64,000 bases of DNA from an uncultured Paraprevotella sp. (GTDB lineage: Bacteria > Bacteroidota > Bacteroidia > Bacteroidales > Bacteroidaceae): assembly GCA_944321525.1 (NCBI GenBank), contig CALULQ010000006.1, positions 56,965 through 120,964 of the forward strand. Direction: 5' to 3'. Position numbers and translations under genes: made by a program. This document shows positions 1 through 64,000 of this stretch, one piece after another. Numbering within the stretch: position 1 is the first letter of the stretch; each line of letters starts with the position of its first letter. The notes beneath the pieces were generated by a model. That model worked only from the letters and a program-made list of their open reading frames with translations, had not been told where the DNA came from and made no database searches.

Positions 1-1
1 G

Positions 2-790
2 CCTGCCGCAATCATACTTTGCTGCCTGATGGCAGCCCCCACGCATGCCCGCAAACGGGACAAACACGAAGAGAAACAGGAAGCCGTATTGGCCATGGCC
101 GAACCGGACCTGATGGCCACACCCAGCCTGCCGCACGCCATCGTGGCGCCCGTGGAGGAAGCCTACCGCCACCACATCAACAAAAACGAGCACCGATATG
201 GCATCGACGTGTCGCGCTACCAAGGGAAGATTGACTGGCAAACCGTGAAGACGGACAAGAACGTGGGCTACGTCTACCTGAAAGCCACCGAAGGCGCATC
301 GCTGGTGGACGTCACTTACGAATACAACCTGACTGAAGCGCGGAAAGCCGGACTGAAAGTGGGATGCTATCACTTCTTCAGCCCCACGGTGGACCCGGAA
401 ACCCAATTCGAAAACTTCTCAAGCAACGTGGACCTGGCGGAACAAGACCTGATTCCCATCATCGACGTGGAAACACGCGGGCGCAGCAGCCTGAAACATT
501 TCTGCGAACGGCTCACCCGATTCCTGGGCATGGTGGAAGAGCACTACGGCGTGCAACCCATCATCTATACCTCGAGCAACTTCTACAACAAATACCTGGC
601 AGGGAAATACACCGGATACAAATACATGATAGCCCGCTACAAGGACGAAGTGCCGGAACTGACCGACGACATCAAGTTCGTCATGTGGCAATTCACCGCC
701 AACGGGCGCATCGACGGCATCCACGGCCCGGTGGACCGCAGCCGGTTCATGGACGACTACCACTTGGGCGACATCCTCATCCGACGCTGA
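2..790 (+). CDS. GH25 family lysozyme (5' end outside window)
   Basis: Likely a secreted or periplasmic muramidase cutting the beta-1,4 bond between MurNAc and GlcNAc in peptidoglycan. The GH25 signature YGIDVSRYQG starts the catalytic domain, IDVE supplies a family acidic pair, and the C-terminal MWQFTANGRIDGI segment is typical of the barrel. The first ATG is at 29, but the frame is open to the window edge and reads as a hydrophobic stretch (AIILCCLM) ending in Ala-Ala-Pro, which looks like the end of a signal peptide or membrane anchor. The true start therefore lies upstream. It is convergent with the PAP2 gene, with only 22 bases between stops. Confidence 0.88.
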   Translation, partial: PAAIILCCLMAAPTHARKRDKHEEKQEAVLAMAEPDLMATPSLPHAIVAPVEEAYRHHINKNEHRYGIDVSRYQGKIDWQTVKTDKNVGYVYLKATEGASLVDVTYEYNLTEARKAGLKVGCYHFFSPTVDPETQFENFSSNVDLAEQDLIPIIDVETRGRSSLKHFCERLTRFLGMVEEHYGVQPIIYTSSNFYNKYLAGKYTGYKYMIARYKDEVPELTDDIKFVMWQFTANGRIDGIHGPVDRSRFMDDYHLGDILIRR

Positions 791-812
791 ACAACAGCCA
801 CCGGCCGCACGC

Positions 813-1505
813 TCAGGGCATAGCTACCGCACGCACAGCCAATACGACGTAGGTGAGATAGAGCACCGTCTGGAAAACATCCAAATCGGCCACGGCATAG
901 CCGGAAGAAGTGTACTGCGACGTGATGAAATTCTTGTCGGGCGACAGTTTGCGCAAGAAATAGGCGCAACAGGCATAAGTGAACAGCCCGACAAGCACGC
1001 CCCACAGCATCCCGCACAATATGTCGCCGGGATAGTGCACTCCCAAATAGATGCGGGAATAGGAACAAAGCGCCGCCCAAAGGAACATGGAGAAAGACAT
1101 CCACTTGTGGCGCAACAACAAACTGACGAAAACGCTCACGGCAAACGTATTGGCCGCATGGCTGGAGATGAAGCCGTAGCGCCCGCCGCGGTAACCCTCC
1201 ACCACGTCGACCATGTACATCAGCATGGGGTCCTGCGCCGGACGGAAACGGGCGAAATAGGGCTTGCAGAAGGAGGAAGAGAACTGGTCGGCCAAAAGGA
1301 TGGACAGGGCCAGGAAGAGCACAATGAGCCCCACCTCGCGCATGGAGTTGTTCTTGATGAGCACGTAAAGCAGCAACGCGCCCGCAGGCAACCATGCCAC
1401 AGTGCTGGTGATGCCCCACATCAGATGGTCCCAAAACAAAGAATCGCTGCCGTTGAGCAACAACAGCAAGCGCTGATCCAGTTCAATCCAGTCTTCCAAT
1501 CCCAT
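813..1505 (-). CDS. PAP2-family phosphatase
   Basis: Membrane phosphatase of the phosphatidic acid phosphatase type 2 family, 230 aa, with several hydrophobic helices. The three family motifs are visible: KPYFARFRP (motif 1), SSHAAN (motif 2, with Ser in place of the usual Pro before SH) and SRIYLGVHYPGD (motif 3, catalytic His). Likely substrates are undecaprenyl pyrophosphate or phospholipid phosphates; the sequence does not decide between them. The start codon is one base from the batE stop, so it is the last gene of the bat transcript. No clear terminator is visible in the 22 bases after it. Confidence 0.85.
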   Translation of the reverse strand: MGLEDWIELDQRLLLLLNGSDSLFWDHLMWGITSTVAWLPAGALLLYVLIKNNSMREVGLIVLFLALSILLADQFSSSFCKPYFARFRPAQDPMLMYMVDVVEGYRGGRYGFISSHAANTFAVSVFVSLLLRHKWMSFSMFLWAALCSYSRIYLGVHYPGDILCGMLWGVLVGLFTYACCAYFLRKLSPDKNFITSQYTSSGYAVADLDVFQTVLYLTYVVLAVRAVAMP

Positions 1506-1506
1506 A

Positions 1507-2259
1507 TCAAATCACCTCCATGTCTTTTGCCGGCATCCATCCCACCTTGCCGTCGGCCAGGCGGATTTCCTTCCAATCTTTCATCGTGTCGTCTATGATC
1601 TCCACACGAGTGCCTTCGTGCAACACGAACAAGTCGGTGCCCGACTCGTTGGGCGTGCTCTTCACCACCACCGAACCGGCCATGACCACGGCCCCCGTCC
1701 GCTCGTTCAGCTCCTTGTGCTGCGTCCAAGCAAAGACATTGGCCAGCACCGCCACGGCCAGCATGGCCAAGGCGCCGAAAAAGCCCGCCTTCTTCCAAGC
1801 GACCTTGTTGCCCAGAAAGTAAAGCAAGACCAAGAGGCAGGCCAGAACAAAGGCAACCACGCCGATGCGTGCCCAACCGTCCATGCCCGTCATGTCGACC
1901 AGATTCTTGTACCACGTGATGAAGAACATCTCGCTCTGGGGCGTAATCTTGTCCACCGTCTTCGAGCGAGCCAATTCCAAGTTGAAACGGATATCGGAGT
2001 TTCCCGGCGCCAGCAATGCCGCACGCTCATAATTCAACACGGCCGGTGCGATGCGGTCGGTCTTGTAGTAACAGTTCCCCAAGTTGTAATACACGTCGGC
2101 ATGCTCCCCTTTCTCCAGCAACGCCTCGTAGATGGGGATGGCCTGCTCGTATTTCTCGGCAGCGTAGGCACTGTCGGCCTCCGCCTTGGTCTGCGCGTGG
2201 AGGGCCGACATGCCCAACAGCGCGCAAACCGTCAGTATCGTTTTTCTCATCGCTTTCAT
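1507..2259 (-). CDS. batE: BatE: TPR and SH3-like membrane protein
   Basis: 250 aa. It has a signal peptide (cleavage near ALHA-Q), tetratricopeptide repeats over roughly residues 25-95 (ADVYYNLGNCYYKT is a good TPR helix), two hydrophobic segments near 135-180, and a C-terminal SH3-like domain (VVVKSTPNESG to KVGWMPAKDMEVI). Bat proteins are linked to aerotolerance and envelope stress in Bacteroides; the molecular job of BatE is not settled. It lies 7 bases downstream of batD. Confidence 0.85.
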   Translation of the reverse strand: MKAMRKTILTVCALLGMSALHAQTKAEADSAYAAEKYEQAIPIYEALLEKGEHADVYYNLGNCYYKTDRIAPAVLNYERAALLAPGNSDIRFNLELARSKTVDKITPQSEMFFITWYKNLVDMTGMDGWARIGVVAFVLACLLVLLYFLGNKVAWKKAGFFGALAMLAVAVLANVFAWTQHKELNERTGAVVMAGSVVVKSTPNESGTDLFVLHEGTRVEIIDDTMKDWKEIRLADGKVGWMPAKDMEVI

Positions 2260-2266
2260 CCTTGGC

Positions 2267-4090
2267 TTAATGTTTAATAGAACTTTCCATCTTGTTGATT
2301 ACTTCCGTTGCGGCCGCATAAATCTTGTCCATCGTCTGCGAGGGGTCGCCCGGCGCGTAGCGCGCAAACTCACAATCGTTCATCACCTCCACGAGTCGTC
2401 GCACAAGTCCTTCATCAGCCCCTTTGGCCTGCAATTTCTCGCTGACGTTCTCCTTGTTCAGTTCGGCCGCCGGCAAGTTCAGCTTGTCGCCCACATATCC
2501 CCACAATGCCTTGAGCACTTCCTCGTAAAACTCAGCCGGCTTCCCTGCCTTCAGCAGCACCGCCGCCTGCTTCAGGCGCTTGGTGGCCGCCTTGCTGGCC
2601 TTCTTGTTGCGCATCTTGGCCACATTGGCGTTCTCCATGGCCTTCTTGCGGAAAGCCACAATGAGCGCCACCAATGCCAACAGAGGAATGGCATAGCTCC
2701 ACCAATAGGCCGCCGTGGCGAAATAGGCTTCACCGCGTTGGCGCATCTGCACGTCGCCTTGGTGGATGTAACGAATGTCGGAAGCCAGGAGCTCCACATC
2801 TTCCCGGTTGGTGAAATTGGTGCTTGTGCCCCCACCCTTGCCTTTGGCCACGCTGATGTCGAAACTTTCCGTCTTTACCGTCTTATAAGCTTTCGCTTCA
2901 GGGTCAAAGTAGCAGAAGTCCACGGCAGGAATGGTGTATTTCCCTTGATGGCGCGGAACGGCCAGGTAATCGAAAATCTTGTTGCCCGACGCACCGCTGC
3001 GGCCTACCTTCGTCTGATCCGTGACTTTGGGGTCGTAAGTCTCGAAATCCTTGGGGAACTCCACGGCCGGAGCCTTCATGAGTTTCATGTTCCCATTGCC
3101 AGACACCGTCAAGCGGAACGTGAGGGCATCATTGGCTTTCAAATCCTTAGGTGTGAGCGACGCACTGACGTTGAAACGCCCCACCGCACCCGAAAAGTTT
3201 TCCGGACGTGGCGCAGGCAAAGGGTCGACCTGAAGGGTGAGCGAAGGAGCCACAATGGTCTTCTTCACCTCCACCATCGCACTGCCGCCGTTAAAGAAGG
3301 CATCTATCGGGTCGATGTTGCGGTTTTGCTGTATGACGATGCCCTCGAACTTGACGGATGGTATCGTGAGTTTCCCGCTGCGCTGCGGGAAAAGCACATA
3401 TTGCCGCCAAACGACCGTGCCGTAGGAACGGCCGTTGTGGTTCTCCATCTTCAAACTTTTCTGCTGCGGAAGCTCGATTTCCTGAACGTGGAATCCTTCA
3501 AGGTCGGGGATTTCACCGGCCAGTTGCGAAAGGTTGACCAAAGAGTAGACCTTGTATGTGAGCACCACGGCCTCTTGCTCATACACCCGGCTCTTGTTGG
3601 CCGTGACGGTAATGAACAAATCCTTGCCCGTAATCTTGGCCCCTGCGTCCTGCATCTGCATCCGTTCATGCCGGGAGCCGCCTTGCTGGGCGGACTGTCC
3701 GCCACCGCCGCTTCCGGGCACCACCTTTATCGTCACCTTGTTGGACTTATATTGCTTTCCGCCCGACGTCACCGTTGCCGGCGGCAATATGAAGGTTCCC
3801 TCCTTGAGCGCGCTCAGGATGTAGGTGTAGGTGATGGAACTGCTCTGCGACGTGCGGCCGTTGATCATCTGAAAACTGCTCTGCGAAGAGCGGCTCGGCC
3901 CCATGTCGATGCTGAACCCCTCGAGTTCAGGCAGATGGAAGTCGCTCACATCCTGCGTGTTCACCGTGAAACTGAGGCGAAACTGCTCGCCTTCCTCCAC
4001 CACGTCGGGCGCGGTGGCCTTGACTTGTATGGCAGCCTGCGCACCCATGGCCAGCAAGCACATCCATAGCCCTATCAGAAATTTCTTCAT
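2267..4090 (-). CDS. batD: BatD: large periplasmic protein with C-terminal membrane anchor
   Basis: I start it at the ATG at 4090, giving MKKFLIGLWMCLLAMGAQA, a clear signal peptide. An upstream in-frame ATG at 4126 would place 12 non-signal residues in front and overlap batC. The protein is about 607 aa: a long beta-rich oxygen-tolerance (BatD) region, a transmembrane helix about two thirds along (AYWWSYAIPLLALVALIVAF), then a cytoplasmic helical tail of about 140 residues. It probably forms a membrane complex with the VWA proteins BatA and BatB. Confidence 0.87.
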   Translation of the reverse strand: MKKFLIGLWMCLLAMGAQAAIQVKATAPDVVEEGEQFRLSFTVNTQDVSDFHLPELEGFSIDMGPSRSSQSSFQMINGRTSQSSSITYTYILSALKEGTFILPPATVTSGGKQYKSNKVTIKVVPGSGGGGQSAQQGGSRHERMQMQDAGAKITGKDLFITVTANKSRVYEQEAVVLTYKVYSLVNLSQLAGEIPDLEGFHVQEIELPQQKSLKMENHNGRSYGTVVWRQYVLFPQRSGKLTIPSVKFEGIVIQQNRNIDPIDAFFNGGSAMVEVKKTIVAPSLTLQVDPLPAPRPENFSGAVGRFNVSASLTPKDLKANDALTFRLTVSGNGNMKLMKAPAVEFPKDFETYDPKVTDQTKVGRSGASGNKIFDYLAVPRHQGKYTIPAVDFCYFDPEAKAYKTVKTESFDISVAKGKGGGTSTNFTNREDVELLASDIRYIHQGDVQMRQRGEAYFATAAYWWSYAIPLLALVALIVAFRKKAMENANVAKMRNKKASKAATKRLKQAAVLLKAGKPAEFYEEVLKALWGYVGDKLNLPAAELNKENVSEKLQAKGADEGLVRRLVEVMNDCEFARYAPGDPSQTMDKIYAAATEVINKMESSIKH

Positions 4091-4119
4091 ATCTGTATCT
4101 TTCGTCAGCTTATTCACTA

Positions 4120-4866
4120 CTACCATTGCTTTTCCAGTTTCCTGCGCCGTGGCTCGGCCATTGCCTTGCGGATACGCTCTTGCGTCTCTTTCTCGTCCTG
4201 CATGGCTGCGTTGAGCAACTGCTCGGCGTTTTCCTTCGACATGTTTTCTTCATTCTGCTGCGCCTGCTGCTGTTGCTGTTGTTGCTCTTTCTTGTCTTTG
4301 TCCTTCTGTTGGTCTTTCTTGTTACTGTTTTTCTGCTCCTCCTTGTTCTTGTCCTTGCCGTCTTTGTTTTCGTTTCCACCATTCTGCGGGTCTTGCTGAG
4401 GGTTGTTCTTCAGTTGATGCTGGCAGAGCACCAGATTATAACGGCTTTCATTGTCGGCCGGATTCCGCCGCAAGGCGTTCTTATAACACTCAATAGCGGG
4501 ACCGAACTGTTTCTGACTCTGAAGAATCACTCCCATGTTGTGATAGATGGAAGCCAAGCGGCCTTTGTTGGTCTCCACCTTCACGGCTTGTTCGTAAGCC
4601 TGCATTGCCTCCTTGGGCTTCTGCTGCCGCAAGAGTGCATTGCCCAAGTTGAAATATGCCTGCGGGAAACGGCTGTCGGCCTCAATGGCCTTGCGATAGT
4701 CCACCTCGGCTTTGGTGTATGCACTGTCGCGATACAAGCGGTTTCCGCTTCTCAAGTAGTCGCGTCCCGTTCCTTTTTGGGCCCACAAAGCCGGCACCGA
4801 CAAGACGCAAAGGCACAAGGCCAAACCATATTTGTAAATCCTACGCAACATATCTCCCTTCCTCAT
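4120..4866 (-). CDS. batC: BatC: TPR protein with Gln/Lys-rich tail
   Basis: 248 aa with a signal peptide (LCVLSVPALWAQ), three TPR units (for example FPQAYFNLGNALLRQ and ASIYHNMGVILQSQ) up to about residue 145, then a strongly hydrophilic low-complexity region rich in Asn, Lys, Asp and Gln with an uninterrupted run of seven Gln, and a short helical C-terminus. It overlaps the end of batB by 4 bases, which implies translational coupling. TPRs suggest a scaffold for the BatA/BatB complex. Confidence 0.85.
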   Translation of the reverse strand: MRKGDMLRRIYKYGLALCLCVLSVPALWAQKGTGRDYLRSGNRLYRDSAYTKAEVDYRKAIEADSRFPQAYFNLGNALLRQQKPKEAMQAYEQAVKVETNKGRLASIYHNMGVILQSQKQFGPAIECYKNALRRNPADNESRYNLVLCQHQLKNNPQQDPQNGGNENKDGKDKNKEEQKNSNKKDQQKDKDKKEQQQQQQQAQQNEENMSKENAEQLLNAAMQDEKETQERIRKAMAEPRRRKLEKQW

Positions 4867-5885
4867 TTTCGAAACAACTTGATATTCTTAAACAACGGAT
4901 TCTTGCGCTCCACGAGCAAGACATCCAGGACGAGCAGGAACAAGGCCAACAAGGCCACAGCCTGGAACTGCTCGTCGTATTCGGAATAGACGGCGCTCTC
5001 CATCTCAGCCTTGGCCAACTTGTCCACATAAGCCGAAAGCTGCTCACGGGCTGAGGAACTGTTGTCCACATAGATGTAAGCGCCTCCTCCTGCAGCAGCG
5101 ATTTCACGACACATTTGCTCGTTCAGTTGAGAAACCACTACGTTGCCACTGTTGTCCGTGATATATTGCGAACTGCCAGGCATCGGGATGGGCGCTCCCT
5201 GGGGAGAACCGACTCCCAGCACGTAGACCTTGATGCCACGCTCAGCAGCGGCCTTGGCCGCCTCCACCGCCCCTCCCTCGTTGTCCTCACCGTCCGTGAT
5301 GACAAATATAGCCTTGCTGGCCTCTTGGTTGGGCGTAAAGCTCTTCATGGCCAAGTCTATGGCCTGCTTGATGTCGGTACCTTGGGTGGCAATCATGGAT
5401 GGACTGATAGTCTCGAGAAACATCTTTGCAGACACGTAGTCGCTCGTAATAGGCAATTGGGTATAAGCCTCGCCGGCATACACGATGAGCCCAATCTTGT
5501 CGTCCGTCATTTTGTCCACGATACTGCTCACCAGCATCTTCGACTTCTCCAAGCGATTGGGCGTCACATCTTCCGCCAGCATGGAGTTGGACACGTCCAT
5601 GGCAATGATGGCCTCTATGCCTTGACGCTTGCGCGTCTCCAACTTTGTACCGAACTGCGGCCGCGCCAAAGTGAAAATCAACAGCGCCAACGCCCCCATC
5701 ACCAACCACGCCTTCACTTCGCGACGGGCAGCAGATACGTCCGGCATCAGTTCTTTCAGCAAACCGACGTCGCCATAACGGCGCAACCGCTTCCGCCGAT
5801 AAATATTGGTCACATAATGCAATCCTGCCAAACAAGGAATCAACAGGAGCAAATACAAATATAATGGTTCTTCGAAACGAAACAT
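4863..5885 (-). CDS. batB: BatB: membrane-anchored VWA-domain protein
   Basis: 340 aa. Two N-terminal membrane helices (residues about 8-22 and 60-74) precede a von Willebrand factor A domain with a complete metal-ion-dependent adhesion site: DVSNS at 97-101, the downstream TQGTD Thr, and ITDGED. A C-terminal helix (LLALFLLVLDVLLV) anchors the other side. It is paralogous to the neighbouring BatA. It lies 12 bases after batA and overlaps batC. Confidence 0.9.
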   Translation of the reverse strand: MFRFEEPLYLYLLLLIPCLAGLHYVTNIYRRKRLRRYGDVGLLKELMPDVSAARREVKAWLVMGALALLIFTLARPQFGTKLETRKRQGIEAIIAMDVSNSMLAEDVTPNRLEKSKMLVSSIVDKMTDDKIGLIVYAGEAYTQLPITSDYVSAKMFLETISPSMIATQGTDIKQAIDLAMKSFTPNQEASKAIFVITDGEDNEGGAVEAAKAAAERGIKVYVLGVGSPQGAPIPMPGSSQYITDNSGNVVVSQLNEQMCREIAAAGGGAYIYVDNSSSAREQLSAYVDKLAKAEMESAVYSEYDEQFQAVALLALFLLVLDVLLVERKNPLFKNIKLFRK

Positions 5886-5897
5886 AATCGACTGTCT

Positions 5898-6896
5898 TTA
5901 AGGTATTCTCTTCAAAATGGTCGTCCGCAGCAAGAATTCGAGCAAAAGACTTGCCAAGGCAATCCAAGCAAATAAAGCATAAGCCTCGTAGCGTTTGCTG
6001 TATTGCTTCACACTCAGTTTGGTCTTTTCCAACTGGTCGATGTCCTTATACACTTCTTCCAACTTTTTGTTGTCCGTGGCACGATAGAACTCTCCGTCCG
6101 TCTTTCCTGCAATCGCAGCCAAAGTCTTGGTGTCGATTTCCACCGGGATGTTCAAGTACTGCACCGTCCCGGCCACCGGCATGGGATAGGGCGCCAATCC
6201 GTTGGTGCCCACACCGATGGTATAGACACGAATACCAAAACTTTTGGCTATCTCAGCAGCCGTCAATGGCGAAATGTCGCCCGCATTATTGGTTCCGTCC
6301 GTCAGCAAGATGATGACCTTGCTCTTGGCTTTGCTGTCCTTCAGGCGCGACACGGCATTGGCTATGCCCAACCCCACCGCAGTACCATCTTGTATCATGC
6401 CACGCTGTGCCATGTCGGCCCTCAGTCCGTGAAAGAGATTCAGCAATACAGCATGATCCGTGGTCATGGGGCACTGAGTAAAAGCCTCTGCGGCAAAAAT
6501 AGTCAAACCGATATTGTCGTTCGGCCGGCCTGCGATGAACTCCGACGCCACCTGCTTGGCGGCTTCCAGCCTGTTGGGCTTCAAATCCTCGGCCAGCATA
6601 CTGGTGGACACGTCCACCGCCAACATGATATCAATGCCCTCCACTTCCGTATTCTTCCAGCTGTTGCTGGTTTGCGGGCGCGCCAAGACTACCACAATCA
6701 TCACAAAAGCGACAAGACGCAAGATAAATGGAACGTGAATGAGATGGTTCTTATAACTTTTGGGCGCATAACGGTAGGCCGTAGTGTCGGGGACGCACAA
6801 TGTGGGTTCCTTTTTCTTATTCTTCAGCACATACCATAATATATAAGGTATGAGCAAAAATAACAGAAAGAAATATTCAATATTAGCAAACGTCAT
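5898..6896 (-). CDS. batA: BatA: membrane-anchored VWA-domain protein
   Basis: The start at 6896 gives MTFANIEYFFLLFLLIPYIL, an N-terminal membrane helix. An in-frame ATG at 6968 would overlap the preceding gene by 59 bases and add a Cys/Trp-rich segment with no family match. About 332 aa, with VWA MIDAS DVSTS at 95-99, the sequence QDGTAVG for the Thr position, LLTDGTNN, and a C-terminal helix. Same architecture as BatB; the two probably arose by duplication. Confidence 0.88.
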   Translation of the reverse strand: MTFANIEYFFLLFLLIPYILWYVLKNKKKEPTLCVPDTTAYRYAPKSYKNHLIHVPFILRLVAFVMIVVVLARPQTSNSWKNTEVEGIDIMLAVDVSTSMLAEDLKPNRLEAAKQVASEFIAGRPNDNIGLTIFAAEAFTQCPMTTDHAVLLNLFHGLRADMAQRGMIQDGTAVGLGIANAVSRLKDSKAKSKVIILLTDGTNNAGDISPLTAAEIAKSFGIRVYTIGVGTNGLAPYPMPVAGTVQYLNIPVEIDTKTLAAIAGKTDGEFYRATDNKKLEEVYKDIDQLEKTKLSVKQYSKRYEAYALFAWIALASLLLEFLLRTTILKRIP

Positions 6897-6909
6897 AATC
6901 CTACAGTTT

Positions 6910-8013
6910 TTAAACCACCAAATCGTACACCATCCAAAGAATCCATGCAAACAAGGCCACCGCGGCAAGCGTAAGGAGAATCAAAGCCAAGCGCATACTG
7001 AGCAACGTGCGACGGCTACGCTTCTGCTCCACCGTCACTTCATCGGGCGCGTCCTTGACGTTCTCGTCCACGTCCTTCTTTGTCTGGTTAATGAACTCTA
7101 TGGCATTCACAAGGTTTGCGTCGTTCTCGTTAATCAGCGTGCTGTACTTCGCGAATTTCACCAAGTCCGCCGTCTGGAACAAGGCGCGCAACTCGTCCAA
7201 GCTTTCCCGGCTTTGTTCTTTCAACAAACGCTCTATGATTTCCGAGGAAGTCATTTCCATGGCATTAAAGCCATAACGCTTTTGGATGTACGTGCGCAAT
7301 ATGGCCGTCAAACGCGTATAATACTCCTTTGAATCTTCTTGTGCCCATGCCTTTTCAGCTTTGATTTGCTCAATGTCCTGCATTGCCTTCGTATGAGCCG
7401 GTACTTTAGGCGCCAACTTAATGATTTTGATGATGGGCTTGTTGTCACGATAACGGATGTAGAAATAACTCAATCCGAGAACCCACAACAATAACAAGAC
7501 GGACAAAATGAAAATCAACGACCAATCAGACCAAGAGAACGGCACTTCCATAATCTCCTTCGGACCATAGAAACGGTCGACATGTACCGTGTCCACCGGG
7601 ATAGACAGCACCCTGAGGGCCAAGTTCTTCGACTCATACTCTTTTCCATCCACACCAACGACAAAAGGCGGGAGATAGTAGAAAGCCGAATCAAAAGAGG
7701 TCACAAGATAAGTTTGGGATATCAGCCTGCGGGCACCTTCGTTCAACTGTTGCGTGTCTGCCTTGGCGACATCTACGACTTCCACGCCTGGCACTATCAT
7801 ATCGCCCGTTTTCAGTCGGGGCATGACGACCTTGGCACTGGCATCCGTACTGACATCCAAAGTTATGCGCGTCTGTTCACCTACAAACAGTTCCAACGAA
7901 TCCATCTTGACATCCACCGTCACTTGTGCATCCAATGTTACGGCAGACATAAATCCCAAGAGGACAGCTAATAAGCGGACGTACCGTCTATGTTTACTCA
8001 AATAATGTTTCAT
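6910..8013 (-). CDS. Bat-operon membrane protein (BatD-like N-terminus)
   Basis: 367 aa. Signal peptide ending near TLDAQ, a short beta-rich periplasmic domain resembling the N-terminal part of BatD (MDSLELFVGEQTRITLDV), a transmembrane helix near 170-190 (LIFILSVLLLLWVLGLSYFY), a cytoplasmic helical domain, and a second helix at the C-terminus (LALILLTLAAVALFAWILW). It sits between the DUF58 gene and batA as in other Bacteroides bat operons. No catalytic motif is visible, so a structural role is inferred. It begins 2 bases after the DUF58 stop. Confidence 0.75.
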   Translation of the reverse strand: MKHYLSKHRRYVRLLAVLLGFMSAVTLDAQVTVDVKMDSLELFVGEQTRITLDVSTDASAKVVMPRLKTGDMIVPGVEVVDVAKADTQQLNEGARRLISQTYLVTSFDSAFYYLPPFVVGVDGKEYESKNLALRVLSIPVDTVHVDRFYGPKEIMEVPFSWSDWSLIFILSVLLLLWVLGLSYFYIRYRDNKPIIKIIKLAPKVPAHTKAMQDIEQIKAEKAWAQEDSKEYYTRLTAILRTYIQKRYGFNAMEMTSSEIIERLLKEQSRESLDELRALFQTADLVKFAKYSTLINENDANLVNAIEFINQTKKDVDENVKDAPDEVTVEQKRSRRTLLSMRLALILLTLAAVALFAWILWMVYDLVV

Positions 8014-8015
8014 CC

Positions 8016-8885
8016 TTAATTCCGTTTGGCAAATAAAGTCATCAACGAAGCCACATAATCCTGGTCTGTACGTATGGACACAGCGTCCACATTACTCTTG
8101 GTGAATGTGTCTTGAAGACGGAGCTGCCGGTTTTTCCACCAGTCGTGATGGGCCTGTCGCACCTTGCGGCTGGATGTGTCTATATACTGCTCATGCCCGG
8201 TCTCCGCGTCGCATACCTTCATCAGTCCCACGTCGGGCAGTTCGGCCATACGTCGATCGAAGACCTGTATGGCCACCACGTCGTGTTTACGGTTAGCCAC
8301 GGTCAATGCCGTGAGATACTCCTTCCTGTCGATAAAATCGCTCAGCAAGAAAGCGGTGCAACGGCGTTTTATAACTTGTGTAAGATATTCCACGGCTTGC
8401 CCGATGTCTGTGGCCTTGCTCTTCGGCGTGAAATCCAGAAGTTCACGAATGATACGGAGGATGTGCTTGCGCCCCTTCTTCGGCGGAATAAACTCCTCTA
8501 TCCTGTCGGAGAAGAAAATGACACCGATTTTATCATTGTTCTGGATGGCAGAGAAAGCCAATGTCGCAGCAATCTCGGTCACCATCTCACGCTGCATTTG
8601 CGACACAGTGCCGAAATTCAAACTGCCCGACACGTCAATGACCAGCATAACCGTCAGCTCGCGTTCTTCTTCGTAGACCTTAACGAACGGACGATTGAAA
8701 CGCGCCGTCACGTTCCAGTCTATGTCGCGGATATCATCGCCGTATTGATATTCACGGACTTCGGAGAATGCCATTCCGCGCCCCTTGAATGCAGAATGAT
8801 ATTCGCCCGCGAAGATGTTATTGGACAAGCCCCGTGTCTTGATTTCAATTTGCCGGACCCGCTTTAAAATATCACTTGTATCCAT
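8016..8885 (-). CDS. DUF58 domain protein of the bat operon
   Basis: 289 aa, soluble. It contains the DUF58 core GDDIRDIDWNVTAR and a degenerate VWA fold (VIDVSGSLNFG as the MIDAS-like strand). DUF58 proteins nearly always accompany MoxR ATPases and are thought to act with them in chaperone-like complexes. It lies 12 bases downstream of the moxR-type gene and 2 bases before the next gene. Confidence 0.87.
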   Translation of the reverse strand: MDTSDILKRVRQIEIKTRGLSNNIFAGEYHSAFKGRGMAFSEVREYQYGDDIRDIDWNVTARFNRPFVKVYEEERELTVMLVIDVSGSLNFGTVSQMQREMVTEIAATLAFSAIQNNDKIGVIFFSDRIEEFIPPKKGRKHILRIIRELLDFTPKSKATDIGQAVEYLTQVIKRRCTAFLLSDFIDRKEYLTALTVANRKHDVVAIQVFDRRMAELPDVGLMKVCDAETGHEQYIDTSSRKVRQAHHDWWKNRQLRLQDTFTKSNVDAVSIRTDQDYVASLMTLFAKRN

Positions 8886-8897
8886 TCCCGGCTAAGA

Positions 8898-9893
8898 TTA
8901 AGGCACCTCCACCTTGTTCAGAATCTGGCTGACGATGTCCTCGCTGCTCACGTTATTGGCTTCCGCCTCGTATGACAAGCCAATGCGGTGGCGCAATACG
9001 TCGTGAGCCACGGCACGCACATCTTCCGGAATCACGTATCCACGGCGCTTGATGAAAGCATAAGCGCGCGAAGCCAAAGCCAAATTGATGGAAGCACGGG
9101 GCGATCCACCGAACTCAATATAATCTTTCAAGTCTTTCAACCCATACTTGTCCGGATAGCGCGTGGCAAAAACAATGTCTGCGATATATTGCTCTATTTT
9201 CTCGTCCAAATAAACTTCGCGCACGACATTCCGCGCTTCAATGATTTCCTTAGTGGACAAGATGGGGCGCACTTCCGTTTTGTCCCCCTTGATTTGCTGA
9301 CGAATGATTTTCTTCTCCTCTTCCATCTTGGGATAGTCAATCACCACCTTCAGCATGAAACGGTCAACCTGCGCCTCCGGCAAGGGGTATGTGCCCTCTT
9401 GCTCTATGGGATTCTGCGTGGCCAACACGAGGAAAGGTTCAGGCAATTTATAGGATTCCTTGCCGATGGTAACTTGCCGTTCCTGCATGGCCTCGAGCAA
9501 TGCACTTTGTACCTTTGCCGGTGCGCGGTTGATTTCGTCCGCCAGCACCAAGTTGGCAAAAATCGGGCCGCGCTGTGCCACAAAGGTCTCCTCTTTCTGG
9601 CTGTACATCATCGTGCCCGTCACATCGGCAGGGAGCAAATCCGGTGTGAACTGAATCCGACTGAATTTACCATCAATCAAGGATGCCAAAGTTTTAATAG
9701 CCAACGTCTTCGCCAAACCCGGCACGCCTTCCAACAACACATGTCCATCACTCAACAATCCGATTAAAAGAGATTCCACCAAATGTTTCTGCCCCACAAT
9801 GACCTGGTCCATACCGGCCATCAAGTTCGTCACAAAAGCACTCTGTCTCTCAATTCGCTCGTTCAACTCACGAATATCTATTGCTTCAGCCAT
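8898..9893 (-). CDS. MoxR-family AAA+ ATPase
   Basis: 331 aa. Walker A GVPGLAKT at 56-63, Walker B LVLADEINRAP about 55 residues later, sensor 1 ATQNP and arginine-finger region YPLPEAQVDRFM place it in the MoxR/AAA_3 family. It is the first gene of the nine-gene bat transcript and probably supplies ATP-driven remodelling for the VWA partners. A TAnnTTTG box on this strand lies 46 bases upstream. Confidence 0.92.
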   Translation of the reverse strand: MAEAIDIRELNERIERQSAFVTNLMAGMDQVIVGQKHLVESLLIGLLSDGHVLLEGVPGLAKTLAIKTLASLIDGKFSRIQFTPDLLPADVTGTMMYSQKEETFVAQRGPIFANLVLADEINRAPAKVQSALLEAMQERQVTIGKESYKLPEPFLVLATQNPIEQEGTYPLPEAQVDRFMLKVVIDYPKMEEEKKIIRQQIKGDKTEVRPILSTKEIIEARNVVREVYLDEKIEQYIADIVFATRYPDKYGLKDLKDYIEFGGSPRASINLALASRAYAFIKRRGYVIPEDVRAVAHDVLRHRIGLSYEAEANNVSSEDIVSQILNKVEVP

Positions 9894-9938
9894 ATCTGTT
9901 TTATTTGTTTATATATTATACTCTCTTTTTTCGCAGCC

Positions 9939-9946
9939 CAAAATTA
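9939..9946 (-). promoter_or_regulatory. -7 box of the bat operon
   Basis: Read on the minus strand this is TAATTTTG, matching the Bacteroidetes -7 consensus TAnnTTTG. A TTG lies 20 bases upstream on the same strand (plus-strand CAA at 9967-9969), acceptable as the -33 element. It faces the MoxR gene. Confidence 0.65.
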
Positions 9947-9982
9947 AGACATTTACTACGCTCCGACAAGGTTTCCATTATT

Positions 9983-10019
9983 AAAAAAAGTTTCTCAAAT
10001 GCCTATTTAAGAAACTTTT
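9983..10019 (-). terminator. Rho-independent terminator of the HU/LysM transcript
   Basis: Arms 9986-10000 and 10005-10019 form a 15-base-pair stem with one mismatch and a 4-base loop. Read on the minus strand the stem is followed by seven T. It starts 9 bases beyond the stop of the HU-LysM gene. Confidence 0.85.
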
Positions 10020-10027
10020 CATGGCAG

Positions 10028-11575
10028 CTAACGCCGTTTTAGCCTTAATTTGGGAATTTCCAGCCACATGCCTTCCGGCACAAGGTCCGGATTCTTAATC
10101 TTATTGTGCACCACGAGATAAACTGTAAAATCTTTCGACCCATAGTATTTCAGCGCAAGCCCCCGCAGGGTTTCTCCGCTCTTGAGACGGTGCTTTTCTT
10201 GCGTACCGATGATTTCATAAGCACCGCCCTTCACCTGCGCGTACTTTTCCGGATGCATCTCTTCCGTCCGGGCCGCCGGCTGAGACTTTACTGGCTTTTC
10301 ACGACGCGGCACAGAGGGAACGACAGCAGCATTCCGGAGTGTCGTGTCGGGCTTTTCTTGTGTCATCGTATCGGTTTGCTCCATATCCAAAGTGTCAGCC
10401 GGTTGTACTTCCATGGGCACGAAAACCGTGTCGGGCACTTGCACCATCGTTTGCCCGTCTCCTTTATAAAAAAGGTGATTATATCCTATATAATAACTGA
10501 TGGACATCAGCAACAAGACCAAAAGCGCACTGAAAAACATCATCCAAGGTGTCAGATACACCCGGCGTCCATGCGATTCTGGCGCGACATGCACAATGTG
10601 CTGGTTTTCCACGGTCTGATGCTCCACTTTCTGCACCTCTATCTGCTGTGTACCCACGTGCATGCTTTCCACCACCCGCGAAGAATCCACCGGGCCATTG
10701 TGTGGTGGGACTTGAGACGCACGGCCCTCTTCCGGTTGTGTCCCGACTTCATCCTGAGCCGCGGCTTCGGACGGCTCTACATCGTGACCTGCTTCATGGA
10801 AGCGCGAACTACCATCTTCACCTTCGTCCGACGCAGACTGATTCCCGGCAGCATTTTCATCCGCCGGCATCCCTTCCGGCTCGGGAAACGTGATTTCTCC
10901 TCCGGAAAAGACCTCCCCAGAGTCTGACGGAGTTTCACCCTCCTGCCCTGCGCCCTCAATTTCATCCGCCACGCCTTCTTCGTTTTCCCTTACGGGCTCA
11001 ACCTCTTCTATTTCTATACCAGAAGTCTCCATCGACACGTTTCCCGCGGTTTCGCCTATTTCGGGTTCACCGTCTTCGTCCGCATCCATCGGTTCTGTTT
11101 CGGAAAGAGGAAGCACATCCTCTTCCTCATTGTCCTGACGGGGCGTTTCCGTTTCCCCATTTCCTTCCTCAACTTCTCTCGGCAGAAGGTCCACTCCGGC
11201 CTTCTCCGCCAACTCCACTTCATCCATTCGCTCCATGTCTGCGATATCGGTCCCGTCATACAAGACGACCGTTTCAAACTGGGCAAAAGGTTTGTTTATC
11301 GTATCCCTCAATACGGGGTCGGGCGTAAAATTGATTTTCGTGTACTCCTTTATCACGATGCGCTCCCCTGTATTGACATCCACGCTCTCCCTGCTGTCGA
11401 CCGTGACGAGCTTGAACGTGCCAAGCCCTTTTATCTTCACAATTTTGTCCGTCTGCAAGAATTCACCGACCATGTCGAAAAGGGAGCGCACGAAATCCTC
11501 TGCCTCCTTTTTCGCCAATCCCTTACGCTGCACCAGCCCGTCGGCCAAATCTTGCATCAAAATTTTCTTATCCAT
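10028..11575 (-). CDS. HU-domain protein with membrane segment and C-terminal LysM
   Basis: 515 aa. Residues 1-90 form an HU/IHF-type DNA-binding domain (GLGTFKLVTVDSRESVDVNTG, with the family's GxGTF turn and NTG arm). Residues about 95-320 are low complexity and strongly acidic. A transmembrane helix follows near 345-365 (TPWMMFFSALLVLLLMSISYYIGY), then a Thr/Pro linker and a LysM domain at the end (HRLKSGETLRGLALKYYG). LysM binds peptidoglycan while HU binds DNA, so the protein may link the nucleoid to the cell wall; this is inference. It is 15 bases downstream of a plain HU-like gene. Confidence 0.85.
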   Translation of the reverse strand: MDKKILMQDLADGLVQRKGLAKKEAEDFVRSLFDMVGEFLQTDKIVKIKGLGTFKLVTVDSRESVDVNTGERIVIKEYTKINFTPDPVLRDTINKPFAQFETVVLYDGTDIADMERMDEVELAEKAGVDLLPREVEEGNGETETPRQDNEEEDVLPLSETEPMDADEDGEPEIGETAGNVSMETSGIEIEEVEPVRENEEGVADEIEGAGQEGETPSDSGEVFSGGEITFPEPEGMPADENAAGNQSASDEGEDGSSRFHEAGHDVEPSEAAAQDEVGTQPEEGRASQVPPHNGPVDSSRVVESMHVGTQQIEVQKVEHQTVENQHIVHVAPESHGRRVYLTPWMMFFSALLVLLLMSISYYIGYNHLFYKGDGQTMVQVPDTVFVPMEVQPADTLDMEQTDTMTQEKPDTTLRNAAVVPSVPRREKPVKSQPAARTEEMHPEKYAQVKGGAYEIIGTQEKHRLKSGETLRGLALKYYGSKDFTVYLVVHNKIKNPDLVPEGMWLEIPKLRLKRR

Positions 11576-11590
11576 TGCCTTGCAAGCAGT

Positions 11591-11863
11591 TTATTGCATT
11601 TTCTCCTTAAAAGAAGCACTCGGTCTGAAGTTCACAATCAACTTGGGCGGGACCAGCATCCGTTGCTGCGTTGAGGGATTGACAACCACCCGCTCCTGTT
11701 TCTTCTTCACCTCGAACGTCCCCACATTCTGTATAAACACGACGTTCTCATCCTCCAGACACTCCGTCATCTCGGCCACCAAGGCAGCCACCAAGGACGA
11801 AGTGTCCTTCAGCGTGAACCCGGAACGCCGGGACAGCTCCGCAATGAATTCCTTATTGTTCAT
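11591..11863 (-). CDS. HU-family DNA-binding protein
   Basis: 90 aa, the usual length of HU/IHF subunits. It shows the N-terminal helical dimerisation part (NNKEFIAELSRRSGFTLKDT), the FIQNVGTFEVKKK beta turn and the NPSTQQRMLVPPK DNA-binding arm. It may dimerise with the HU domain of the adjacent LysM fusion. It lies 18 bases downstream of rimO. Confidence 0.9.
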   Translation of the reverse strand: MNNKEFIAELSRRSGFTLKDTSSLVAALVAEMTECLEDENVVFIQNVGTFEVKKKQERVVVNPSTQQRMLVPPKLIVNFRPSASFKEKMQ

Positions 11864-11881
11864 ACACCTGCTTCTTATATA

Positions 11882-13183
11882 TTAAACCGCCTTGACCCCA
11901 TACAAGTCGAAATCATCGGCATCCGTAATCGTTATCTCATAGAAATTGCCTGTCTCCAACTCTCCTTCACTCTTTGGAATCAGCACTTCCGGGTCTACTT
12001 CAGGGGAGTCGAACTGCGTGCGTCCCACATAAAAATCACCTTCACAACGGTCAATAATGACTTTGAACGTCTGCCCTATTTTCTGCGAAGCCAATTCCGC
12101 CGACACCTCCTGCTGCACAGCCATAAGCTTGTCCAGCCGTTTCTGTTTGGTTTCCTCAGGTATGTCATCCTCGTAATGCCCGGCAGAATAAGTCCCTTCT
12201 TCCTCCGAATAAGCAAAAGCGCCCATTCTTTCAAATTTCACGTCACGGACGAAATCCAGTAACTCGGCGAAGTCCTGTTCCGTCTCGCCAGGATGACCGA
12301 CCATCAGTGTCGTCCGCAGATGAATCCCCGGCACTTCTTTCCGGAACCGCTCTATCAGTTCATAAGTTTCTTGCCGCGTCACATGACGGCGCATCCGCTG
12401 CAACATGTTGTCGCTGATATGCTGCAATGCGATATCCATATATTTACACACATTATCCCGCTCACGCATCACGCGCAACAAGTCGGTCGGAAAATTCGCG
12501 GGGTAGGCATAGTGCAACCTGATCCACTCCACGCCGGGAATGTCGGCCATGCGCTCCACCAATTCCGGCAACATCTGACGGTGGTAAAGATCTACGCCAT
12601 AATAGGTCAGTTCCTGGGCTATCACCTGGAATTCCTTCACGCCCCGGGCTACCAACATGCGGGTCTCCTCAAGAATCTCCTCCATCGGACGGGAAACATG
12701 TTTCCCCGTGATGATAGGAATCGCGCAATAAGAACAATGACGGTCGCACCCCTCGGATATCTTCAGGTAGGCATAATGCGATGGCGTCGTCAGGTCGCGC
12801 TCCAGCAACTTGTCCGTCCGGATGGCTTTTCCCAAGTCGGTCACCAGTTCCGCCCAGTTGAACTTCCCGTAATATTTATCCACTTGAGGGATTTCCTCCT
12901 CCAGTTCCTTCAGGTAGCGCTCCGAGAGGCAGCCCATGACGAAAAGTTTTTTCAGCCGTCCTTCTTCCTTGGCTTGGCAAAACTCCAGAATCATGTCAAT
13001 GCTTTCCTGTTTCGCATCCCCGATGAATCCGCAAGTGTTGATGACGGCGATTTCCCCTTTCGGATGCTCGCTGTCGTGCGTCACCTTGAAGCCGTTAAGC
13101 TCCAACTGACGCATGAGTTTCTCCGAATCCACCAGATTCTTCGAGCAACCCATTGTTATGATGTCTATCGTATTCTTCTGCAA
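11882..13183 (-). CDS. rimO: Ribosomal protein uS12 methylthiotransferase RimO
   Basis: 433 aa radical-SAM enzyme that adds a methylthio group to a conserved Asp of ribosomal protein uS12. The N-terminal MTTase domain supplies Cys13, Cys51 and Cys85 for one iron-sulfur cluster; the radical-SAM motif CDRHCSYC has Cys146, Cys150 and Cys153 for the other. The C-terminal TRAM domain (IGQTFKVIIDRCEGDFYVGRT) completes it. It lies 23 bases after ftsY, with an HU gene following. Confidence 0.94.
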   Translation of the reverse strand: MQKNTIDIITMGCSKNLVDSEKLMRQLELNGFKVTHDSEHPKGEIAVINTCGFIGDAKQESIDMILEFCQAKEEGRLKKLFVMGCLSERYLKELEEEIPQVDKYYGKFNWAELVTDLGKAIRTDKLLERDLTTPSHYAYLKISEGCDRHCSYCAIPIITGKHVSRPMEEILEETRMLVARGVKEFQVIAQELTYYGVDLYHRQMLPELVERMADIPGVEWIRLHYAYPANFPTDLLRVMRERDNVCKYMDIALQHISDNMLQRMRRHVTRQETYELIERFRKEVPGIHLRTTLMVGHPGETEQDFAELLDFVRDVKFERMGAFAYSEEEGTYSAGHYEDDIPEETKQKRLDKLMAVQQEVSAELASQKIGQTFKVIIDRCEGDFYVGRTQFDSPEVDPEVLIPKSEGELETGNFYEITITDADDFDLYGVKAV

Positions 13184-13206
13184 GGCAATGTCCTTTAATC
13201 AATAAA

Positions 13207-14160
13207 TCATTTGTTGAAAAGGGATTTCACGAACTCTTTCCGGTTGAAAGGCTGCAAATCCTCTGCTCCCTCGCCCAACCCGATATAGCGGACGGGAATT
13301 TTGAACTGGTCGGATATGCCGATGACCACGCCGCCCTTGGCCGTGCCGTCGAGCTTGGTGATGGCCATGCTGGTGACTTCCGTGGCCAAGGTGAACTGTT
13401 TGGCTTGCTCGAAAGCATTCTGTCCCGTACTTCCATCCAAGACGAGCATCACGTCGTGGGGAGCATCGGGTACCACTTTCTGCATGACGCGCTTTATTTT
13501 GGACAACTCGTCCATGAGGCCTTTCTTGTTGTGCAACCGCCCGGCGGTATCGATCAATACCACATCGGCACCATTGGCCACGGCCGAACTCAATGTATCG
13601 AAAGCAACCGAAGCGGGATCGCTTCCCATTTGCTGTTTCACGATGGGCACGCCCACACGCTCGGCCCAGATTTCCAACTGCTCCACGGCTGCGGCACGAA
13701 AGGTGTCCGCCGCTCCGAGATACACGCTCTTTCCCGCTTTCTTGAATTGGTACGCCAGTTTGCCTATGGTTGTGGTCTTCCCCACTCCGTTCACGCCCAC
13801 GACCATGATCACATACGGTTTCTTTCCTTCGGGCAAATCAAAGCCTTCGGTGTCTTCCGTATTGTTCTCTGTGAGCAGCGAAGCTATTTCGTCGCGCAAT
13901 ATGTCGTTCAGCTCGCTTGTCGTCACATACTTGTCACGCGCCACGCGCTTTTCAATCCGCCCGATGATGTTCAACGTGGTGTCGACCCCCACGTCCGATG
14001 TCACCAACACTTCCTCCAGGTTGTCGAGCACTTCATCGTCCACCTTGGACTTCCCTGCCACAGCCCTGGTCAGTTTGCCGAAAAAACTTTCCTTGGTTTT
14101 TTCCAAACCTTTGTCGAGCGTTTCTTTTTTTTCCTTCGAGAAAAAGCTAAAAAATCCCAT
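13207..14160 (-). CDS. ftsY: Signal recognition particle receptor FtsY
   Basis: 317 aa SRP-type GTPase that docks SRP-ribosome complexes at the inner membrane. NG-domain motifs are VVGVNGVGKTTTIGKLA (G1), DTFRAAA, DTAGRLHNKKGLMDEL (G3) and TKLDGTAKGG (G4/G5). The N-terminal acidic A domain common in proteobacteria is reduced to a short Lys/Glu-rich helix, as is usual in Bacteroidetes. It is first in the ftsY-rimO-HU-HU/LysM transcript, with its own -7 box. Confidence 0.95.
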   Translation of the reverse strand: MGFFSFFSKEKKETLDKGLEKTKESFFGKLTRAVAGKSKVDDEVLDNLEEVLVTSDVGVDTTLNIIGRIEKRVARDKYVTTSELNDILRDEIASLLTENNTEDTEGFDLPEGKKPYVIMVVGVNGVGKTTTIGKLAYQFKKAGKSVYLGAADTFRAAAVEQLEIWAERVGVPIVKQQMGSDPASVAFDTLSSAVANGADVVLIDTAGRLHNKKGLMDELSKIKRVMQKVVPDAPHDVMLVLDGSTGQNAFEQAKQFTLATEVTSMAITKLDGTAKGGVVIGISDQFKIPVRYIGLGEGAEDLQPFNRKEFVKSLFNK

Positions 14161-14189
14161 ACACCTTTTATTTAATGTATTTTACAGCA

Positions 14190-14197
14190 CAAAGATA
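14190..14197 (-). promoter_or_regulatory. -7 box of ftsY operon
   Basis: Minus-strand TATCTTTG matches TAnnTTTG and lies 30 bases upstream of the ftsY ATG. No convincing -33 element is visible. Confidence 0.6.
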
Positions 14198-14233
14198 GCA
14201 CAAGTTTTTTAAATGCGCGCCATCGTCAGACAC

Positions 14234-14263
14234 AAAAAATCCCCTCCACCGGAATGGAGGGGA
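14234..14263 (-). terminator. Terminator of the rpmB-rpmG-DUF4295 transcript
   Basis: Arms TCCCCTCCA (14240-14248) and TGGAGGGGA (14255-14263) form a perfect 9-base-pair stem with a 6-base loop, followed on the minus strand by a run of six T. It separates the ribosomal-protein operon from ftsY. Confidence 0.9.
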
Positions 14264-14289
14264 CTATTTGAACCGCTTTGAATTGCGGA

Positions 14290-14448
14290 TTAGTTCTTGA
14301 AGAAATCTTTCACGGCCTCATTGGGCACCATCTGCTCATCAAAAATATAAGCACCCGTCTTCGGGCTCTTCACCATTTTGATTACTTTTGTGTAGGAACG
14401 TCCATCTGTCTTACCAGTCTGGAGGGTTGCCACTGTTTTCTTTGCCAT
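14290..14448 (-). CDS. DUF4295 small basic protein, ribosomal-protein operon
   Basis: 52 aa, beginning MAKKTVATLQTGKTDGRSYT and ending KDFFKN. This Bacteroidetes-restricted family (DUF4295) always follows rpmB and rpmG. From memory, structural work on a Flavobacterium ribosome described a phylum-specific large-subunit protein (bL38), and this family is the likely candidate; I cannot confirm that here. The basic composition and the operon position 12 bases after rpmG both support a ribosomal role. Confidence 0.85.
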   Translation of the reverse strand: MAKKTVATLQTGKTDGRSYTKVIKMVKSPKTGAYIFDEQMVPNEAVKDFFKN

Positions 14449-14460
14449 AGTATCCTAAGT

Positions 14461-14649
14461 TTATTTTATTTCCTTGTGAATAGTCATTCTCTTCAAGATG
14501 GGATTGTACTTCTTCAATTCCATTCTCTCGGGAGTATTCTTACGGTTCTTCGTCGTCACGTAACGAGACGTTCCGGGGAGCCCGCTGTCCTTCATTTCAG
14601 TGCATTCCAGAATCACCTGCACTCTATTACCTTTAGCCTTCTTTGCCAT
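14461..14649 (-). CDS. rpmG: Large ribosomal subunit protein bL33
   Basis: 62 aa, starting [19 protein letters not shown] with the family core [21 protein letters not shown]. It keeps only one Cys and lacks the paired CxxC motifs, so it is the zinc-free form of bL33. It lies 21 bases downstream of rpmB. Confidence 0.96.
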
Positions 14650-14670
14650 AGCTTTAAATCTCCTTCTTTA

Positions 14671-14931
14671 TTAAGCGATTACCTTAATAGATTTCCAGTC
14701 ACAATAACCTTTCTCCACCGCATTGGTCAAAGCGGCGTCCAACCCGACCTTATTGATATATCGCAGACCGGCGGCACTGATGTTAAGGCTAATCCAGCAG
14801 TCCTGCTCCACATAGTAGAACTTCTTCGTAAACAAGTTCACATCAAACCGTCTCTTCGTACGACGCTTCGAATGAGAAACATTGTTGCCAACCATGGCTT
14901 TCTTTCCCGTAATTTGACAAATCCTAGACAT
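14671..14931 (-). CDS. rpmB: Large ribosomal subunit protein bL28
   Basis: 86 aa with the family start [25 protein letters not shown]. It contains isolated Cys residues but no zinc-binding quartet. First gene of the three-gene ribosomal cluster, behind a good TAnnTTTG box. Confidence 0.96.
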
Positions 14932-14980
14932 TTCTATCTTCCTTTTTGTTTATTTCTATTTACTTCCTTCAAACAGAGTG

Positions 14981-14988
14981 CAAAATTA
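14981..14988 (-). promoter_or_regulatory. -7 box of rpmB operon
   Basis: Minus-strand TAATTTTG, 50 bases upstream of the rpmB start. A TTG (plus-strand CAA at 15009-15011) lies 20 bases further upstream as the -33 element. Confidence 0.68.
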
Positions 14989-15028
14989 GCACTTAAAAAC
15001 CGAATAAACAAGCGTTTTAGCAAAAAAA

Positions 15029-15538
15029 TCACTCTTCCTCGGCCGGATGATGCTTTTTCAATAAGTCCAATAACATCTGAAGGGCCACCAAAGTTGCCTT
15101 TGCCAAGTTCATGTCGCGCCCCTCGTCACCTTCCAATTTTTCCACTACGGTTTCGCCTTTATTGTCACCCACGGCTATCCAGATTGTACCTACGGGAGCC
15201 TCGTCGCCTCCGCCGGGACCGGCATATCCGGTGATGGCCACGGCATAGGTGGTGTCCATGGCCTTCAGCGCGCCGTCCAGCATCGCGCGCACCACGTCCT
15301 CGCTCACGGCACCTTTTTCTTCCAACAGTTCGGGCGCGACGCCGAGGAAACGGGTCTTCACCTCATTGGTGTAGCAGACGATGCCTCCTTTAAAATAGGT
15401 GGAACTGCCCGGCACGCTCGTGATGGCAGCCGAAATTTGCCCCGAAGTGCAACTTTCCGCCGTGCATACCGTTTCGCCCGCTTTCCACAGCAACGGGCTG
15501 ATTTCACGGCTTATGATTTTAGCTTCTACATTCATCAT
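15029..15538 (-). CDS. CinA C-terminal family NMN deamidase-like protein
   Basis: 169 aa, matching the stand-alone CinA C-terminal domain (PncC type), which converts nicotinamide mononucleotide to nicotinate mononucleotide in pyridine-nucleotide salvage. Visible motifs are TAESCTSGQISAAITSVPGSSTYFKGG and AVAITGYAGPGG. The N-terminal CinA domain is absent. It lies 11 bases downstream of tsaD and is probably the last gene of the map-tsaD-cinA transcript. Confidence 0.9.
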   Translation of the reverse strand: MMNVEAKIISREISPLLWKAGETVCTAESCTSGQISAAITSVPGSSTYFKGGIVCYTNEVKTRFLGVAPELLEEKGAVSEDVVRAMLDGALKAMDTTYAVAITGYAGPGGGDEAPVGTIWIAVGDNKGETVVEKLEGDEGRDMNLAKATLVALQMLLDLLKKHHPAEEE

Positions 15539-15549
15539 AGTCTCTGTAT

Positions 15550-16581
15550 TTATTTTAATGTTACTCTTGAATAAGCCGGCAAGTCTATGGAACAGAAATC
15601 ATGGTCCTGATATTTGAAATAACCGGTGATGGCTATCATCGCCGCATTGTCGGTGGTATAACTGAACTTGGGGATGAAGATTTTCCAACCATACTTGGCC
15701 GCATGCTCGCGGAAGGCGTTGCGCAGGCCGTTGTTGGCCGACACGCCGCCGGCCACGGCCACTTCCTTGATGCCGGTGTCCTTGGCGGCTTGGCGCAGTT
15801 TTTTCATCAGGATGTCCACAATCGTGTGCTCCAGCGAAGCGGCCAAGTCGGTCTTGTGATGCTCCACGAAATCGGGGTCGTCTTTCAGCCAGTCGCGCAG
15901 AGAGTAGAGGAACGAGGTCTTCAGTCCGCTGAAACTGTAGTCGTAGCCTTCAATATGCGGTTTGGCAAAACTGTAGGCCAAGGGGTTGCCCTGACGGGCC
16001 AGCTTGTCGATAATCGGACCGCCGGGGTAGCCCAACCCCATCACCTTCGAGCATTTGTCTATCGCCTCGCCCGCCGCGTCGTCTATCGTCTGTCCCAGCA
16101 CCTCCATGTCGTTGTAGGCCTTCACCTTGATGATTTGCGAGTTTCCGCCGCTCACCAGCAGGCAAAGGAAGGGGAAGTCCGGTTGGTCGTGGTCGTCCTC
16201 GGCCTCCTTGATGAAATGGGCCAGCACGTGGCCCTGCAGGTGGTTGACCTCAATCATGGGGATGCCCAAGGCACGGGCGAAGCCCTTGGCGAAAGAAACA
16301 CCAACGAGCAACGAGCCCATAAGCCCCGGCCCGCGAGTGAAGGCCACGGCCGAAAGTTCCTCTTTCGCCACCCCTGCCCGCTTCAAGGCCTGGTCAACCA
16401 CCGGCACGACATTTTGCTGATGGGCCCGCGATGCCAGTTCCGGCACCACGCCACCGTAAGCCTCATGCACGGCCTGACTGGCCGTGACGTTGCTCAGCAA
16501 AATCCCGTTGCGGATGACGGCCGCCGAGGTGTCGTCGCAACTCGACTCTATACCTAATATAATAATATCCTTGCCTTCCAT
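15550..16581 (-). CDS. tsaD: tRNA N6-threonylcarbamoyladenosine synthase subunit TsaD
   Basis: 343 aa with the start at 16581 (MEGKDIIILGIESSCDDTSA), which matches the family N-terminus. An in-frame ATG at 16665 would add 28 basic residues and overlap map. Kae1/TsaD motifs: ESSCDDT, the metal-binding NHLQGHVLAH, LVSGGNSQ, and GGVSANNGLR. It transfers threonylcarbamoyl to A37 of ANN-decoding tRNAs together with TsaB and TsaE. Confidence 0.95.
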   Translation of the reverse strand: MEGKDIIILGIESSCDDTSAAVIRNGILLSNVTASQAVHEAYGGVVPELASRAHQQNVVPVVDQALKRAGVAKEELSAVAFTRGPGLMGSLLVGVSFAKGFARALGIPMIEVNHLQGHVLAHFIKEAEDDHDQPDFPFLCLLVSGGNSQIIKVKAYNDMEVLGQTIDDAAGEAIDKCSKVMGLGYPGGPIIDKLARQGNPLAYSFAKPHIEGYDYSFSGLKTSFLYSLRDWLKDDPDFVEHHKTDLAASLEHTIVDILMKKLRQAAKDTGIKEVAVAGGVSANNGLRNAFREHAAKYGWKIFIPKFSYTTDNAAMIAITGYFKYQDHDFCSIDLPAYSRVTLK

Positions 16582-16610
16582 TTCTTCACGTCTTTTTTCC
16601 CGGTCGTTTT

Positions 16611-17471
16611 TCAATAAGTGAGTATCTCCAGCCCATGTTCGGTCATGACAAACGTGTGTTCCCATTGTGCGCTGGGAAGCTCGTCTTCTGTCACCACCGT
16701 CCAGCCGTCTTCGGCATCCACGAACACGCGCCAGTCGCCCATGTTCACCATCGGCTCAATCGTGAACACCATGCCGGGCACCAGCAGCATGCCTGTGCCC
16801 TTGCGCCCGAAATGCTCCACTTCCGGCTCCTCGTGGAATTCCAGTCCCACGCCATGCCCGCACAAGTCGCGCACGATGCTGAAGCCGTTTTTCTTGGCAT
16901 GCCGCTCGATGGCATTGCCGATGTCGCCCACGAAGCCGAAGGGACGGGCAGCCTGCATGCCGATTTCCAGGCATTCTTTTGCCACGTCCACCAACTTCTG
17001 CTTCTCGGGCGTGGTTTGCCCGATGACGAACATGCGAGAGGCGTCGCTGTAATAACCGTCCAGGATGGTGGACACGTCCACGTTGATGATGTCGCCTTCC
17101 TTCAGCACCTCGAACTCGTTGGGTATGCCATGGCACACCACCTCGTTCACCGAAGTGCACACGCTCTTGGGAAATCCTTCGTAGTTCAAAGGCGCGGGAA
17201 TCGCCCCGTGCGCCACCGTATAGTCATACACCAGTTTGTCTATCTCCAGCGTGGTCATGCCTTCATGGATTTCCTGCGCCACGAGGTCGAGCACGCCGGT
17301 GTTCACCACTCCGCTCCGCCGTATGCCTTCAATCTGCTCCGGAGTCTTTATCAGTTTGCGCGTGGGCACCAAGCATCCGCGGTTCTGGTAGGCCAGGATT
17401 TTCCTGTCCAGCTCGGTCATCTCGGCACCTTTGGGGACGAACCAATTCCGCCTTACTCTATTTTTAAACAT
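16611..17471 (-). CDS. map: Type I methionine aminopeptidase
   Basis: 286 aa from the ATG at 17471 (MFKNRVRRNW). The in-frame ATG at 17492 sits almost on the promoter box, and one at 17420 would give a shorter protein. Metal ligands of the pita-bread fold are present: NVDVSTILDGYYSDASR (two Asp), GHGVGLEFHEEP (His) and TIEPM (Glu), with VCHGIP for the substrate His. It removes initiator Met from nascent chains. It lies 29 bases upstream of tsaD. Confidence 0.93.
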   Translation of the reverse strand: MFKNRVRRNWFVPKGAEMTELDRKILAYQNRGCLVPTRKLIKTPEQIEGIRRSGVVNTGVLDLVAQEIHEGMTTLEIDKLVYDYTVAHGAIPAPLNYEGFPKSVCTSVNEVVCHGIPNEFEVLKEGDIINVDVSTILDGYYSDASRMFVIGQTTPEKQKLVDVAKECLEIGMQAARPFGFVGDIGNAIERHAKKNGFSIVRDLCGHGVGLEFHEEPEVEHFGRKGTGMLLVPGMVFTIEPMVNMGDWRVFVDAEDGWTVVTEDELPSAQWEHTFVMTEHGLEILTY

Positions 17472-17493
17472 TCTCTTCTGTCTTTTTATCATG

Positions 17494-17501
17494 CAAAAGT
17501 A
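17494..17501 (-). promoter_or_regulatory. -7 box of map-tsaD-cinA
   Basis: Minus-strand TACTTTTG, 22 bases upstream of the chosen map start. Its position argues against the upstream ATG codons. Confidence 0.65.
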
Positions 17502-17639
17502 CGATAAAAAAATCATTTGGAAGAGGAATGCCGAAGAAATCTCCCCATCTGCCGTCTTTTATTCCGGCGGCGGACACGCCTCTTTTGTCCTGCGACGAAG
17601 AAGGGCATGCACGACTTGTCGCAAAGGCGACCGCTACTC

Positions 17640-17700
17640 CGCACAGTACTCTGCGGAGAGTACTCGAGTACTTGCCGCAAAGTACGCTGCCGCATTCCGC
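17640..17700. repeat. Interspersed palindromic repeat, locus 1
   Basis: Contains the perfect 14-base palindrome AGTACTCGAGTACT, preceded by a hairpin GTACTCT-GCGG-AGAGTAC and followed by TGCCGCAAAGTACG. The same building blocks recur at 26.77 and 36.13 kb. It fills the gap between divergent map and the NCS2 permease. The word GCGACGAA occurs at 17592, about 50 bases before it, as it does upstream of the other two copies. Confidence 0.8.
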
Positions 17701-17874
17701 ACGGCCTCCCGCGCTTGAGCAGGCCAAACGCTTCCGCTTCGGTGACGCCCGTTGCCTCCGTCCTGCAGCCGCTTTCCTCCTCATCGCACGACTGTTTCAA
17801 CCCTCCATGCGAAGAAAACGGAACCGTGCAGGCCTTTTTTTCAGAAAAGCACGATTACGTGGCTCGTTTTTCAC

Positions 17875-17882
17875 TAACTTTG
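17875..17882 (+). promoter_or_regulatory. -7 box of the NCS2 permease gene
   Basis: TAACTTTG matches TAnnTTTG and lies 63 bases upstream of the permease ATG at 17946, supporting that start over the much longer open frame from 17517. Confidence 0.6.
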
Positions 17883-17945
17883 CACGCCGGTTTCCGCCGG
17901 CATGCACTTTTTGGGAATACGAACCACACTAAACAGACTGGAAAA

Positions 17946-19277
17946 ATGGAACAAGACACCACGAACGGAGCGAAAACGGAACTCATCTACGGACTCAACG
18001 ACAGGCCGCCACTGCGCGAAACCCTCTTCGCCGCATTGCAACACCTGCTGGCCATCTTCGTGGCCATCATCACCCCGCCACTCATCATTGCCGGGGCCTT
18101 GAAGCTGGACGTGGAGACCACCAGTTTCCTGGTGTCCATGGCCTTGTTCGCCTCCGGGGTTTCCACGTTCATACAATGCCGGCGCATCGGCTGCATCGGC
18201 ACGGGGTTGCTGTGCATCCAAGGCACGAGTTTCTCCTTCATCGGTCCCATCATCTCGGCCGGGATGAGCGGCGGATTGCCGGTGGTGTTCGGCGCGTGCA
18301 TGGCGGCCTCCACGGTGGAGATGCTGGTGAGCCGCGTGTTGAAATACACCCGGCGCATCATCACGCCGCTCGTCTCGGGCATCGTGGTGACGCTCATTGG
18401 CATGAGCCTGATCAAGGTGGGGATAACGGCTTGCGGAGGCGGAGAGGCAGCCAAGGCCGACGGGAGCTTAGGAAGCCTCAGGCACGTGGGGCTGGCCGCC
18501 TTGGTGCTGGTGCTCATCATCGCTTTCAACCGTAGCGCCAACCGCTACCTGCGCATGAGTTCCATCGTCATCGGGCTGGCCATCGGCTATGCCGTGGCAT
18601 GGTATATGGGCATTGTTGACTTCTCCTCGGTGCAAAGTTATGGAGGATTCAACATTCCTGTTCCTTTCAAATATGGCTTGTCTTTCGATTGGTCGGCCTT
18701 CGTCGCGCTGGGGCTGGTCTACCTGATTACGGCCATCGAGGCCTACGGCGACATCACGGCCAATTCGCTCATCTCGGGAGAACCCGTGGAGGGAAAGACT
18801 TTCGTGAAGCGCGCCTCGGGAGGCATTCTGGCCGACGGCTTCAACTCCATGCTGGCCGGAGCCTTCAGTTCGTTCCCCAACTCCATCTTCGCGCAAAACA
18901 ACGGCATGATCCAGCTGACGGGCGTGGCGAGCCGCTACGTGGGCTACTACATCGCGGGATTCCTCGTCCTGCTGGGGTTGTTCCCCGCCGTGGGACTGGT
19001 CTTCTCCCTCATGCCCGAACCCGTGCTCGGCGGTGCCACCCTGCTGATGTTCGGCACTGTGGCTTCGGCAGGCATACGCATCATCGCGTCGCAGGAAATC
19101 GACCGCAAGGCCACACTGGTCATGGCGCTCAGCTTCTCCCTGGGCCTCAGCGTGGAACTCGTGCCGGAGATTTTGTCGCAGTTGCCCGACACGCTGAGAA
19201 GCATCTTCGCTTCGGGCATCACCACGGGCGGCGTCACAGCCATATTGGCCAACGCCCTTATCCGCATCAAAGAATAA
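17946..19277 (+). CDS. NCS2 family xanthine/uracil permease
   Basis: 443 aa nucleobase:cation symporter with about 12-14 hydrophobic segments. The start at 17946 gives the family N-terminus YGLNDRPPLRETLFAALQHL. The NCS2 signature NNGMIQLTG is present in the substrate region, with Glu (AIEAYGD) in the helix 8 segment. It probably imports a purine base such as xanthine or a related nucleobase; specificity cannot be read from the sequence. The open frame runs 429 bases further upstream through the palindromic repeat, but that extension has repeat-derived composition and no family match. Confidence 0.9.
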   Translation: MEQDTTNGAKTELIYGLNDRPPLRETLFAALQHLLAIFVAIITPPLIIAGALKLDVETTSFLVSMALFASGVSTFIQCRRIGCIGTGLLCIQGTSFSFIGPIISAGMSGGLPVVFGACMAASTVEMLVSRVLKYTRRIITPLVSGIVVTLIGMSLIKVGITACGGGEAAKADGSLGSLRHVGLAALVLVLIIAFNRSANRYLRMSSIVIGLAIGYAVAWYMGIVDFSSVQSYGGFNIPVPFKYGLSFDWSAFVALGLVYLITAIEAYGDITANSLISGEPVEGKTFVKRASGGILADGFNSMLAGAFSSFPNSIFAQNNGMIQLTGVASRYVGYYIAGFLVLLGLFPAVGLVFSLMPEPVLGGATLLMFGTVASAGIRIIASQEIDRKATLVMALSFSLGLSVELVPEILSQLPDTLRSIFASGITTGGVTAILANALIRIKE

Positions 19278-19302
19278 AGGAAAGAAAAAGAAAGAATCCG
19301 GC

Positions 19303-19647
19303 GTGGGAAAAAACAAGAATGACCGCACAAGCGAGGAGTTCCGGACCGTGGAAACCATGGTACGCCTCTATTGCCGCCATAAAGAAGGGAACGAAAATTT
19401 GTGCCCCTCGTGCCGGGCGTTGCTGGAATATGCGCACCGACGGCTGGCGCACTGCCCCTTCGGGCAAGCCAAGCCTTCGTGCCGCCTTTGTCCCGTGCAT
19501 TGCTATCGTCCCGACATGCAGGCACGCATACGAACCGTGATGCGCTATGCCGGGCCACGCATGCTGTGGCACCATCCCCTCGTGGCCTTGCGCCACTTGT
19601 GGCGCGAGCTTCACTCACGCCCCAGCGGCCGCGCGGGCAATTCCTGA
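19303..19647 (+). CDS. YgbA-like nitrosative-stress protein
   Basis: 114 aa, matching the 'nitrous oxide-stimulated promoter' family (YgbA). Family features: ETMVRLYCRHKEG, LCPSCRALLEYAHRRLAHCPFG, CRLCPVHCY, and MRYAGPRMLWHHP. Seven or more conserved Cys, several in CxxC pairs, suggest metal or iron-sulfur binding. In enterics YgbA helps growth resume after nitric oxide stress. It begins 25 bases after the permease and its last 37 bases overlap the 3' end of the convergent DUF6057 gene. Confidence 0.88.
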   Translation: MGKNKNDRTSEEFRTVETMVRLYCRHKEGNENLCPSCRALLEYAHRRLAHCPFGQAKPSCRLCPVHCYRPDMQARIRTVMRYAGPRMLWHHPLVALRHLWRELHSRPSGRAGNS

Positions 19648-20783
19648 TAATAATAATACCACCAATACGTGTTGCCGTACATGCGGCGGCATTGGTTGGA
19701 GCGCTCCACCGGGTCGGCATACTGCGCCCTGAAATGATGGAAGTCGTCGAGATTGGCTTCCACGGCATTGTCCTTGAAAACGACTGCCGGACGGGTATGC
19801 AACCGGGAATACAAGACGAGCGCTTCCTTGTAATAGAGCGGCAACGCGGCGTCCAGCCCGTAATAACGCGGCAGCGCGGCGACGAAAGCATCCAGGTTTT
19901 TGTCCAGCAAATAGGCGCACAGCAGGTAATCGCGTGCGGCAGGCTCGGCAGACGGACGCTGCGACAGGAGTTCGAAAAAGCGCGTGGCCGACTTCACATT
20001 TCCACCCGGCCTCCCGCCCACATGCTTATACAAAAGTTGCAGCCAGCCGTGCACGTAGATGGTGTCGGCCGAATCAGGCATCAGCCCCTCGCTTCCATAA
20101 TATTGCGGATAGTCGAACAGCCGCTCTCCCAATGCTCCTTCGCGGCTCAGGGCGAACGCACGCAGGGCTGTCAGGCTCCTGTCGGCCTGCAACGACTCTT
20201 CGCCCACATGCAGTGCCATCGAATCATTCTCCTCCATGACGTAGCGCTCCACCTTCAGCCGGTAGTGGTACACGTCGTCCGTGTTGGCCACCCCGCCCAC
20301 CACGCAAAACTGCACGGCCAGGCACAAGAAATTGACCCACAAGAACGGGAAAAGGCTCTGCACCCCGTTTTTACGGTCGGGATAGTGCAACGCTATCCAC
20401 GAAACCAGCACATAGACGAGGATGGAGACAATGACCCACACCCAATTGGCCGACAACTGCACCTCCCACCCCTCGCGCGGGACAATGGATGTGAGCAAGC
20501 CCAGCACCAGACAGGAAGGGAAATAGTAGAGCGCATGGAAGCGCAGCGGATAGGCTATCGTGCGGCGATAGACATTTTGCAACAGCCACAACAGCCATGT
20601 GATGATCACCGCCCCCCACAAGGGAGAATACACCGTCTGTCCTTTCGACAAAAGGTGCTGCGCCGTGGCCAGCAAATCCGCCTGCATCACGTAGAGATAG
20701 AGCAGGGAAAACAGGGTAAAAAGAGAACCGCACACCCAACCCAGTATGCGTGCGGTTCTTTTCTTATTGCTTGATTCGTGCAT
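19611..20783 (-). CDS. DUF6057-type polytopic membrane protein
   Basis: 390 aa. At least four N-terminal hydrophobic helices (for example ILGWVCGSLFTLFSLLYLYV and WVWVIVSILVYVLVSWIAL) occupy residues 12-190, followed by a soluble helical domain of about 200 residues resembling solenoid repeats. It looks like the Bacteroidales DUF6057 family, of unknown function. It is the last gene behind yhcH-glgB with a 19-base gap to glgB. Confidence 0.7.
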   Translation of the reverse strand: MHESSNKKRTARILGWVCGSLFTLFSLLYLYVMQADLLATAQHLLSKGQTVYSPLWGAVIITWLLWLLQNVYRRTIAYPLRFHALYYFPSCLVLGLLTSIVPREGWEVQLSANWVWVIVSILVYVLVSWIALHYPDRKNGVQSLFPFLWVNFLCLAVQFCVVGGVANTDDVYHYRLKVERYVMEENDSMALHVGEESLQADRSLTALRAFALSREGALGERLFDYPQYYGSEGLMPDSADTIYVHGWLQLLYKHVGGRPGGNVKSATRFFELLSQRPSAEPAARDYLLCAYLLDKNLDAFVAALPRYYGLDAALPLYYKEALVLYSRLHTRPAVVFKDNAVEANLDDFHHFRAQYADPVERSNQCRRMYGNTYWWYYYYQELPARPLGRE

Positions 20784-20802
20784 TCTTCAAATACAAATCC
20801 GT

Positions 20803-22866
20803 TTACTTTTCTTCATCTTTCACCTCTTCCTTCACCTTGCGCAGCACAAAAGCCGAACGTGCGGGCAGGTAAAGTTTGAGCCATCCTTTCCCGTCTCTGG
20901 CGAGCAGAGGGTCGAAATTGGTGAAGTGGCGCATGCTGTCGTCATTCAGTCCGTTGCCACCGAAATCCGGGGAATCGGTATCCAAAACCACGTCGTAGGC
21001 GCCTTGCGGAACCATGAAACCATAGTCGGTGAACGAACGGGCATAATTGAAATTAAAGACAAACACCAAATCGTTGCGGCTGTAGGCCAGCACTTGGTCG
21101 CCATCGTTGTGCCAGATTTCCGTGACGGGCGATTTCTGGATGTTCTTCTCCTTGCCGATGATGTGTATCATGGCTTTGTCGAAGTCGCCCAAGTAATGGT
21201 AGCACAAATCCTTGTTGTCCACCAGGTTCCACTGCCGCCGTGCATACTTGTAGCTCCAGCCGTTGCCTTCGCGGGGGAAGTCGATCCATTCGGGATGCCC
21301 GAACTCGTTGCCCATGAAGTTCAAATAGCCTCCGTTGATGGTAGATGCCGTGAGCAGGCGAATCATCTTGTGCAGGGCGATGCCGCGCTCCACGGCGTAG
21401 TTCTCGTCGCCTTTCTTGAAATGCCAGTACATATCGGCATCTATCAGACGGAAGATAATGGTCTTGTCGCCGACCAGAGCCTGGTCGTGGCTTTCGCAAT
21501 AAGAAATGGTCTTCTCATCTGCGCGACGGTTGGTCACCTCCCAGAACATGCTGCTCGGTTTCCAGTCCTCATCTTTCTTTTCCTTAATGGTCTTGATCCA
21601 ATAGTCCGGGATATTCATGGCCATGCGGTAATCGAAACCGTATCCACCGTCCTTGAACGGGGCGGCCAGCCCTGGCATGCCGCTGACTTCCTCGGCGATG
21701 GTGACCGCCTTGGGGTGAACCTCGTGAATCAGGAGGTTGGCCAGCGTCAGATAGCATATCGCATTGTCGTCCTCATGCCCGTTGAAATAATCGCCGTAGT
21801 TGCAGAACGCTTCGCCCAACCCGTGGCTATAATAAAGCATGGAGGTGACGCCGTCGAAACGGAAACCGTCGAAATGGTATTCGTCGAGCCAGAACTTGCA
21901 GTTGGACAGCAGGAAGTGGAGCACCTCATTCTTGCCGTAGTCAAAACACAGGCTGTCCCAGGCCGGATGCTCGCGACGGTCGCCTTGATAGAAATACTGG
22001 CAGGGGTCGCCGGCAAAGTTGCCTAAGCCCTCCACTTCGTTCTTCACGGCATGCGAATGCACGATGTCCATGATGACAGCCAGTCCCAACTTATGCGCCT
22101 CGTCGATGAGCTGCTTCAACTCCTCCGGCGTGCCGAAACGGCTGGACGCGGCGAAGAAGCTCGACACATGATAGCCGAAACTGCCATAATAGGGATGCTC
22201 CTGTATGGCCATAATCTGGATGCAGTTATAACCGTCGGCGGCAATGCGCGGCAGCACATTCTCACGGAACTCGTTGTACGTGCCTACCTTTTCGGCATCC
22301 TGTGCCATGCCGATGTGGCATTCATATATCAGCAGGGGCGCGGTGTTCGGACGGAAAGTCTTCTTCTTCCACACGTAAGGTTGCTCCGGTGCCCAAACCT
22401 GCGCGCTGAAAATCTTCGTCTGGTCGTCCTGCACCACCCGGCGGCACCACGCGGGAATGCGTTCGCCGCATCCTCCGTCCCAATGCACCTTCAGTTTATA
22501 CAGGTCGCCATGCTTGAGCGCACTGGCGCGGAGCTTGATTTCCCAGTTTCCCGTGCCCTTGATACGCTTCAACTGATACTTGGGAGACTCTTCCCAGTTG
22601 TTGAAATCGCCTATCAAGTAAATCTCCGTTGCGTTGGGCGCCCATTCGCGGAACACCCAGCCCGTGGACGTGCGGTGCAATCCGAAATACAAATATCCAG
22701 TGGCGAAGTCCGACAAAGTGGATTTTCCGCCCTGCGTCAGCTCGCTGATTTTGTCCAAGGCGTGCTGATGCCGTCCGGCGATGGCCGGTTCGAAGTCTTT
22801 CAGCCACGGGTCGTTTTTCACGATGCCTAAGGTATTAGGCGCTTTTTTCGCTGTTGATTTTACCAT
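20803..22866 (-). CDS. glgB: 1,4-alpha-glucan branching enzyme
   Basis: 687 aa. An N-terminal CBM48 module (residues about 65-165: TGWVFREWAPNATEIYLIGDFNNW) precedes a GH13 barrel with region I DIVHSH, region II GFRFDGVTS (nucleophile Asp), region III AEEVSG (acid Glu) and region IV ESHDQ. The C-terminal all-beta domain ends the protein. It creates alpha-1,6 branches in glycogen. Co-transcribed with an upstream YhcH-like gene. Confidence 0.93.
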   Translation of the reverse strand: MVKSTAKKAPNTLGIVKNDPWLKDFEPAIAGRHQHALDKISELTQGGKSTLSDFATGYLYFGLHRTSTGWVFREWAPNATEIYLIGDFNNWEESPKYQLKRIKGTGNWEIKLRASALKHGDLYKLKVHWDGGCGERIPAWCRRVVQDDQTKIFSAQVWAPEQPYVWKKKTFRPNTAPLLIYECHIGMAQDAEKVGTYNEFRENVLPRIAADGYNCIQIMAIQEHPYYGSFGYHVSSFFAASSRFGTPEELKQLIDEAHKLGLAVIMDIVHSHAVKNEVEGLGNFAGDPCQYFYQGDRREHPAWDSLCFDYGKNEVLHFLLSNCKFWLDEYHFDGFRFDGVTSMLYYSHGLGEAFCNYGDYFNGHEDDNAICYLTLANLLIHEVHPKAVTIAEEVSGMPGLAAPFKDGGYGFDYRMAMNIPDYWIKTIKEKKDEDWKPSSMFWEVTNRRADEKTISYCESHDQALVGDKTIIFRLIDADMYWHFKKGDENYAVERGIALHKMIRLLTASTINGGYLNFMGNEFGHPEWIDFPREGNGWSYKYARRQWNLVDNKDLCYHYLGDFDKAMIHIIGKEKNIQKSPVTEIWHNDGDQVLAYSRNDLVFVFNFNYARSFTDYGFMVPQGAYDVVLDTDSPDFGGNGLNDDSMRHFTNFDPLLARDGKGWLKLYLPARSAFVLRKVKEEVKDEEK

Positions 22867-22879
22867 AATATCTACAGAA

Positions 22880-23356
22880 TTAAGGTTGATGAATTATATT
22901 TTGATTTATTTCGTCCAGCACAGGAAGCTTGAACACGATTTTCCGTCCCTCGCCTTTGAACACTCCGGGCGCATGGGCGTCCTGCGGGAAGAATATGGCA
23001 AACGTGCCCATGCGCACCTTCAGGAACTCATCGGGACGCCCGTCGTGGAAGGCGATGTCCCGCGCTTCGTCGTATTCCGCGGAGGGCAGCGAGCCAATGG
23101 GCGCATAGCCTATCGCTTCGTCCATCGACAATGGCACCTGTATGTCTATCATCTTTCTGTGGGTCTCCAGCACGGCTTCGGCTTCCGTCTTTCCGGCAAG
23201 CGTCTGCACGTTGGCATACCCTCCCGTCCCTTCCAACTCCAGACGGCCGTCCGGCAGAGAGGACAATTGATGGCGTTCAATAAAATCGGCCACCACCTCG
23301 AACGCGGGATGGAGCCCGGCGTAATCCCTCAAGTGAATCAAATCGTCAATAACCAT
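22880..23356 (-). CDS. YhcH/YjgK/YiaL family protein
   Basis: 158 aa DUF386-family cupin-like protein. Conserved features are LEGTGGYANVQTLAGKTEAEA and THRKMIDIQVPL, then FAIFFPQDAHAPGV with His residues likely to bind metal. Relatives include EbgC and YiaL, which act on anomers or keto-sugars; the substrate here is unknown. First gene of the yhcH-glgB-DUF6057 transcript. Confidence 0.88.
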   Translation of the reverse strand: MVIDDLIHLRDYAGLHPAFEVVADFIERHQLSSLPDGRLELEGTGGYANVQTLAGKTEAEAVLETHRKMIDIQVPLSMDEAIGYAPIGSLPSAEYDEARDIAFHDGRPDEFLKVRMGTFAIFFPQDAHAPGVFKGEGRKIVFKLPVLDEINQNIIHQP

Positions 23357-23386
23357 AAGCTACCCTTTTACGTGTCACATCAAATG

Positions 23387-23394
23387 CAAAGATA
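23387..23394 (-). promoter_or_regulatory. -7 box of yhcH-glgB operon
   Basis: Minus-strand TATCTTTG, 31 bases upstream of the yhcH-like start. Confidence 0.6.
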
Positions 23395-23413
23395 TAGAAT
23401 TATCAAAACATCT

Positions 23414-24220
23414 TCACTTCTTTACCAATAATTTTTCATGAAGGCGCAACTTCTGCAGGAGAGCGTCGTGCACTTTGCCGTTGGACGCAAACACCTCCAC
23501 GGCGTCGAAGCAATCCGGGTTGCCGCAGAAGTCGGTCATCATGCCTCCGGCCTGCTTCAGGATGACGGACGCGGCGGCAATGTCCCACGGACCGATGAAG
23601 GCCTCGATGCGGGCTTCGAACCGCCCTGCCGCGATGTAGCACGTTTCGGCTGCCGCAGCCCCCATCAGGCGCAAGCCGCCCACATGACCGTACAAGTCGT
23701 CCACCAGTCTCACGGCAAAGGCCCGATAGCGTTCGGCGTCGTAGGGGAACCCCAGTTCGATGAAAGACTGGTCCAGCACGCCTTGGTCGCTGACGTGTAT
23801 TTCCCTTCCGTTCAGGTAGGCCTTGCTGTTTTTGTTGGCCCAGAAGAGTTCGTCCCTGCCGCATTCATAGACCACGCCGAGAAGCACTTCATGGCGGTCG
23901 CGCAAGGCGATGCTCACGCAGTAGGGCGCATGCCCGTGGATGTAGTTGCTCGTGCCGTCGAGCGGGTCCACCACCCAGCAATATTCCTGTTCATCGAGCG
24001 AGCCCGTGCCCTCCTCGGCAATGAAACCGGCCTGGGGCAAGAGTTGCCGCAAGCGTTCCACGATAAGTTTCTCGGAAGCCTTGTCCACGTACGACACGTA
24101 ATCGTGGGCCGCCTTCTGTTCCACCCGCGAGCGGTCGAACGAAAGGCTCTCCTTCTTCAGGAACGCCCCGGCTTCGCGGGCCACTTTCTTGACTTTTTCT
24201 GTCAGCAAATCCAAGTCCAT
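23414..24220 (-). CDS. Inositol monophosphatase family protein
   Basis: 268 aa from the ATG at 24220; the frame is open for a further 321 bases upstream, but only as an antisense-like reading of the MORN gene. IMPase metal-binding motifs are present: AEEGTGS (Glu), DPLDGTSNYIHG (Asp-Asp) and WDIAAASVILKQAGG (Asp). Likely substrates are inositol phosphate, 3'-phosphoadenosine 5'-phosphate (CysQ type) or fructose 1,6-bisphosphate. It follows the MORN gene by 2 bases. Confidence 0.9.
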   Translation of the reverse strand: MDLDLLTEKVKKVAREAGAFLKKESLSFDRSRVEQKAAHDYVSYVDKASEKLIVERLRQLLPQAGFIAEEGTGSLDEQEYCWVVDPLDGTSNYIHGHAPYCVSIALRDRHEVLLGVVYECGRDELFWANKNSKAYLNGREIHVSDQGVLDQSFIELGFPYDAERYRAFAVRLVDDLYGHVGGLRLMGAAAAETCYIAAGRFEARIEAFIGPWDIAAASVILKQAGGMMTDFCGNPDCFDAVEVFASNGKVHDALLQKLRLHEKLLVKK

Positions 24221-24222
24221 TG

Positions 24223-25350
24223 TCACAAATCCTCCTTGTTTGTCATCACGCCGTGGCTGTAAGTGCCTTTCTGGACGATGTTCCCATTCTTGTCCTTCAT
24301 CACGAACTCGCCGTCCCGTTCGTTGTCTTTGAAGCCGCCTTCGTAGCGCATGCCGTCGGCATCCTCCATGATGCCGAAGCCATTCTTCTCCCCGTTCTTG
24401 AACGTGCCTTTGAATTTCGTCCCGTCGGCCAGGCGCAGGATGCCTTCGCCGTCCATGTATCCGTCTTTCCATCCGCCTTCGTAGACGTCGCCGTTGCTCC
24501 AGACGTATTTGCCCTCGCCCTCGCGCTTGTTGTTTTTCCACGTGCCGACGTAGGATGCGCCGTTGTGCCAGGTGAAAGTGCCTTGCCCGTTCTGGTAACC
24601 GTTCCTGAACTGGCCCACGTATTTATTTCCGTTGGCGAAGGTAAAGATGCCCTCTCCCGTCCGCTCGCCTTGCACGTAATCGCCTTCGTATTGGTCGCCA
24701 TTGTGGAACTTGTAGACGCCCTTGCCGTGCTGCACGTCGTCCACCCACTCGCCGGTGTAGCTGTCGCCGTCGGCATAGTTGAACGTCCCTTTGCCGTTGC
24801 GCTGGTTGTCTTTCCACATGCCGTCGTACCACGACCCGTCGTTCCAGTCGAAGATGCCGCGCCCATTTTTCTGGTCATTGCTCCAATCTCCCTTGTACGA
24901 TGCGCCATTGGCATACTTATATTCGCCATAGCCTTCACGCTTGTCGGCCTTCCAGCTTCCTTCATAGACGTCACCGTTGTAATAATACATCGTGCCTTCT
25001 CCCTGCTGGAAGTCGCGATACCAAAGGCCATCGTATTTGTTGTTGTTCATGAAGTAATACACGCCATGGCCATGTTGCTGGTCTTGGAACCACTCCCCTT
25101 CGTAGCGTTCCCCGTCGGGGAACTTATACACGCCGTAGCCTTGGCGCTTTCCCTTGACGTATTCCCCCTCGTAGGTGTCGCCGTTCTGGAAATAAGTGAC
25201 GCCTTTCCCGTAGGGTTTTCCCTTGAAAAGCTCGCCTTGGTATTCCGCCCCGTCCTTGAACGTGTAATTGCCTATCTTGATTTCCTGGGCGCAAAGCTGC
25301 ACGGCGGGCCACAGCAGGGCCAACCCCAAGAGTTTAAGTCTCCATTTCAT
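24223..25350 (-). CDS. MORN-repeat protein with signal peptide
   Basis: About 375 aa. The ATG at 25350 gives MKWRLKLLGLALLWPAVQLCAQ, a signal peptide; an in-frame ATG at 25371 adds seven residues and is also possible. Almost the whole mature protein is MORN repeats of about 23 residues (pattern YEGxWxxGxxxGxGxxxxxxG), roughly 14 of them, forming an extended beta hairpin stack. No other domain is seen. MORN arrays often act as scaffolds or membrane-contact surfaces. It is sandwiched between kdsB and the IMPase with almost no gaps. Confidence 0.9.
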   Translation of the reverse strand: MKWRLKLLGLALLWPAVQLCAQEIKIGNYTFKDGAEYQGELFKGKPYGKGVTYFQNGDTYEGEYVKGKRQGYGVYKFPDGERYEGEWFQDQQHGHGVYYFMNNNKYDGLWYRDFQQGEGTMYYYNGDVYEGSWKADKREGYGEYKYANGASYKGDWSNDQKNGRGIFDWNDGSWYDGMWKDNQRNGKGTFNYADGDSYTGEWVDDVQHGKGVYKFHNGDQYEGDYVQGERTGEGIFTFANGNKYVGQFRNGYQNGQGTFTWHNGASYVGTWKNNKREGEGKYVWSNGDVYEGGWKDGYMDGEGILRLADGTKFKGTFKNGEKNGFGIMEDADGMRYEGGFKDNERDGEFVMKDKNGNIVQKGTYSHGVMTNKEDL

Positions 25351-25371
25351 TGTTCCGGTGTCTGTTGTCAT

Positions 25372-26142
25372 TTAAATGTGTTTGTTCGCATTCGTATGCT
25401 TCCGCAGGAAGGCTTCGGCGGCTTCCAGGTCGGCCGGGGTGTCGACGCCGATGGTTTCCACCTGGCTGACGCCCACCTTGATGTTGTAGCCGTTCTCCAG
25501 CCAGCGGAGCTGTTCCAACGATTCGGCCAGCTCGAGCGGCGACTGGGGCAAGGCCGTGATTTCAGCCAGCACCTCCGCCTTGTAGGCATACAGCCCTATG
25601 TGTTTATAATAGGTATGCCCCGAGAGCCACTCCGCCCTCTCCTTGTTCCGCTGGAAGGGGATGATGGAACGGCTAAAGTAGAGCGCCCTCATGTCGCGCC
25701 CCACCACGACCTTGGGCGAATTCACGTTCTCAAGGGCGTCCCAACCGTCGGCCGGGGTGAAAGGCTTCACCAAGGTGGCTATTTGCGTCTGCCCGTCGTC
25801 GAAGCAGGCCTTCAGCGCATCCAGCTGGCTGGGTTGGATGAAAGGCTCGTCACCCTGTATGTTGATGACCACGTCGTAAGGCTTCCCCTGCAGGACGTAT
25901 GCCTCACGGCAACGGTCCGTGCCGCTCTTGTGGTGCACGCTGGTCATGACGGCTTTCCCGCCAAAGCCCTCCACGGCTTGGAAGATGCGCTCGTCGTCGG
26001 TGGCCACGATGGCGTCGTCCAAGGCCTTTACGACCTGTTCGTAGACCCGCTGTATCACCGGCTTCCCGCCCAGCAAGGCCAATGGCTTGCCGGGAAAGCG
26101 CGTGGAAGCATATCGTGCTGGAATGATTCCAATAAAATTCAT
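25372..26142 (-). CDS. kdsB: 3-deoxy-manno-octulosonate cytidylyltransferase
   Basis: 256 aa. KdsB activates KDO with CTP to CMP-KDO for lipopolysaccharide inner core. The nucleotide-binding N-terminus IIPARYASTRFPGKPLA, INIQGDEPFIQP and the downstream IGLYAYKAEVL are characteristic. It heads the kdsB-MORN-IMPase transcript and is divergent from folK. Confidence 0.95.
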   Translation of the reverse strand: MNFIGIIPARYASTRFPGKPLALLGGKPVIQRVYEQVVKALDDAIVATDDERIFQAVEGFGGKAVMTSVHHKSGTDRCREAYVLQGKPYDVVINIQGDEPFIQPSQLDALKACFDDGQTQIATLVKPFTPADGWDALENVNSPKVVVGRDMRALYFSRSIIPFQRNKERAEWLSGHTYYKHIGLYAYKAEVLAEITALPQSPLELAESLEQLRWLENGYNIKVGVSQVETIGVDTPADLEAAEAFLRKHTNANKHI

Positions 26143-26171
26143 GTTCGTATGACATTAAAAAATCTACTTTA

Positions 26172-26179
26172 CAAAAGTA
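26172..26179 (-). promoter_or_regulatory. -7 box of kdsB operon
   Basis: Minus-strand TACTTTTG, 30 bases upstream of the kdsB start, back to back with the folK promoter box. Confidence 0.65.
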
Positions 26180-26212
26180 CAAAAAGATTTTGTATGACCG
26201 CCCAAAACGCCC

Positions 26213-26220
26213 TATTTTTG
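26213..26220 (+). promoter_or_regulatory. -7 box of folK
   Basis: TATTTTTG matches TAnnTTTG and lies 15 bases before the folK ATG, implying a leader of about a dozen bases. Confidence 0.6.
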
Positions 26221-26235
26221 TGGGCAAAAAAAGGA

Positions 26236-26610
26236 ATGATTAAGACTTGTGTCATAGGCTTGGGGAGCAACGACCCCGGCCCCGCCCGCATTTTGTCGGC
26301 GCAATCCGCGCTGCGCGCCGCATTCCCCGGCGTCAGGTTCAGCACCCTCCGGCAAACCCGTCCCGTCGGGTTCCCGTCGCCCCGATGGTTCCACAACCAG
26401 GTGGCCCTCTGCACCACCGCGCTGACCCGGGACGAAATGACCGCGTTCCTCAAGCAAATGGAAACCGCCCACGGACGACGGCCGGAAGACAAGGCGCGGG
26501 GCATCGTGAGACTGGACCTTGACTTGCTTTGCTACGACGGGGAAGTGCTGAAACCGGAAGACTGGGCACGGGACTACGTGAAAGAGGGAGTGGCGGAACT
26601 GGGTATTTGA
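26236..26610 (+). CDS. folK: Compact HPPK (folate pathway pyrophosphokinase)
   Basis: 124 aa from the ATG at 26236. HPPK transfers pyrophosphate from ATP to 6-hydroxymethyl-7,8-dihydropterin. The N-terminal VIGLGSN, the FHNQVALCTT segment and the signature GRRPEDKARGIVRLDLDLL with two Asp metal ligands are present. It is shorter than the usual 150-160 aa: the segment after the DLDLL motif lacks the canonical H-R-x-x-x-R-x-F-V-L-x-P-L region. The frame is open far upstream, antisense to kdsB, but the promoter box fixes this start. Confidence 0.82.
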   Translation: MIKTCVIGLGSNDPGPARILSAQSALRAAFPGVRFSTLRQTRPVGFPSPRWFHNQVALCTTALTRDEMTAFLKQMETAHGRRPEDKARGIVRLDLDLLCYDGEVLKPEDWARDYVKEGVAELGI

Positions 26611-26769
26611 ACCCTTGCAGGCAAAAGCCGGAGGCGCGACACGCAAAAAATCGGAAAATCCGGACCGACCTCCCGGGGAAGACTGACAATGCTCCTCTCT
26701 GCGACGAAACATCGCCCCCGCATCCGGTCATTCCCCTGCGGAAAACGCACGGACGCCCTGCGGAGCGCC

Positions 26770-26842
26770 GAATCGTGCTTTGCGGAGAGTACGCGAGTAC
26801 TTGCCGCAGAGTACTCGAGTACTTCCCGCAAAGTACGCAGGC
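26770..26842. repeat. Interspersed palindromic repeat, locus 2
   Basis: Two tandem copies of a 22-base unit (GAGAGTACGCGAGTACTTGC, then CAGAGTACTCGAGTACTTCC) flanked by outward arms (CGAATCGTGCTTTGCGG on the left; CCCGCAAAGTACGCAGG on the right) that are themselves roughly inverted. It occupies the gap between folK and the PIN-domain pair. GCGACGAA lies at 26701, as upstream of the other copies. Nothing else is recognisable in this 420-base gap apart from the promoter of the next gene. Confidence 0.8.
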
Positions 26843-26962
26843 GGCTTCCGCAAGGCGCGGCAAGGCATCGGGCAAAGCGGACACCGCCCATCCGGAAAGA
26901 AACGACGGAAGCGGACACCCGTCATCCGGCACAGGCCTGCGCACCAAAATTTGTGAAAATCC

Positions 26963-26992
26963 TTGCACATTCCATGCAAATGCCTAACTTTG
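26963..26992 (+). promoter_or_regulatory. Promoter of the PIN toxin-antitoxin pair
   Basis: TTG at 26963-26965, a 19-base spacer and TAACTTTG at 26985-26992: a close match to the Bacteroidetes -33/-7 pattern. The antitoxin ATG is 39 bases downstream. Confidence 0.7.
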
Positions 26993-27030
26993 CGCTATCA
27001 ACCATAATCACAAGAGGCAAAGGAAAGAAT

Positions 27031-27288
27031 ATGAAAGCAACCGTATCATTGGACAGCATCTGGAGCATGCTCCAGTCGCTCAGCACCGACAATCAGAAAT
27101 GGTTGGCGAACAAGCTTCATGAGGAAATCGAGCGCAAAAAAGGAAGCAAGAAGGAACTGGTATTCCCCCACCGCCCCGCCAACAAGGAAATCTCGCCCGA
27201 GGTAAAGGCGATGACTATGGGGAAGCTACCCGAAGGCTTTGATTTTGAACGCGAAACTGAAAAGATGTGGGAGGAATGGGCAAAATGA
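27031..27288 (+). CDS. Putative antitoxin of PIN-domain pair
   Basis: 85 aa, acidic and basic mixed, starting MKATVSLDSIWSMLQSLS. No DNA-binding fold is obvious; the N-terminus suggests a short helix before a disordered toxin-binding tail (GKLPEGFDFERETEKMWEEW). Its role is inferred from position: its stop overlaps the toxin start as ATGA, the arrangement typical of vapBC-like operons. Confidence 0.72.
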   Translation: MKATVSLDSIWSMLQSLSTDNQKWLANKLHEEIERKKGSKKELVFPHRPANKEISPEVKAMTMGKLPEGFDFERETEKMWEEWAK

Positions 27289-27698
27289 GGATATTTTTAG
27301 ATACAAACGTTTTAGTTGACTTTTGTGCGGAACGCGAACCTTTTTACGCAGACGCGGCTGCCATCATCGATATGGGATATAACAAAGAAGCCAAGCTCAT
27401 TGCGTCTTCTTTGACTCTGGTCAATATCGCGTATGTCATGCGGAAAGTGAAACCTCACTCATTGGTCATGCAAAAAATAGACCAACTCGTAAACCTATGC
27501 GCCATATCGTCCATCGACCGGCAAACAATAGCTTCGGCCATCGCCGCACAACCCACCGATTTCGAGGACGCCGTACAATACCATTCCGCCCTTCAGGCGA
27601 AAGCCGACCTCATCATCTCCCGTGACACGAAGGGCTTTGCCGAATTCGACCTCCCCGTCATGACGCCGGCCGAATTCATTGCCCGCTGCGCGGAATGA
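27285..27698 (+). CDS. PIN-domain ribonuclease toxin (VapC-like)
   Basis: 137 aa from the ATG at 27285 (MRIFLDTNVLVDF). PIN-domain acidic residues are in place: Asp in FLDTNVL, a Glu in the AEREPFY segment, Asp in DFEDAVQY, and Asp in LIISRDTKGF. VapC toxins cleave tRNA or rRNA. An in-frame ATG at 27267 is less likely because the ATGA overlap couples it to the antitoxin. It converges with the penicillin-binding protein gene 38 bases downstream. Confidence 0.88.
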   Translation: MRIFLDTNVLVDFCAEREPFYADAAAIIDMGYNKEAKLIASSLTLVNIAYVMRKVKPHSLVMQKIDQLVNLCAISSIDRQTIASAIAAQPTDFEDAVQYHSALQAKADLIISRDTKGFAEFDLPVMTPAEFIARCAE

Positions 27699-27736
27699 TT
27701 TTATGCGCAAGGCCGACCCGTGGGCCGGCCTTGCGG

Positions 27737-30064
27737 TTATTCGAACACCTCGTCTATCCCCCCGTAGTCTTCCACCGGGGCTTCCTCCGTCAGGATAGTA
27801 TCCTCACAGGGATCGAAGCCTTCCGGTATCTCGAACTTTTCATCGGGCGAATAGCCAAGCTCCTTGTCCTTATATACTTTTTGAAAGAAATAAGCCGCCA
27901 CGGGCAACGCCGACGAGGCGCCTTGCCCGTAGGTCATGGTGTTGAAGTGGATGTCGCGGTCTTCCCCGCCCACCCAACATGCGGCGGAAAGCGAAGGCGT
28001 GAAGCAAACGAACCATCCGTCCGAATGACGGTTCGTGGTCCCCGTCTTGCCGCCCATGTCGGCATCCACATGGTAACGGAAACGCATGCGGCCGCCCGTA
28101 CCGCCATTCATCACGCCCTGCAGCATGATAATCATCTTATAAGCACTCTCCTCGCTGATGACTTCCGTCATGCGGGGCTGGAACTCTCCCACCACGTTTC
28201 CCTCGCTGTCCTCAATGCGCGACACGAAAAGCGGCGCCGTGCGGATGCCCTTGTTGGCAAACGCCGTATAAGCGCTGGCCATCTCGGACACGGAAATCTC
28301 GCAGGGCCCCAAACACAAGGCCATGGAGGGATGTATGTCGCGGTTCAGCACGCCGAACTCATGGATAAGCCGCACCAGGGCCGAAGGACTGAGCCGGCTC
28401 ATCAGATAAGCCGAAATCCAGTTGTTCGACTGCGCCAAGCCCCACTTCAGCGTGACCATCTCGCCATAGCGCGAACGACTGCCATTGCGCGGCGTCCAAG
28501 GCTTACCCGCCACGATATAGGTCTGCTGCACATTGGGAGCCAGGTCGCACGGCGACATGCCGTTCTCCATGGCCAACGTGTAGAGGAAAGGCTTGATGGT
28601 GGACCCCACCTGGCGGCGCCCCACCCCGGCCATGTCGTATTGGAAATAGCGGTAGTCCGGGCCGCCTACATAGGCCTTCACATAGCCCGTTCGGGTGTCC
28701 ATGCACATGAATCCGGCGCGGAGGAAACTCTTATAGTAGCGGATGGAATCCATCGGGGTCATAACAGTGTCCACTTCGCCATGGTAAGAGAACACGGTCA
28801 TCTCCTGCGGCGTGTTGAACGCCTTGGTGATGTCGGCCTCGCTGGCCCCGCTTTTCTTCATCATGATGTAGCGTTCGCTCTGCACCACGGAGCGGCGCAT
28901 GATTTGCTCCACTTCCTTTTCGGATAGCTGGTTGGAGAACGGGCGCGTCTTCTGATTGCGCTTCTCCTTGTCGAAAATGGGTTGCAAATAGCCGGCCACA
29001 TGCTCTTCCACGCTCTCCTCGGCATATTGCTGCATGCGGGAATCGATGGTGGTGTAAATTTTCAGCCCGTCGGTGTAGAGGTTATAAGGTGTTCCATCCT
29101 TTTTGCGGTTCTTATTGCACCACCCGTAAAGCGGGTCGGTTTCCCACGCCAGTGAGTCTTCATAATATTTCTGGTCTTGCCACGAGGCATAGTTCTTCCG
29201 CTCCGGCTCCTTGGCCATCAGCATGGTGCGCAGGCGTTCACGGAGATACGTGGCCAGACCTTCCTTATGGTCTACGCGGTGGAAGCGCAAGCCGAGCGGC
29301 TCCATCTTGTGCAGTTCGGCATCCGCCTTGCTCAGGTATCCCGACTTGACCATCTGGTCCAGCACCACATTGCGCCGCGCGCGGCATCGCTCCGGCTTCC
29401 TTACAGGATTATAATAAGACGGGTTCTTGCACATTCCTATCAGGGTGGCCGCCTCGCACACCGAAAGGTTCTGGGGCTCTTTGTTGAAATAAGTCCGGGC
29501 AGCCGTCTTGATGCCCACGGCGTTGTGGAGGAAATCAAAATAATTAAGGTACATGGTGATGATTTCCTCTTTCGTGTAATACCGCTCCAACTTGACGGCA
29601 ATGACCCACTCTATGGGCTTCTGCAGCGCGCGCTCCATCGTGCTCTGCGCCACATCCGTATACAACTGCTTGGCCAGCTGCTGCGTGATGGTGCTTCCGC
29701 CTCCGGCATTGTCCTGCCTCAGGATGATACGCTTCACGGCCACGCGCCCCAGCGCCCTGTAATCTATGCCGGAATGGTCGTAAAAGCGCTCGTCTTCCGT
29801 GGCCACCAAAGCCTTGACCAACCAAGGCGACAAGTCGTCGAAGCCCACGAAAATGCGATTGGCCCGGCTGTACGACCATGTGCCCAGCAATTTCCCGTCG
29901 GCAGAAATGATTTGCGAAGCGTATTTGTTCACCGGATTTTCCAGTTGGTACAAATTGGGCATATATCCAATCCATCCGTGCCAGATGGCATAAAAAGCCA
30001 GAGACACGGCACTAATGCAAAGAAACAAAATCACCCACAAAGTGATGATAAACTTTTTCCTCAT
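27737..30064 (-). CDS. Class A penicillin-binding protein (transglycosylase/transpeptidase)
   Basis: 775 aa from the ATG at 30064 (MRKKFIITLWVILFLCISAV), a membrane anchor; the open frame continues 47 codons further but crosses the promoter box. The GT51 glycosyltransferase domain shows EDERFYDHSGID and GGSTITQQLAKQLY; the transpeptidase domain has the STIK active-site tetrad (VGSTIKPFLY), the SNN triad and the KTGTT box. It polymerises and cross-links peptidoglycan. The C-terminal tail is acidic. Closest named relatives are PBP1A/MrcA. Confidence 0.93.
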   Translation of the reverse strand: MRKKFIITLWVILFLCISAVSLAFYAIWHGWIGYMPNLYQLENPVNKYASQIISADGKLLGTWSYSRANRIFVGFDDLSPWLVKALVATEDERFYDHSGIDYRALGRVAVKRIILRQDNAGGGSTITQQLAKQLYTDVAQSTMERALQKPIEWVIAVKLERYYTKEEIITMYLNYFDFLHNAVGIKTAARTYFNKEPQNLSVCEAATLIGMCKNPSYYNPVRKPERCRARRNVVLDQMVKSGYLSKADAELHKMEPLGLRFHRVDHKEGLATYLRERLRTMLMAKEPERKNYASWQDQKYYEDSLAWETDPLYGWCNKNRKKDGTPYNLYTDGLKIYTTIDSRMQQYAEESVEEHVAGYLQPIFDKEKRNQKTRPFSNQLSEKEVEQIMRRSVVQSERYIMMKKSGASEADITKAFNTPQEMTVFSYHGEVDTVMTPMDSIRYYKSFLRAGFMCMDTRTGYVKAYVGGPDYRYFQYDMAGVGRRQVGSTIKPFLYTLAMENGMSPCDLAPNVQQTYIVAGKPWTPRNGSRSRYGEMVTLKWGLAQSNNWISAYLMSRLSPSALVRLIHEFGVLNRDIHPSMALCLGPCEISVSEMASAYTAFANKGIRTAPLFVSRIEDSEGNVVGEFQPRMTEVISEESAYKMIIMLQGVMNGGTGGRMRFRYHVDADMGGKTGTTNRHSDGWFVCFTPSLSAACWVGGEDRDIHFNTMTYGQGASSALPVAAYFFQKVYKDKELGYSPDEKFEIPEGFDPCEDTILTEEAPVEDYGGIDEVFE

Positions 30065-30100
30065 AAACGTCTTAGCTACAATTTTCAAAATCGCAAAGTG

Positions 30101-30108
30101 CAAAATTA
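30101..30108 (-). promoter_or_regulatory. -7 box of the class A PBP gene
   Basis: Minus-strand TAATTTTG, 37 bases upstream of the chosen start. It excludes the longer in-frame start at 30205. Confidence 0.62.
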
Positions 30109-30193
30109 CAAATAAACTTCTTAAAAACCGGCCGATTTGCAGAAAAGTTGAGTAAATGTAGCAATAGTGTGCACTGCATCCGCTTTTTTTATG

Positions 30194-30201
30194 TACCTTT
30201 G
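30194..30201 (+). promoter_or_regulatory. -7 box of the pyrB operon
   Basis: TACCTTTG, 41 bases upstream of pyrB. The leader shows no obvious attenuator hairpin. Confidence 0.65.
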
Positions 30202-30242
30202 ACAACAGAATACACTCATTTTTTAGTTAAAGGAATCCCCAA

Positions 30243-31190
30243 ATGGAAAACAGAAGCTTGGTGACTATTGCAGACCATTCCAAAGAGAAAATCATGTATC
30301 TGATTCGGATGGCCGAGGAGTTTGAAAGACATACCAACCGGAAGTTGTTGGAAGGCAAGGTGGTAGCGACTTTGTTCTTTGAGCCGTCTACACGCACGAG
30401 ACTCAGTTTTGAAACGGCGGCCAACCGCTTGGGCGCGCGCGTCATCGGGTTCACCGACCCGAAAGTGACAAGTTCCACCAAAGGGGAGACGCTGAAAGAC
30501 ACCATCATGATGGTGAGCAACTATGCCGATATCATCGTCATGCGCCACTATCTGGAGGGGGCGGCACGCTACGCTTCCGAGGTTTCGCCCGTGCCCATCA
30601 TCAACGCCGGCGACGGAGCCAACCAGCATCCCTCACAAACCATGCTGGACATCTACTCCATCTACAAGACACAGGGCAAGCTTGACGACCTGAACATCTA
30701 CATGGTCGGCGACCTGAAATACGGCCGCACAGTGCATTCGCTGCTGATGGCCATGCGGCATTTCAACCCCACCTTCCATTTCATCGCGCCGGAAGAACTG
30801 AAGATGCCGGACGTGTACAAGCAGTATTGCGACATCCATCATATAAAATATGTGGAACACACGGACTTCACGGCCGACACCATCGCGGACGCGGACATCT
30901 TATACATGACGCGCGTGCAGAAAGAACGCTTCACAGACCTCATGGAATACGAACGGGTGAAAGACCTCTATCTGCTGAAACTGCCCATGCTGAAACGCGC
31001 CAAAGACAACATGCGCATCCTGCATCCCCTGCCGCGCGTGAACGAAATCGAATATTCCATCGACGACGACCCGCATGCTTATTACTTCGAGCAGGCGCGC
31101 AACGGGCTCTTCGCCCGCCAAGCCTTGATATGCGATGCCTTGGGCATCACCTTGGACGACGTGATGAACGACCAGACTATCATTGACTAA
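30243..31190 (+). CDS. pyrB: Aspartate carbamoyltransferase catalytic subunit
   Basis: 315 aa. Catalyses carbamoyl phosphate plus aspartate to carbamoyl aspartate in pyrimidine synthesis. The carbamoyl-phosphate loop STRTRLSF is at 49-56, with [10 protein letters not shown] and HPLPRVNEI later. It is followed 17 bases on by pyrI, so the holoenzyme is probably the allosteric dodecamer type. Confidence 0.96.
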
Positions 31191-31207
31191 AAAAACTAAT
31201 TACGATA

Positions 31208-31663
31208 ATGAAAAGACAAGAATTATTGGTGGCCGCGTTAGAAAACGGCACGGTGATCGACCACATCCCCTCCAACAAGCTTTTCGAAGTGGTGAACCTG
31301 CTCCACCTTGAACAGATGAAGACCTCCATCACGGTGGGCTACAACCTGAAGAGCAAGAAAATGGGGCACAAAAGCATCATCAAAATCGCCGGCAAGTTCT
31401 TCTCGGACGAGGAACTGAACCAGCTCGCCGTAGTCAGCCCGAACGTCACCCTATGCATCATCAGGGACTACGAGGTGGTGGAGAAGAAAGAAGTGTTCCT
31501 TCCGCACGAACTGAAAGGCATCGTCAAATGCGCCAACCCGAAGTGCATCACCAATAACGAACCGATGAAGACTTATTTCCACACCGTACAAGGCAAGGAT
31601 GGAGTGCTGCGCTGCCACTACTGCAACAAGGAAGTCAGTCTCGACCACGTCAAACTGGTATAA
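31208..31663 (+). CDS. pyrI: Aspartate carbamoyltransferase regulatory subunit
   Basis: 151 aa. The N-terminal nucleotide-binding domain and the C-terminal zinc domain are complete, with four Cys ligands at residues 108, 113, 136 and 139. It binds CTP/ATP and links catalytic trimers. Confidence 0.96.
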
Positions 31664-31674
31664 ACGCCATCGGC

Positions 31675-32244
31675 ATGAAGCAAGACTGGAAACCCGGAAC
31701 GATGATATATCCCCTGCCCGCCCTGCTCGTCAGTTGCGGCAGCACGCCGGACGACTACAACCTGCTGACCGTGGCTTGGGCCGGCACCATCTGCACCAAC
31801 CCGCCCATGTGCTACATATCCGTACGGCCGGAGCGGCATTCTTATGAGCTCATCAAGAAGAACATGGAATTCGTGCTCAACCTGACCACCGAGGACATGG
31901 CTTTCGCCACAGACTGGTGCGGCGTGCGCTCGGGACGCGACTACCACAAGTTCGAGGAGATGAAGCTCACGCCGGGAAAGGCGCGCATGGTGGCCGCCCC
32001 CATCGTGGAGGAATCGCCGCTGAGCATCGAGTGCAGGGTGAAGGAGATTGTCTCGCTGGGGTCGCACGACATGTTCATCGCCGAGGTGCTGAACGTGAAA
32101 GCCGACGACCGCTACCTCGACCCGCAAACAGGGAAATGGAGCCTGGACGCCAGCCACCCGCTGGTCTACCTCCACGGAGCCTATTACGGACTGGGGGAGA
32201 AAATCGGCAAGTTCGGCTGGAGCGTGGAGAAAAAGAAAGAATAA
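31675..32244 (+). CDS. Flavin reductase family protein
   Basis: 189 aa FMN-binding split-barrel protein: PLPALLVSCGSTPDDYNLLTVAWAG and CTNPPMCYISVRP are the typical start, and the HLV-like segment is SHPLVYLHGAYYGLG. Substrate unknown; relatives include flavoredoxins and NAD(P)H:flavin oxidoreductases. It sits inside the pyr-glyA transcript, 11 bases after pyrI and 27 before glyA, without an obvious pathway link. Confidence 0.88.
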   Translation: MKQDWKPGTMIYPLPALLVSCGSTPDDYNLLTVAWAGTICTNPPMCYISVRPERHSYELIKKNMEFVLNLTTEDMAFATDWCGVRSGRDYHKFEEMKLTPGKARMVAAPIVEESPLSIECRVKEIVSLGSHDMFIAEVLNVKADDRYLDPQTGKWSLDASHPLVYLHGAYYGLGEKIGKFGWSVEKKKE

Positions 32245-32271
32245 TCCTAAACCATTAATGGAAAAATAAAG

Positions 32272-33552
32272 ATGAAGACAGACACGACTTTATTTGATTT
32301 GATTGAGAAGGAGCACCAACGCCAACTCAAGGGAATCGAACTCATCGCATCGGAAAATTTCGTGAGCGATGAAGTGATGAAAGCCATGGGCTCATGGCTG
32401 ACCAACAAATACGCCGAGGGATATCCCGGCAAACGGTATTACGGCGGCTGTCAAGTGGTGGACGAAGTGGAGAGCCTGGCCATCGAACGGGTGTGCAAGC
32501 TGTTCGATGCCGAATATGCCAACGTGCAGCCCCACTCCGGCGCACAGGCCAACGCTGCCGTGTTCCTGGCATGCCTGAAAGCCGGCGACACGTTCATGGG
32601 ACTGAACCTGGACCATGGAGGCCACCTTTCGCACGGTTCACCCGTAAACACGTCCGGCATCCTCTACCACGCCATCGGCTATAACCTCAACAAGGAAACG
32701 GGCCGCGTGGACTACGACGAGATGGAGCGCCTCGCACTGGAACACCACCCGAAGATGATCATCGGCGGCGGTTCGGCCTACAGCCGCGAATGGGACTATG
32801 CCCGCATGCGTGAAATCGCCGACAAGGTGGGCGCCATCTTCATGGTCGACATGGCACACCCGGCCGGACTAATTGCCGCCGGACTGCTGGAAAACCCCGT
32901 GAAGTATGCGCACATCGTCACCTCCACCACCCACAAGACCCTGCGCGGACCGCGCGGAGGCATCATCCTGATGGGCAAGGACTTCGACAACCCGTGGGGA
33001 CTGAAAACCCCGAAGGGCGAAATCAAGAAGATGAGCCAGATACTGAACAGCGCCGTATTCCCGGGCATTCAGGGCGGGCCGTTGGAACACGTGATTGCCG
33101 CCAAGGCCGTTGCCTTCAACGAAGCTCTGCAACCCGAATTCAAGGAATGGGCCAAGCAAGTGCAGAAGAACGCCAAAGTGCTGGCCGACGAACTGATGAA
33201 GCGCGGATTCGACATCGTGAGCGGCGGAACGGACAACCACTCCATGCTGGTTGACCTGCGGAGCAAATACCCCGACCTCACCGGAAAGGTGGCCGAGAAA
33301 GCCTTGGTGGCCGCCGACATCACGGTGAACAAGAACATGGTGCCGTTCGACACGCGCAGCGCGTTCCAGACTTCGGGCATCCGCTTGGGAACGCCCGCCA
33401 TCACGACGCGCGGCGCAAAAGAAGACCTGATGGTCCTGGTGGCCGAACTTATCGAGAAAGTTCTGAATGCTCCCGAAGATGAAAATGTCATCGCGGAAGT
33501 ACGCAAGCAAGTGAACGACGTGATGGCGAACTATCCGCTCTTCGCATATTAA
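32272..33552 (+). CDS. glyA: Serine hydroxymethyltransferase
   Basis: 426 aa PLP enzyme interconverting serine and glycine with tetrahydrofolate. Motifs: [13 protein letters not shown] at the N-terminus, [15 protein letters not shown], and the PLP-binding lysine in [15 protein letters not shown]. Last gene of the pyrB-pyrI-flavin reductase-glyA run; a strong terminator follows. Confidence 0.96.
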
Positions 33553-33590
33553 AGGACATTTGCCATTGAGCAAATTCTAATGAAAACCAT

Positions 33591-33630
33591 GCAGCCGGCC
33601 TGACATCAAACAAGGCCGGCTGCTTCTTTT
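33591..33630 (+). terminator. Terminator after glyA
   Basis: Arms GCAGCCGGCCT (33591-33601) and AGGCCGGCTGC (33613-33623), an 11-base-pair perfect stem with an 11-base loop followed by TTCTTTTTG. It overlaps the last codons of the convergent glycosyltransferase gene. Confidence 0.88.
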
Positions 33631-34517
33631 TGCCGTTCCTTTTGCGCCCAACGGGCATAATATCCCACCTTATAAAAGTTAAAAAGGAAAAGGTTGGGAT
33701 GCCGCCCCAACAAGTTCCGTCGGATTATCGGACGAAACAAACGATAAAGGAACAAAACGCAAGGCAACATCTTTTTCCACCGCAAGGCATCATACATGCG
33801 CAAAATCCCGGAATTCCCTTCCAGCTTGTCCCGGTGGGCGTACAAGGTCTGTATGGACTCTTCTGTCTTCCGCAAGTACGCCCCGTTCCTCTCGATGTCT
33901 TCGTTCACCAACGGGTTGTCTATGTGCAGGACCTGAAAGCCCTGGCGTTCCAGTTGGACACCCATCAGCACATCTTCATAGCCATAGTTGCGGATGGATT
34001 CATCAAACGGACAACTCTCGAACGCCTTGCGGGAAATCAAGAAATTAAAGCTCCGGAACATGCCAAAGGGGCGTTGCGCCCGTTCCTTGACAGTAAACCG
34101 CCGCTCGGCCGATTTTTCGTAGGCATACCGTAAGGATACCTTCGGGGAAGGCAACTTGTCGGGATGCAGGATCCCGCCGCAGACGACATCCGCCAGCTTC
34201 CGGCTATCCATGTAACGCCAGATAAAATCATGCCGCACCACCCTGCCGTCGCAATCCAAGAACAGGAAAAAGTCATATTGCGCCAGATGGGCCAGAATAT
34301 TCCTTATGCGCGAGCGCCCCACGTTTTCCTGCAGCTCTATGTATTTGCAGCAAGGCAGCTTGTTGATTTCGCGGTTCTTGCGCTTATACTCCTCTTCCGA
34401 GGCGTCGTCGGCCACCAGAATCTCGTAGGCGCAGCCCAAGGCCTCGGCCTGCCGCTGCAGGTCGGTTACCAACTTGACACAAACATAGTTATACGTAGGA
34501 ATCAGTATCGAAAGCAT
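33606..34517 (-). CDS. Family 2 glycosyltransferase
   Basis: 303 aa GT-A fold. N-terminal SILIPTYN, the nucleotide-binding ILVADDASEEE and the DxD-like metal site FFLFLDCDGRV are visible, followed by a GT2 C-terminal region (GYEDVLMGVQLERQGFQVLHID). Probably transfers a sugar to a cell-surface glycan; acceptor unknown. It follows tilS by 46 bases. Confidence 0.87.
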   Translation of the reverse strand: MLSILIPTYNYVCVKLVTDLQRQAEALGCAYEILVADDASEEEYKRKNREINKLPCCKYIELQENVGRSRIRNILAHLAQYDFFLFLDCDGRVVRHDFIWRYMDSRKLADVVCGGILHPDKLPSPKVSLRYAYEKSAERRFTVKERAQRPFGMFRSFNFLISRKAFESCPFDESIRNYGYEDVLMGVQLERQGFQVLHIDNPLVNEDIERNGAYLRKTEESIQTLYAHRDKLEGNSGILRMYDALRWKKMLPCVLFLYRLFRPIIRRNLLGRHPNLFLFNFYKVGYYARWAQKERQKEAAGLV

Positions 34518-34563
34518 ACCCTCTGTCTCTTATCCATATTTCATAGAAATGCCACGCGCGCCG

Positions 34564-35898
34564 TCAGCCTTTCACGGCCTGCACCACCAGCATGCGCGTC
34601 GTGTCGTCGCCAATCCGGTAGCGGTCGTCGATCCGCTCGCCCACCAGCCACGCGATTTTTCCCCCGCTGCAGACCACCAGCTGCCTCTCCTTCTCGAACA
34701 CGCTTTTCTTGCAGTCTGTCAGGAAGTCGCTCACCAGCTTCGTCCCCTTCATGCCCAACGGGGTGAAACGGTCTCCCGTCTCCACCCGCCGCACCGTAAT
34801 GGGATACTCCAGTTTCCCCAAATCCAGGCAGGCCGTGCCCTTGTCCGTCGGGATGGAGAAATCCGGTCCGCGGTGCACCCGCCGGATGGAAAAGGCCAAG
34901 TCCGGCGCTACCCGCACGAACCCCTCCAAGGGCAACACCGGGCAGAGGCACTCGTAGGGCTCGTCCTTGCGCTCCAGCACCCAGCTGTCGCGGTCGCGCA
35001 ACAGGCGCCATTCCGCGCTCTGGTACACCTTGCCCGCTCCGCCGTCCATCTGTTCCCAAATCTCCCCCGCCTGCGCGCCGTTGAAGCCATAGGGCGACAA
35101 CAGTTCGAACAACACGGTGGGGGCTGCCGGAACGCCGCGGAGCGCCGCCATGTCGATGCGACTGCCGTCGAACACGCGCGCCTTCATCTCGTCCACGGCC
35201 ACGCGATAGAGCACGTAGGCGTCCTGCGCATGCCGGATGGCCTCCTGCAACGCGTCGGCCACCGAAGGGTTCAGCGCCTTGAGCATGGGCAACACTTCGA
35301 GCCGGACTTTATTGCGCGCCACGTCGGCCTCCAGGTTCGTGCTGTCGGTCACGAACGATTGCCCGATTTCGGACAAATAGAGTTCCAGCTCTTCGCGGCT
35401 GACGTCGAGCAAGGGGCGCACCACGGCCCCGTTGCGATAGTGCATGGCGGCCAGCCCCTTCAGCCCCGTCCCGCGCACCAGGTTGAGCAGCATCGTCTCC
35501 ACGTTGTCGTCGCGATGGTGTGCCACGGCGATTTTGTCGAACCGCAGTTCGGAACGCAGCTTCTCAAAGTAGGCGTAGCGCTGCTCTCGCGCGGCCATTT
35601 CGATGCTGACGCCCTTTTCGCGGGCATAGGACGCCGTGTCGAAGTCCTCCACGAACAAGCGCAGGGAATGCGCGCGGCACAAGTCGCGCACGAAGCGCTC
35701 GTCGCGGTCGGACTCTTCGCCGCGCAGATGGAAATTGCAATGCGCCACCTCGCAATGGCAGCCCGTCCGCAGCAGGATGCGCAGCAAGGCCACGGAGTCG
35801 GCCCCGCCGCTCACGGCCACAAGCACCTTTTCGTCCGGCAAAAGCAGCCGGTGGCGCCGGATGGTTCCTAATACCTTATTATATAGTTCGTCTTTCAT
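34564..35898 (-). CDS. tilS: tRNA(Ile)-lysidine synthetase
   Basis: 444 aa. The PP-loop SGGADS at residues 30-35 binds ATP; HCNFHLRGEESDRDE and AHHRDDNVET belong to the N-terminal catalytic domain, and the C-terminal TilS domain (ETGDRFTPLGMKGTKLVSDFL) recognises tRNA. It modifies C34 of the AUA-decoding tRNA-Ile with lysine; essential in most bacteria. Confidence 0.94.
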   Translation of the reverse strand: MKDELYNKVLGTIRRHRLLLPDEKVLVAVSGGADSVALLRILLRTGCHCEVAHCNFHLRGEESDRDERFVRDLCRAHSLRLFVEDFDTASYAREKGVSIEMAAREQRYAYFEKLRSELRFDKIAVAHHRDDNVETMLLNLVRGTGLKGLAAMHYRNGAVVRPLLDVSREELELYLSEIGQSFVTDSTNLEADVARNKVRLEVLPMLKALNPSVADALQEAIRHAQDAYVLYRVAVDEMKARVFDGSRIDMAALRGVPAAPTVLFELLSPYGFNGAQAGEIWEQMDGGAGKVYQSAEWRLLRDRDSWVLERKDEPYECLCPVLPLEGFVRVAPDLAFSIRRVHRGPDFSIPTDKGTACLDLGKLEYPITVRRVETGDRFTPLGMKGTKLVSDFLTDCKKSVFEKERQLVVCSGGKIAWLVGERIDDRYRIGDDTTRMLVVQAVKG

Positions 35899-35969
35899 GT
35901 CCGTATGCCTTTTTCTTCAAGTTCCGTTTTTCCTATGTCGCCGGACGCCCTGCCCAGCCATTCGCCAGA

Positions 35970-35977
35970 CAAAATTA
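35970..35977 (-). promoter_or_regulatory. -7 box of tilS
   Basis: Minus-strand TAATTTTG, 72 bases upstream of tilS. Confidence 0.6.
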
Positions 35978-36120
35978 AATAAAAATCGCGACTTCCCGGC
36001 CCGGAGGGCCAGAAAAAGTCGGGGCCGGCTCCATCTTTGCCACGGAAGGGGGCACGGCCGCCCCGCCGGTGCGGCCGGCGACGAAAACAAGTGCCCCGGC
36101 AGCGGCATGCCCTGCCGCAT

Positions 36121-36201
36121 GGCGGAATTGTACTTTCCGCAAAGCACTCGAGTACTTGCCGCAGAGTACTCGAGTACTTGCCGCAGAGTACGATTCCGCG
36201 T
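36121..36201. repeat. Interspersed palindromic repeat, locus 3
   Basis: Two tandem 22-base units with the core ACTCGAGTACTTGCCGCAGA, flanked by near-perfect outer inverted arms: GGCGGAATTGTACTTTCCGC on the left and GCAGAGTACGATTCCGC on the right. Same family as the repeats at 17.64 and 26.77 kb. GCGACGAA lies at 36078. It fills most of the gap between tilS and the small membrane protein gene; nothing else is seen there besides promoters. Confidence 0.82.
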
Positions 36202-36285
36202 CCGGCACTCCATCGCGATGCCATGCGGACGACAACGCCGCGGAATCCGCTCCGCTGTTTTATGTATTTTTATCCCTCCCGCGCA

Positions 36286-36315
36286 TTGGAGCGAGCTCTT
36301 TTTATGCTACTTTTG
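36286..36315 (+). promoter_or_regulatory. Promoter of the small Cys-rich membrane protein
   Basis: TTG at 36286-36288, 19-base spacer, TACTTTTG at 36308-36315: a close match to the Bacteroidetes -33/-7 arrangement, 74 bases before the ATG. Confidence 0.68.
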
Positions 36316-36389
36316 CGCCAAGCGGAGAGCCGTCGGCCCAGCGGCGCGGCGCCCGCCCATCGTATAAACCCTTTAGAACCCCTATCCCC

Positions 36390-36608
36390 ATGTGGCAAGA
36401 ATATCTGGCATACCTCATCATCGCCGCCGCCTTCTTCTGGGCGGGGCGCAGCATCTTCCTGGCCCTGCGCAACGCGAAAGACGCTTCGGCGTGCGCCAAC
36501 TGCACGGCCGACTGCAAACTAAGGGAGTTGAAACGTCTTTCTCAAAAGGAAAAACGAAGAAACTGCCCGCAAAAGAAGGAAAATGGGCATAAAAAATTGC
36601 GGGATTAA
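36390..36608 (+). CDS. Small single-span membrane protein with CxxCxxxC motif
   Basis: 72 aa, start at 36390 (MWQEYLAYLIIAAAFFWAGR). One N-terminal transmembrane helix is followed by CANCTADCKLRE and a strongly basic tail. It resembles FeoB-associated Cys-rich membrane proteins in layout, but no feo gene is nearby, so the function is open. Longer in-frame starts run back through the palindromic repeat and are rejected because of the promoter position. Confidence 0.7.
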   Translation: MWQEYLAYLIIAAAFFWAGRSIFLALRNAKDASACANCTADCKLRELKRLSQKEKRRNCPQKKENGHKKLRD

Positions 36609-36626
36609 AAAAAAGTTGTACCTTTG
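36597..36626 (+). promoter_or_regulatory. Promoter of the tRNA-Cys pair
   Basis: TTG at 36597-36599, 19-base spacer, TACCTTTG at 36619-36626, 18 bases before the first tRNA. The -33 element lies inside the end of the preceding small gene. Confidence 0.68.
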
Positions 36627-36644
36627 CAACGCAAAACGGAAAAT

Positions 36645-36715
36645 GGTTCCCTGACCGAGTGGCTAGGTAACGGTCTGCAAAACCGTCTACAGCAGTTCGA
36701 ATCTGCTGGGAACCT
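36645..36715 (+). tRNA. tRNA-Cys (GCA), first copy
   Basis: 71 bases. Acceptor arms GGTTCCC and GGGAACC pair perfectly; the anticodon arm ACGGT-CTGCAAA-ACCGT gives anticodon GCA; the T arm is AGCAG-TTCGAAT-CTGCT. CCA is not encoded. Identical to the next copy. Confidence 0.95.
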
Positions 36716-36734
36716 CTCCTCCGCCAGCAAAAAC

Positions 36735-36805
36735 GGTTCCCTGACCGAGTGGCTAGGTAACGGTCTGCAAAACCGTCTACAGCAGTTCGAATCTGCTGGG
36801 AACCT
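36735..36805 (+). tRNA. tRNA-Cys (GCA), second copy
   Basis: Identical 71-base copy, 19 bases downstream of the first, so probably a single transcript processed into two tRNAs. Confidence 0.95.
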
Positions 36806-36809
36806 CTTC

Positions 36810-36855
36810 GGGCATCGGCTAATCAGTGGCACGCTGATTAGCCGATGCCCTTTAT
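36810..36855. terminator. Bidirectional terminator between tRNA-Cys and AraC gene
   Basis: A perfect 17-base-pair stem: GGGCATCGGCTAATCAG (36810-36826) pairs with 36834-36850 around a 7-base loop. The last four codons and stop of the AraC gene lie inside the right arm (stop at 36838-36840). Confidence 0.8.
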
Positions 36856-37737
36856 GGAGTCGCCTTCCACGGTCTGGCTGTGGCGCGCCTCCTTGCGGTA
36901 TTCATTGGGCGTGATGCCTGTCACTTTCTTGAATACCCTATTAAAATAAGAGAAGTCCTCGAACCCCACCGAAAGCGCGATTTCCTTGATGGGTTGGCTC
37001 TCGGTGATGAGCAACAGCTGCGCCCGTTCTATCTTGCGTTGGATGATGAAATTCACCGGCGTCGTGCCCGTCTCTTTCTTGAATATGCGTATGAAATAAT
37101 TCTTGGACACGTAGAGCATCTCGGCGATGTCCTCTATGTTGATGCTTTCCGACATGTGGTCGCGGATGTACAGGATGGCCTTTTTCACCCTGACGTCCAT
37201 GCCCGTGATTTTCGGCGTGGCCGTCTGGAAGAACGGCGCGAGCAAGAGGTAGACCACTCCCCTCGACGCCATCTTGTTGTACATCGGCCTTTGCTTGTTC
37301 TTGAGCAGGTTCGAGGCCAGGGTGGCGCTGTTGTCATACGTCGACGGGTTGGACTGCGGCAACTTCATGGTGGGGTTCAGGCTGCAAAGCCTCTCGAAGG
37401 CCGAGAGTTCCAGCTCGCTCCCCTCCACCTCCTCGGGCAGGTTCCAGTCCTCCAGGAAGAGATGCACCGACTGCGGCGCTTCGTAGATATGCACATAATA
37501 GTGGCTGAAGGTCGAGTCACAAGCATAGCTGTGCTTCGTGAACGGGGGGATGAAGTACATGCAGCCCGGCCGGAGCCTGATGACCCGGTCGGCCATGATG
37601 ACATTGGCGTAGCCCTCCGTCACGTAGTAAAGCCGTGCGAAGGGGCTGCTCACGTTTTTCCAATTCCAGTCGGCAACATGCCGGGCGAGTCCCACGTTGA
37701 GGACAAACGGGTGAAATGTGTCTATATTGAACTCCAT
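36838..37737 (-). CDS. AraC-family transcriptional regulator
   Basis: 299 aa. The N-terminal half is a cupin-like ligand-binding domain (YYVTEGYANVIM, CMYFIPPFTKHSYACDS); the C-terminal 100 residues carry two helix-turn-helix motifs (IEDIAEMLYVSKNYFIRIFKKETG and IKEIALSVGFEDFSYFNRVFKKVTG). It is divergent from the sugar-acid operon and probably activates it in response to a sugar or sugar acid. Its ATG lies only about 5 bases from the promoter box, so its mRNA may be leaderless. Confidence 0.9.
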   Translation of the reverse strand: MEFNIDTFHPFVLNVGLARHVADWNWKNVSSPFARLYYVTEGYANVIMADRVIRLRPGCMYFIPPFTKHSYACDSTFSHYYVHIYEAPQSVHLFLEDWNLPEEVEGSELELSAFERLCSLNPTMKLPQSNPSTYDNSATLASNLLKNKQRPMYNKMASRGVVYLLLAPFFQTATPKITGMDVRVKKAILYIRDHMSESINIEDIAEMLYVSKNYFIRIFKKETGTTPVNFIIQRKIERAQLLLITESQPIKEIALSVGFEDFSYFNRVFKKVTGITPNEYRKEARHSQTVEGDSIKGIG

Positions 37738-37742
37738 GGATG

Positions 37743-37750
37743 CAAAATTA
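37743..37750 (-). promoter_or_regulatory. -7 box of the AraC gene
   Basis: Minus-strand TAATTTTG whose last base is 5 bases before the start codon boundary, leaving almost no room for a leader. Confidence 0.55.
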
Positions 37751-37845
37751 GCCCAAATCTTGCTAAATCCGCACGATTTTTGTAAATTTGTTGACCCTGC
37801 AAGCCTAAAAAGTAGGAAAAAAAATCATTTTTGGCGATATAGTTC

Positions 37846-37876
37846 TTATCCGGGGCGATATTATCCAATCATATCC
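37846..37876 (+). promoter_or_regulatory. Possible AraC operator half-sites
   Basis: Three related hexamers, TTATCC at 37846 and 37861 and ATATCC at 37871, lie just upstream of the -7 box of the divergent operon. The spacing is 15 and 10 bases. Assignment as the regulator's binding site is inference. Confidence 0.35.
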
Positions 37877-37889
37877 GTCAATCATTTTA

Positions 37890-37897
37890 TAATTTTG
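37890..37897 (+). promoter_or_regulatory. -7 box of the L-galactose/uronate operon
   Basis: TAATTTTG, 46 bases before the aldo/keto reductase ATG. No good -33 TTG is visible, as expected for an activator-dependent promoter. Confidence 0.6.
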
Positions 37898-37943
37898 CAC
37901 AGAGAAATAAAGCAAGGTCTAACAAAACAAAAAAATCATTGCT

Positions 37944-38876
37944 ATGAAATATTCTTATTTAGGCAACACCGGAATGAAACTGCCGGTTCTGAGTTTCGGG
38001 GCATCCTCCCTGGGAGGCGTTTTCCACTCCATACGCGAAGCCGACGGCATCAAGGCGGTATACACCGCACTGGAGCTGGGGATGAACTTCATCGACGTGT
38101 CGCCCTACTACGGGCACTACAAGGCGGAAACCGTGCTGGGCAAAGCCCTGAAAGACATCCCGAGAGACAAATACCTGTTGTCGACCAAAGTGGGACGCTA
38201 CGGGAAAGACGGCGTCAACACATGGGACTATTCGGCCAAACGGGCGCAGGAAAGCGTGTACGAAAGCATGGAGCGCCTGAACATAGACCACATTGACCTC
38301 ATCAACGTGCACGACATCGAGTTCGCCGACCTCTCGCAAGTGGTCAACGAAACCTTGCCCGCGCTCGTGGAGCTCAGGGAGAAAGGCGTGGTGGGCCATG
38401 TGGGCATCACCGACCTGCAACTGGAAAACCTGAAGTGGGTCATCGACCATGTACCGGCCGGCACGGTGGAGAGCGTGCTCAACTTCTGCCACTATTCGCT
38501 CAACGACGACAAGCTGGTGGACTTCCTGGACTATTTCAAGGAAAAAGGCGTGGGCGTCATCAACGCTTCGCCTTTCTCCATGGGACTGCTGTCGCAGCGC
38601 GGGGCGCCCGACTGGCATCCGGCTCCCGAACCCTTGAAAGAGGCTTGCCGCAAAGCCGCCGAATACTGCAACCAGCAGGGATGCCCTATCGAGAAACTGG
38701 CCATCCAGTACTCCATCACCGAACCGCGCATCTGCTCCACGCTCTTCAGTTCGGCCAACCCGGAGAACATCCGCAAGAACGTGGAATACGTGGACGAACC
38801 CATCGACTGGGAACTGGTGCGCAAGGTGAAGGAAATCATCGGCGACCAGCTACGCGTTTCGTGGAAGAACACTTAA
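37944..38876 (+). CDS. Aldo/keto reductase, probable L-galactose dehydrogenase
   Basis: 310 aa TIM-barrel AKR. The catalytic tetrad region is recognisable (Asp in FIDVSPYYG with the Tyr, Lys in LLSTKVGRYG, His in INVHDIEF). Plant L-galactose dehydrogenases and the Bacteroides vulgatus enzyme share the FIDVSPYYG-type motif. Proposed reaction: L-galactose to L-galactono-1,5-lactone with NAD(P). First of five genes; the following lactonase-like and dehydrogenase genes support the assignment. L-fucose or D-arabinose are alternative substrates. Confidence 0.78.
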   Translation: MKYSYLGNTGMKLPVLSFGASSLGGVFHSIREADGIKAVYTALELGMNFIDVSPYYGHYKAETVLGKALKDIPRDKYLLSTKVGRYGKDGVNTWDYSAKRAQESVYESMERLNIDHIDLINVHDIEFADLSQVVNETLPALVELREKGVVGHVGITDLQLENLKWVIDHVPAGTVESVLNFCHYSLNDDKLVDFLDYFKEKGVGVINASPFSMGLLSQRGAPDWHPAPEPLKEACRKAAEYCNQQGCPIEKLAIQYSITEPRICSTLFSSANPENIRKNVEYVDEPIDWELVRKVKEIIGDQLRVSWKNT

Positions 38877-38897
38877 CGGGAAGGGAGGACTCTTGTC

Positions 38898-39821
38898 ATG
38901 GATTACACGATTATCGACGCACACTCCCACCTCTGGCTCTGGCAAGACACCGTGGTCGACGGGAAACCCATCCGGACCCTCTCGGGCGGGCGCTCCCTCT
39001 TCATGGGTGAAATACGGCAGATGCTCCCGCCCTTCATGACCGACGGACGGAACACGGCGGAAGTCTTCCTCTCCAACATGGACTATGCGCAGGTGGGCGC
39101 CGCCGTGGTCACCCAGGAATTCATCGACGGCATCCAGAACGACTATCTCTGGGAAGTGCAGCAGAAATATCCCGACCGCTTCCTGGTGTGCGGCATGTGC
39201 GAGTTCCGCAAGCCGGGCTTCCTGCCGCAGGCCGAAGAACTGATAAGGAAAGGCTTCCGCGCCATCAAGATTCCGGCGCAGCGCCTCAACCTGCCCGAGG
39301 GGCGGGTGTGGCTCAACAGCGACGAGATGATGGCCATGTTCCGCCTCATGGAAAGCCACGGCGTCATCCTGTCCATCGACATGATGGACGGCGACGCGCA
39401 GGTGGGCGAACTGGAGGAGGTGGTCCAGGAATGCCCCGGCCTGAAAGTGGCCATCGGGCATTTCGGAATGGTGACCGCCCCGCGGTGGGAAGAGCAAATC
39501 AAACTGGCCCGGCACAAAAACGTGTTCATCGAATCGGGAGGCATCACCTGGCTCTTCAACGACGAGTTCTACCCCTTCAAGGGAGCCGTGCGGGCTATCC
39601 GGGAAGCCGCCGGACTGGTGGGCATGGACAAGCTGATGTGGGGGTCCGACTACCCGCGCACCATCACGGCCATCACCTACCGCATGTCGTATGACTTCAT
39701 CACGAAAAGCAATGAACTGACCGACGAGGAAAAGCGGGCGTTCCTGGGAGGCAACGCGAAAGCCTTCTACGGGTTCGGCCCCCTGCCGCATCTGGAATAC
39801 ATCAAGAACATGTCGGAATGA
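38898..39821 (+). CDS. Amidohydrolase, probable L-galactono-1,5-lactonase
   Basis: 307 aa, amidohydrolase-2 (COG3618-like) family. Metal-site residues appear in IIDAHSHLWLW, AIGHFGM and WGSDYPRT. Members of this family hydrolyse sugar lactones such as L-fucono- or L-galactono-1,5-lactone. The start at 38898 follows a GGGAGGA sequence 10 bases upstream. It lies 21 bases after the aldo/keto reductase. Confidence 0.78.
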   Translation: MDYTIIDAHSHLWLWQDTVVDGKPIRTLSGGRSLFMGEIRQMLPPFMTDGRNTAEVFLSNMDYAQVGAAVVTQEFIDGIQNDYLWEVQQKYPDRFLVCGMCEFRKPGFLPQAEELIRKGFRAIKIPAQRLNLPEGRVWLNSDEMMAMFRLMESHGVILSIDMMDGDAQVGELEEVVQECPGLKVAIGHFGMVTAPRWEEQIKLARHKNVFIESGGITWLFNDEFYPFKGAVRAIREAAGLVGMDKLMWGSDYPRTITAITYRMSYDFITKSNELTDEEKRAFLGGNAKAFYGFGPLPHLEYIKNMSE

Positions 39822-39869
39822 CGCACGCGCCTTCCGGCGTAACCATAAACTTAAACCATAACAAAAGAA

Positions 39870-40886
39870 ATGAAAGCTTTACAAATCACAGCTCCGTTCC
39901 AAGCGTCGCTCACGGAAATCGAACAACCCGCCTGCGCCGACGGAGAAGTATTGTTACGCATCAAATACGTAGGATTCTGCGGCTCGGACCTCAACACGTT
40001 CCGCGGCATGAACCCCATGGTGAAGATGCCGGTGATTCCGGGACACGAAGTGGGCGCCGTCATTGAATCGGTAGGTGCCGGCGTGCCGGACTTCCTGAAA
40101 CCGGGACTGGCCGTCACGGTCAACCCCTACACCAACTGCGGCAAGTGCGCCGCATGCCGCAACGGACGCGTGAACGCCTGCGAGCACAACGAGACCTTCG
40201 GAGTGCAACGCAACGGCACCATGACCGAACTGGTGGCCGTGCCCTGGCAGAAAGTGATTGTGGCCGAAGGGCTGTCGGCACGCGACTGCGCGCTCGTGGA
40301 ACCGCTGAGCGTGGGCTTCCACGCCGTGTCCCGTGCGCAAGTGACGGACATCGACACGGTCGTGGTCATCGGCTGCGGCATGGTGGGCCTCGGCGCCATC
40401 ACCCGTTCCGCCATCCGTGGCGCAAAAGTCATCGCCGTGGACATCGACGACGAGAAGCTCGAAGTGGCACGCCAGCTGGGAGCTACCTACACCCTGAACT
40501 CCAAAACGGAGGACATGCACGCCATGGTGCAAAAGTACACCAACGGCTTCGGGGCCGACGTCATCATCGAGGCCGTGGGCAATCCGGCCACCTACGTGGC
40601 GGCCGTCGAGGAAGTGGCCTTCACCGGGCGCGTGGTCTACATCGGCTATGCCAAGGCCGACGTGGCCTACCAGACCAAACTGTTCGTGCAGAAAGAACTG
40701 GACATCCGCGGGTCGCGCAACGCGCAGCCGTCCGACTTCCGCGCCGTCATCAACTATCTGCAAAAGGGCACGTGCCCCATGGACAAGCTCGTCACAGCCG
40801 TGACCGAACCGGAACAAGCCCCTGCCATGCTGCAACAATGGGCCGACAACCCGGGCAAAGTGTTCCGCATATTGGTGAAGTTTTAA
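39870..40886 (+). CDS. Zinc alcohol dehydrogenase, probable L-galactonate 5-dehydrogenase
   Basis: 338 aa medium-chain dehydrogenase. Catalytic zinc ligands: Cys in VGFCGSD, His-Glu in GHEVG; the structural zinc lobe has NPYTNCGKCAACRNGRVNAC. The NAD-binding Rossmann motif is GCGMVGLGAI. Context suggests oxidation of L-galactonate to D-tagaturonate, the substrate of the next gene's enzyme. Confidence 0.82.
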   Translation: MKALQITAPFQASLTEIEQPACADGEVLLRIKYVGFCGSDLNTFRGMNPMVKMPVIPGHEVGAVIESVGAGVPDFLKPGLAVTVNPYTNCGKCAACRNGRVNACEHNETFGVQRNGTMTELVAVPWQKVIVAEGLSARDCALVEPLSVGFHAVSRAQVTDIDTVVVIGCGMVGLGAITRSAIRGAKVIAVDIDDEKLEVARQLGATYTLNSKTEDMHAMVQKYTNGFGADVIIEAVGNPATYVAAVEEVAFTGRVVYIGYAKADVAYQTKLFVQKELDIRGSRNAQPSDFRAVINYLQKGTCPMDKLVTAVTEPEQAPAMLQQWADNPGKVFRILVKF

Positions 40887-40916
40887 TGAATACCGTTTTA
40901 AACAAACCCAACTGCA

Positions 40917-42359
40917 ATGTTAGCATTAAATAAGGATACGGCCTCCAAAACCATACGGCCGGAGAAAATCATCCAGTTCGGCGAAGGCAACTTCCTGCGC
41001 GCCTTTGTCGATTGGATTGTGTCGAAAATGGACGAAAGCACGGACTTCAACGGAAGCGTGGTGGTCGTGCAGCCCATCGCAAAAGGGAAAGTGGACATGC
41101 TCAACAGCCAGGACGGACTCTACCATGTCAACTTGCAAGGCATCGGAAACGGGAAGGCCGTCAACTCTTTCCGCCTCGTCGATGTCATCAGCCGCGGACT
41201 CAACCCCTACACCCACTTCGACGAATACCTGAAGTTGGCTGAACAGCCTGAGATGCGCTTCGTCATCTCCAACACCACCGAGGCCGGCATCGCTTTCGAC
41301 CCGGAGTGCAAGCTGTCCGACCGCCCCGCGTCGTCTTACCCGGGCAAGCTGACGCAGTTGCTCTACCATCGGTTCCGCCATTTCCAAGGCGACCCGACGA
41401 AAGGCCTCATCATCTTCCCCTGTGAACTGATTTTCCTGAACGGGCATAAACTGAAAGAGACCATAGAGCAATACATCCGGCTTTGGGAACTGGGCCCCGA
41501 GTTCGACGAATGGTTCCACCTGTCTTGTGGCGTATATGCCACCCTCGTGGACCGCATCGTCCCCGGATTCCCGGCCAAGACCATCGACTCCATCAAGGAA
41601 CAGTTGCAATACGACGACAACCTGGTCGTGCAAGGCGAAGTGTTCCACCTTTGGGTCATCGAGGCACCGGAAAGCGTGGCGCAGGAATTCCCCGCGGCCG
41701 CATGCGGACTCAACGTGAAGTTCGTGCCCGACGAAACTCCCTACCACCAGCGCAAGGTGACGCTGCTCAACGGTCCGCACACGCTGCTCTCGCCCGTAGC
41801 TTATCTTTCGGGAGTGGACATCGTGCGCGATGCCTGCCACGACGAACTCGTCGGCCCCTACATCCACAAGGTGATGTATGACGAACTGCTCGAGACCTTG
41901 GACCTGCCCAAAGACGAACTGCTGCAATTTGCCGACAACGTGATGGAACGCTTCACCAACCCATACGTGGACCACAAGGTGACGTCCATCATGCTCAACG
42001 CCTTCTCCAAGTTCGCCACGCGCGACCTCCCCGGACTGAAGGAATACCTGAAGCGGAAAGGCACGCTGCCCACAGGCATCGTATTCGGGCTGGCTGCACT
42101 CATTACCTATTATAAAGGAGGCAAACGGGCCGACGGAGCGGACATCACGCCCGACGACGCGCCCGAAGTGGTGGCACTGCTCGCCGACTTGTGGAAGGGC
42201 GGCAAGCCGCAGGACGTGGCTTCCGGAGTGCTGGGCGCATGCGACTTGTGGGGAGAAGACCTACGCCAGATACCGGGACTGACCGACCTGCTGGCACGCT
42301 ATTTGGAAGACATCCTGCTTCTGGGCATGCGGAAAGCACTCGGACAAATCATGGGTTGA
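40917..42359 (+). CDS. uxaB: Tagaturonate reductase (altronate oxidoreductase)
   Basis: 480 aa, polyol/mannitol dehydrogenase superfamily. N-terminal FGEGNFLRAFVDW nucleotide-binding motif, the catalytic Lys region KVTLLNGPHTLLSP and C-terminal helices fit UxaB, which reduces D-tagaturonate to D-altronate with NADH. It is followed 13 bases on by uxaA. Confidence 0.92.
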   Translation: MLALNKDTASKTIRPEKIIQFGEGNFLRAFVDWIVSKMDESTDFNGSVVVVQPIAKGKVDMLNSQDGLYHVNLQGIGNGKAVNSFRLVDVISRGLNPYTHFDEYLKLAEQPEMRFVISNTTEAGIAFDPECKLSDRPASSYPGKLTQLLYHRFRHFQGDPTKGLIIFPCELIFLNGHKLKETIEQYIRLWELGPEFDEWFHLSCGVYATLVDRIVPGFPAKTIDSIKEQLQYDDNLVVQGEVFHLWVIEAPESVAQEFPAAACGLNVKFVPDETPYHQRKVTLLNGPHTLLSPVAYLSGVDIVRDACHDELVGPYIHKVMYDELLETLDLPKDELLQFADNVMERFTNPYVDHKVTSIMLNAFSKFATRDLPGLKEYLKRKGTLPTGIVFGLAALITYYKGGKRADGADITPDDAPEVVALLADLWKGGKPQDVASGVLGACDLWGEDLRQIPGLTDLLARYLEDILLLGMRKALGQIMG

Positions 42360-42372
42360 CAACAGGAAAGCC

Positions 42373-43860
42373 ATGCTGAAATACATCCTTATACATCCCT
42401 CCGACAACGTAGCCGTTGCCTTGGAAGACATCCAGGAAGGCGAAGAAATCTTTTGCGGAGGACAGGAAGTACGGGTCGCGGAAAGCATCCCGGCAGGTCA
42501 TAAAGTGGCCGTCAAAGATATCCGGAAAGGAGAGAATGTCATCAAATACGGATACCCCATCGGGCATGCCACGACCGACATCGCCCAAGGCGAATGGGTG
42601 AACGAGAATGTGCTCAAGACCAACTTGGAAGGCATCACCCAATACCGGTACACGCCCACTTTCGTGACCACGACTCCGATGCCGTCCACAAAGACATTCG
42701 ACGGCTACGTCAGGAAAAACGGAAACGTAGGCGTAAGGAACGAGCTATGGATTATCCCCACCGTGGGATGCGTAAACGGAGTGGCCGAGAAACTTGCACG
42801 CATGATGAACGAGGAGACGGGGGCGCGCTACATTGACGGCATCGTGGCCTTCCCGCACAACTACGGCTGTTCGCAACTGGGGGACGACCACGAGAACACT
42901 CGCCGCATCCTGCGCGACATGGTGCTCCACCCCAATGCGGGCGGCGTGCTCGTGATAGGACTGGGCTGCGAAAACAATCAGCCCGAAGAGTTCATGAAGA
43001 CGCTCGGCGACTACGACCGGAAACGCATACGGCTCATGGTGTGCCAGAAGGAAACAGACGAAATCTCACGCGGAATGGAGATCCTCAGGGAACTGTACGC
43101 GGGAATGATTAACGACTGCCGCACGCCGGTTTCCATGGACAAGCTGAGAATCGGGCTGAAGTGCGGAGGCTCCGACGGCCTTTCGGGCATCACCGCCAAC
43201 CCACTCTTGGGAATGTTTTCCGACTATCTCGTGAACCATGGCGGTACCACGGTGCTCACCGAGGTGCCGGAAATGTTCGGCGCGGAAACGCTCCTGATGA
43301 ACCGGTGCAAGGACGAGCAGACATTCCAAGAGACCGTGGCGCTCATTAACGATTTCAAGGCCTACTTCATCAGCCACAACCAACCCATCTCGGAGAACCC
43401 TTCGCCGGGCAACCGCGCGGGAGGCATCTCCACGCTGGAAGAAAAGTCGCTGGGATGCACCCAGAAATCCGGCTCGGCGCCCGTCAGCGCCGTGCTGAAA
43501 TATGGCGACATCATCACCAACCACGGGCTGCACCTGCTCAGTGCGCCGGGCAACGACTTGGTGGCCAGCACGGCCCTCGCCGCTGCCGGATGCCACATCG
43601 TGCTCTTCACCACGGGCCGCGGAACGCCTTTCGGCACATTCGTCCCTACGGCGAAAATCGCCACCCACACCTCCTTGGCGGTGGACAAAAGCAACTGGAT
43701 AGACTTCAACGCCGGCACACTGGTGGAGGGCGAGGCCATGCCCGACGTGCTGGAGCGCTTCACCGACTTCGTCTTGGCCGTGGCCAGCGGGCAGCAGACA
43801 AAAAACGAAAAGAGCGGCTACCGCGACTTTGCCATCTTCAAGTCCGGTGTCACTTTGTGA
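42373..43860 (+). CDS. uxaA: Altronate dehydratase
   Basis: 495 aa. An N-terminal SAF domain (residues 1-75) precedes the UxaA/GarD catalytic domain: GCVNGVAEKLA, FPHNYGCSQLGDDHENTRR, GLGCENNQ and GLKCGGSDGLSGITANP. Converts D-altronate to 2-keto-3-deoxy-D-gluconate; iron-dependent in characterised members. Kinase and aldolase genes for the product are not in the window. Confidence 0.94.
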   Translation: MLKYILIHPSDNVAVALEDIQEGEEIFCGGQEVRVAESIPAGHKVAVKDIRKGENVIKYGYPIGHATTDIAQGEWVNENVLKTNLEGITQYRYTPTFVTTTPMPSTKTFDGYVRKNGNVGVRNELWIIPTVGCVNGVAEKLARMMNEETGARYIDGIVAFPHNYGCSQLGDDHENTRRILRDMVLHPNAGGVLVIGLGCENNQPEEFMKTLGDYDRKRIRLMVCQKETDEISRGMEILRELYAGMINDCRTPVSMDKLRIGLKCGGSDGLSGITANPLLGMFSDYLVNHGGTTVLTEVPEMFGAETLLMNRCKDEQTFQETVALINDFKAYFISHNQPISENPSPGNRAGGISTLEEKSLGCTQKSGSAPVSAVLKYGDIITNHGLHLLSAPGNDLVASTALAAAGCHIVLFTTGRGTPFGTFVPTAKIATHTSLAVDKSNWIDFNAGTLVEGEAMPDVLERFTDFVLAVASGQQTKNEKSGYRDFAIFKSGVTL

Positions 43861-43866
43861 ACAATC

Positions 43867-43908
43867 AACTTGCCGTCCCGTACATTACGCGGGACGGCAA
43901 GTTTTTTA
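43867..43908 (+). terminator. Terminator after uxaA
   Basis: A 14-base-pair perfect stem (43867-43880 with 43890-43903), 9-base loop, then a run of six T beginning at the stem base. Confidence 0.92.
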
Positions 43909-43942
43909 TCCTCCTCCCCATTACCCTTTCCGCAAAAAGGAC

Positions 43943-43950
43943 TATCTTTG
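43943..43950 (+). promoter_or_regulatory. -7 box of the Nudix gene
   Basis: TATCTTTG, 35 bases upstream of the Nudix hydrolase ATG. Confidence 0.62.
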
Positions 43951-43985
43951 TCCGCAGTTCAGAACTTCTTAAAACGAAAAACTAT

Positions 43986-44540
43986 ATGGAGCACGACAAA
44001 GAGAAATGGGAAATACTCCACAGCGAATACCTCATCCGACGCCCGTGGCTGACGGCCCGGCGCGACAAAGTGCGCCTGCCCAACGGCGTGGTAAATGATG
44101 AATACTACGTGCTGGAATATCCGGACTGGATCAACGTGATTGCCCTGACCGAAGAAGGCCAATTCGTCATGGAAAGGCAATACCGCCACGGACTGCAAGG
44201 GACGGGGTATGAAATCTGCGCCGGCGTCTGCGAAAAAGGCGAAACGCCCTTGGAAGCCGCACAAAGGGAACTGCACGAAGAAACCGGATTCGGCGGCGGG
44301 GAATGGACTGAACTGATGAGCATTTCAGCCAATACGTCCAGCACGAACAACCTCTGCCACTGCTTCGTGGCCACTGGTGTGCGCCGACTGGCCGCACCAC
44401 ACCAGGAAGCCACAGAAGACATCAGCGTCCATCTGCTCGGCACAGACGAAGTACGACGACTGCTCACCGACGGGGAAATCAAACAAGCCACCATGCTGGC
44501 CCCCTTGTGGCGCTACTTCGCGGAGCACCATTTACTGTAA
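43986..44540 (+). CDS. Nudix hydrolase
   Basis: 184 aa from the ATG at 43986. A complete Nudix box lies at residues 80-102 (G-x5-E-x7-REL-x-EE-x-GF). The flanking sequence (MERQYRHGLQG and the ending LAPLWRYF) resembles ADP-ribose pyrophosphatase-type members. It has its own promoter and terminator, so it is a monocistronic gene. Confidence 0.88.
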   Translation: MEHDKEKWEILHSEYLIRRPWLTARRDKVRLPNGVVNDEYYVLEYPDWINVIALTEEGQFVMERQYRHGLQGTGYEICAGVCEKGETPLEAAQRELHEETGFGGGEWTELMSISANTSSTNNLCHCFVATGVRRLAAPHQEATEDISVHLLGTDEVRRLLTDGEIKQATMLAPLWRYFAEHHLL

Positions 44541-44608
44541 CATCCGGAACAACAGTTGTTCATCCACAAGCCACCGTTGACGAAAAGAACCGTGTGGTTC
44601 ATGAAAAG

Positions 44609-44642
44609 CAGAACGGACAATTCGGCTTTCCGTCCTGTTTTT
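44609..44642 (+). terminator. Terminator after the Nudix gene
   Basis: Arms CAGAACGGA (44609-44617) and TCCGTCCTG (44629-44637) pair with one mismatch around an 11-base loop and are followed by five T. Confidence 0.7.
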
Positions 44643-44935
44643 CTTATCTTCGCCAACAGACGAACCAATACCTTACGCTTATGGAATGAAACAAGGCCAA
44701 GAGAAACAGAGGCATACAAATAAGGTCGTTAACTGCTGCCCATTAGAGTGAAAGATTCTACTTCTCCACAAAAGGCGACGGGTCGCCTCAACAAGGGTTC
44801 CGGAACGTCGCATGGGCAACAAGCAGAAGCCAGCTCCACACCTTTTTCTGTTCCCGGCCTCTCCCCCTCCCGACTTTCCTTTCCACACGAACCGCCTTGA
44901 GGAGTTGCAGGCTTATCATCTTATAATCTAACGAA
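44643..44935. other. Intergenic stretch without recognised gene
   Basis: About 290 bases between the Nudix terminator and the leucine-rich repeat gene. Short open frames here lack homology-like features. No TAnnTTTG box close to the next start is visible, so its promoter is unclear. Confidence 0.5.
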
Positions 44936-45793
44936 ATGAACTTTGCAAATAGAATCACACTTTCCGCTCTCGTGTTCCTACTGTTCACCTCCAGTGCATG
45001 GGCACAATTCTTCGAATACGGAAGCATGACGTTTCTCGGCAATCCGCTGGACAAGACCGCTCAAATCATGGATTGCAAAACCAGCATCTCGGGCGACCTC
45101 GTGATACCCGAAACCGTGGAAGGACTCACAGTGACAGCCATCAGCACTGCGGCTTTTGAGAACTGCAACAAGCTCACCTCGGTGAAAATCCCCAATACCG
45201 TGACCACCATCTGGTCGGAGGCCTTCAAGGACTGCTACAATCTGCAATCCGTCCAATTATCCACCGCCCTCACGGAACTTGTTTCAGGCACATTTGAAAA
45301 TTGCAGGAGTCTGTCCGCCGTCGACATCCCGACCTCCGTCACGGAAATCGGTTATACCGTTTTTCAAGGATGTAGCAGCTTGTCTTCCGTGACAATCCCC
45401 AACAGCGTCAAGACGATAGGTTTAGGAGCTTTTGAGAATTGCAGGAGCCTGGCAAACATTGAGATTCCGTCGTCCGTAACGGATGTGGGCCAAAGTGCAT
45501 TCTCCGGCTGCACCGCCCTGACGTCAATCGTGCTACCCAACTCCGTCACAAAAATAGGTTCAAGTGCCTTCAAGGGTTGCACCTCCCTCGCTTCGGCCGT
45601 ATTGCCCGACTCCATCACGGACATAGGAACCTCAATGTTTGACGGCTGCACGAACCTGACCGAAGTGGAAATACCCGGTAACGTGGAACGAATATATAAT
45701 TATGCCTTCCGGGGTTGCAGCAATTTAAAGGAAATATCAATCCCCAATTCCGTCACTTTTTTCTATTCCAATGTCTTCGAGAATTGTAATTAG
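44936..45793 (+). CDS. Secreted BspA-type leucine-rich repeat protein
   Basis: 285 aa. Signal peptide ending near SSAWA, then about ten tandem LRR_5 repeats of 23 residues (for example SLSSVTIPNSVKTIGLGAFENC). The protein stops immediately after the last repeat, with no C-terminal sorting or anchoring domain, so it may be truncated; the mobile element begins close behind it. BspA-like proteins are surface adhesins or ligand binders. Confidence 0.88.
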   Translation: MNFANRITLSALVFLLFTSSAWAQFFEYGSMTFLGNPLDKTAQIMDCKTSISGDLVIPETVEGLTVTAISTAAFENCNKLTSVKIPNTVTTIWSEAFKDCYNLQSVQLSTALTELVSGTFENCRSLSAVDIPTSVTEIGYTVFQGCSSLSSVTIPNSVKTIGLGAFENCRSLANIEIPSSVTDVGQSAFSGCTALTSIVLPNSVTKIGSSAFKGCTSLASAVLPDSITDIGTSMFDGCTNLTEVEIPGNVERIYNYAFRGCSNLKEISIPNSVTFFYSNVFENCN

Positions 45794-45837
45794 AGCCGTA
45801 TAACCAACTACAAACTACCACGACTAACCATCTGAAA

Positions 45838-45854
45838 GTATTGATTTTCAATAC
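45838..45854. repeat. Short inverted repeat near left edge of the mobile element
   Basis: GTATTGA-TTT-TCAATAC, a 7-base-pair perfect inverted repeat 45 bases after the LRR gene. It could be a weak terminator (no T-run follows) or a recombinase core near the attachment site. Confidence 0.4.
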
Positions 45855-45977
45855 CATTCCATTTTTAACACTTCACGGGTACTTTTTGGATTTCCCTGAC
45901 TTTCAGTATATTTTTGCAACGTATTTCTACCGCAGAGAACTTTCACGGCTTGCGGAATGTGACGAATGTCGGACAGA

Positions 45978-46087
45978 CGACAACGGTTTACGGCTGTTTA
46001 CGGACGGCGACAAGATTGAAACGGACGTTTGATGATAGCAACGCATTCCCGGTAAGGCGACAACAGTTTACATACGTTTACGGTGGT
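45978..46087 (+). repeat. Paired 30-base direct repeats upstream of the HTH gene
   Basis: Two copies of CGACAACRGTTTAC followed by GTTTACGG, at 45978-46007 and 46058-46087, exactly 80 bases apart start to start. Each copy also contains an internal GTTTAC duplication. They precede the multi-HTH gene and integrase and may be arm-type binding sites for integrase or excisionase, or an operator. The rest of the 346-base gap before the next gene holds nothing recognised. Confidence 0.65.
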
Positions 46088-46139
46088 TCACACGCGGCAG
46101 GGATGCAGGATTTTCATGTCAAACGTCTAAAAATGAAGT

Positions 46140-47093
46140 ATGAGGAAAACAAGGAAATGTGCATTCTGCGATAGGGAGTTCACCGTGAACAGCGGAATGC
46201 AGAAATATTGCAGCGAGAAGTGTGCCGCAGAAGCGAAAAGGGAAAGGAAGAAAAGGACGCAGGACTTCATGAACGCCGTCGAACCGCTGGCGGAATTACA
46301 GGGGCAGGAATATTTCACGTTCTCGAAAGCCGCCATGCTAATGGGCTGCACACGCCAGTACATCTACAAATTAGTGGCGCAGGGCAAGCTGAAGGCATCG
46401 CGCATCGGTGGCAGGATGTCACTTGTGAGGAAAGCCGACATAGAGGCCATGCTGGAGGCAAGCCCTTATTGCAGGGTGCTGCCATTCGCAAAGCCAAAGG
46501 CTGTGGACCGCTGTAATGCAAAAACCAAAGCCAAGAACCGAAGAGCGGCACAGGCGGAAGAAAGCACGGAAGTACCCGAGTACTATTCAGGCGAGGAGAT
46601 CATGGCGAAGTTCAAGGTCAAGCAGTCGTGGCTGTACACGTCGGCCAAGCGCAACGCCGTGCCGATGTGCCGCATAGCCGGGAAGAACTACTACAGCCGC
46701 AGGCACATAGAGGAGCTTCTCGGCATAGCCGTTGACACGGCCAAGATAGAGGAATGGCTGCTGCCGGAGGAAGTGGAAGAACGCTACGGCATGGGACGCA
46801 GTGCGTTGAGGGCTTACGCCCACCGCCACGGCATCCCCACCAAACGGGAATACGGGCGCACCTACTACTCGAAAGAACACCTCGACAGCCTGCGCAGGAC
46901 AGACCTGACAGGCAACGCGGACTATTGCACGGTCGAGGAAGTGCAGCGCATATACGGATTGAGCAGCGCGAATATCTGCCACATCGTGAAGGTGAAGAAC
47001 ATAGGGAAAATAAAAGTCGGGGTGAGGAACCTGCTGCTTAAGGCCGACGTGGAGCGCGTGATGGCGGAGCGGAGGGCACAGGGACTGCAATAA
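46140..47093 (+). CDS. Multi-helix-turn-helix regulator of the mobile element
   Basis: 317 aa. An N-terminal zinc-ribbon-like part (CAFCDREF to YCSEKC, four Cys) is followed by about four excisionase/MerR-like winged helix units: YFTFSKAAMLMGCTRQYIYKLV, YYSGEEIMAKFKVKQSWLYTSA, WLLPEEVEERYGMGRSALRAYA and YCTVEEVQRIYGLSSANICHIV, each ending in a YSxxHLD-like helix. Position directly before the integrase suggests a recombination directionality factor or repressor. Confidence 0.78.
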   Translation: MRKTRKCAFCDREFTVNSGMQKYCSEKCAAEAKRERKKRTQDFMNAVEPLAELQGQEYFTFSKAAMLMGCTRQYIYKLVAQGKLKASRIGGRMSLVRKADIEAMLEASPYCRVLPFAKPKAVDRCNAKTKAKNRRAAQAEESTEVPEYYSGEEIMAKFKVKQSWLYTSAKRNAVPMCRIAGKNYYSRRHIEELLGIAVDTAKIEEWLLPEEVEERYGMGRSALRAYAHRHGIPTKREYGRTYYSKEHLDSLRRTDLTGNADYCTVEEVQRIYGLSSANICHIVKVKNIGKIKVGVRNLLLKADVERVMAERRAQGLQ

Positions 47094-47120
47094 TCCTGTG
47101 ATTGCACTATTATCCGCGAA

Positions 47121-47199
47121 TTACCATGAATGGCAGCTTCCACAGCCGCGCCATTCCTTTCCTTTGCGGCACAGTAACAATCAAAAACGAGAATGAACC
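47121..47199 (+). promoter_or_regulatory. Leader of the integrase gene, duplicated at 49949
   Basis: The order TTACC, GCTTCCA, CCTTTGCGGC, GTAACA and AAAAAC recurs with the same order and similar spacing at 49949-50019 before the excisionase-like gene. CCTTTGCGG resembles the 3' half of a TAnnTTTG promoter box. Confidence 0.5.
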
Positions 47200-48359
47200 A
47201 TGAACATTTGCAAGACAGTGACATTGCGCACACGCAAGATTAAGGAGGGACGACAACTGTCCTTCTACCTCGACTATTACCCCGGCTACCGCGACGAGGC
47301 GACGATGAAAGTCATACGCCACGAGTCGCTTGGCATCTACATTTACGCGAAGCCGAAGAACCAGCGCGAGCGCGACTACAACGAGCGCATGACCGAGCGC
47401 GCTGAGGCTTTGCGCTGCCGCAGGTACGAGGCGGTAGTAAACGAGCGTTACGACTTCTTCGACAAGGAGAAGACGAAAGGCGACTTCCTCGCCTACTTTA
47501 AGGCAAAGGCCGAAAAGAAGAACACCAAATGGGAACACGTTTATAAGCATTTCCACCGCTTTACGGGCGGGAAATGCACTTTCGGCGAGATTGACGTCAA
47601 CTGTGCAACCGTTTCAAGGAATACCTGCTTACCGCCCCGCAGTTCCTCCACACGAAACGGAAGCTGCACGTCAATTCCGTAGCGGGCTACTGGTCAACGT
47701 TCCGCGCGGTGCTGCACACCGCCTACCGCGAGCGGAAAATACGGGAGAATCCCAACGGATTCCTTGAACGCATAGACACCATCCCCACCGAGAAAGAACA
47801 CCTTTCGCAGGACGAACTGATACGGCCTGCGGACACTCCGTGCGATGCGCCGGTGCTGAAAAAGGCCTTCCTCTTTGCCTGCCTGACGGGATTGCGCAAG
47901 AGCGACGTGAAAGCCCTTACGTGGGAGAACATACAACCTTACGGCGACGGCAGGATGTACGTCACGGTGAGGATGCAGAAGACGAAAGACCTCGTGAACA
48001 ACCCGATAAGCGACGAGGCGCTGGAACTCGCCGGGCCGAGAGGCACGGGGCGCGTATTCCCTGAGTTTAAGGACAGCATGACACAGGCACCGCTGAAAAA
48101 GTGGCTAAAAGCCGCAGGGATAACCAAGCGGATAAGCTTCCATTCAAGCCGCCACACATTCGGTTCGCTGCAGGTCGAGGCAGGTACGAGCATCTATGTA
48201 GTCCAAAGACTTCTCGCCCACAAGAACGTGAGCACGACGCAGATTTACGCGGAAATGGCTGACGAGCTGAAGCGGCAGTCGGTGGACAGGATAACATTGA
48301 AACACCATATATCGGAACAGGGAACAGGAACCGCCGGGAAAAGCAACATTGCAGTATGA
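47200..48359 (+). pseudogene. Tyrosine recombinase (integrase), frameshifted
   Basis: Restoring one base gives a 386-aa integrase. The N-terminal part (47200-about 47600) reads in frame to GEIDVN; the sequence GTCAACTGTGCAAC then lacks one C relative to the expected GTC-AAC-CTG-TGC, and the continuing frame (CNRFKEYLLTAPQFL...) runs to 48359. The catalytic domain is otherwise intact: Arg in TGLRKSDV, HSSRHTFG, LAHKNVSTTQIYAE with the His and nucleophile Tyr. As it stands no complete enzyme can be made without frameshifting. Confidence 0.85.
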
Positions 48360-48381
48360 AAGGGTTAAACCATTGGCAGGC

Positions 48382-48677
48382 AGAGGGGGTTACCAAAACG
48401 GCAACCCCCTCTTTGCTAAATATATCGTGCTAAAGGTCAGGGGGTGACCATTTTGGTCACTCCCTAACCTGACAATTCCCTGTAGCCAAACAGCTACTTA
48501 TGCAGTCTGCTGATAGAGGCAGGGAGGGGGTGGCCAAAATGGCCACCCCCTCCTATACTTCTTTCTCTGGCAGGATGGTCCTGCAATGTAAGCCGTTGGC
48601 ACATAAGGGGGTTGTTGAAACTACAACCCCCTGTTTGAGTTCCCTGCATAAGGGGGCGATAAAACGTCGACCTCCTA
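48382..48677. repeat. Array of four to five structurally matching hairpins
   Basis: Inverted repeats at 48382-48412 (13 bp stem, one mismatch), 48434-48470 (16 bp, two non-Watson-Crick positions), 48523-48553 (13 bp, perfect) and 48606-48632 (10 bp, perfect), plus a degenerate one at 48649-48677. Each left arm contains GGGGGT and each right arm CCC; the first three have 5-base A- or T-rich loops. The inner stem bases differ between hairpins but change on both sides together. No gene is seen in 48360-48906, and no T-runs follow, so these are not ordinary terminators. Confidence 0.8.
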
Positions 48678-48881
48678 CGCTTTTATATGACCTTATCCTG
48701 ACAACGCTTATTATACGGTTAGTAAAGTTTAGAACGGACAATGCCATTCCTTTGTTGTCCGTAAATCCTGTTTCAGAATATCCAAGTATGATTTTAAGTA
48801 TGATTTCATGCCCGAAACGTAAATAAGCTTAATAATCAGATGCTTATCCGTTAGTTATTCACGGTTGTTCATTAACATCCG

Positions 48882-48889
48882 TACCTTTG
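48882..48889 (+). promoter_or_regulatory. -7 box of the membrane protein gene
   Basis: TACCTTTG, 17 bases before the ATG at 48907; it rules out the longer start at 48865. Confidence 0.6.
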
Positions 48890-48906
48890 CGGAAAAACGG
48901 GAAGCA

Positions 48907-49728
48907 ATGACAGACAACCGAAAGAAAAATGAAAGTGTTACGGGCATGAGGGAAGCCTGCTTAGTGTGGGGGCTGCCCGGTGTGGCCATACTAGCCATAT
49001 CCCTGCTGGCGGCTGTGAGCATAGGCAGAGATTTCGGGCATGACGTATTCGTAAGGACGGTGACGTTCATAGGCAGCAACTTACTGCTGTGGCTGCTTTA
49101 CGTCCTGCTGTTCCAAATGCTGCCTGCCGAACTGTACGGCTGCGTCAGCGGAAAGAAGCACAGCCGCCCGTCCATCCCGATTGAAACTGCCGTTTCCGCT
49201 GAGAAAGCGAAAGACGTCCGTCCGATTACGGCTGAAACCGCAACCGTTACGGACATCCGGACAAAGGAACAGCCTGTCAGCAGTGCAGACAGCTATGCCA
49301 TGCGTTGCGAACAGCACAAACGTCAGTGTGAACAGGAAAAGGCCAACCTCGTGGGCGCAATCATCGACTACGTGAACTATATCATGCCCCCATACGTTGA
49401 CGAGGACAGCCTCGTTTCTCTTTGCGGCGAGATACGGATGTGGGCGGAGGACAGTGCGCATAAGCCCGAGGCAGTACGGCTGAAAGGCAGGCTCACCACT
49501 GTTGACCTGCGCCACTTCGCGTGGAACATCGGCGAGCGGCTAGGCAAGGAGAACGGCTACGACGGAACTGCGCGCGCCGTGTTCATCAAGGCCATGTTCC
49601 CCGACGTGTTCAAGGACACCGAGATAGAAAGCATCAAGAACTTCAAGCTCAACCCAAAGGCCTGCCGCATCCCGATTGACGAGCCGGGGGACGGCAACTA
49701 TGCCTTTCATTATCCCTATTCCGCATGA
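48907..49728 (+). CDS. Mobile-element membrane protein of unknown function
   Basis: 273 aa from the ATG at 48907 (MTDNRKKNESVTGMREACLV). Two N-terminal transmembrane helices (about residues 20-75) are followed by a Thr/Ala/Glu-rich linker and a soluble helical C-terminal domain (VGAIIDYVNYIMPPYVDEDSL; RHFAWNIGERLGKENGYDG). I do not recognise a named family. Similar proteins are common in Bacteroides mobilizable elements. A terminator follows. Confidence 0.72.
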   Translation: MTDNRKKNESVTGMREACLVWGLPGVAILAISLLAAVSIGRDFGHDVFVRTVTFIGSNLLLWLLYVLLFQMLPAELYGCVSGKKHSRPSIPIETAVSAEKAKDVRPITAETATVTDIRTKEQPVSSADSYAMRCEQHKRQCEQEKANLVGAIIDYVNYIMPPYVDEDSLVSLCGEIRMWAEDSAHKPEAVRLKGRLTTVDLRHFAWNIGERLGKENGYDGTARAVFIKAMFPDVFKDTEIESIKNFKLNPKACRIPIDEPGDGNYAFHYPYSA

Positions 49729-49817
49729 GGAACATCTTGGTATTTTATAGGTAAAGACAAATCACGCAACAAGTCAAGGCGGTAGCCATGACTTGATTTC
49801 TCATACAATACATCCGC

Positions 49818-49859
49818 AAGCGTCCGCTGCCATCCACGGCAACGGGCGCTTTTGTTTTT
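49818..49859 (+). terminator. Terminator after the mobile-element membrane protein
   Basis: Arms 49818-49831 and 49838-49851 form a 14-base-pair stem with two imperfect positions and a 6-base loop, followed by TTTGTTTTT. Confidence 0.75.
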
Positions 49860-49948
49860 CCCTGATGTCCCGTTTGCAAGCCTTTCCTTTCACATTGGTC
49901 GTGGAAGTTCGCGGTCAGTGGAATTATTACGCTGTGACTGCGCTGTTA

Positions 49949-50019
49949 TTACCCTATGGCCGCTTCCATCGCATATCCATAGCGTTCCTTTGCCGCCGTA
50001 ACCAAAAACAATCTGCAAA
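49949..50019 (+). promoter_or_regulatory. Leader of excisionase-like gene, copy of the integrase leader
   Basis: Second copy of the 47121-47199 leader: TTACC, GCTTCCAT, CCTTTGCCGCC, GTAACC and AAAAACAATC in the same order. A shortened echo (ATAACAAAAACG) precedes the MobC-type gene at about 52043. Confidence 0.5.
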
Positions 50020-50394
50020 ATGGAAAAGACAGAACTCACATTCAACGACCTGCCCCGCGTGGTTGCGAGGCTGCTCGACGAAGTGTCGGGCATGAAGCTG
50101 ATGCTTGCCGAAATGAGGGATGCCGACAAGCCGCGCAAGGCCGACACCCACCAGCCCATGAGCGTGGAGGAGGCATCGGCATACCTGAGAATACCCCTCG
50201 GCACATTCTACATGAAGCTGGCCAACGGCACCATTCCCGCCACGAAGCCCGGCAAGCGTTATGTCCTGTACAAGGACGAGCTTGACAAATGGCTGGAGGC
50301 CAACCGCAAGAACCCCGTGCCGCTGACGGCGGACGAGGAGAACGAGGCCATAATGTCAACGCACAGGCGCAAGCCTGGCAGGAAAGACTGGTAG
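50020..50394 (+). CDS. Excisionase-family helix-turn-helix protein
   Basis: 124 aa. An N-terminal helix (VVARLLDEVSGMKLMLAEM) is followed by an Xis/MerR-type winged helix: MSVEEASAYLRIPLGTFYMKLANGTIPATKPGKRYVLYKDELDKWL. Such proteins usually help excision or regulate transfer. It lies 3 bases before the next gene. Confidence 0.85.
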   Translation: MEKTELTFNDLPRVVARLLDEVSGMKLMLAEMRDADKPRKADTHQPMSVEEASAYLRIPLGTFYMKLANGTIPATKPGKRYVLYKDELDKWLEANRKNPVPLTADEENEAIMSTHRRKPGRKDW

Positions 50395-50397
50395 CCT

Positions 50398-51366
50398 ATG
50401 GAATCCAAGCACAAGATAAAGAGCTTTGCCGTGTACATAGAACACCGCAGCGCGGTGGACTGCCTCGACGACGCTATGGCGGGCAGGCTGCTCAAGGCCT
50501 TGTTCGCATACGCCGTCGACGGCGCGGAACCCGAATGGGACGACAAGGCGTTGACGGCTGTGTTCAAGATGTTCAAGTCGCAGGTGGACAGGAACGCGGA
50601 GGCCTATCGTGAAAAGTGTGCCAAGAACGCCGCCAACGCAAGCAGGCGCGGCAAGGCCGTTTCCGGCGCAGCCGTGGTAAGCGAAACGGCAACGGAAGCG
50701 GCGGTCAGCAGCGGTGGCAGACGGAATGCAACGGAGGCAGACGACGGCCAGCGAACGCCAGCGGTCGCTAACGGACGTTGGCCAAACGGGGATAACCATA
50801 AAACTAACTATAACCATAAACTTAAAATTGAAGAAGATGAAAAAGAAGAAACTGTCAAAGAAGAAAATCCGGGAAAGAAGAATGATGTGGCAAATGCCGG
50901 AAACGGTGATGCCGGAACAGGAATGCGTTATCAGGATGTTCCTGTCGCTGTGCAACATGCCGGGGAAGCCTTTGCCGTCCAAAAAGAAAACGGTGCCGCC
51001 CATGAGGAAGCACCCGGCAATCTCTCCTTTTGCACGGTATGGCGCATGTATGGCAAGCCCGTCGGCAATGCCGTTTGGCTGGAAAAGCAATGGAACGCCT
51101 TGCCGGACGCGGACAAGGAGGCCATACTCGGATATGTTCCGCTTTACGTGTCCGAAAGACCCGACCCGAAGTACCGAAAGAACTTCAGCAACTTCCTTGC
51201 GGAACGCACATGGGAAGCGAAACCGATAACACCTGCTGCTTATGGAAAATACGGACAACAAGACAACGGCACTGCAACAACTGGGGTACGCGCACGGGAC
51301 GATGCCGCCGACCTCACGGAAGAACTCATCGCAAGGTGCGGTGACAGTGGCGGAAGAAGTGCGTGA
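50398..51366 (+). CDS. DUF6291-like accessory protein
   Basis: 322 aa. The N-terminal 80 residues (FAVYIEHRSAVDCLDDAMAGRLLKALFAYA to FKMFKSQVDRNAEAYREKC) match the replication-associated DUF6291 type seen on phages and mobile elements. A low-complexity linker (Asn/Lys/Glu-rich) leads to a C-terminal winged-helix-like domain (WRMYGKPVGNAVWLEKQWNALPD). Probably binds DNA or recruits replication proteins; not demonstrated. It overlaps the next gene by 125 bases in a different frame. Confidence 0.7.
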   Translation: MESKHKIKSFAVYIEHRSAVDCLDDAMAGRLLKALFAYAVDGAEPEWDDKALTAVFKMFKSQVDRNAEAYREKCAKNAANASRRGKAVSGAAVVSETATEAAVSSGGRRNATEADDGQRTPAVANGRWPNGDNHKTNYNHKLKIEEDEKEETVKEENPGKKNDVANAGNGDAGTGMRYQDVPVAVQHAGEAFAVQKENGAAHEEAPGNLSFCTVWRMYGKPVGNAVWLEKQWNALPDADKEAILGYVPLYVSERPDPKYRKNFSNFLAERTWEAKPITPAAYGKYGQQDNGTATTGVRARDDAADLTEELIARCGDSGGRSA

Positions 51367-51913
51367 CAGGCTGAAGCTCATACACCCGACAATCAAGGAC
51401 TTCATGCTTGCCAACAGTCCCGACCGCCAGACGGAGGTGTGCGCCAACCCATACGGGTGCCACTTCGGCGGCTCTCCCACGCTGTCACAACTGAATGCCT
51501 GCTATGGCGTAACTGCGGCGGAGGCATGGCTTGTGCCGCAGCTTTACGAGCTTGGCAACTTCGAGGGGCTGAAGGGCCAAGCCGACAGGCACCAGCTCGC
51601 CAAGACCGCAAAGATAATCGCCACGGAATTCCATTACCTCAAGACCGACGAACTGCTGCTTTTCTTCTACCGTTTCAGCACGGGCAGGTACGGCAGGTTC
51701 TACAGCTATTTCACGCCGTCGGTAATCATCCACGGCCTGCGGAGTTTTCTCGACGAGCGCGCGGCCGCGTTCAACAAGCGCGAACAGGAACGGCGTGAAA
51801 GGGCTTGGGAGGAGGCAAGGCGCAATGCCGTGACGTATGAGGAATATCTCAAGAACAAGGGACGGTCGGCAAGGCAGCAGCCGGAAGATGGCGGAGGCCC
51901 GCTTGACGAATGA
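51242..51913 (+). CDS. DUF6633-like accessory protein
   Basis: 223 aa from the ATG at 51242, overlapping the previous gene by 125 bases. Resembles the DUF6633 family of Bacteroides mobile elements: LSQLNACYGVTAAEAWLVPQLYELGNFEG and FYRFSTGRYGRFYSYFTPSVIIHGLRSFL. The latter resembles replication-initiator accessory segments. An internal start after the overlap cannot be excluded. Confidence 0.65.
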   Translation: MENTDNKTTALQQLGYAHGTMPPTSRKNSSQGAVTVAEEVRDRLKLIHPTIKDFMLANSPDRQTEVCANPYGCHFGGSPTLSQLNACYGVTAAEAWLVPQLYELGNFEGLKGQADRHQLAKTAKIIATEFHYLKTDELLLFFYRFSTGRYGRFYSYFTPSVIIHGLRSFLDERAAAFNKREQERRERAWEEARRNAVTYEEYLKNKGRSARQQPEDGGGPLDE

Positions 51914-51925
51914 GGAAGAACGGAT

Positions 51926-52027
51926 GTGTTTTAGGGCTGGCAAGTTAATGTTTTCGCCCACGAAAACAACGCCACCAACGGCGACCCGGCCACGCGGAGA
52001 ACGGCACCCCCCATAGCCCTAAAACAC
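51926..52027 (+). other. Probable oriT: nested inverted repeats before mob genes
   Basis: GTGTTTTAGGGCT (51926-51938) is repeated as a perfect inverted copy at 52015-52027, enclosing 76 bases. Inside lies a second perfect hairpin, GTTTTCG-CCCA-CGAAAAC (51950-51967), and a GCC/GGC-rich stem. It directly precedes the MobC-type gene and the relaxase gene, the usual place for a transfer origin. The nick site cannot be read off. Confidence 0.65.
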
Positions 52028-52060
52028 ACTTCCATTTATAACCGATAACAAAAACGTAGT

Positions 52061-52411
52061 ATGACAGACCCAGACAACAGACATAAGGGCGGACGGCCAA
52101 AGTCCGCAAAGGGCAAGGCACGGACGAAGACCGTTTCCACGAGGCTCACCGTGGCCGAATGGAAGACCGTGATGAAGCGCGTCGCCGATGCCGGGAAGAA
52201 ACCGTCGCACTTCCTGCGTGAGCTTCTCCTACAGGGCAAGGTCGTGACGGCACGGACGCAGGAGGACAGGAAACAGATACGGATGCTGGAGGGCGGCTGC
52301 AACAACCTGAACCAGTTGGCGAAGATGGCGCACCAGCAGGGCTTTCCGAAAACCAAAGGAAAAATCACCGCCCTGCTGGACGAGTTCAACAAAATTATCG
52401 CAAGGATATGA
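52061..52411 (+). CDS. MobC-type relaxosome accessory protein
   Basis: 116 aa. Basic N-terminus (GGRPKSAKGKARTKTVSTRLT) and ribbon-helix-helix-like core (VAEWKTVMKRVADAGKKPSHFLRELLLQGK), ending in the family's NNLNQLAKMAHQQGF helix. Such proteins bind oriT and help the relaxase. In Bacteroides literature equivalent genes are often called mobA. It overlaps the relaxase start by 4 bases. Confidence 0.88.
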   Translation: MTDPDNRHKGGRPKSAKGKARTKTVSTRLTVAEWKTVMKRVADAGKKPSHFLRELLLQGKVVTARTQEDRKQIRMLEGGCNNLNQLAKMAHQQGFPKTKGKITALLDEFNKIIARI

Positions 52412-53493
52412 TGGGCGACTTGAAGAAACGGGCGAGCTTCGCCAAACTGGTGAATTACGTGAACAACCCGAAGAAAGCGCGGCTCATCGACAGCAAGGAC
52501 GTGCGGCTTGACAGCAACGCCACCATCGCGGCGAGTATGCAAGGACAGGCGGACGACAAGCCGGGACGCAGGCTGAAAAATCCGGTGTACCACATTTCGT
52601 TGGATTTCGCCCACGAGGACACGCCCAAGCTGACGGACGGCCTGATGGTGGAAATAGCCCGTGAGTATATGCGGCGCATGGGTATTGTGAACACCCAATA
52701 CATCGTATGCAGACATACAGATACAGAACACCAGCACATGCACATCGTGGCCAACAGGGTGGATAACAACGGGAACACCATCAGCGACCGTAACGATGCT
52801 GTGCGGAACGTGGCGGTGTGCAAGGCCCTCACAAGGGAATACGGCCTGCACTTCTCCAAAGGCAAGATGAACGTGAAGCGTGACCGTCTGCGCGGCAAGG
52901 ACAAGGTGAAGTACCAAATCCACGATGCCGTCAAAGCCGCCTTGCCCCGTTGCGGCGGTTGGTCGGAATTGTGCGACAAGCTGGCCGAACAGGGTATCGG
53001 CACCAGTTTCAAGTTCGACAGGCGCAATGGCAACATTGTCGGCGTGTCGTTCACCAAAGACGGCCTTTCATTCAGCGGCTCACGGATTGACCGGAGCATG
53101 GGCTTTTATAAGTTGGATAAGCTGCTGGGCGGACGCATCACTGACAATGTGGAATGGAGGAACAATCTGTATGGAGAAAACTGCATCCGGCCAATGGACG
53201 AACTCCATGCAAACAAAGAAGTATTCGCTTACGAATCAGACAGTCCATTTGAAAAGACAATAAAATCCATTTCTACCGATGGGCAAACATCCCCGTCCGA
53301 CAACGGGACTTCCGCCGAAACCGATGCCAATGCAAGCATAGTCCGAGTGGGCATAGGCGTACTCGTTGAGCTGTGCGTTCAGCCGCACCAAGCAAAGGTA
53401 TCATCCGGCGGCGGAGGTGGAGGAAATGAAAGCGGCTGGGGCGACAGCGACAAGGAAAAGGACAAACTTAAACCAAGAAGGAGAAGAAGATGA
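52408..53493 (+). CDS. MobA/VirD2-type relaxase
   Basis: 361 aa. The HUH-like metal motif HTDTEHQHMHIVANRV gives His103, His108, His110 and His112, with HISLDFAHED before it. The nicking Tyr is probably Tyr17 in KLVNYVNNP. The C-terminal 90 residues are low complexity (poly-Gly and Lys/Arg). It nicks oriT and leads the strand into a recipient through a helper conjugation system. Confidence 0.9.
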   Translation: MMGDLKKRASFAKLVNYVNNPKKARLIDSKDVRLDSNATIAASMQGQADDKPGRRLKNPVYHISLDFAHEDTPKLTDGLMVEIAREYMRRMGIVNTQYIVCRHTDTEHQHMHIVANRVDNNGNTISDRNDAVRNVAVCKALTREYGLHFSKGKMNVKRDRLRGKDKVKYQIHDAVKAALPRCGGWSELCDKLAEQGIGTSFKFDRRNGNIVGVSFTKDGLSFSGSRIDRSMGFYKLDKLLGGRITDNVEWRNNLYGENCIRPMDELHANKEVFAYESDSPFEKTIKSISTDGQTSPSDNGTSAETDANASIVRVGIGVLVELCVQPHQAKVSSGGGGGGNESGWGDSDKEKDKLKPRRRRR

Positions 53494-54272
53494 AAGACGA
53501 AATGCAGAATCTCACAGACCTCATAGGGGCGTTGGCCGAGGACATAGAGGCCATCAAGACGAAGCTCGACGAAAAGGACGCTTCGGACAAGGACGAGGCG
53601 GTGAAAAGGCTGGCCACGAAACTGGAGCCGATAGTCCGTTTTGCAGGAGGCAAGGCCATTGACAACATCAATGACATATTCAGAGATGAAGAAACTATCG
53701 CCGCTTACAGGAAATCACTGGGCGATGAAGTGATAGCGAGCTTGCAGGCGAACATGGAAGCCAATGAAAAGGACATGCGCAATCGTGGCATACCCTCCTT
53801 AACCGAACTCCTAACGAACATCCGCAAGATGCTGGCGGAGCATATAGAAGAAAGCAGGCAAAAACCGGAAAACGGACAGCAGAACCAACGGCAGACAAAC
53901 GGGCTTCCGCGTTTCCCAAAGTGCAAGACCATATCCAAGCGGATAAAATCGCTGTGGCACAAAATCCCCGACGGCTGGTACAAGAATCCTTACGCATGGA
54001 CTGGCATAGGAGCCATACTTGTATTCGTCACGCTGTTTGTCATCAGTTGGATGCAATGGCACCGATACCGGGAGGAAAACATACGGTTGAGAATTGCGAT
54101 GGACAAGCACCGGGTGGCCATAAGCATCGTCCGAGAACTGCATCCGTCATTGGCCGTAACCGTCGGTGCTTACGAGGAACTGACGGAGCAAGTCGGTGCC
54201 GATTCCACGCTGGCCGTGTTCCGCAGACAGGTGGAGAAAGTGAGAAATAATGAAACCAATTCCAAACAATAA
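53490..54272 (+). CDS. Mobilization-associated coiled-coil membrane protein
   Basis: 260 aa, overlapping the relaxase gene by 4 bases. Acidic coiled-coil N-terminus (LIGALAEDIEAIKTKLDEKDASDKDEAVKRL), a basic stretch, one transmembrane helix near 175-195 (WTGIGAILVFVTLFVISWMQW) and a helical C-terminus. Similar proteins follow relaxase genes in Bacteroides mobilizable transposons. It may tether the relaxosome to the membrane; this is inference. Confidence 0.72.
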   Translation: MKDEMQNLTDLIGALAEDIEAIKTKLDEKDASDKDEAVKRLATKLEPIVRFAGGKAIDNINDIFRDEETIAAYRKSLGDEVIASLQANMEANEKDMRNRGIPSLTELLTNIRKMLAEHIEESRQKPENGQQNQRQTNGLPRFPKCKTISKRIKSLWHKIPDGWYKNPYAWTGIGAILVFVTLFVISWMQWHRYREENIRLRIAMDKHRVAISIVRELHPSLAVTVGAYEELTEQVGADSTLAVFRRQVEKVRNNETNSKQ

Positions 54273-54283
54273 ACTCAAAGTGA

Positions 54284-54394
54284 ATGACATCCATCAAAGT
54301 GAAATTCCGCCCATCCGCCACGGACGGCAGCATCTATTATCAGGTTATCCGTAGCCGCGCAGTCCGCCAAATAGGCACGGAGTCTCATTTGTAA
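54284..54394 (+). pseudogene. N-terminal fragment of a second tyrosine recombinase
   Basis: 36 codons reading MTSIKVKFRPSATDGSIYYQ then VIRSRAVRQIGTESHL and a stop. This is the typical opening of Bacteroides phage-integrase-type recombinases (MTSIKVKFRPS...IYYQ). The rest of the roughly 400-aa gene is missing; the sequence changes to unrelated AT-rich DNA at the break. It probably marks a deletion or insertion junction at the right edge of the element. Confidence 0.72.
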
Positions 54395-54505
54395 GCTATT
54401 GCATAATAAGTTTTTCGGCCATAAGCATCCTGCCTACAGCCGAAAGACTTTAACTTTAACATTGCAAGAGTTTGGTGAATCCCATTCCTAAAATACGCAA
54501 ATGAC

Positions 54506-57500
54506 TTATCCAATGGAAACTTTACCTTCTATTTCTTTTAATTTTTTCGATGTTAACGCAGCTTTATATATCCGGCGCAAGGTTGACATAATATTTTCTC
54601 CAGTGCGTTTATAGCCAAACTCTCGTGCTGTTACGATAAACAAATCTTCTGGTGTAATGCCAAAGCTATTTTGAACAATTGTTGTCATGGCTAATAGCAG
54701 TTCGTCATCACAAATGTAATTTATCGGTCTTAAGAACTCGCTTCCCTCTTGTGGAACTCTAACTTTTAACTCCTTAAAATCTTTAAGGCTGATAAAAGAA
54801 CCCTTGTTTTCAATATAGCTTCTTAGGTTTGTCGTAAGTAACGTTCTGATTTCATTCCGCACAACAGATGTTGCTTTTTGACGGCCATATAGTGGAGCCA
54901 TCTTTCTACAAAGCTCTTCAAAATGTATTGGCTGTTCAATTTCAATAATTTTTTTCAAAGCATTTGAAGGTGTCATATATATATATTCATCAGAGTTGCA
55001 CAGATGGTACTCCTCAAAACCAAATCTATTCGTATTTTTCGGAGTTTCAATCTTTTCTTCTATAATAATATCATTGGCTATTTTTTGTTGATGTTCATTT
55101 GTATCAATGCTCCCATTTTGACTGCTTTTAAACGAATCTTCAATCGCTGCAAGTAGTCTATCTTTTTCAGATTTAAAATCTTTAATCCAATCAGTTGACC
55201 AAATTCTATAAATTTTCCACCCCATACTTTCAAGAATCTCTTGACGTAATCTATCCCTTTCACGTGCAGTTCTTGAGCTATGATATGTTGCGCCATCGCA
55301 TTCAATTCCTAATATGAATTTTCCACTTTTCACAGGACTTTTTACGGCCATATCAATCCTAAACCCAGAGCATCCAACTTGGGTTACAACATCATATCCT
55401 TTAGATACTAAAAAGTCATAGACTGATTCTTCAAAAGGAGAGTCGAAATTTAATTTGTCATCGAATGTCACTTCATTTTCAAGTGCAGAGATTCCATGTT
55501 GTGTAAATTCGATGTAAGAGCGCAACATTTTCACGCCTTCGGATGATGTCCTGTCTGTATCTATATCTGTCGGCACAATAGACCCAACAAGTTTAATATT
55601 GTACTTTGCACGTGTAATGGCGACATTTAATCTTCTATATCCACCATCACGGCTCAAAGGACCAAAATTCATATACATAATACCCTTGTTATCACGTGCG
55701 TATCCGATGCTGAAAATAATAGTGTCGCGTTCATCCCCTTGTACGTTCTCAAGATTCTTTATAAAAAATGGTTCATCTTTATCTTCTGAAAAGAAGAATT
55801 CATAAGAACTATTTTGGATGCGTTTTTGACGAATAGCTGCATCTACTGCATTTTGTTGAGCTTCACTGAAAGTGACAACACCGAGCGACCTGTCTGGATA
55901 TTTGCGAATATGCTCAAATACAAGATTGGCCACCTTGTTAGCTTCTATAGGGTTATTACGTTTTCCGCTTCTATCATAAACGCCATCGGCTACATAAATA
56001 TATTCAACGCCAAAATCTGGTGCAGTTTCAATAGAGGACGGGAATGTAATCAAAGAGCCGTTATATATTTTGATATTTGAGAATGCTATTAAATGTTCAT
56101 GTCTACTCCTATAATGCCAACGCAACCCTCTTTCTGGCAAAACGGCGACAGCTTCATCGAGAATAGATTCATAAGCACCTGAATAAATGTCCTTTTCTTC
56201 AGCATCAATATCATAATCATCATCATTTAATGATGCTGCAAAAAAGTTCGTGGGTGGCAATTGCTTTGTATCGCCAACGATTATTGCTTGTTTCCCGCGC
56301 ATAATGGCACCAATTGCATCTTCGGTGTGAACTTGTGATGCCTCATCGAAAATCACCATATCAAATTCGTAGCTATTTGCCTCCAAGAATACGCTTACAG
56401 ATAATGGAGACATCATAAAGCATGGCCTTAATGACGTTATTAAATTAGGTATGGACATAAACAATTTCCGTAAAGGCATCAATCTTCTTTGTTTGCTCAA
56501 CTCCCGTTTCAAAATACCAATTTCATCTCTTGTAGTTGTTATGGCATTAAAGTCAGGCATTCTTGATAGGGCACGTTCTCTTACTCTGGCTTGTGCAATT
56601 TTAAACTGCTCCTTATCCAAAGCACAAAATCCCTCAATAGTTTGTATGTGTACATTTTTCCTAAAATTCAAAACTGCTGGAAAAAGAGGAAGCATCTTAT
56701 CAAGCCATAGATTGTAGAATCTTTTTCGATATGCATCTACAATTTCATCTGAAGATATGTTCTTTCCTTCAATTTCAAGCAAATATGAGCCCAATCCTGC
56801 ACTCACGCATTTTTCCCTTACAGAACGATAATCCACCCATTCTTCAAGAAGGTATTTATTATCTCTGCATAATTCCATTCTGCTTTTTAGCTCTGCAAAA
56901 TCACACTTGTAAAACGATGAAGAATCTTCAAACAGAGAGAAATACCAGCTTAATGGATTTGCTAAATCTACATCCAACTCTATAAATTTTTTCAGAGATT
57001 GTTTTTCGAATTCTATAAAATACTTCTCTGTGCATATCTTGGTGACGTAACTTCGAGGAAGATTATACATTTCTACATATATCCTCAAATCTTTGGCATA
57101 AGAGAGCGCGTCTTTTAATTTATTCCAGTCCGTTTTTAGGCCGTTATAATATTTCTCATAATGTTTTGAGAGATATACTTCCTTTCTCTCTAATTCTTTC
57201 TTGCCAGATTGAATTTCAGACAGAATTTGAAGTTCAGAAAGAATTGTTGTAAAATCACCATCACATTTACGTTTGCTACAAATGTCTGAATATGTCTTCT
57301 CGAAATGAGACAAATCGCTTATCAGCTCATCCAATTCTTGATTAATTGTGCCAATTCGGGTTTCTTCATCGAAACCAGTTATAAGTAATGAATTTATATT
57401 TGAATAAACGTCATCAATACGTATTTGGGTATTTTCTTCTTTAAAAGCCTTTAATTCAGATATGGGGACAACATTTTCAACCAACATCTGCTGCATTGTC

Positions 57501-59983
57501 GGTGTAATGATGCTAATCATAGACAGCATTGTTTCAAAAGTACCAACAACCTGTTCTAATAGCTCCCAGTCTGTTTCTATTCCATTATAATATATTCCAT
57601 AGTCGGCTATGTATTGTTCTTGATGTATTTCTATTTCTTTACTACTATCAGATGCGTCTTTCAATAAAGTAAGTAGAGATAACGCTTTCTGATATGATAA
57701 CTTTGAAGAATCAGTCAAATATTTCTTCAATGTCCGCATGTCAGACTTGTAGTTCCTATTTACAAATCTAAAGAATGTATCATATTCACCCCTAAAGCGT
57801 TGTAGCATTGGATATAAATCTTGTGATAAAATATCCTTATCACAAATAGCCAATACTTCCTTTTGAATCTTTTTGCACTTCTCATGCTGCGATTTGCAAT
57901 CAGCAATCGTTTTTTGTATTCTTAGAACTTCTTTTTTATTAAGAAGGTTTTGCGTAGGTGTATAATGGGAAAGAGACAATAACGTATCAAAAATTGACAC
58001 ATATTTTTTGTATTGCGCCAAAGATGTAGGAAGTTCTTTTAATCCTAATAGTTTAGCCATTTTCCCAACTTCACCATATAAATTTAGCAAAGTATTTTTA
58101 TAGGACAATACCGTTTCTTTCATGCGGGTAATGCCTTTTGCTATATCATTAGCATTTGTTTCTTTAAGGACACTTTTCAGCAACCCCATCTGATGCAACA
58201 AAGTACTATGGATTAAACAGGCATTACAATTATCTATGTCATCACAATAAACAGCATATATGTTTTTCTGGAGCTCGTTTATACTGTCTGTCAATCGGCT
58301 AAATTGCTCAATATCAGTAAATAATAAATCAAACTCATCTGAATATATCCATTTTAGAGGTATGATATAAGCTTTATCAGTCAACTTCAATAACTCTTTC
58401 AATAAATTATACCCTTCAATAGAAGCTGGAATTGCCAAATCCAACTTTTCACAACAGCTTTTGAAGCCGTCACTTATTTCTGATATGATAGGTAAACAAG
58501 CGGTAATATTTGCATCGATATCGTGCCTTAATTCATTTGTGACATACTTTACATTTGAATCCCGCCAAACATTTTGAGAATAATCTTCGGTCTTTTTCCC
58601 AATTGTTATAGATAGTTGTTTCAAAAGGTATATTCTTTCTTCCAACTGCTCAACAGATGTATCATCAACATCTTTAATATCGAAAATGTAGTTTGGAGTT
58701 CCCTCCAATTTTGCCAATTTGCCATTAACATCAAAAATTGAAATATTTAGTCTTGAACAAGGCGTATGCAATTGTTGTTGGTAATCATTCAATTCCTGAC
58801 GTTTTTTCTCCAATACAATTAATTCATGAAGAGCTTCTTCGCGAACTTTTTTCCGGTCTAAAGAGATTGAATTTGCAAGTTCGTGTAATATTTCTTTTTT
58901 ATTAGCCTTATGGCTATGCAGAGCAAAGCAAAAGTCAGCCAAACCGACTTTTGCCAAACGATTATATACGACCTGAAGTGCTGCAACCTTTTCTGACACA
59001 AACAACACTTTCTTACCATCCGCAATTGCTTCTGCGATGATATTAGTAATGGTTTGACTCTTTCCTGTCCCCGGAGGCCCTTGCAAAACAAAGCTAATGC
59101 CCTTTTTAGACAATAATATTGCGTCTTGTTGGCTTGAATCAGCGTCTACAACCTGGAATGTATCAATAGGACGTTCATTCTTGTCATGGTCAAAATTATT
59201 CAGTTCTTCAGATATTTGCATAGGTGATTGTTCACCTACTAAAGCCGATATTATAGTGTTTGAACTCAGTTTATCCTCATTTCTTTCCAAATCCTTATAC
59301 ATGTTGATTTTTAAGAAAGAAAGAGTGGTCAGATTTATACATCTTTCAACTGTCCATCCTTGATTTCGTACAACATTCTCCACTTTATTGAAGTAGGTTT
59401 CGACTTCATCTTGTGACGCATCAAAGTCTGGCAATGTTATTCCGAAATCATTATCTAATTTGTAAGATAATGTTGGATTAACAACGATGTCGTCTTCATA
59501 TAATGACAACTTGTATGGAGATGTTAGAGATTCAACTGTCAATTTAACAGGCACGAGGATTAGAGGAGAGCATAGTATTTGAGAAGAATCTTCGCGTTCT
59601 TTCCATTTTAGCAAGCCGAAAGCTAAATATAAGATGTTGATGCCTTGCTCTTCTATGGATGTATTAGCTTTATAGCGCAGATGCTTCAAAGTCCTTTGAA
59701 GGTCTTTGGGACGTTTTGAGGTTTCCACATCTCCCTCTGATATTATCTCATAAAGATTTTCATCTTCCTCAGCGTATGAATCTACCACATGTTCGATGGC
59801 ATACGGAAACTCTATCACTTTCTCTTGAATAGCTATTAATGAAAACAATGAGTCGCATGAGGGGGAGATAATGCGTACATTTGAGCGTTTGTTTTCCTTA
59901 AAATTGATAAGACGATTCCTTTTACCAAAATCAAGTAAAAGTTTCTTCCATACGTCTAACCGCTCATGAAGTTTTTGTCCCAT
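54506..59983 (-). CDS. DUF4011-helicase-Vsr-like nuclease, probable antiphage protein
   Basis: 1825 aa. DUF4011 at the N-terminus (residues about 1-190: LLLDFGKRNRLINF), a superfamily 1 helicase with Walker A GPPGTGKSQT near 302, a long coiled-coil insertion (about 380-1150), Walker B VIFDEASQV near 1215, GDTKQLPPT, VQGDERDTIIFS and RLNVAITRAK near 1450. A Vsr-like endonuclease segment follows (GIECDGATYHSSRTARERDRLR to WSTDW, about 1555-1600), then a DUF3320-like C-terminus. From memory, the DUF4011-helicase-Vsr layout was reported as a single-gene antiphage system (Gao et al. 2020). The gene is AT-rich, unlike the core, and 8 bases behind an Xre regulator. Confidence 0.88.
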   Translation of the reverse strand: MGQKLHERLDVWKKLLLDFGKRNRLINFKENKRSNVRIISPSCDSLFSLIAIQEKVIEFPYAIEHVVDSYAEEDENLYEIISEGDVETSKRPKDLQRTLKHLRYKANTSIEEQGINILYLAFGLLKWKEREDSSQILCSPLILVPVKLTVESLTSPYKLSLYEDDIVVNPTLSYKLDNDFGITLPDFDASQDEVETYFNKVENVVRNQGWTVERCINLTTLSFLKINMYKDLERNEDKLSSNTIISALVGEQSPMQISEELNNFDHDKNERPIDTFQVVDADSSQQDAILLSKKGISFVLQGPPGTGKSQTITNIIAEAIADGKKVLFVSEKVAALQVVYNRLAKVGLADFCFALHSHKANKKEILHELANSISLDRKKVREEALHELIVLEKKRQELNDYQQQLHTPCSRLNISIFDVNGKLAKLEGTPNYIFDIKDVDDTSVEQLEERIYLLKQLSITIGKKTEDYSQNVWRDSNVKYVTNELRHDIDANITACLPIISEISDGFKSCCEKLDLAIPASIEGYNLLKELLKLTDKAYIIPLKWIYSDEFDLLFTDIEQFSRLTDSINELQKNIYAVYCDDIDNCNACLIHSTLLHQMGLLKSVLKETNANDIAKGITRMKETVLSYKNTLLNLYGEVGKMAKLLGLKELPTSLAQYKKYVSIFDTLLSLSHYTPTQNLLNKKEVLRIQKTIADCKSQHEKCKKIQKEVLAICDKDILSQDLYPMLQRFRGEYDTFFRFVNRNYKSDMRTLKKYLTDSSKLSYQKALSLLTLLKDASDSSKEIEIHQEQYIADYGIYYNGIETDWELLEQVVGTFETMLSMISIITPTMQQMLVENVVPISELKAFKEENTQIRIDDVYSNINSLLITGFDEETRIGTINQELDELISDLSHFEKTYSDICSKRKCDGDFTTILSELQILSEIQSGKKELERKEVYLSKHYEKYYNGLKTDWNKLKDALSYAKDLRIYVEMYNLPRSYVTKICTEKYFIEFEKQSLKKFIELDVDLANPLSWYFSLFEDSSSFYKCDFAELKSRMELCRDNKYLLEEWVDYRSVREKCVSAGLGSYLLEIEGKNISSDEIVDAYRKRFYNLWLDKMLPLFPAVLNFRKNVHIQTIEGFCALDKEQFKIAQARVRERALSRMPDFNAITTTRDEIGILKRELSKQRRLMPLRKLFMSIPNLITSLRPCFMMSPLSVSVFLEANSYEFDMVIFDEASQVHTEDAIGAIMRGKQAIIVGDTKQLPPTNFFAASLNDDDYDIDAEEKDIYSGAYESILDEAVAVLPERGLRWHYRSRHEHLIAFSNIKIYNGSLITFPSSIETAPDFGVEYIYVADGVYDRSGKRNNPIEANKVANLVFEHIRKYPDRSLGVVTFSEAQQNAVDAAIRQKRIQNSSYEFFFSEDKDEPFFIKNLENVQGDERDTIIFSIGYARDNKGIMYMNFGPLSRDGGYRRLNVAITRAKYNIKLVGSIVPTDIDTDRTSSEGVKMLRSYIEFTQHGISALENEVTFDDKLNFDSPFEESVYDFLVSKGYDVVTQVGCSGFRIDMAVKSPVKSGKFILGIECDGATYHSSRTARERDRLRQEILESMGWKIYRIWSTDWIKDFKSEKDRLLAAIEDSFKSSQNGSIDTNEHQQKIANDIIIEEKIETPKNTNRFGFEEYHLCNSDEYIYMTPSNALKKIIEIEQPIHFEELCRKMAPLYGRQKATSVVRNEIRTLLTTNLRSYIENKGSFISLKDFKELKVRVPQEGSEFLRPINYICDDELLLAMTTIVQNSFGITPEDLFIVTAREFGYKRTGENIMSTLRRIYKAALTSKKLKEIEGKVSIG

Positions 59984-59991
59984 ATATGATA

Positions 59992-60195
59992 TTACCTTTC
60001 GTCCTTATTAGTTATCAAATCCTTAACATCAACTTGTAGAATATCAGCGATTTGTGATAGAACATCTAAACTGGGCTGAATTCGATTGCATGCATACGCA
60101 TTTACCATTCCATAGCTTTTGCCTAATCGTTTAGCTAACCATGTCTGAGATATACCTCTCTCTTCTAAAATAGATTTTATTTTATTCAACTTCAT
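59992..60195 (-). CDS. Small Xre-family regulator
   Basis: 67 aa from the ATG at 60195 (MKLNKIKSILEERGISQTWL); a longer in-frame start at 60219 lies within the promoter box. A single Cro/C1 helix-turn-helix (ISQTWLAKRLGKSYGMVNAYACNRIQPSLDVL). This Bacteroidetes type commonly precedes restriction or other defence genes and probably controls the helicase gene 8 bases downstream. Confidence 0.88.
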   Translation of the reverse strand: MKLNKIKSILEERGISQTWLAKRLGKSYGMVNAYACNRIQPSLDVLSQIADILQVDVKDLITNKDER

Positions 60196-60216
60196 AAATT
60201 GCTCAATTTTAGAGTG

Positions 60217-60224
60217 CAAATATA
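60217..60224 (-). promoter_or_regulatory. -7 box of the Xre-helicase operon
   Basis: Minus-strand TATATTTG, 21 bases upstream of the chosen Xre start. About 190 bases between this box and the next gene hold nothing else recognised. Confidence 0.62.
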
Positions 60225-60417
60225 ATCAATAATATTGAATATATAATGTCTATGTAATAAATATAGTTTGTGTGGCAGAATAATCTTATCTTATAAAAGA
60301 CCAAAGTTCCACAGAAAATGTACAGAGGCAACTTATCATCACTTCGCTGCGGAAAAGACAATACCTGATGTGAAATTTGTATAGTCAATTTTTAATTTAA
60401 AGACAAAAGGCCAACAC

Positions 60418-61029
60418 TTAAAAATTTATTCTACCTGTTTCTTGGGGTACAATTGCTTCATTTATTCCGTTAAAATCAAACTCATAGACAATGCCTTGCT
60501 TAAAAGATAAATTATTGTCTGTAAAATTAGGTGTAAGGGCAACACATTTTACTTCACTTAAAACAGGGTCAATAGCTTGTACACTTTCATAAACAATGCC
60601 ATCATAACCCATAAGTTGAGTAAGAAATTCAGTATAGATTGCTGAAATCCAATAGTCTGATTCTTGCTGGCATTTTTTCTTAAACTCATTGCTCATAAAT
60701 TCAAGAAATTCTATATTCTCCTGCTCATTTTGAGCATTATTTTTTCTTATTACTTTGATAATTTCTTTCTGATTATTAAATACTTCTGATTTATTATCCC
60801 CTTTAACGCTTATCATTTGAACTAAAGCGACATCCTTTTTTAATATCCATTCGCTTACAACTACTTTGTAATGTCTATTAGGAGAATCAATATTGCGTAA
60901 GCAATCGCAAGTTTCACCTAAACATCCCACAACGGCATTTTTATAGGTATTACAAACAATCCCATAAAACATAGTATTAAATGGTGTACTTGTTCTTTGA
61001 TAAGTCTTATTTAGAGATGCAGGTTTATA
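60418..61029 (-). pseudogene. RES-like gene truncated at its 5' end by the IS
   Basis: The first ATG is at 60972 (184 codons), but the frame is open upstream to exactly the IS edge at 61029 and stops two codons inside the IS. Reading through gives RTSTPFNTMFYG near the N-terminus and SAIYTEFLTQLMGYDGIVYES near the C-terminus, which resemble the start and end blocks of RES-domain proteins (NAD-degrading toxins). The assignment is tentative. The beginning of the gene is missing. Confidence 0.55.
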
Positions 61030-61090
61030 GGGTCAGTAGAAAAACGGTGGGGATTTTTCAAATTAAAGATTAATTCTTTTACTTTCCGGC

Positions 61091-61477
61091 ATGGAAAACG
61101 ATTATTTGAACATGTTGGCCAGTATAGTACTGCCTACACAGATATTGGATTACTTCTCCATAGTTGGGATATCCCAGACTTCAACGGAGATACATATTAG
61201 TCTGGACGAGAGGATGAATCTGGAACTAAGCGAGGACGTGCACTTTGAGTCCAAAGGCTTTATGGAAGCGGTAAGCGTGACGGACTTCCCGATACGCGAC
61301 CATAAAGTAATTTTGAAGGTACGTCGCAGGCGCTGGACGGATACCCGCACGGGCAAGAGTTTCAGCATTCCGATAGACCTTGACATCGTGGCCAAGGGCA
61401 CCCGTTACTCCAAGGAGTTCGGGGCTTTTTTAAAAGAGACGTATGGAGACATCCCCGGTGACCTGCCGTACGCTTGA
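61091..61477 (+). CDS. IS transposase N-terminal-region protein (orfA)
   Basis: 128 aa, matching the 'ISAon1 family transposase N-terminal region' type: NMLASIVLPTQILDYFSIVGI and KVRRRRWTDTRTGKSFSIPI. It ends in VAKGTRYSKEFGAFLKETYG. Its 3' end overlaps orfB by 35 bases in another frame, so the two products may be made separately or by frameshifting. Confidence 0.82.
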   Translation: MENDYLNMLASIVLPTQILDYFSIVGISQTSTEIHISLDERMNLELSEDVHFESKGFMEAVSVTDFPIRDHKVILKVRRRRWTDTRTGKSFSIPIDLDIVAKGTRYSKEFGAFLKETYGDIPGDLPYA

Positions 61478-62435
61478 GGATTTCTATCACATAGACGGTC
61501 ACACGTTCGAGAAGCAGTACAAGGAAACGCTGAGCGGATTCCGTCAGTGGGACCAATTGGAACATGCGGACGAGTGGCTGCTGTTCCCGGAGAATATCGG
61601 TCCGCGTCTGGCTATTGACGAGTCCTCGCTCTCTGGCGGTGAGCTGTACACGTTCGTGACCAACCGTGAGGCCCGTACACGTGAGCAGTCCTTGGTCGCC
61701 GTCGTAGCGGGTACAAAAGCGGAGGATGTGATCGCTGTCCTAAAGCGTATAGACGAGTAGCGTCGCTATGCTGTCGAGGAGGTCACGCTTGACTTGTCGG
61801 ATTCCATGCGCAAGATTGTCCGGACGGCATTCCCTAAAGCCAGCCGCGTCATCGACCGCTTCCATATCCAGAAACTGGCCTGCGAAGCCGTGCAGGAGTT
61901 GCGCGTCAAGCACCGCTGGGATGCCATACAGCTGGCTAATGATGAAATGGAGGAAGCCAGACAAAAGGGCAAGGAGTATATTCCGTACAGATTTCCCAAT
62001 GGTGACACCCGTAAGGAACTGCTTATACGCTCGCGTTACCTCCTGTTCAAGTCCGCAGACAAATGGACCGACAGGCAGAAGCAGAGGGCCGCGATACTGT
62101 TTGAGGAATACCCGGACATCAAGACGGCATACGGATTGTGCCATTCCCTGCGGATGATCTTTGCCAAAAACACGGTCAAGGATGCCGCACGTCTGTCCAT
62201 GGCACGGTGGTACAACAAAGTGGAAGAAGCCGGATTTCACTCATTTAACGTCATAGCCGCTACCTTCCATGAGCATTATGATGAGTTCCTGAACTTCTAC
62301 AACAACCGTTCGTCCAATGCCTTGGCAGAGTCTTTCAACGCTAAAATCAAGATCTTCAGAGCAAACCTCAGAGGGGTTGCAGACAAGAAGTTTTTCCTAT
62401 TCCGTATTGCAAATCTATATGCCTATCCCCACTAA
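61443..62435 (+). pseudogene. IS DDE transposase (orfB) with in-frame amber codon
   Basis: One 330-codon frame interrupted by TAG at 61758-61760 (KRIDE-stop-RRYAVEEV), where CAG (Gln) would be expected. The catalytic triad is otherwise present: Asp in RLAIDESSL before the stop, Asp in VTLDLSDSM just after it, and Glu in NALAESFNAK near the end. A restart at 62-ish codons downstream (ATG at 61803) would lack the first two Asp, so the IS is probably not autonomous. Confidence 0.8.
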
Positions 62436-62609
62436 AAATCTACTGAGCCGGTAAATCCCTTCCGTCAGTTTCCCAAACAGGCTGACGGGCCGTGTCCTTA
62501 TGCTTCCGCACTTCGGGCAGGGCTGGGGCATGGAAAAGGCGGTGGCGCAATACTCGATATCGAGGGCTATGAATTTCTCGCCGCACTGTGTGCATTTGAA
62601 TAAGGCCAT
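62415..62609 (-). pseudogene. Zinc-ribbon protein, 3' end replaced by the IS
   Basis: Start MALFKCTQCGEKFIALDIEY with two CxxC pairs (CTQCG, CPKCG). The genuine part ends at GIYR (62451); the last ten residues (LSRFLVGIGI) are encoded by the IS terminal repeat. Related Bacteroides proteins continue with a short Lys-rich tail. Function unknown. Confidence 0.65.
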
Positions 62610-62652
62610 TCCTCTGAGCATAGATTTTACTCCTTAGTTATATATAGTGGAG

Positions 62653-62910
62653 CTACAATGCCGGCGAATGCCTTCCTTTATTCGTCCCATTGGGATGGTT
62701 CACACATTGTCCTCCCACCATCACCTGAATGCTGGGAAACTGCTTACCACAGTATTTGCAAGTGTACTTTGACTTTTCGGTGCCTTCGTACAACTTGTGG
62801 GGACCTTTGTTGCTGCCGTCCGGATGATATGCGCAGGTGCCAGAGGTCAAGGTACGTACATCGGGAAACTTCTTCCCGCAGTACTCACAGTAATAATACT
62901 TTCTTTCCAT
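62653..62910 (-). CDS. Small protein with two CxYCG tandem repeats
   Basis: 85 aa from the ATG at 62910. Two near-identical units, YYCEYCGKKFPDVRTLTSGTC followed by HPDGSNKG, and YTCKYCGKQFPSIQVMVGGQC followed by HPNGTNKG, each with CxxC and a later Cys and His that could bind zinc. The family is widespread in Bacteroidales; no function is known. A TTG codon at 62985 would add a signal-peptide-like stretch (TSLVTCLFMLSAITEA), so a longer exported form is possible. Confidence 0.65.
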   Translation of the reverse strand: MERKYYYCEYCGKKFPDVRTLTSGTCAYHPDGSNKGPHKLYEGTEKSKYTCKYCGKQFPSIQVMVGGQCVNHPNGTNKGRHSPAL

Positions 62911-63016
62911 GGTTGTTGGGTTTTGTTCATATGCTTCAGTTATGGCGGAGAGCATGAACAGACAGGTAACCAGACTTGTTTTCAATGTTCTCTTTGTTGG
63001 CTAGATTGTTTTTGTC

Positions 63017-63024
63017 CAAAATTA
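63017..63024 (-). promoter_or_regulatory. -7 box upstream of the CxYCG repeat gene
   Basis: Minus-strand TAATTTTG. It is 32 bases before the TTG at 62985 and 107 before the ATG at 62910, which slightly favours the longer form. Confidence 0.5.
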
Positions 63025-63520
63025 GCTTAAATTTCCGTGCGCGTCAAGTCCATAACGATTCATATTACAATCTTTAACACTTGCCGGCGAAAAAGAAAAG
63101 GACATAGTCCACACTTATTGCCCTTTGCCCAGTATGGTTCTGGAAAACACCTTAGAGTCCAAATGTAGGAAAGCTGTCCGTGTCCTTCGATGAGAGAAAC
63201 AGGACATACTTGACACATTGTGATAGACACCCATGTCGAATTTTGCAGATTTAACCAAGTCTTATAATTTGTCAGAAGGTCATGATATATGTCGTTCAGT
63301 AATCTGTCCGTTTCTTACTTTATGGTTTATTGGTTCCACAAAGTTATGAAATTTTCTTTGGAAACAGAAAACAGAAAGAAAATCTGTCGATATATTCACG
63401 GACTGCTTAAAAACAGGTATAAAGTTCTCCTTGTGGTGCGCCAAACCAGCCAAGTGCGAAGCCGAGGTGGAAGTTAGTCCATGTTCACTGAAGAATACTT
63501 TATTTATTCCATAATAACCA
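63025..63520. other. AT-rich intergenic stretch without recognised gene
   Basis: About 500 bases. A short plus-strand frame (63289-63477) has Lys/Arg-rich content but no family resemblance or promoter. No repeats or RNA genes are recognised. Confidence 0.5.
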
Positions 63521-64000
63521 TTAATTACATTTTGTAAAAATGTCTATCCGAAAAATGCCTGTTGGCATGGTTGGGACATCAAACATCGTCCATTTTATCT
63601 CAGTGTTTTCCAGTTTCATTATTATACAATCATGAAAAACGTCTAAAAGTTCGCGGGCTAAGCCATCATTATCATCAACTTTACGGTTATAATAAATAGC
63701 AAAGATTAAATTAGATACATCCTCCAATGAGACATATTTTGCAGGAAGGAATTTTTGTATATATTCTAATTCAGCCTTCAAATAATCAACGCTCCCTGAC
63801 AATATAAAGAAGTCAATAAACTTTGTACAAGAATGATAGCCCAAGAAACTTCTCACATCATTAAGGTCAAAACAAACCAGACTGTGGTTTATTATCAGAC
63901 TGAAAAATGAGTTCGTGAAATCCGCGACTCTTTTGTCCGCTTCTTCAAACAGTTCAGAAAACGTATGGCAAGGCAACGCATCATAATCCACAACGAAAAT
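63521..64000 (-). CDS. Unknown protein (5' end outside window)
   Basis: The frame is open to the right edge of the window, so the gene starts beyond it; at least 159 C-terminal residues are present (IFVVDYDALPCHTFSELFEE and on). Rich in Phe, Leu and Asp with helical character; no signal peptide, membrane helix or catalytic motif is visible in this part. AT-rich like the neighbouring island. I do not recognise the family. Confidence 0.6.
   Translation of the reverse strand: MFVVDYDALPCHTFSELFEEADKRVADFTNSFFSLIINHSLVCFDLNDVRSFLGYHSCTKFIDFFILSGSVDYLKAELEYIQKFLPAKYVSLEDVSNLIFAIYYNRKVDDNDGLARELLDVFHDCIIMKLENTEIKWTMFDVPTMPTGIFRIDIFTKCN

Follow-up and report, generated by a model that had tools for sequence, protein, structure and literature searches.

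What is a row of hairpins doing immediately downstream of a mobile element's integrase gene, and is its structure kept for a purpose? The question is raised by a window of 64,000 nucleotides, the whole stretch of DNA analysed here, from an uncultured Paraprevotella sp. Five hairpins, four of them strong and the fifth weaker, stand in tandem at 48382-48676, behind the integrase of a relaxase-bearing element. A preliminary description had reported four clear hairpins and a degenerate fifth, and both the sequence and the comparison of its fold with shuffles bear this out. One other carrier was found, an uncultured Prevotellaceae bacterium of the same genus (G006, contig CASGAM010000034.1, locus L095), at 81% identity. 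The parts of the array are as follows.

48382..48412, plus strand: hairpin H1, followed by CTCTTTG; it passes the T-tail test applied to relatives
48434..48470, plus strand: hairpin H2; core inverted relative to L095, 24 of 37 positions identical as aligned
48522..48554, plus strand: hairpin H3; 33 of 33 positions identical in L095
48570..48584, plus strand: small spacer hairpin, GCAGGA-TGG-TCCTGC; L095 has A-T at two of its G-C pairs
48606..48632, plus strand: hairpin H4, followed by GTTTG; 27 of 27 positions identical in L095
48651..48676, plus strand: hairpin H5, the weaker one, in which one base is bulged; core inverted relative to L095, 17 of 26 positions identical as aligned

H1, H3 and H4 each have a 27-nt core of the form AGGGGGT...ACCCCCT, and the core of H2 is AGGGGGT...ACTCCCT. 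The five-base loop first described is a fair account, since H1-H4 each fit an outline of 11+5+11 with at most one mismatch, though a hairpin finder that extends stems gives loops of 5, 3, 3 and 7. The region 48360-48700 has a z-score of -9.44 when folded as RNA and -8.90 when folded as DNA, and none of 100 shuffles was as good in either case, so the array is not a chance fold. Because the DNA fold is almost as exceptional as the RNA fold, folding settles neither the strand nor the molecule. The two open reading frames that overlap the array, 48500-48826 (plus) and 48067-48396 (minus), are mechanical listings. The whole array is also quasi-palindromic in the window, centred on H2-H3, with a self-score of 82, and no shuffle exceeded 66. 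The corresponding values are 62 against 56 in G006 and 40 against 56 for a related pair of hairpins on contig C17 of the window's genome. The signal for a terminal inverted repeat enclosing the array was too weak, and the idea was dropped.

The genes around the array were also taken to belong to a mobilizable element, and the element does look mobilizable, with NikA/MobC and relaxase genes.

46140..47093, plus strand: gene of an HTH_17/MerR-type regulator (Pfam HTH_17 5.5e-23, MerR_1 2.1e-7), upstream of the integrase
47200..48359, plus strand: tyrosine integrase (Arm-DNA-bind_5 4.7e-8, Phage_integrase 1.8e-22)
48882..48889, plus strand: TAnnTTTG box, a putative Bacteroidota -7 element, ahead of the next gene
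48910..49728, plus strand: gene downstream of the array, without a Pfam match; an ORF lies at the same place in many relatives
52061..53493, plus strand: NikA/MobC-like protein and MobA/VirD2-like relaxase (Pfam)

Many relatives match the regulator gene at the DNA level and keep its order. Beyond the downstream gene lie an HTH_17 gene, DUF6291, DUF6633, NikA/MobC and the relaxase. The integrase is split by a frameshift into 47200-47682 and 47709-48359; it forms a single frame in L081/L095 and in the viral locus L014, so the window's copy may not be able to excise on its own. TAnnTTTG, which we take to be the Bacteroidota -7 promoter element, occurs on the plus strand of 45785-54823 only at 45909, ahead of the regulator-integrase pair, and at 48882, after the array. 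Because these two boxes flank it, the array probably lies at an operon boundary, with one likely operon ending before it and the likely promoter of the next after it.

The ends of the element can be placed approximately. Homology with the other carrier begins on the left at 45785, in the 3' end of an ORF that by eye is leucine-rich-repeat-like, and TGTA(A/T)TTAGA stands at the matching place in L095, L105, L106, L115, L132 and L133. Within 45730-45800 the left end of the window's element falls at this motif inside the repeat ORF (BspA-type by eye), and L095, L105, L106, L115 and L133 seem to begin in similar repeat ORFs. Such repeat genes are a likely integration target. At the right end, 54300-54400 holds what by eye resembles the remains of another integrase-like arm domain, cut short where G006 continues. 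Direct repeats AAGTATGATTTT lie at 48784-48806, and many relatives have AGTATGATT repeats, often inverted, between the integrase and the next gene; both are possible integrase or regulator sites. The element is adjoined on the minus strand (54506-59983) by a gene for an 1825-aa DUF4011/AAA/MTES_1575 helicase-nuclease, a candidate defence gene that matches PADLOC PDC-S37 (E 0) and Hhe (8e-190).

The array is rare. It was present in two genomes each among 150 relatives, among 18 members of the genus and among 399 of the family, and in 1 of 393 members of the order, in samples that overlap and with the window's own genome included in each count; a third family genome (G379) gave a 27-nt match only. 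A search with the integrase yielded 70 loci, and the slot behind the gene was inspected in 63 of them. Six had too little DNA, and 57 had at least 150 nt after the stop codon, of which L095 alone carries the array. Presence in only 1 of 57 integrase relatives indicates that the array is no core part of transfer. Absence from otherwise close relatives, which the preliminary description had counted against its own view, is what we find at 57-82% integrase identity, though not in the nearest relative.

Most of these relatives have a T-tailed hairpin in the slot. Using a test for a hairpin with at least 5 T in 8 positions, in which up to three stem bases were allowed to count, a T-tailed hairpin was found in 46 of the 57 slots, including L095 through its H1 (45 of 56 without L095), and 11 had none. 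Dinucleotide shuffles of the same stretches gave 5.4 of 57, and a stricter stem gave 44 of 57 against 0.2 in shuffles. By this test, H1 qualifies as T-tailed in both carriers. In L014 (IMG/VR), whose integrase segment is 77% identical, an ORF occupies the place of the next gene, the array is absent, and there is a hairpin with TTTTTC at the end of its 3' side. A terminator scan lists H3, H4 and part of H2, but its 7 sites against 4.4 +/- 2.5 in shuffles say little alone.

A second locus in the same genome offers a parallel. On contig C17, two hairpins of the array type (27 nt, and 26 nt by eye) lie behind a tyrosine recombinase that is 26% identical to the element's integrase, at a site flanked by genes for an AI-2E transporter and a SusD-family protein. 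In genome G179 (L166), a recombinase 93% identical to that of C17 is followed by a single 35-nt hairpin with a T-rich tail, TTTGTTATTT.

Position, relatives and fold favour a derived terminator zone, in which the array serves as the structured 3' end of the RNA from the regulator-integrase operon; to this reading we give a probability of about 0.4. The array would be transcribed from the promoter of that operon, and the row of predicted RNA hairpins would stop transcription before the promoter of the next operon and would guard or stabilise the end of the message. It would have arisen by multiplication of one terminator hairpin, and the likeness of the arms would be maintained in part by template switching. 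The C17 pair, set against the single T-rich-tailed hairpin of its 93% identical relative, supports this reading. Like an intrinsic (Rho-independent) terminator, the array has stable G-C stem-loops at the end of a gene, after the integrase stop and in the slot of the relatives' T-tailed hairpins. It differs in being a row of five, in its weak T-tails, and in having three stems conserved far above the spacers. The main objections to the terminator zone are that the T-tails are weak and that there are several hairpins, since one terminator-like hairpin is enough in the relatives. H1 reaches 5 T in 8 only when up to three stem bases are counted, and the count elsewhere is 1-4, with 2-4 for H2-H5 of the window. 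The claim that T-runs are lacking was thus nearly right, and gives way only at the CTCTTTG after H1 and the GTTTG after H4. The titles and opening lines of abstracts, mostly from journals outside subscription, mention nothing on tandem integrase hairpins in Bacteroides.

The array could instead act as DNA, through palindromes that extrude, or that fold when single-stranded, or through dyads bound by a protein, as at a single-strand origin or at a recombinase or regulator site. The strong DNA fold (z -8.90) and arms that are symmetric on both strands fit such a site, as do the relaxase, integrase and HTH genes of the element. Related hairpins in antirepressor genes, discussed below, have GT:AC wobble without a consistent strand (17:5 and 2:16), which points the same way. 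However, 56 of the 57 integrase relatives with enough DNA lack the array, the C17 pair lies behind a recombinase gene between transporter and SusD-family neighbours and not in a transfer region, and the inner stem bases vary, unlike those of a fixed protein site. A single-strand origin, which the preliminary description had put forward, would be expected in related elements, since second-strand synthesis needs it, and only 1 of 57 has the array. The terminator zone is better placed than an origin, as 45 of the 56 other relatives have a T-tailed hairpin in the slot. A DNA-level site seems unlikely to us on balance.

Comparison of the two carriers shows which parts of the array are kept. H1 is identical to its counterpart in L095 at 30 of 31 positions, and H1, H3 and H4 together at 90 of 91, compared with 106 of 141 (75%) in the spacers (Fisher p 1.2e-7, with these three hairpins chosen after the alignment was seen). 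All five hairpins taken together are identical at 131 of 154 positions, a slight excess over the spacers (Fisher p 0.04). Third codon positions are identical at 159 of 216 in the integrase and at 165 of 267 in the next gene. The consensus fold has 81 unchanged pairs, 6 with a change on one side, 3 changed on both sides and none broken, and it leans to agreement because it was predicted from the same two sequences. Two of the three double changes, from G-C to A-T, fall in the spacer hairpin at 48570..48584. The proposal that structure is conserved is supported by the near-invariance of H1, H3 and H4 beside spacers at 75% and by the two double changes in the spacer hairpin; H2 and H5 are not near-invariant. 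Because three hairpins are almost unchanged while the intervening DNA drifted by a quarter, the hairpins are probably maintained for a function.

H2 and H5 have changed in another way. When inverted, the core of each aligns to L095 with 2 mismatches, compared with 5 as it stands, and the cores of H1, H3 and H4 align no better when inverted. Both arms of H5 together differ from L095 by one base in length. Template switching at palindromes yields inversion and matched arms. The covariation may therefore be partly mutational in origin, and compensating changes alone are no proof of selection on an RNA, because two loops are inverted as template switching gives. The near-invariance of H1, H3 and H4 is not accounted for by this process.

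In a third alternative, the palindromes would be selfish or purely mutational, spreading and keeping their arms symmetric by template switching, without any function. The two inverted cores among five, the joint one-base difference in the arms of H5, and the occurrence of the same hairpin type behind two distantly related recombinases would all follow. The near-constancy of three hairpins amid drifting spacers does not fit, and the genome has only 5 + 2 copies of this hairpin type. The hairpins resemble REP/REPIN elements in being short palindromes, but those occur in many dispersed copies and these seven stand in two places. We regard functionless palindromes as slightly less probable than a DNA-level site. 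The window also has a dispersed repeat of three related palindromes (17646-17685, 26775-26814 and 36142-36179) of the form GTACTC...GAGTAC with TTGCCGC.

Covariation within the hairpin type was measured in a set of only 7 distinct hairpins from the window, L095 and C17, aligned to the 11+5+11 outline. Paired cells amount to 92.2%, against 85.4% in column shuffles (reached by 0 of 500), and the covariation score was equalled by 4 of 500 shuffles. Changes on both sides occur in 3 of 11 pairs, which is not striking, as 54 of 500 shuffles equal it, and further pair types are no higher than in shuffles (498 of 500).

Throughout the 3.5-Mb genome, AGGGGGT-N9-20-ACCCCCT matches only H1, H3, H4 and one C17 site (reversed control 0), and a covariance model at E <= 0.1 finds only H1-H4 and the same C17 site. 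The same loose outline is present in 36 of 200 genomes, the window's own included, but the reversed control pattern also matches many genomes. Among the loose-outline loci fetched, only that of G006 has an adjoining integrase relative. Several of 15 model or pattern loci read elsewhere are T-tailed hairpins at gene ends, which speaks for the terminator zone. Rfam 15 has no match over the array at gathering score, and only two tRNAs match in the window; weaker matches over the array, far under the gathering scores, were taken as chance. The two tRNA genes stand in tandem at 36645-36715 and 36735-36805 and by eye have the same sequence. Plasmid records do not match the array and contain only integrase relatives that are 67-71% identical across 14-36% of a 3-kb query, and phage records give one short match to it (E 0.3).

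The 27-nt match in G379 leads to a different class of genes, as the gene that contains it encodes Bro-N and ANT domains. Likewise, 3 of 40 viral pattern loci (L031, L050 and L039, the last two judged by motif) lie in antirepressor genes. The hairpin embedded in Bro-N genes often measures about 27 nt, has a short loop and in some cases shares 25 of 27 bases with array hairpins, but it is coding and single, whereas the array is non-coding and tandem. The array might then consist of non-coding copies or mimics of the Bro-N hairpin that act as RNA decoys or antisense RNAs for antirepressor messages, including those of the transfer operons of helper conjugative elements. With model R1, built from the array and C17 hairpins, the best matches outside its members are Bro-N codon blocks: L031/L242 (one contig) at 43.2 bits and L196/L334 (one gene) at 40.2 bits, compared with only 35.8 bits for the next best among the 40 pattern loci and 34.1 bits for the best other match in 91 genomes. 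Both genes adjoin a DUF5045 gene, and L031 is also near TraM and DUF4138, for which reason its contig looks like a Bacteroidota conjugative element. In 70 Bro-N loci, all six matches at E <= 0.03 fall on the codon block, and 10 of 10 array-type hairpins have their best match among 98 Bro-N-bearing loci at this block. The likeness is partly driven by codons, however, since the protein motif K-G-V-x5-T-P forces GGnGT...ACnCC. The matches are also selected, because L031, L050 and L039 were found by the hairpin pattern and L196 by DNA similarity. Moreover, 80 comparisons of the flanks gave no likeness, with a best p of 0.007, and at E <= 1e-8 neither of the two carriers (G000 and G006) has a Bro-N gene. 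Capture of the array hairpins from Bro-N genes was dropped, as the flank comparison shows nothing. We hold such mimicry to be less likely again than functionless palindromes. A bolder version makes the array a library of non-coding twins, each of which would mimic or be antisense to a different antirepressor allele, so that its RNA or DNA would silence or titrate the switch genes carried by rival phages and by helper elements. This we consider improbable.

The hairpin inside the antirepressor genes was examined in its own right. Genes were fetched by protein with patterns that avoid the hairpin block, and 77 of the best 80 of 299 relatives were tested (L257, L274 and L306 left out), 70 of them distinct, in 26-codon windows with 40 synonymous shuffles at p <= 0.05. 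A hairpin better than the synonymous shuffles stood at the block in 39 of these 70 viral-contig genes. In an offset control on 69 genes, the share with such a hairpin was 57% (39) for the block, 29% for the next window, which overlaps it, and 3-13% for windows elsewhere that do not. A second set of 30 loci from Bacteroidaceae genomes and 4 from plasmids, reduced to 25 by 3 that were not covered and 6 duplicates, gave 13 of 25 at the block against 12 of 390 windows elsewhere (12 of 24 without L334, which is the same as L196 and was found through its hairpin). The embedded hairpin is therefore real in the sense of codon choice. Some genes of the first set, of the RWxRVNxYL type, have a differently shaped hairpin at the same place of the alignment. 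The antirepressor loci concerned are L242-L321 and L330-L363, at the Bro-N codon block. An attempt to read the strand of this hairpin from GT against AC mismatches was dropped, as the two counts together came to 19:21. The titles and first lines of abstracts, again mainly from outside the subscription journals, mention no hairpin, palindrome or inverted repeat within antirepressor or Bro-N genes.

C4 antisense RNA acts on an antirepressor gene. Like the array, C4 (RF01695, of P1-type phages) is an RNA of mobile elements with hairpins, but the array resembles a block inside the antirepressor gene, pairing between array and target is hypothetical, and C4 has no match anywhere in the window. C4 matches lie upstream of antirepressor genes in 3 of 13 loci (L314:843-928, L317:867-953 and L300:618-705), and L317 has an isrK match as well.

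In summary, the array is a clear non-coding structure, partly near-constant, in a mobile element with drifting surroundings, and it occupies the slot where most of the relatives tested carry one terminator-like hairpin. About half of the tested antirepressor genes, from viral contigs and from Bacteroidaceae, hold a palindrome in a codon block beyond what the protein sequence explains. These observations raise the question of whether a nucleic-acid hairpin within antirepressor switch genes is part of their control.
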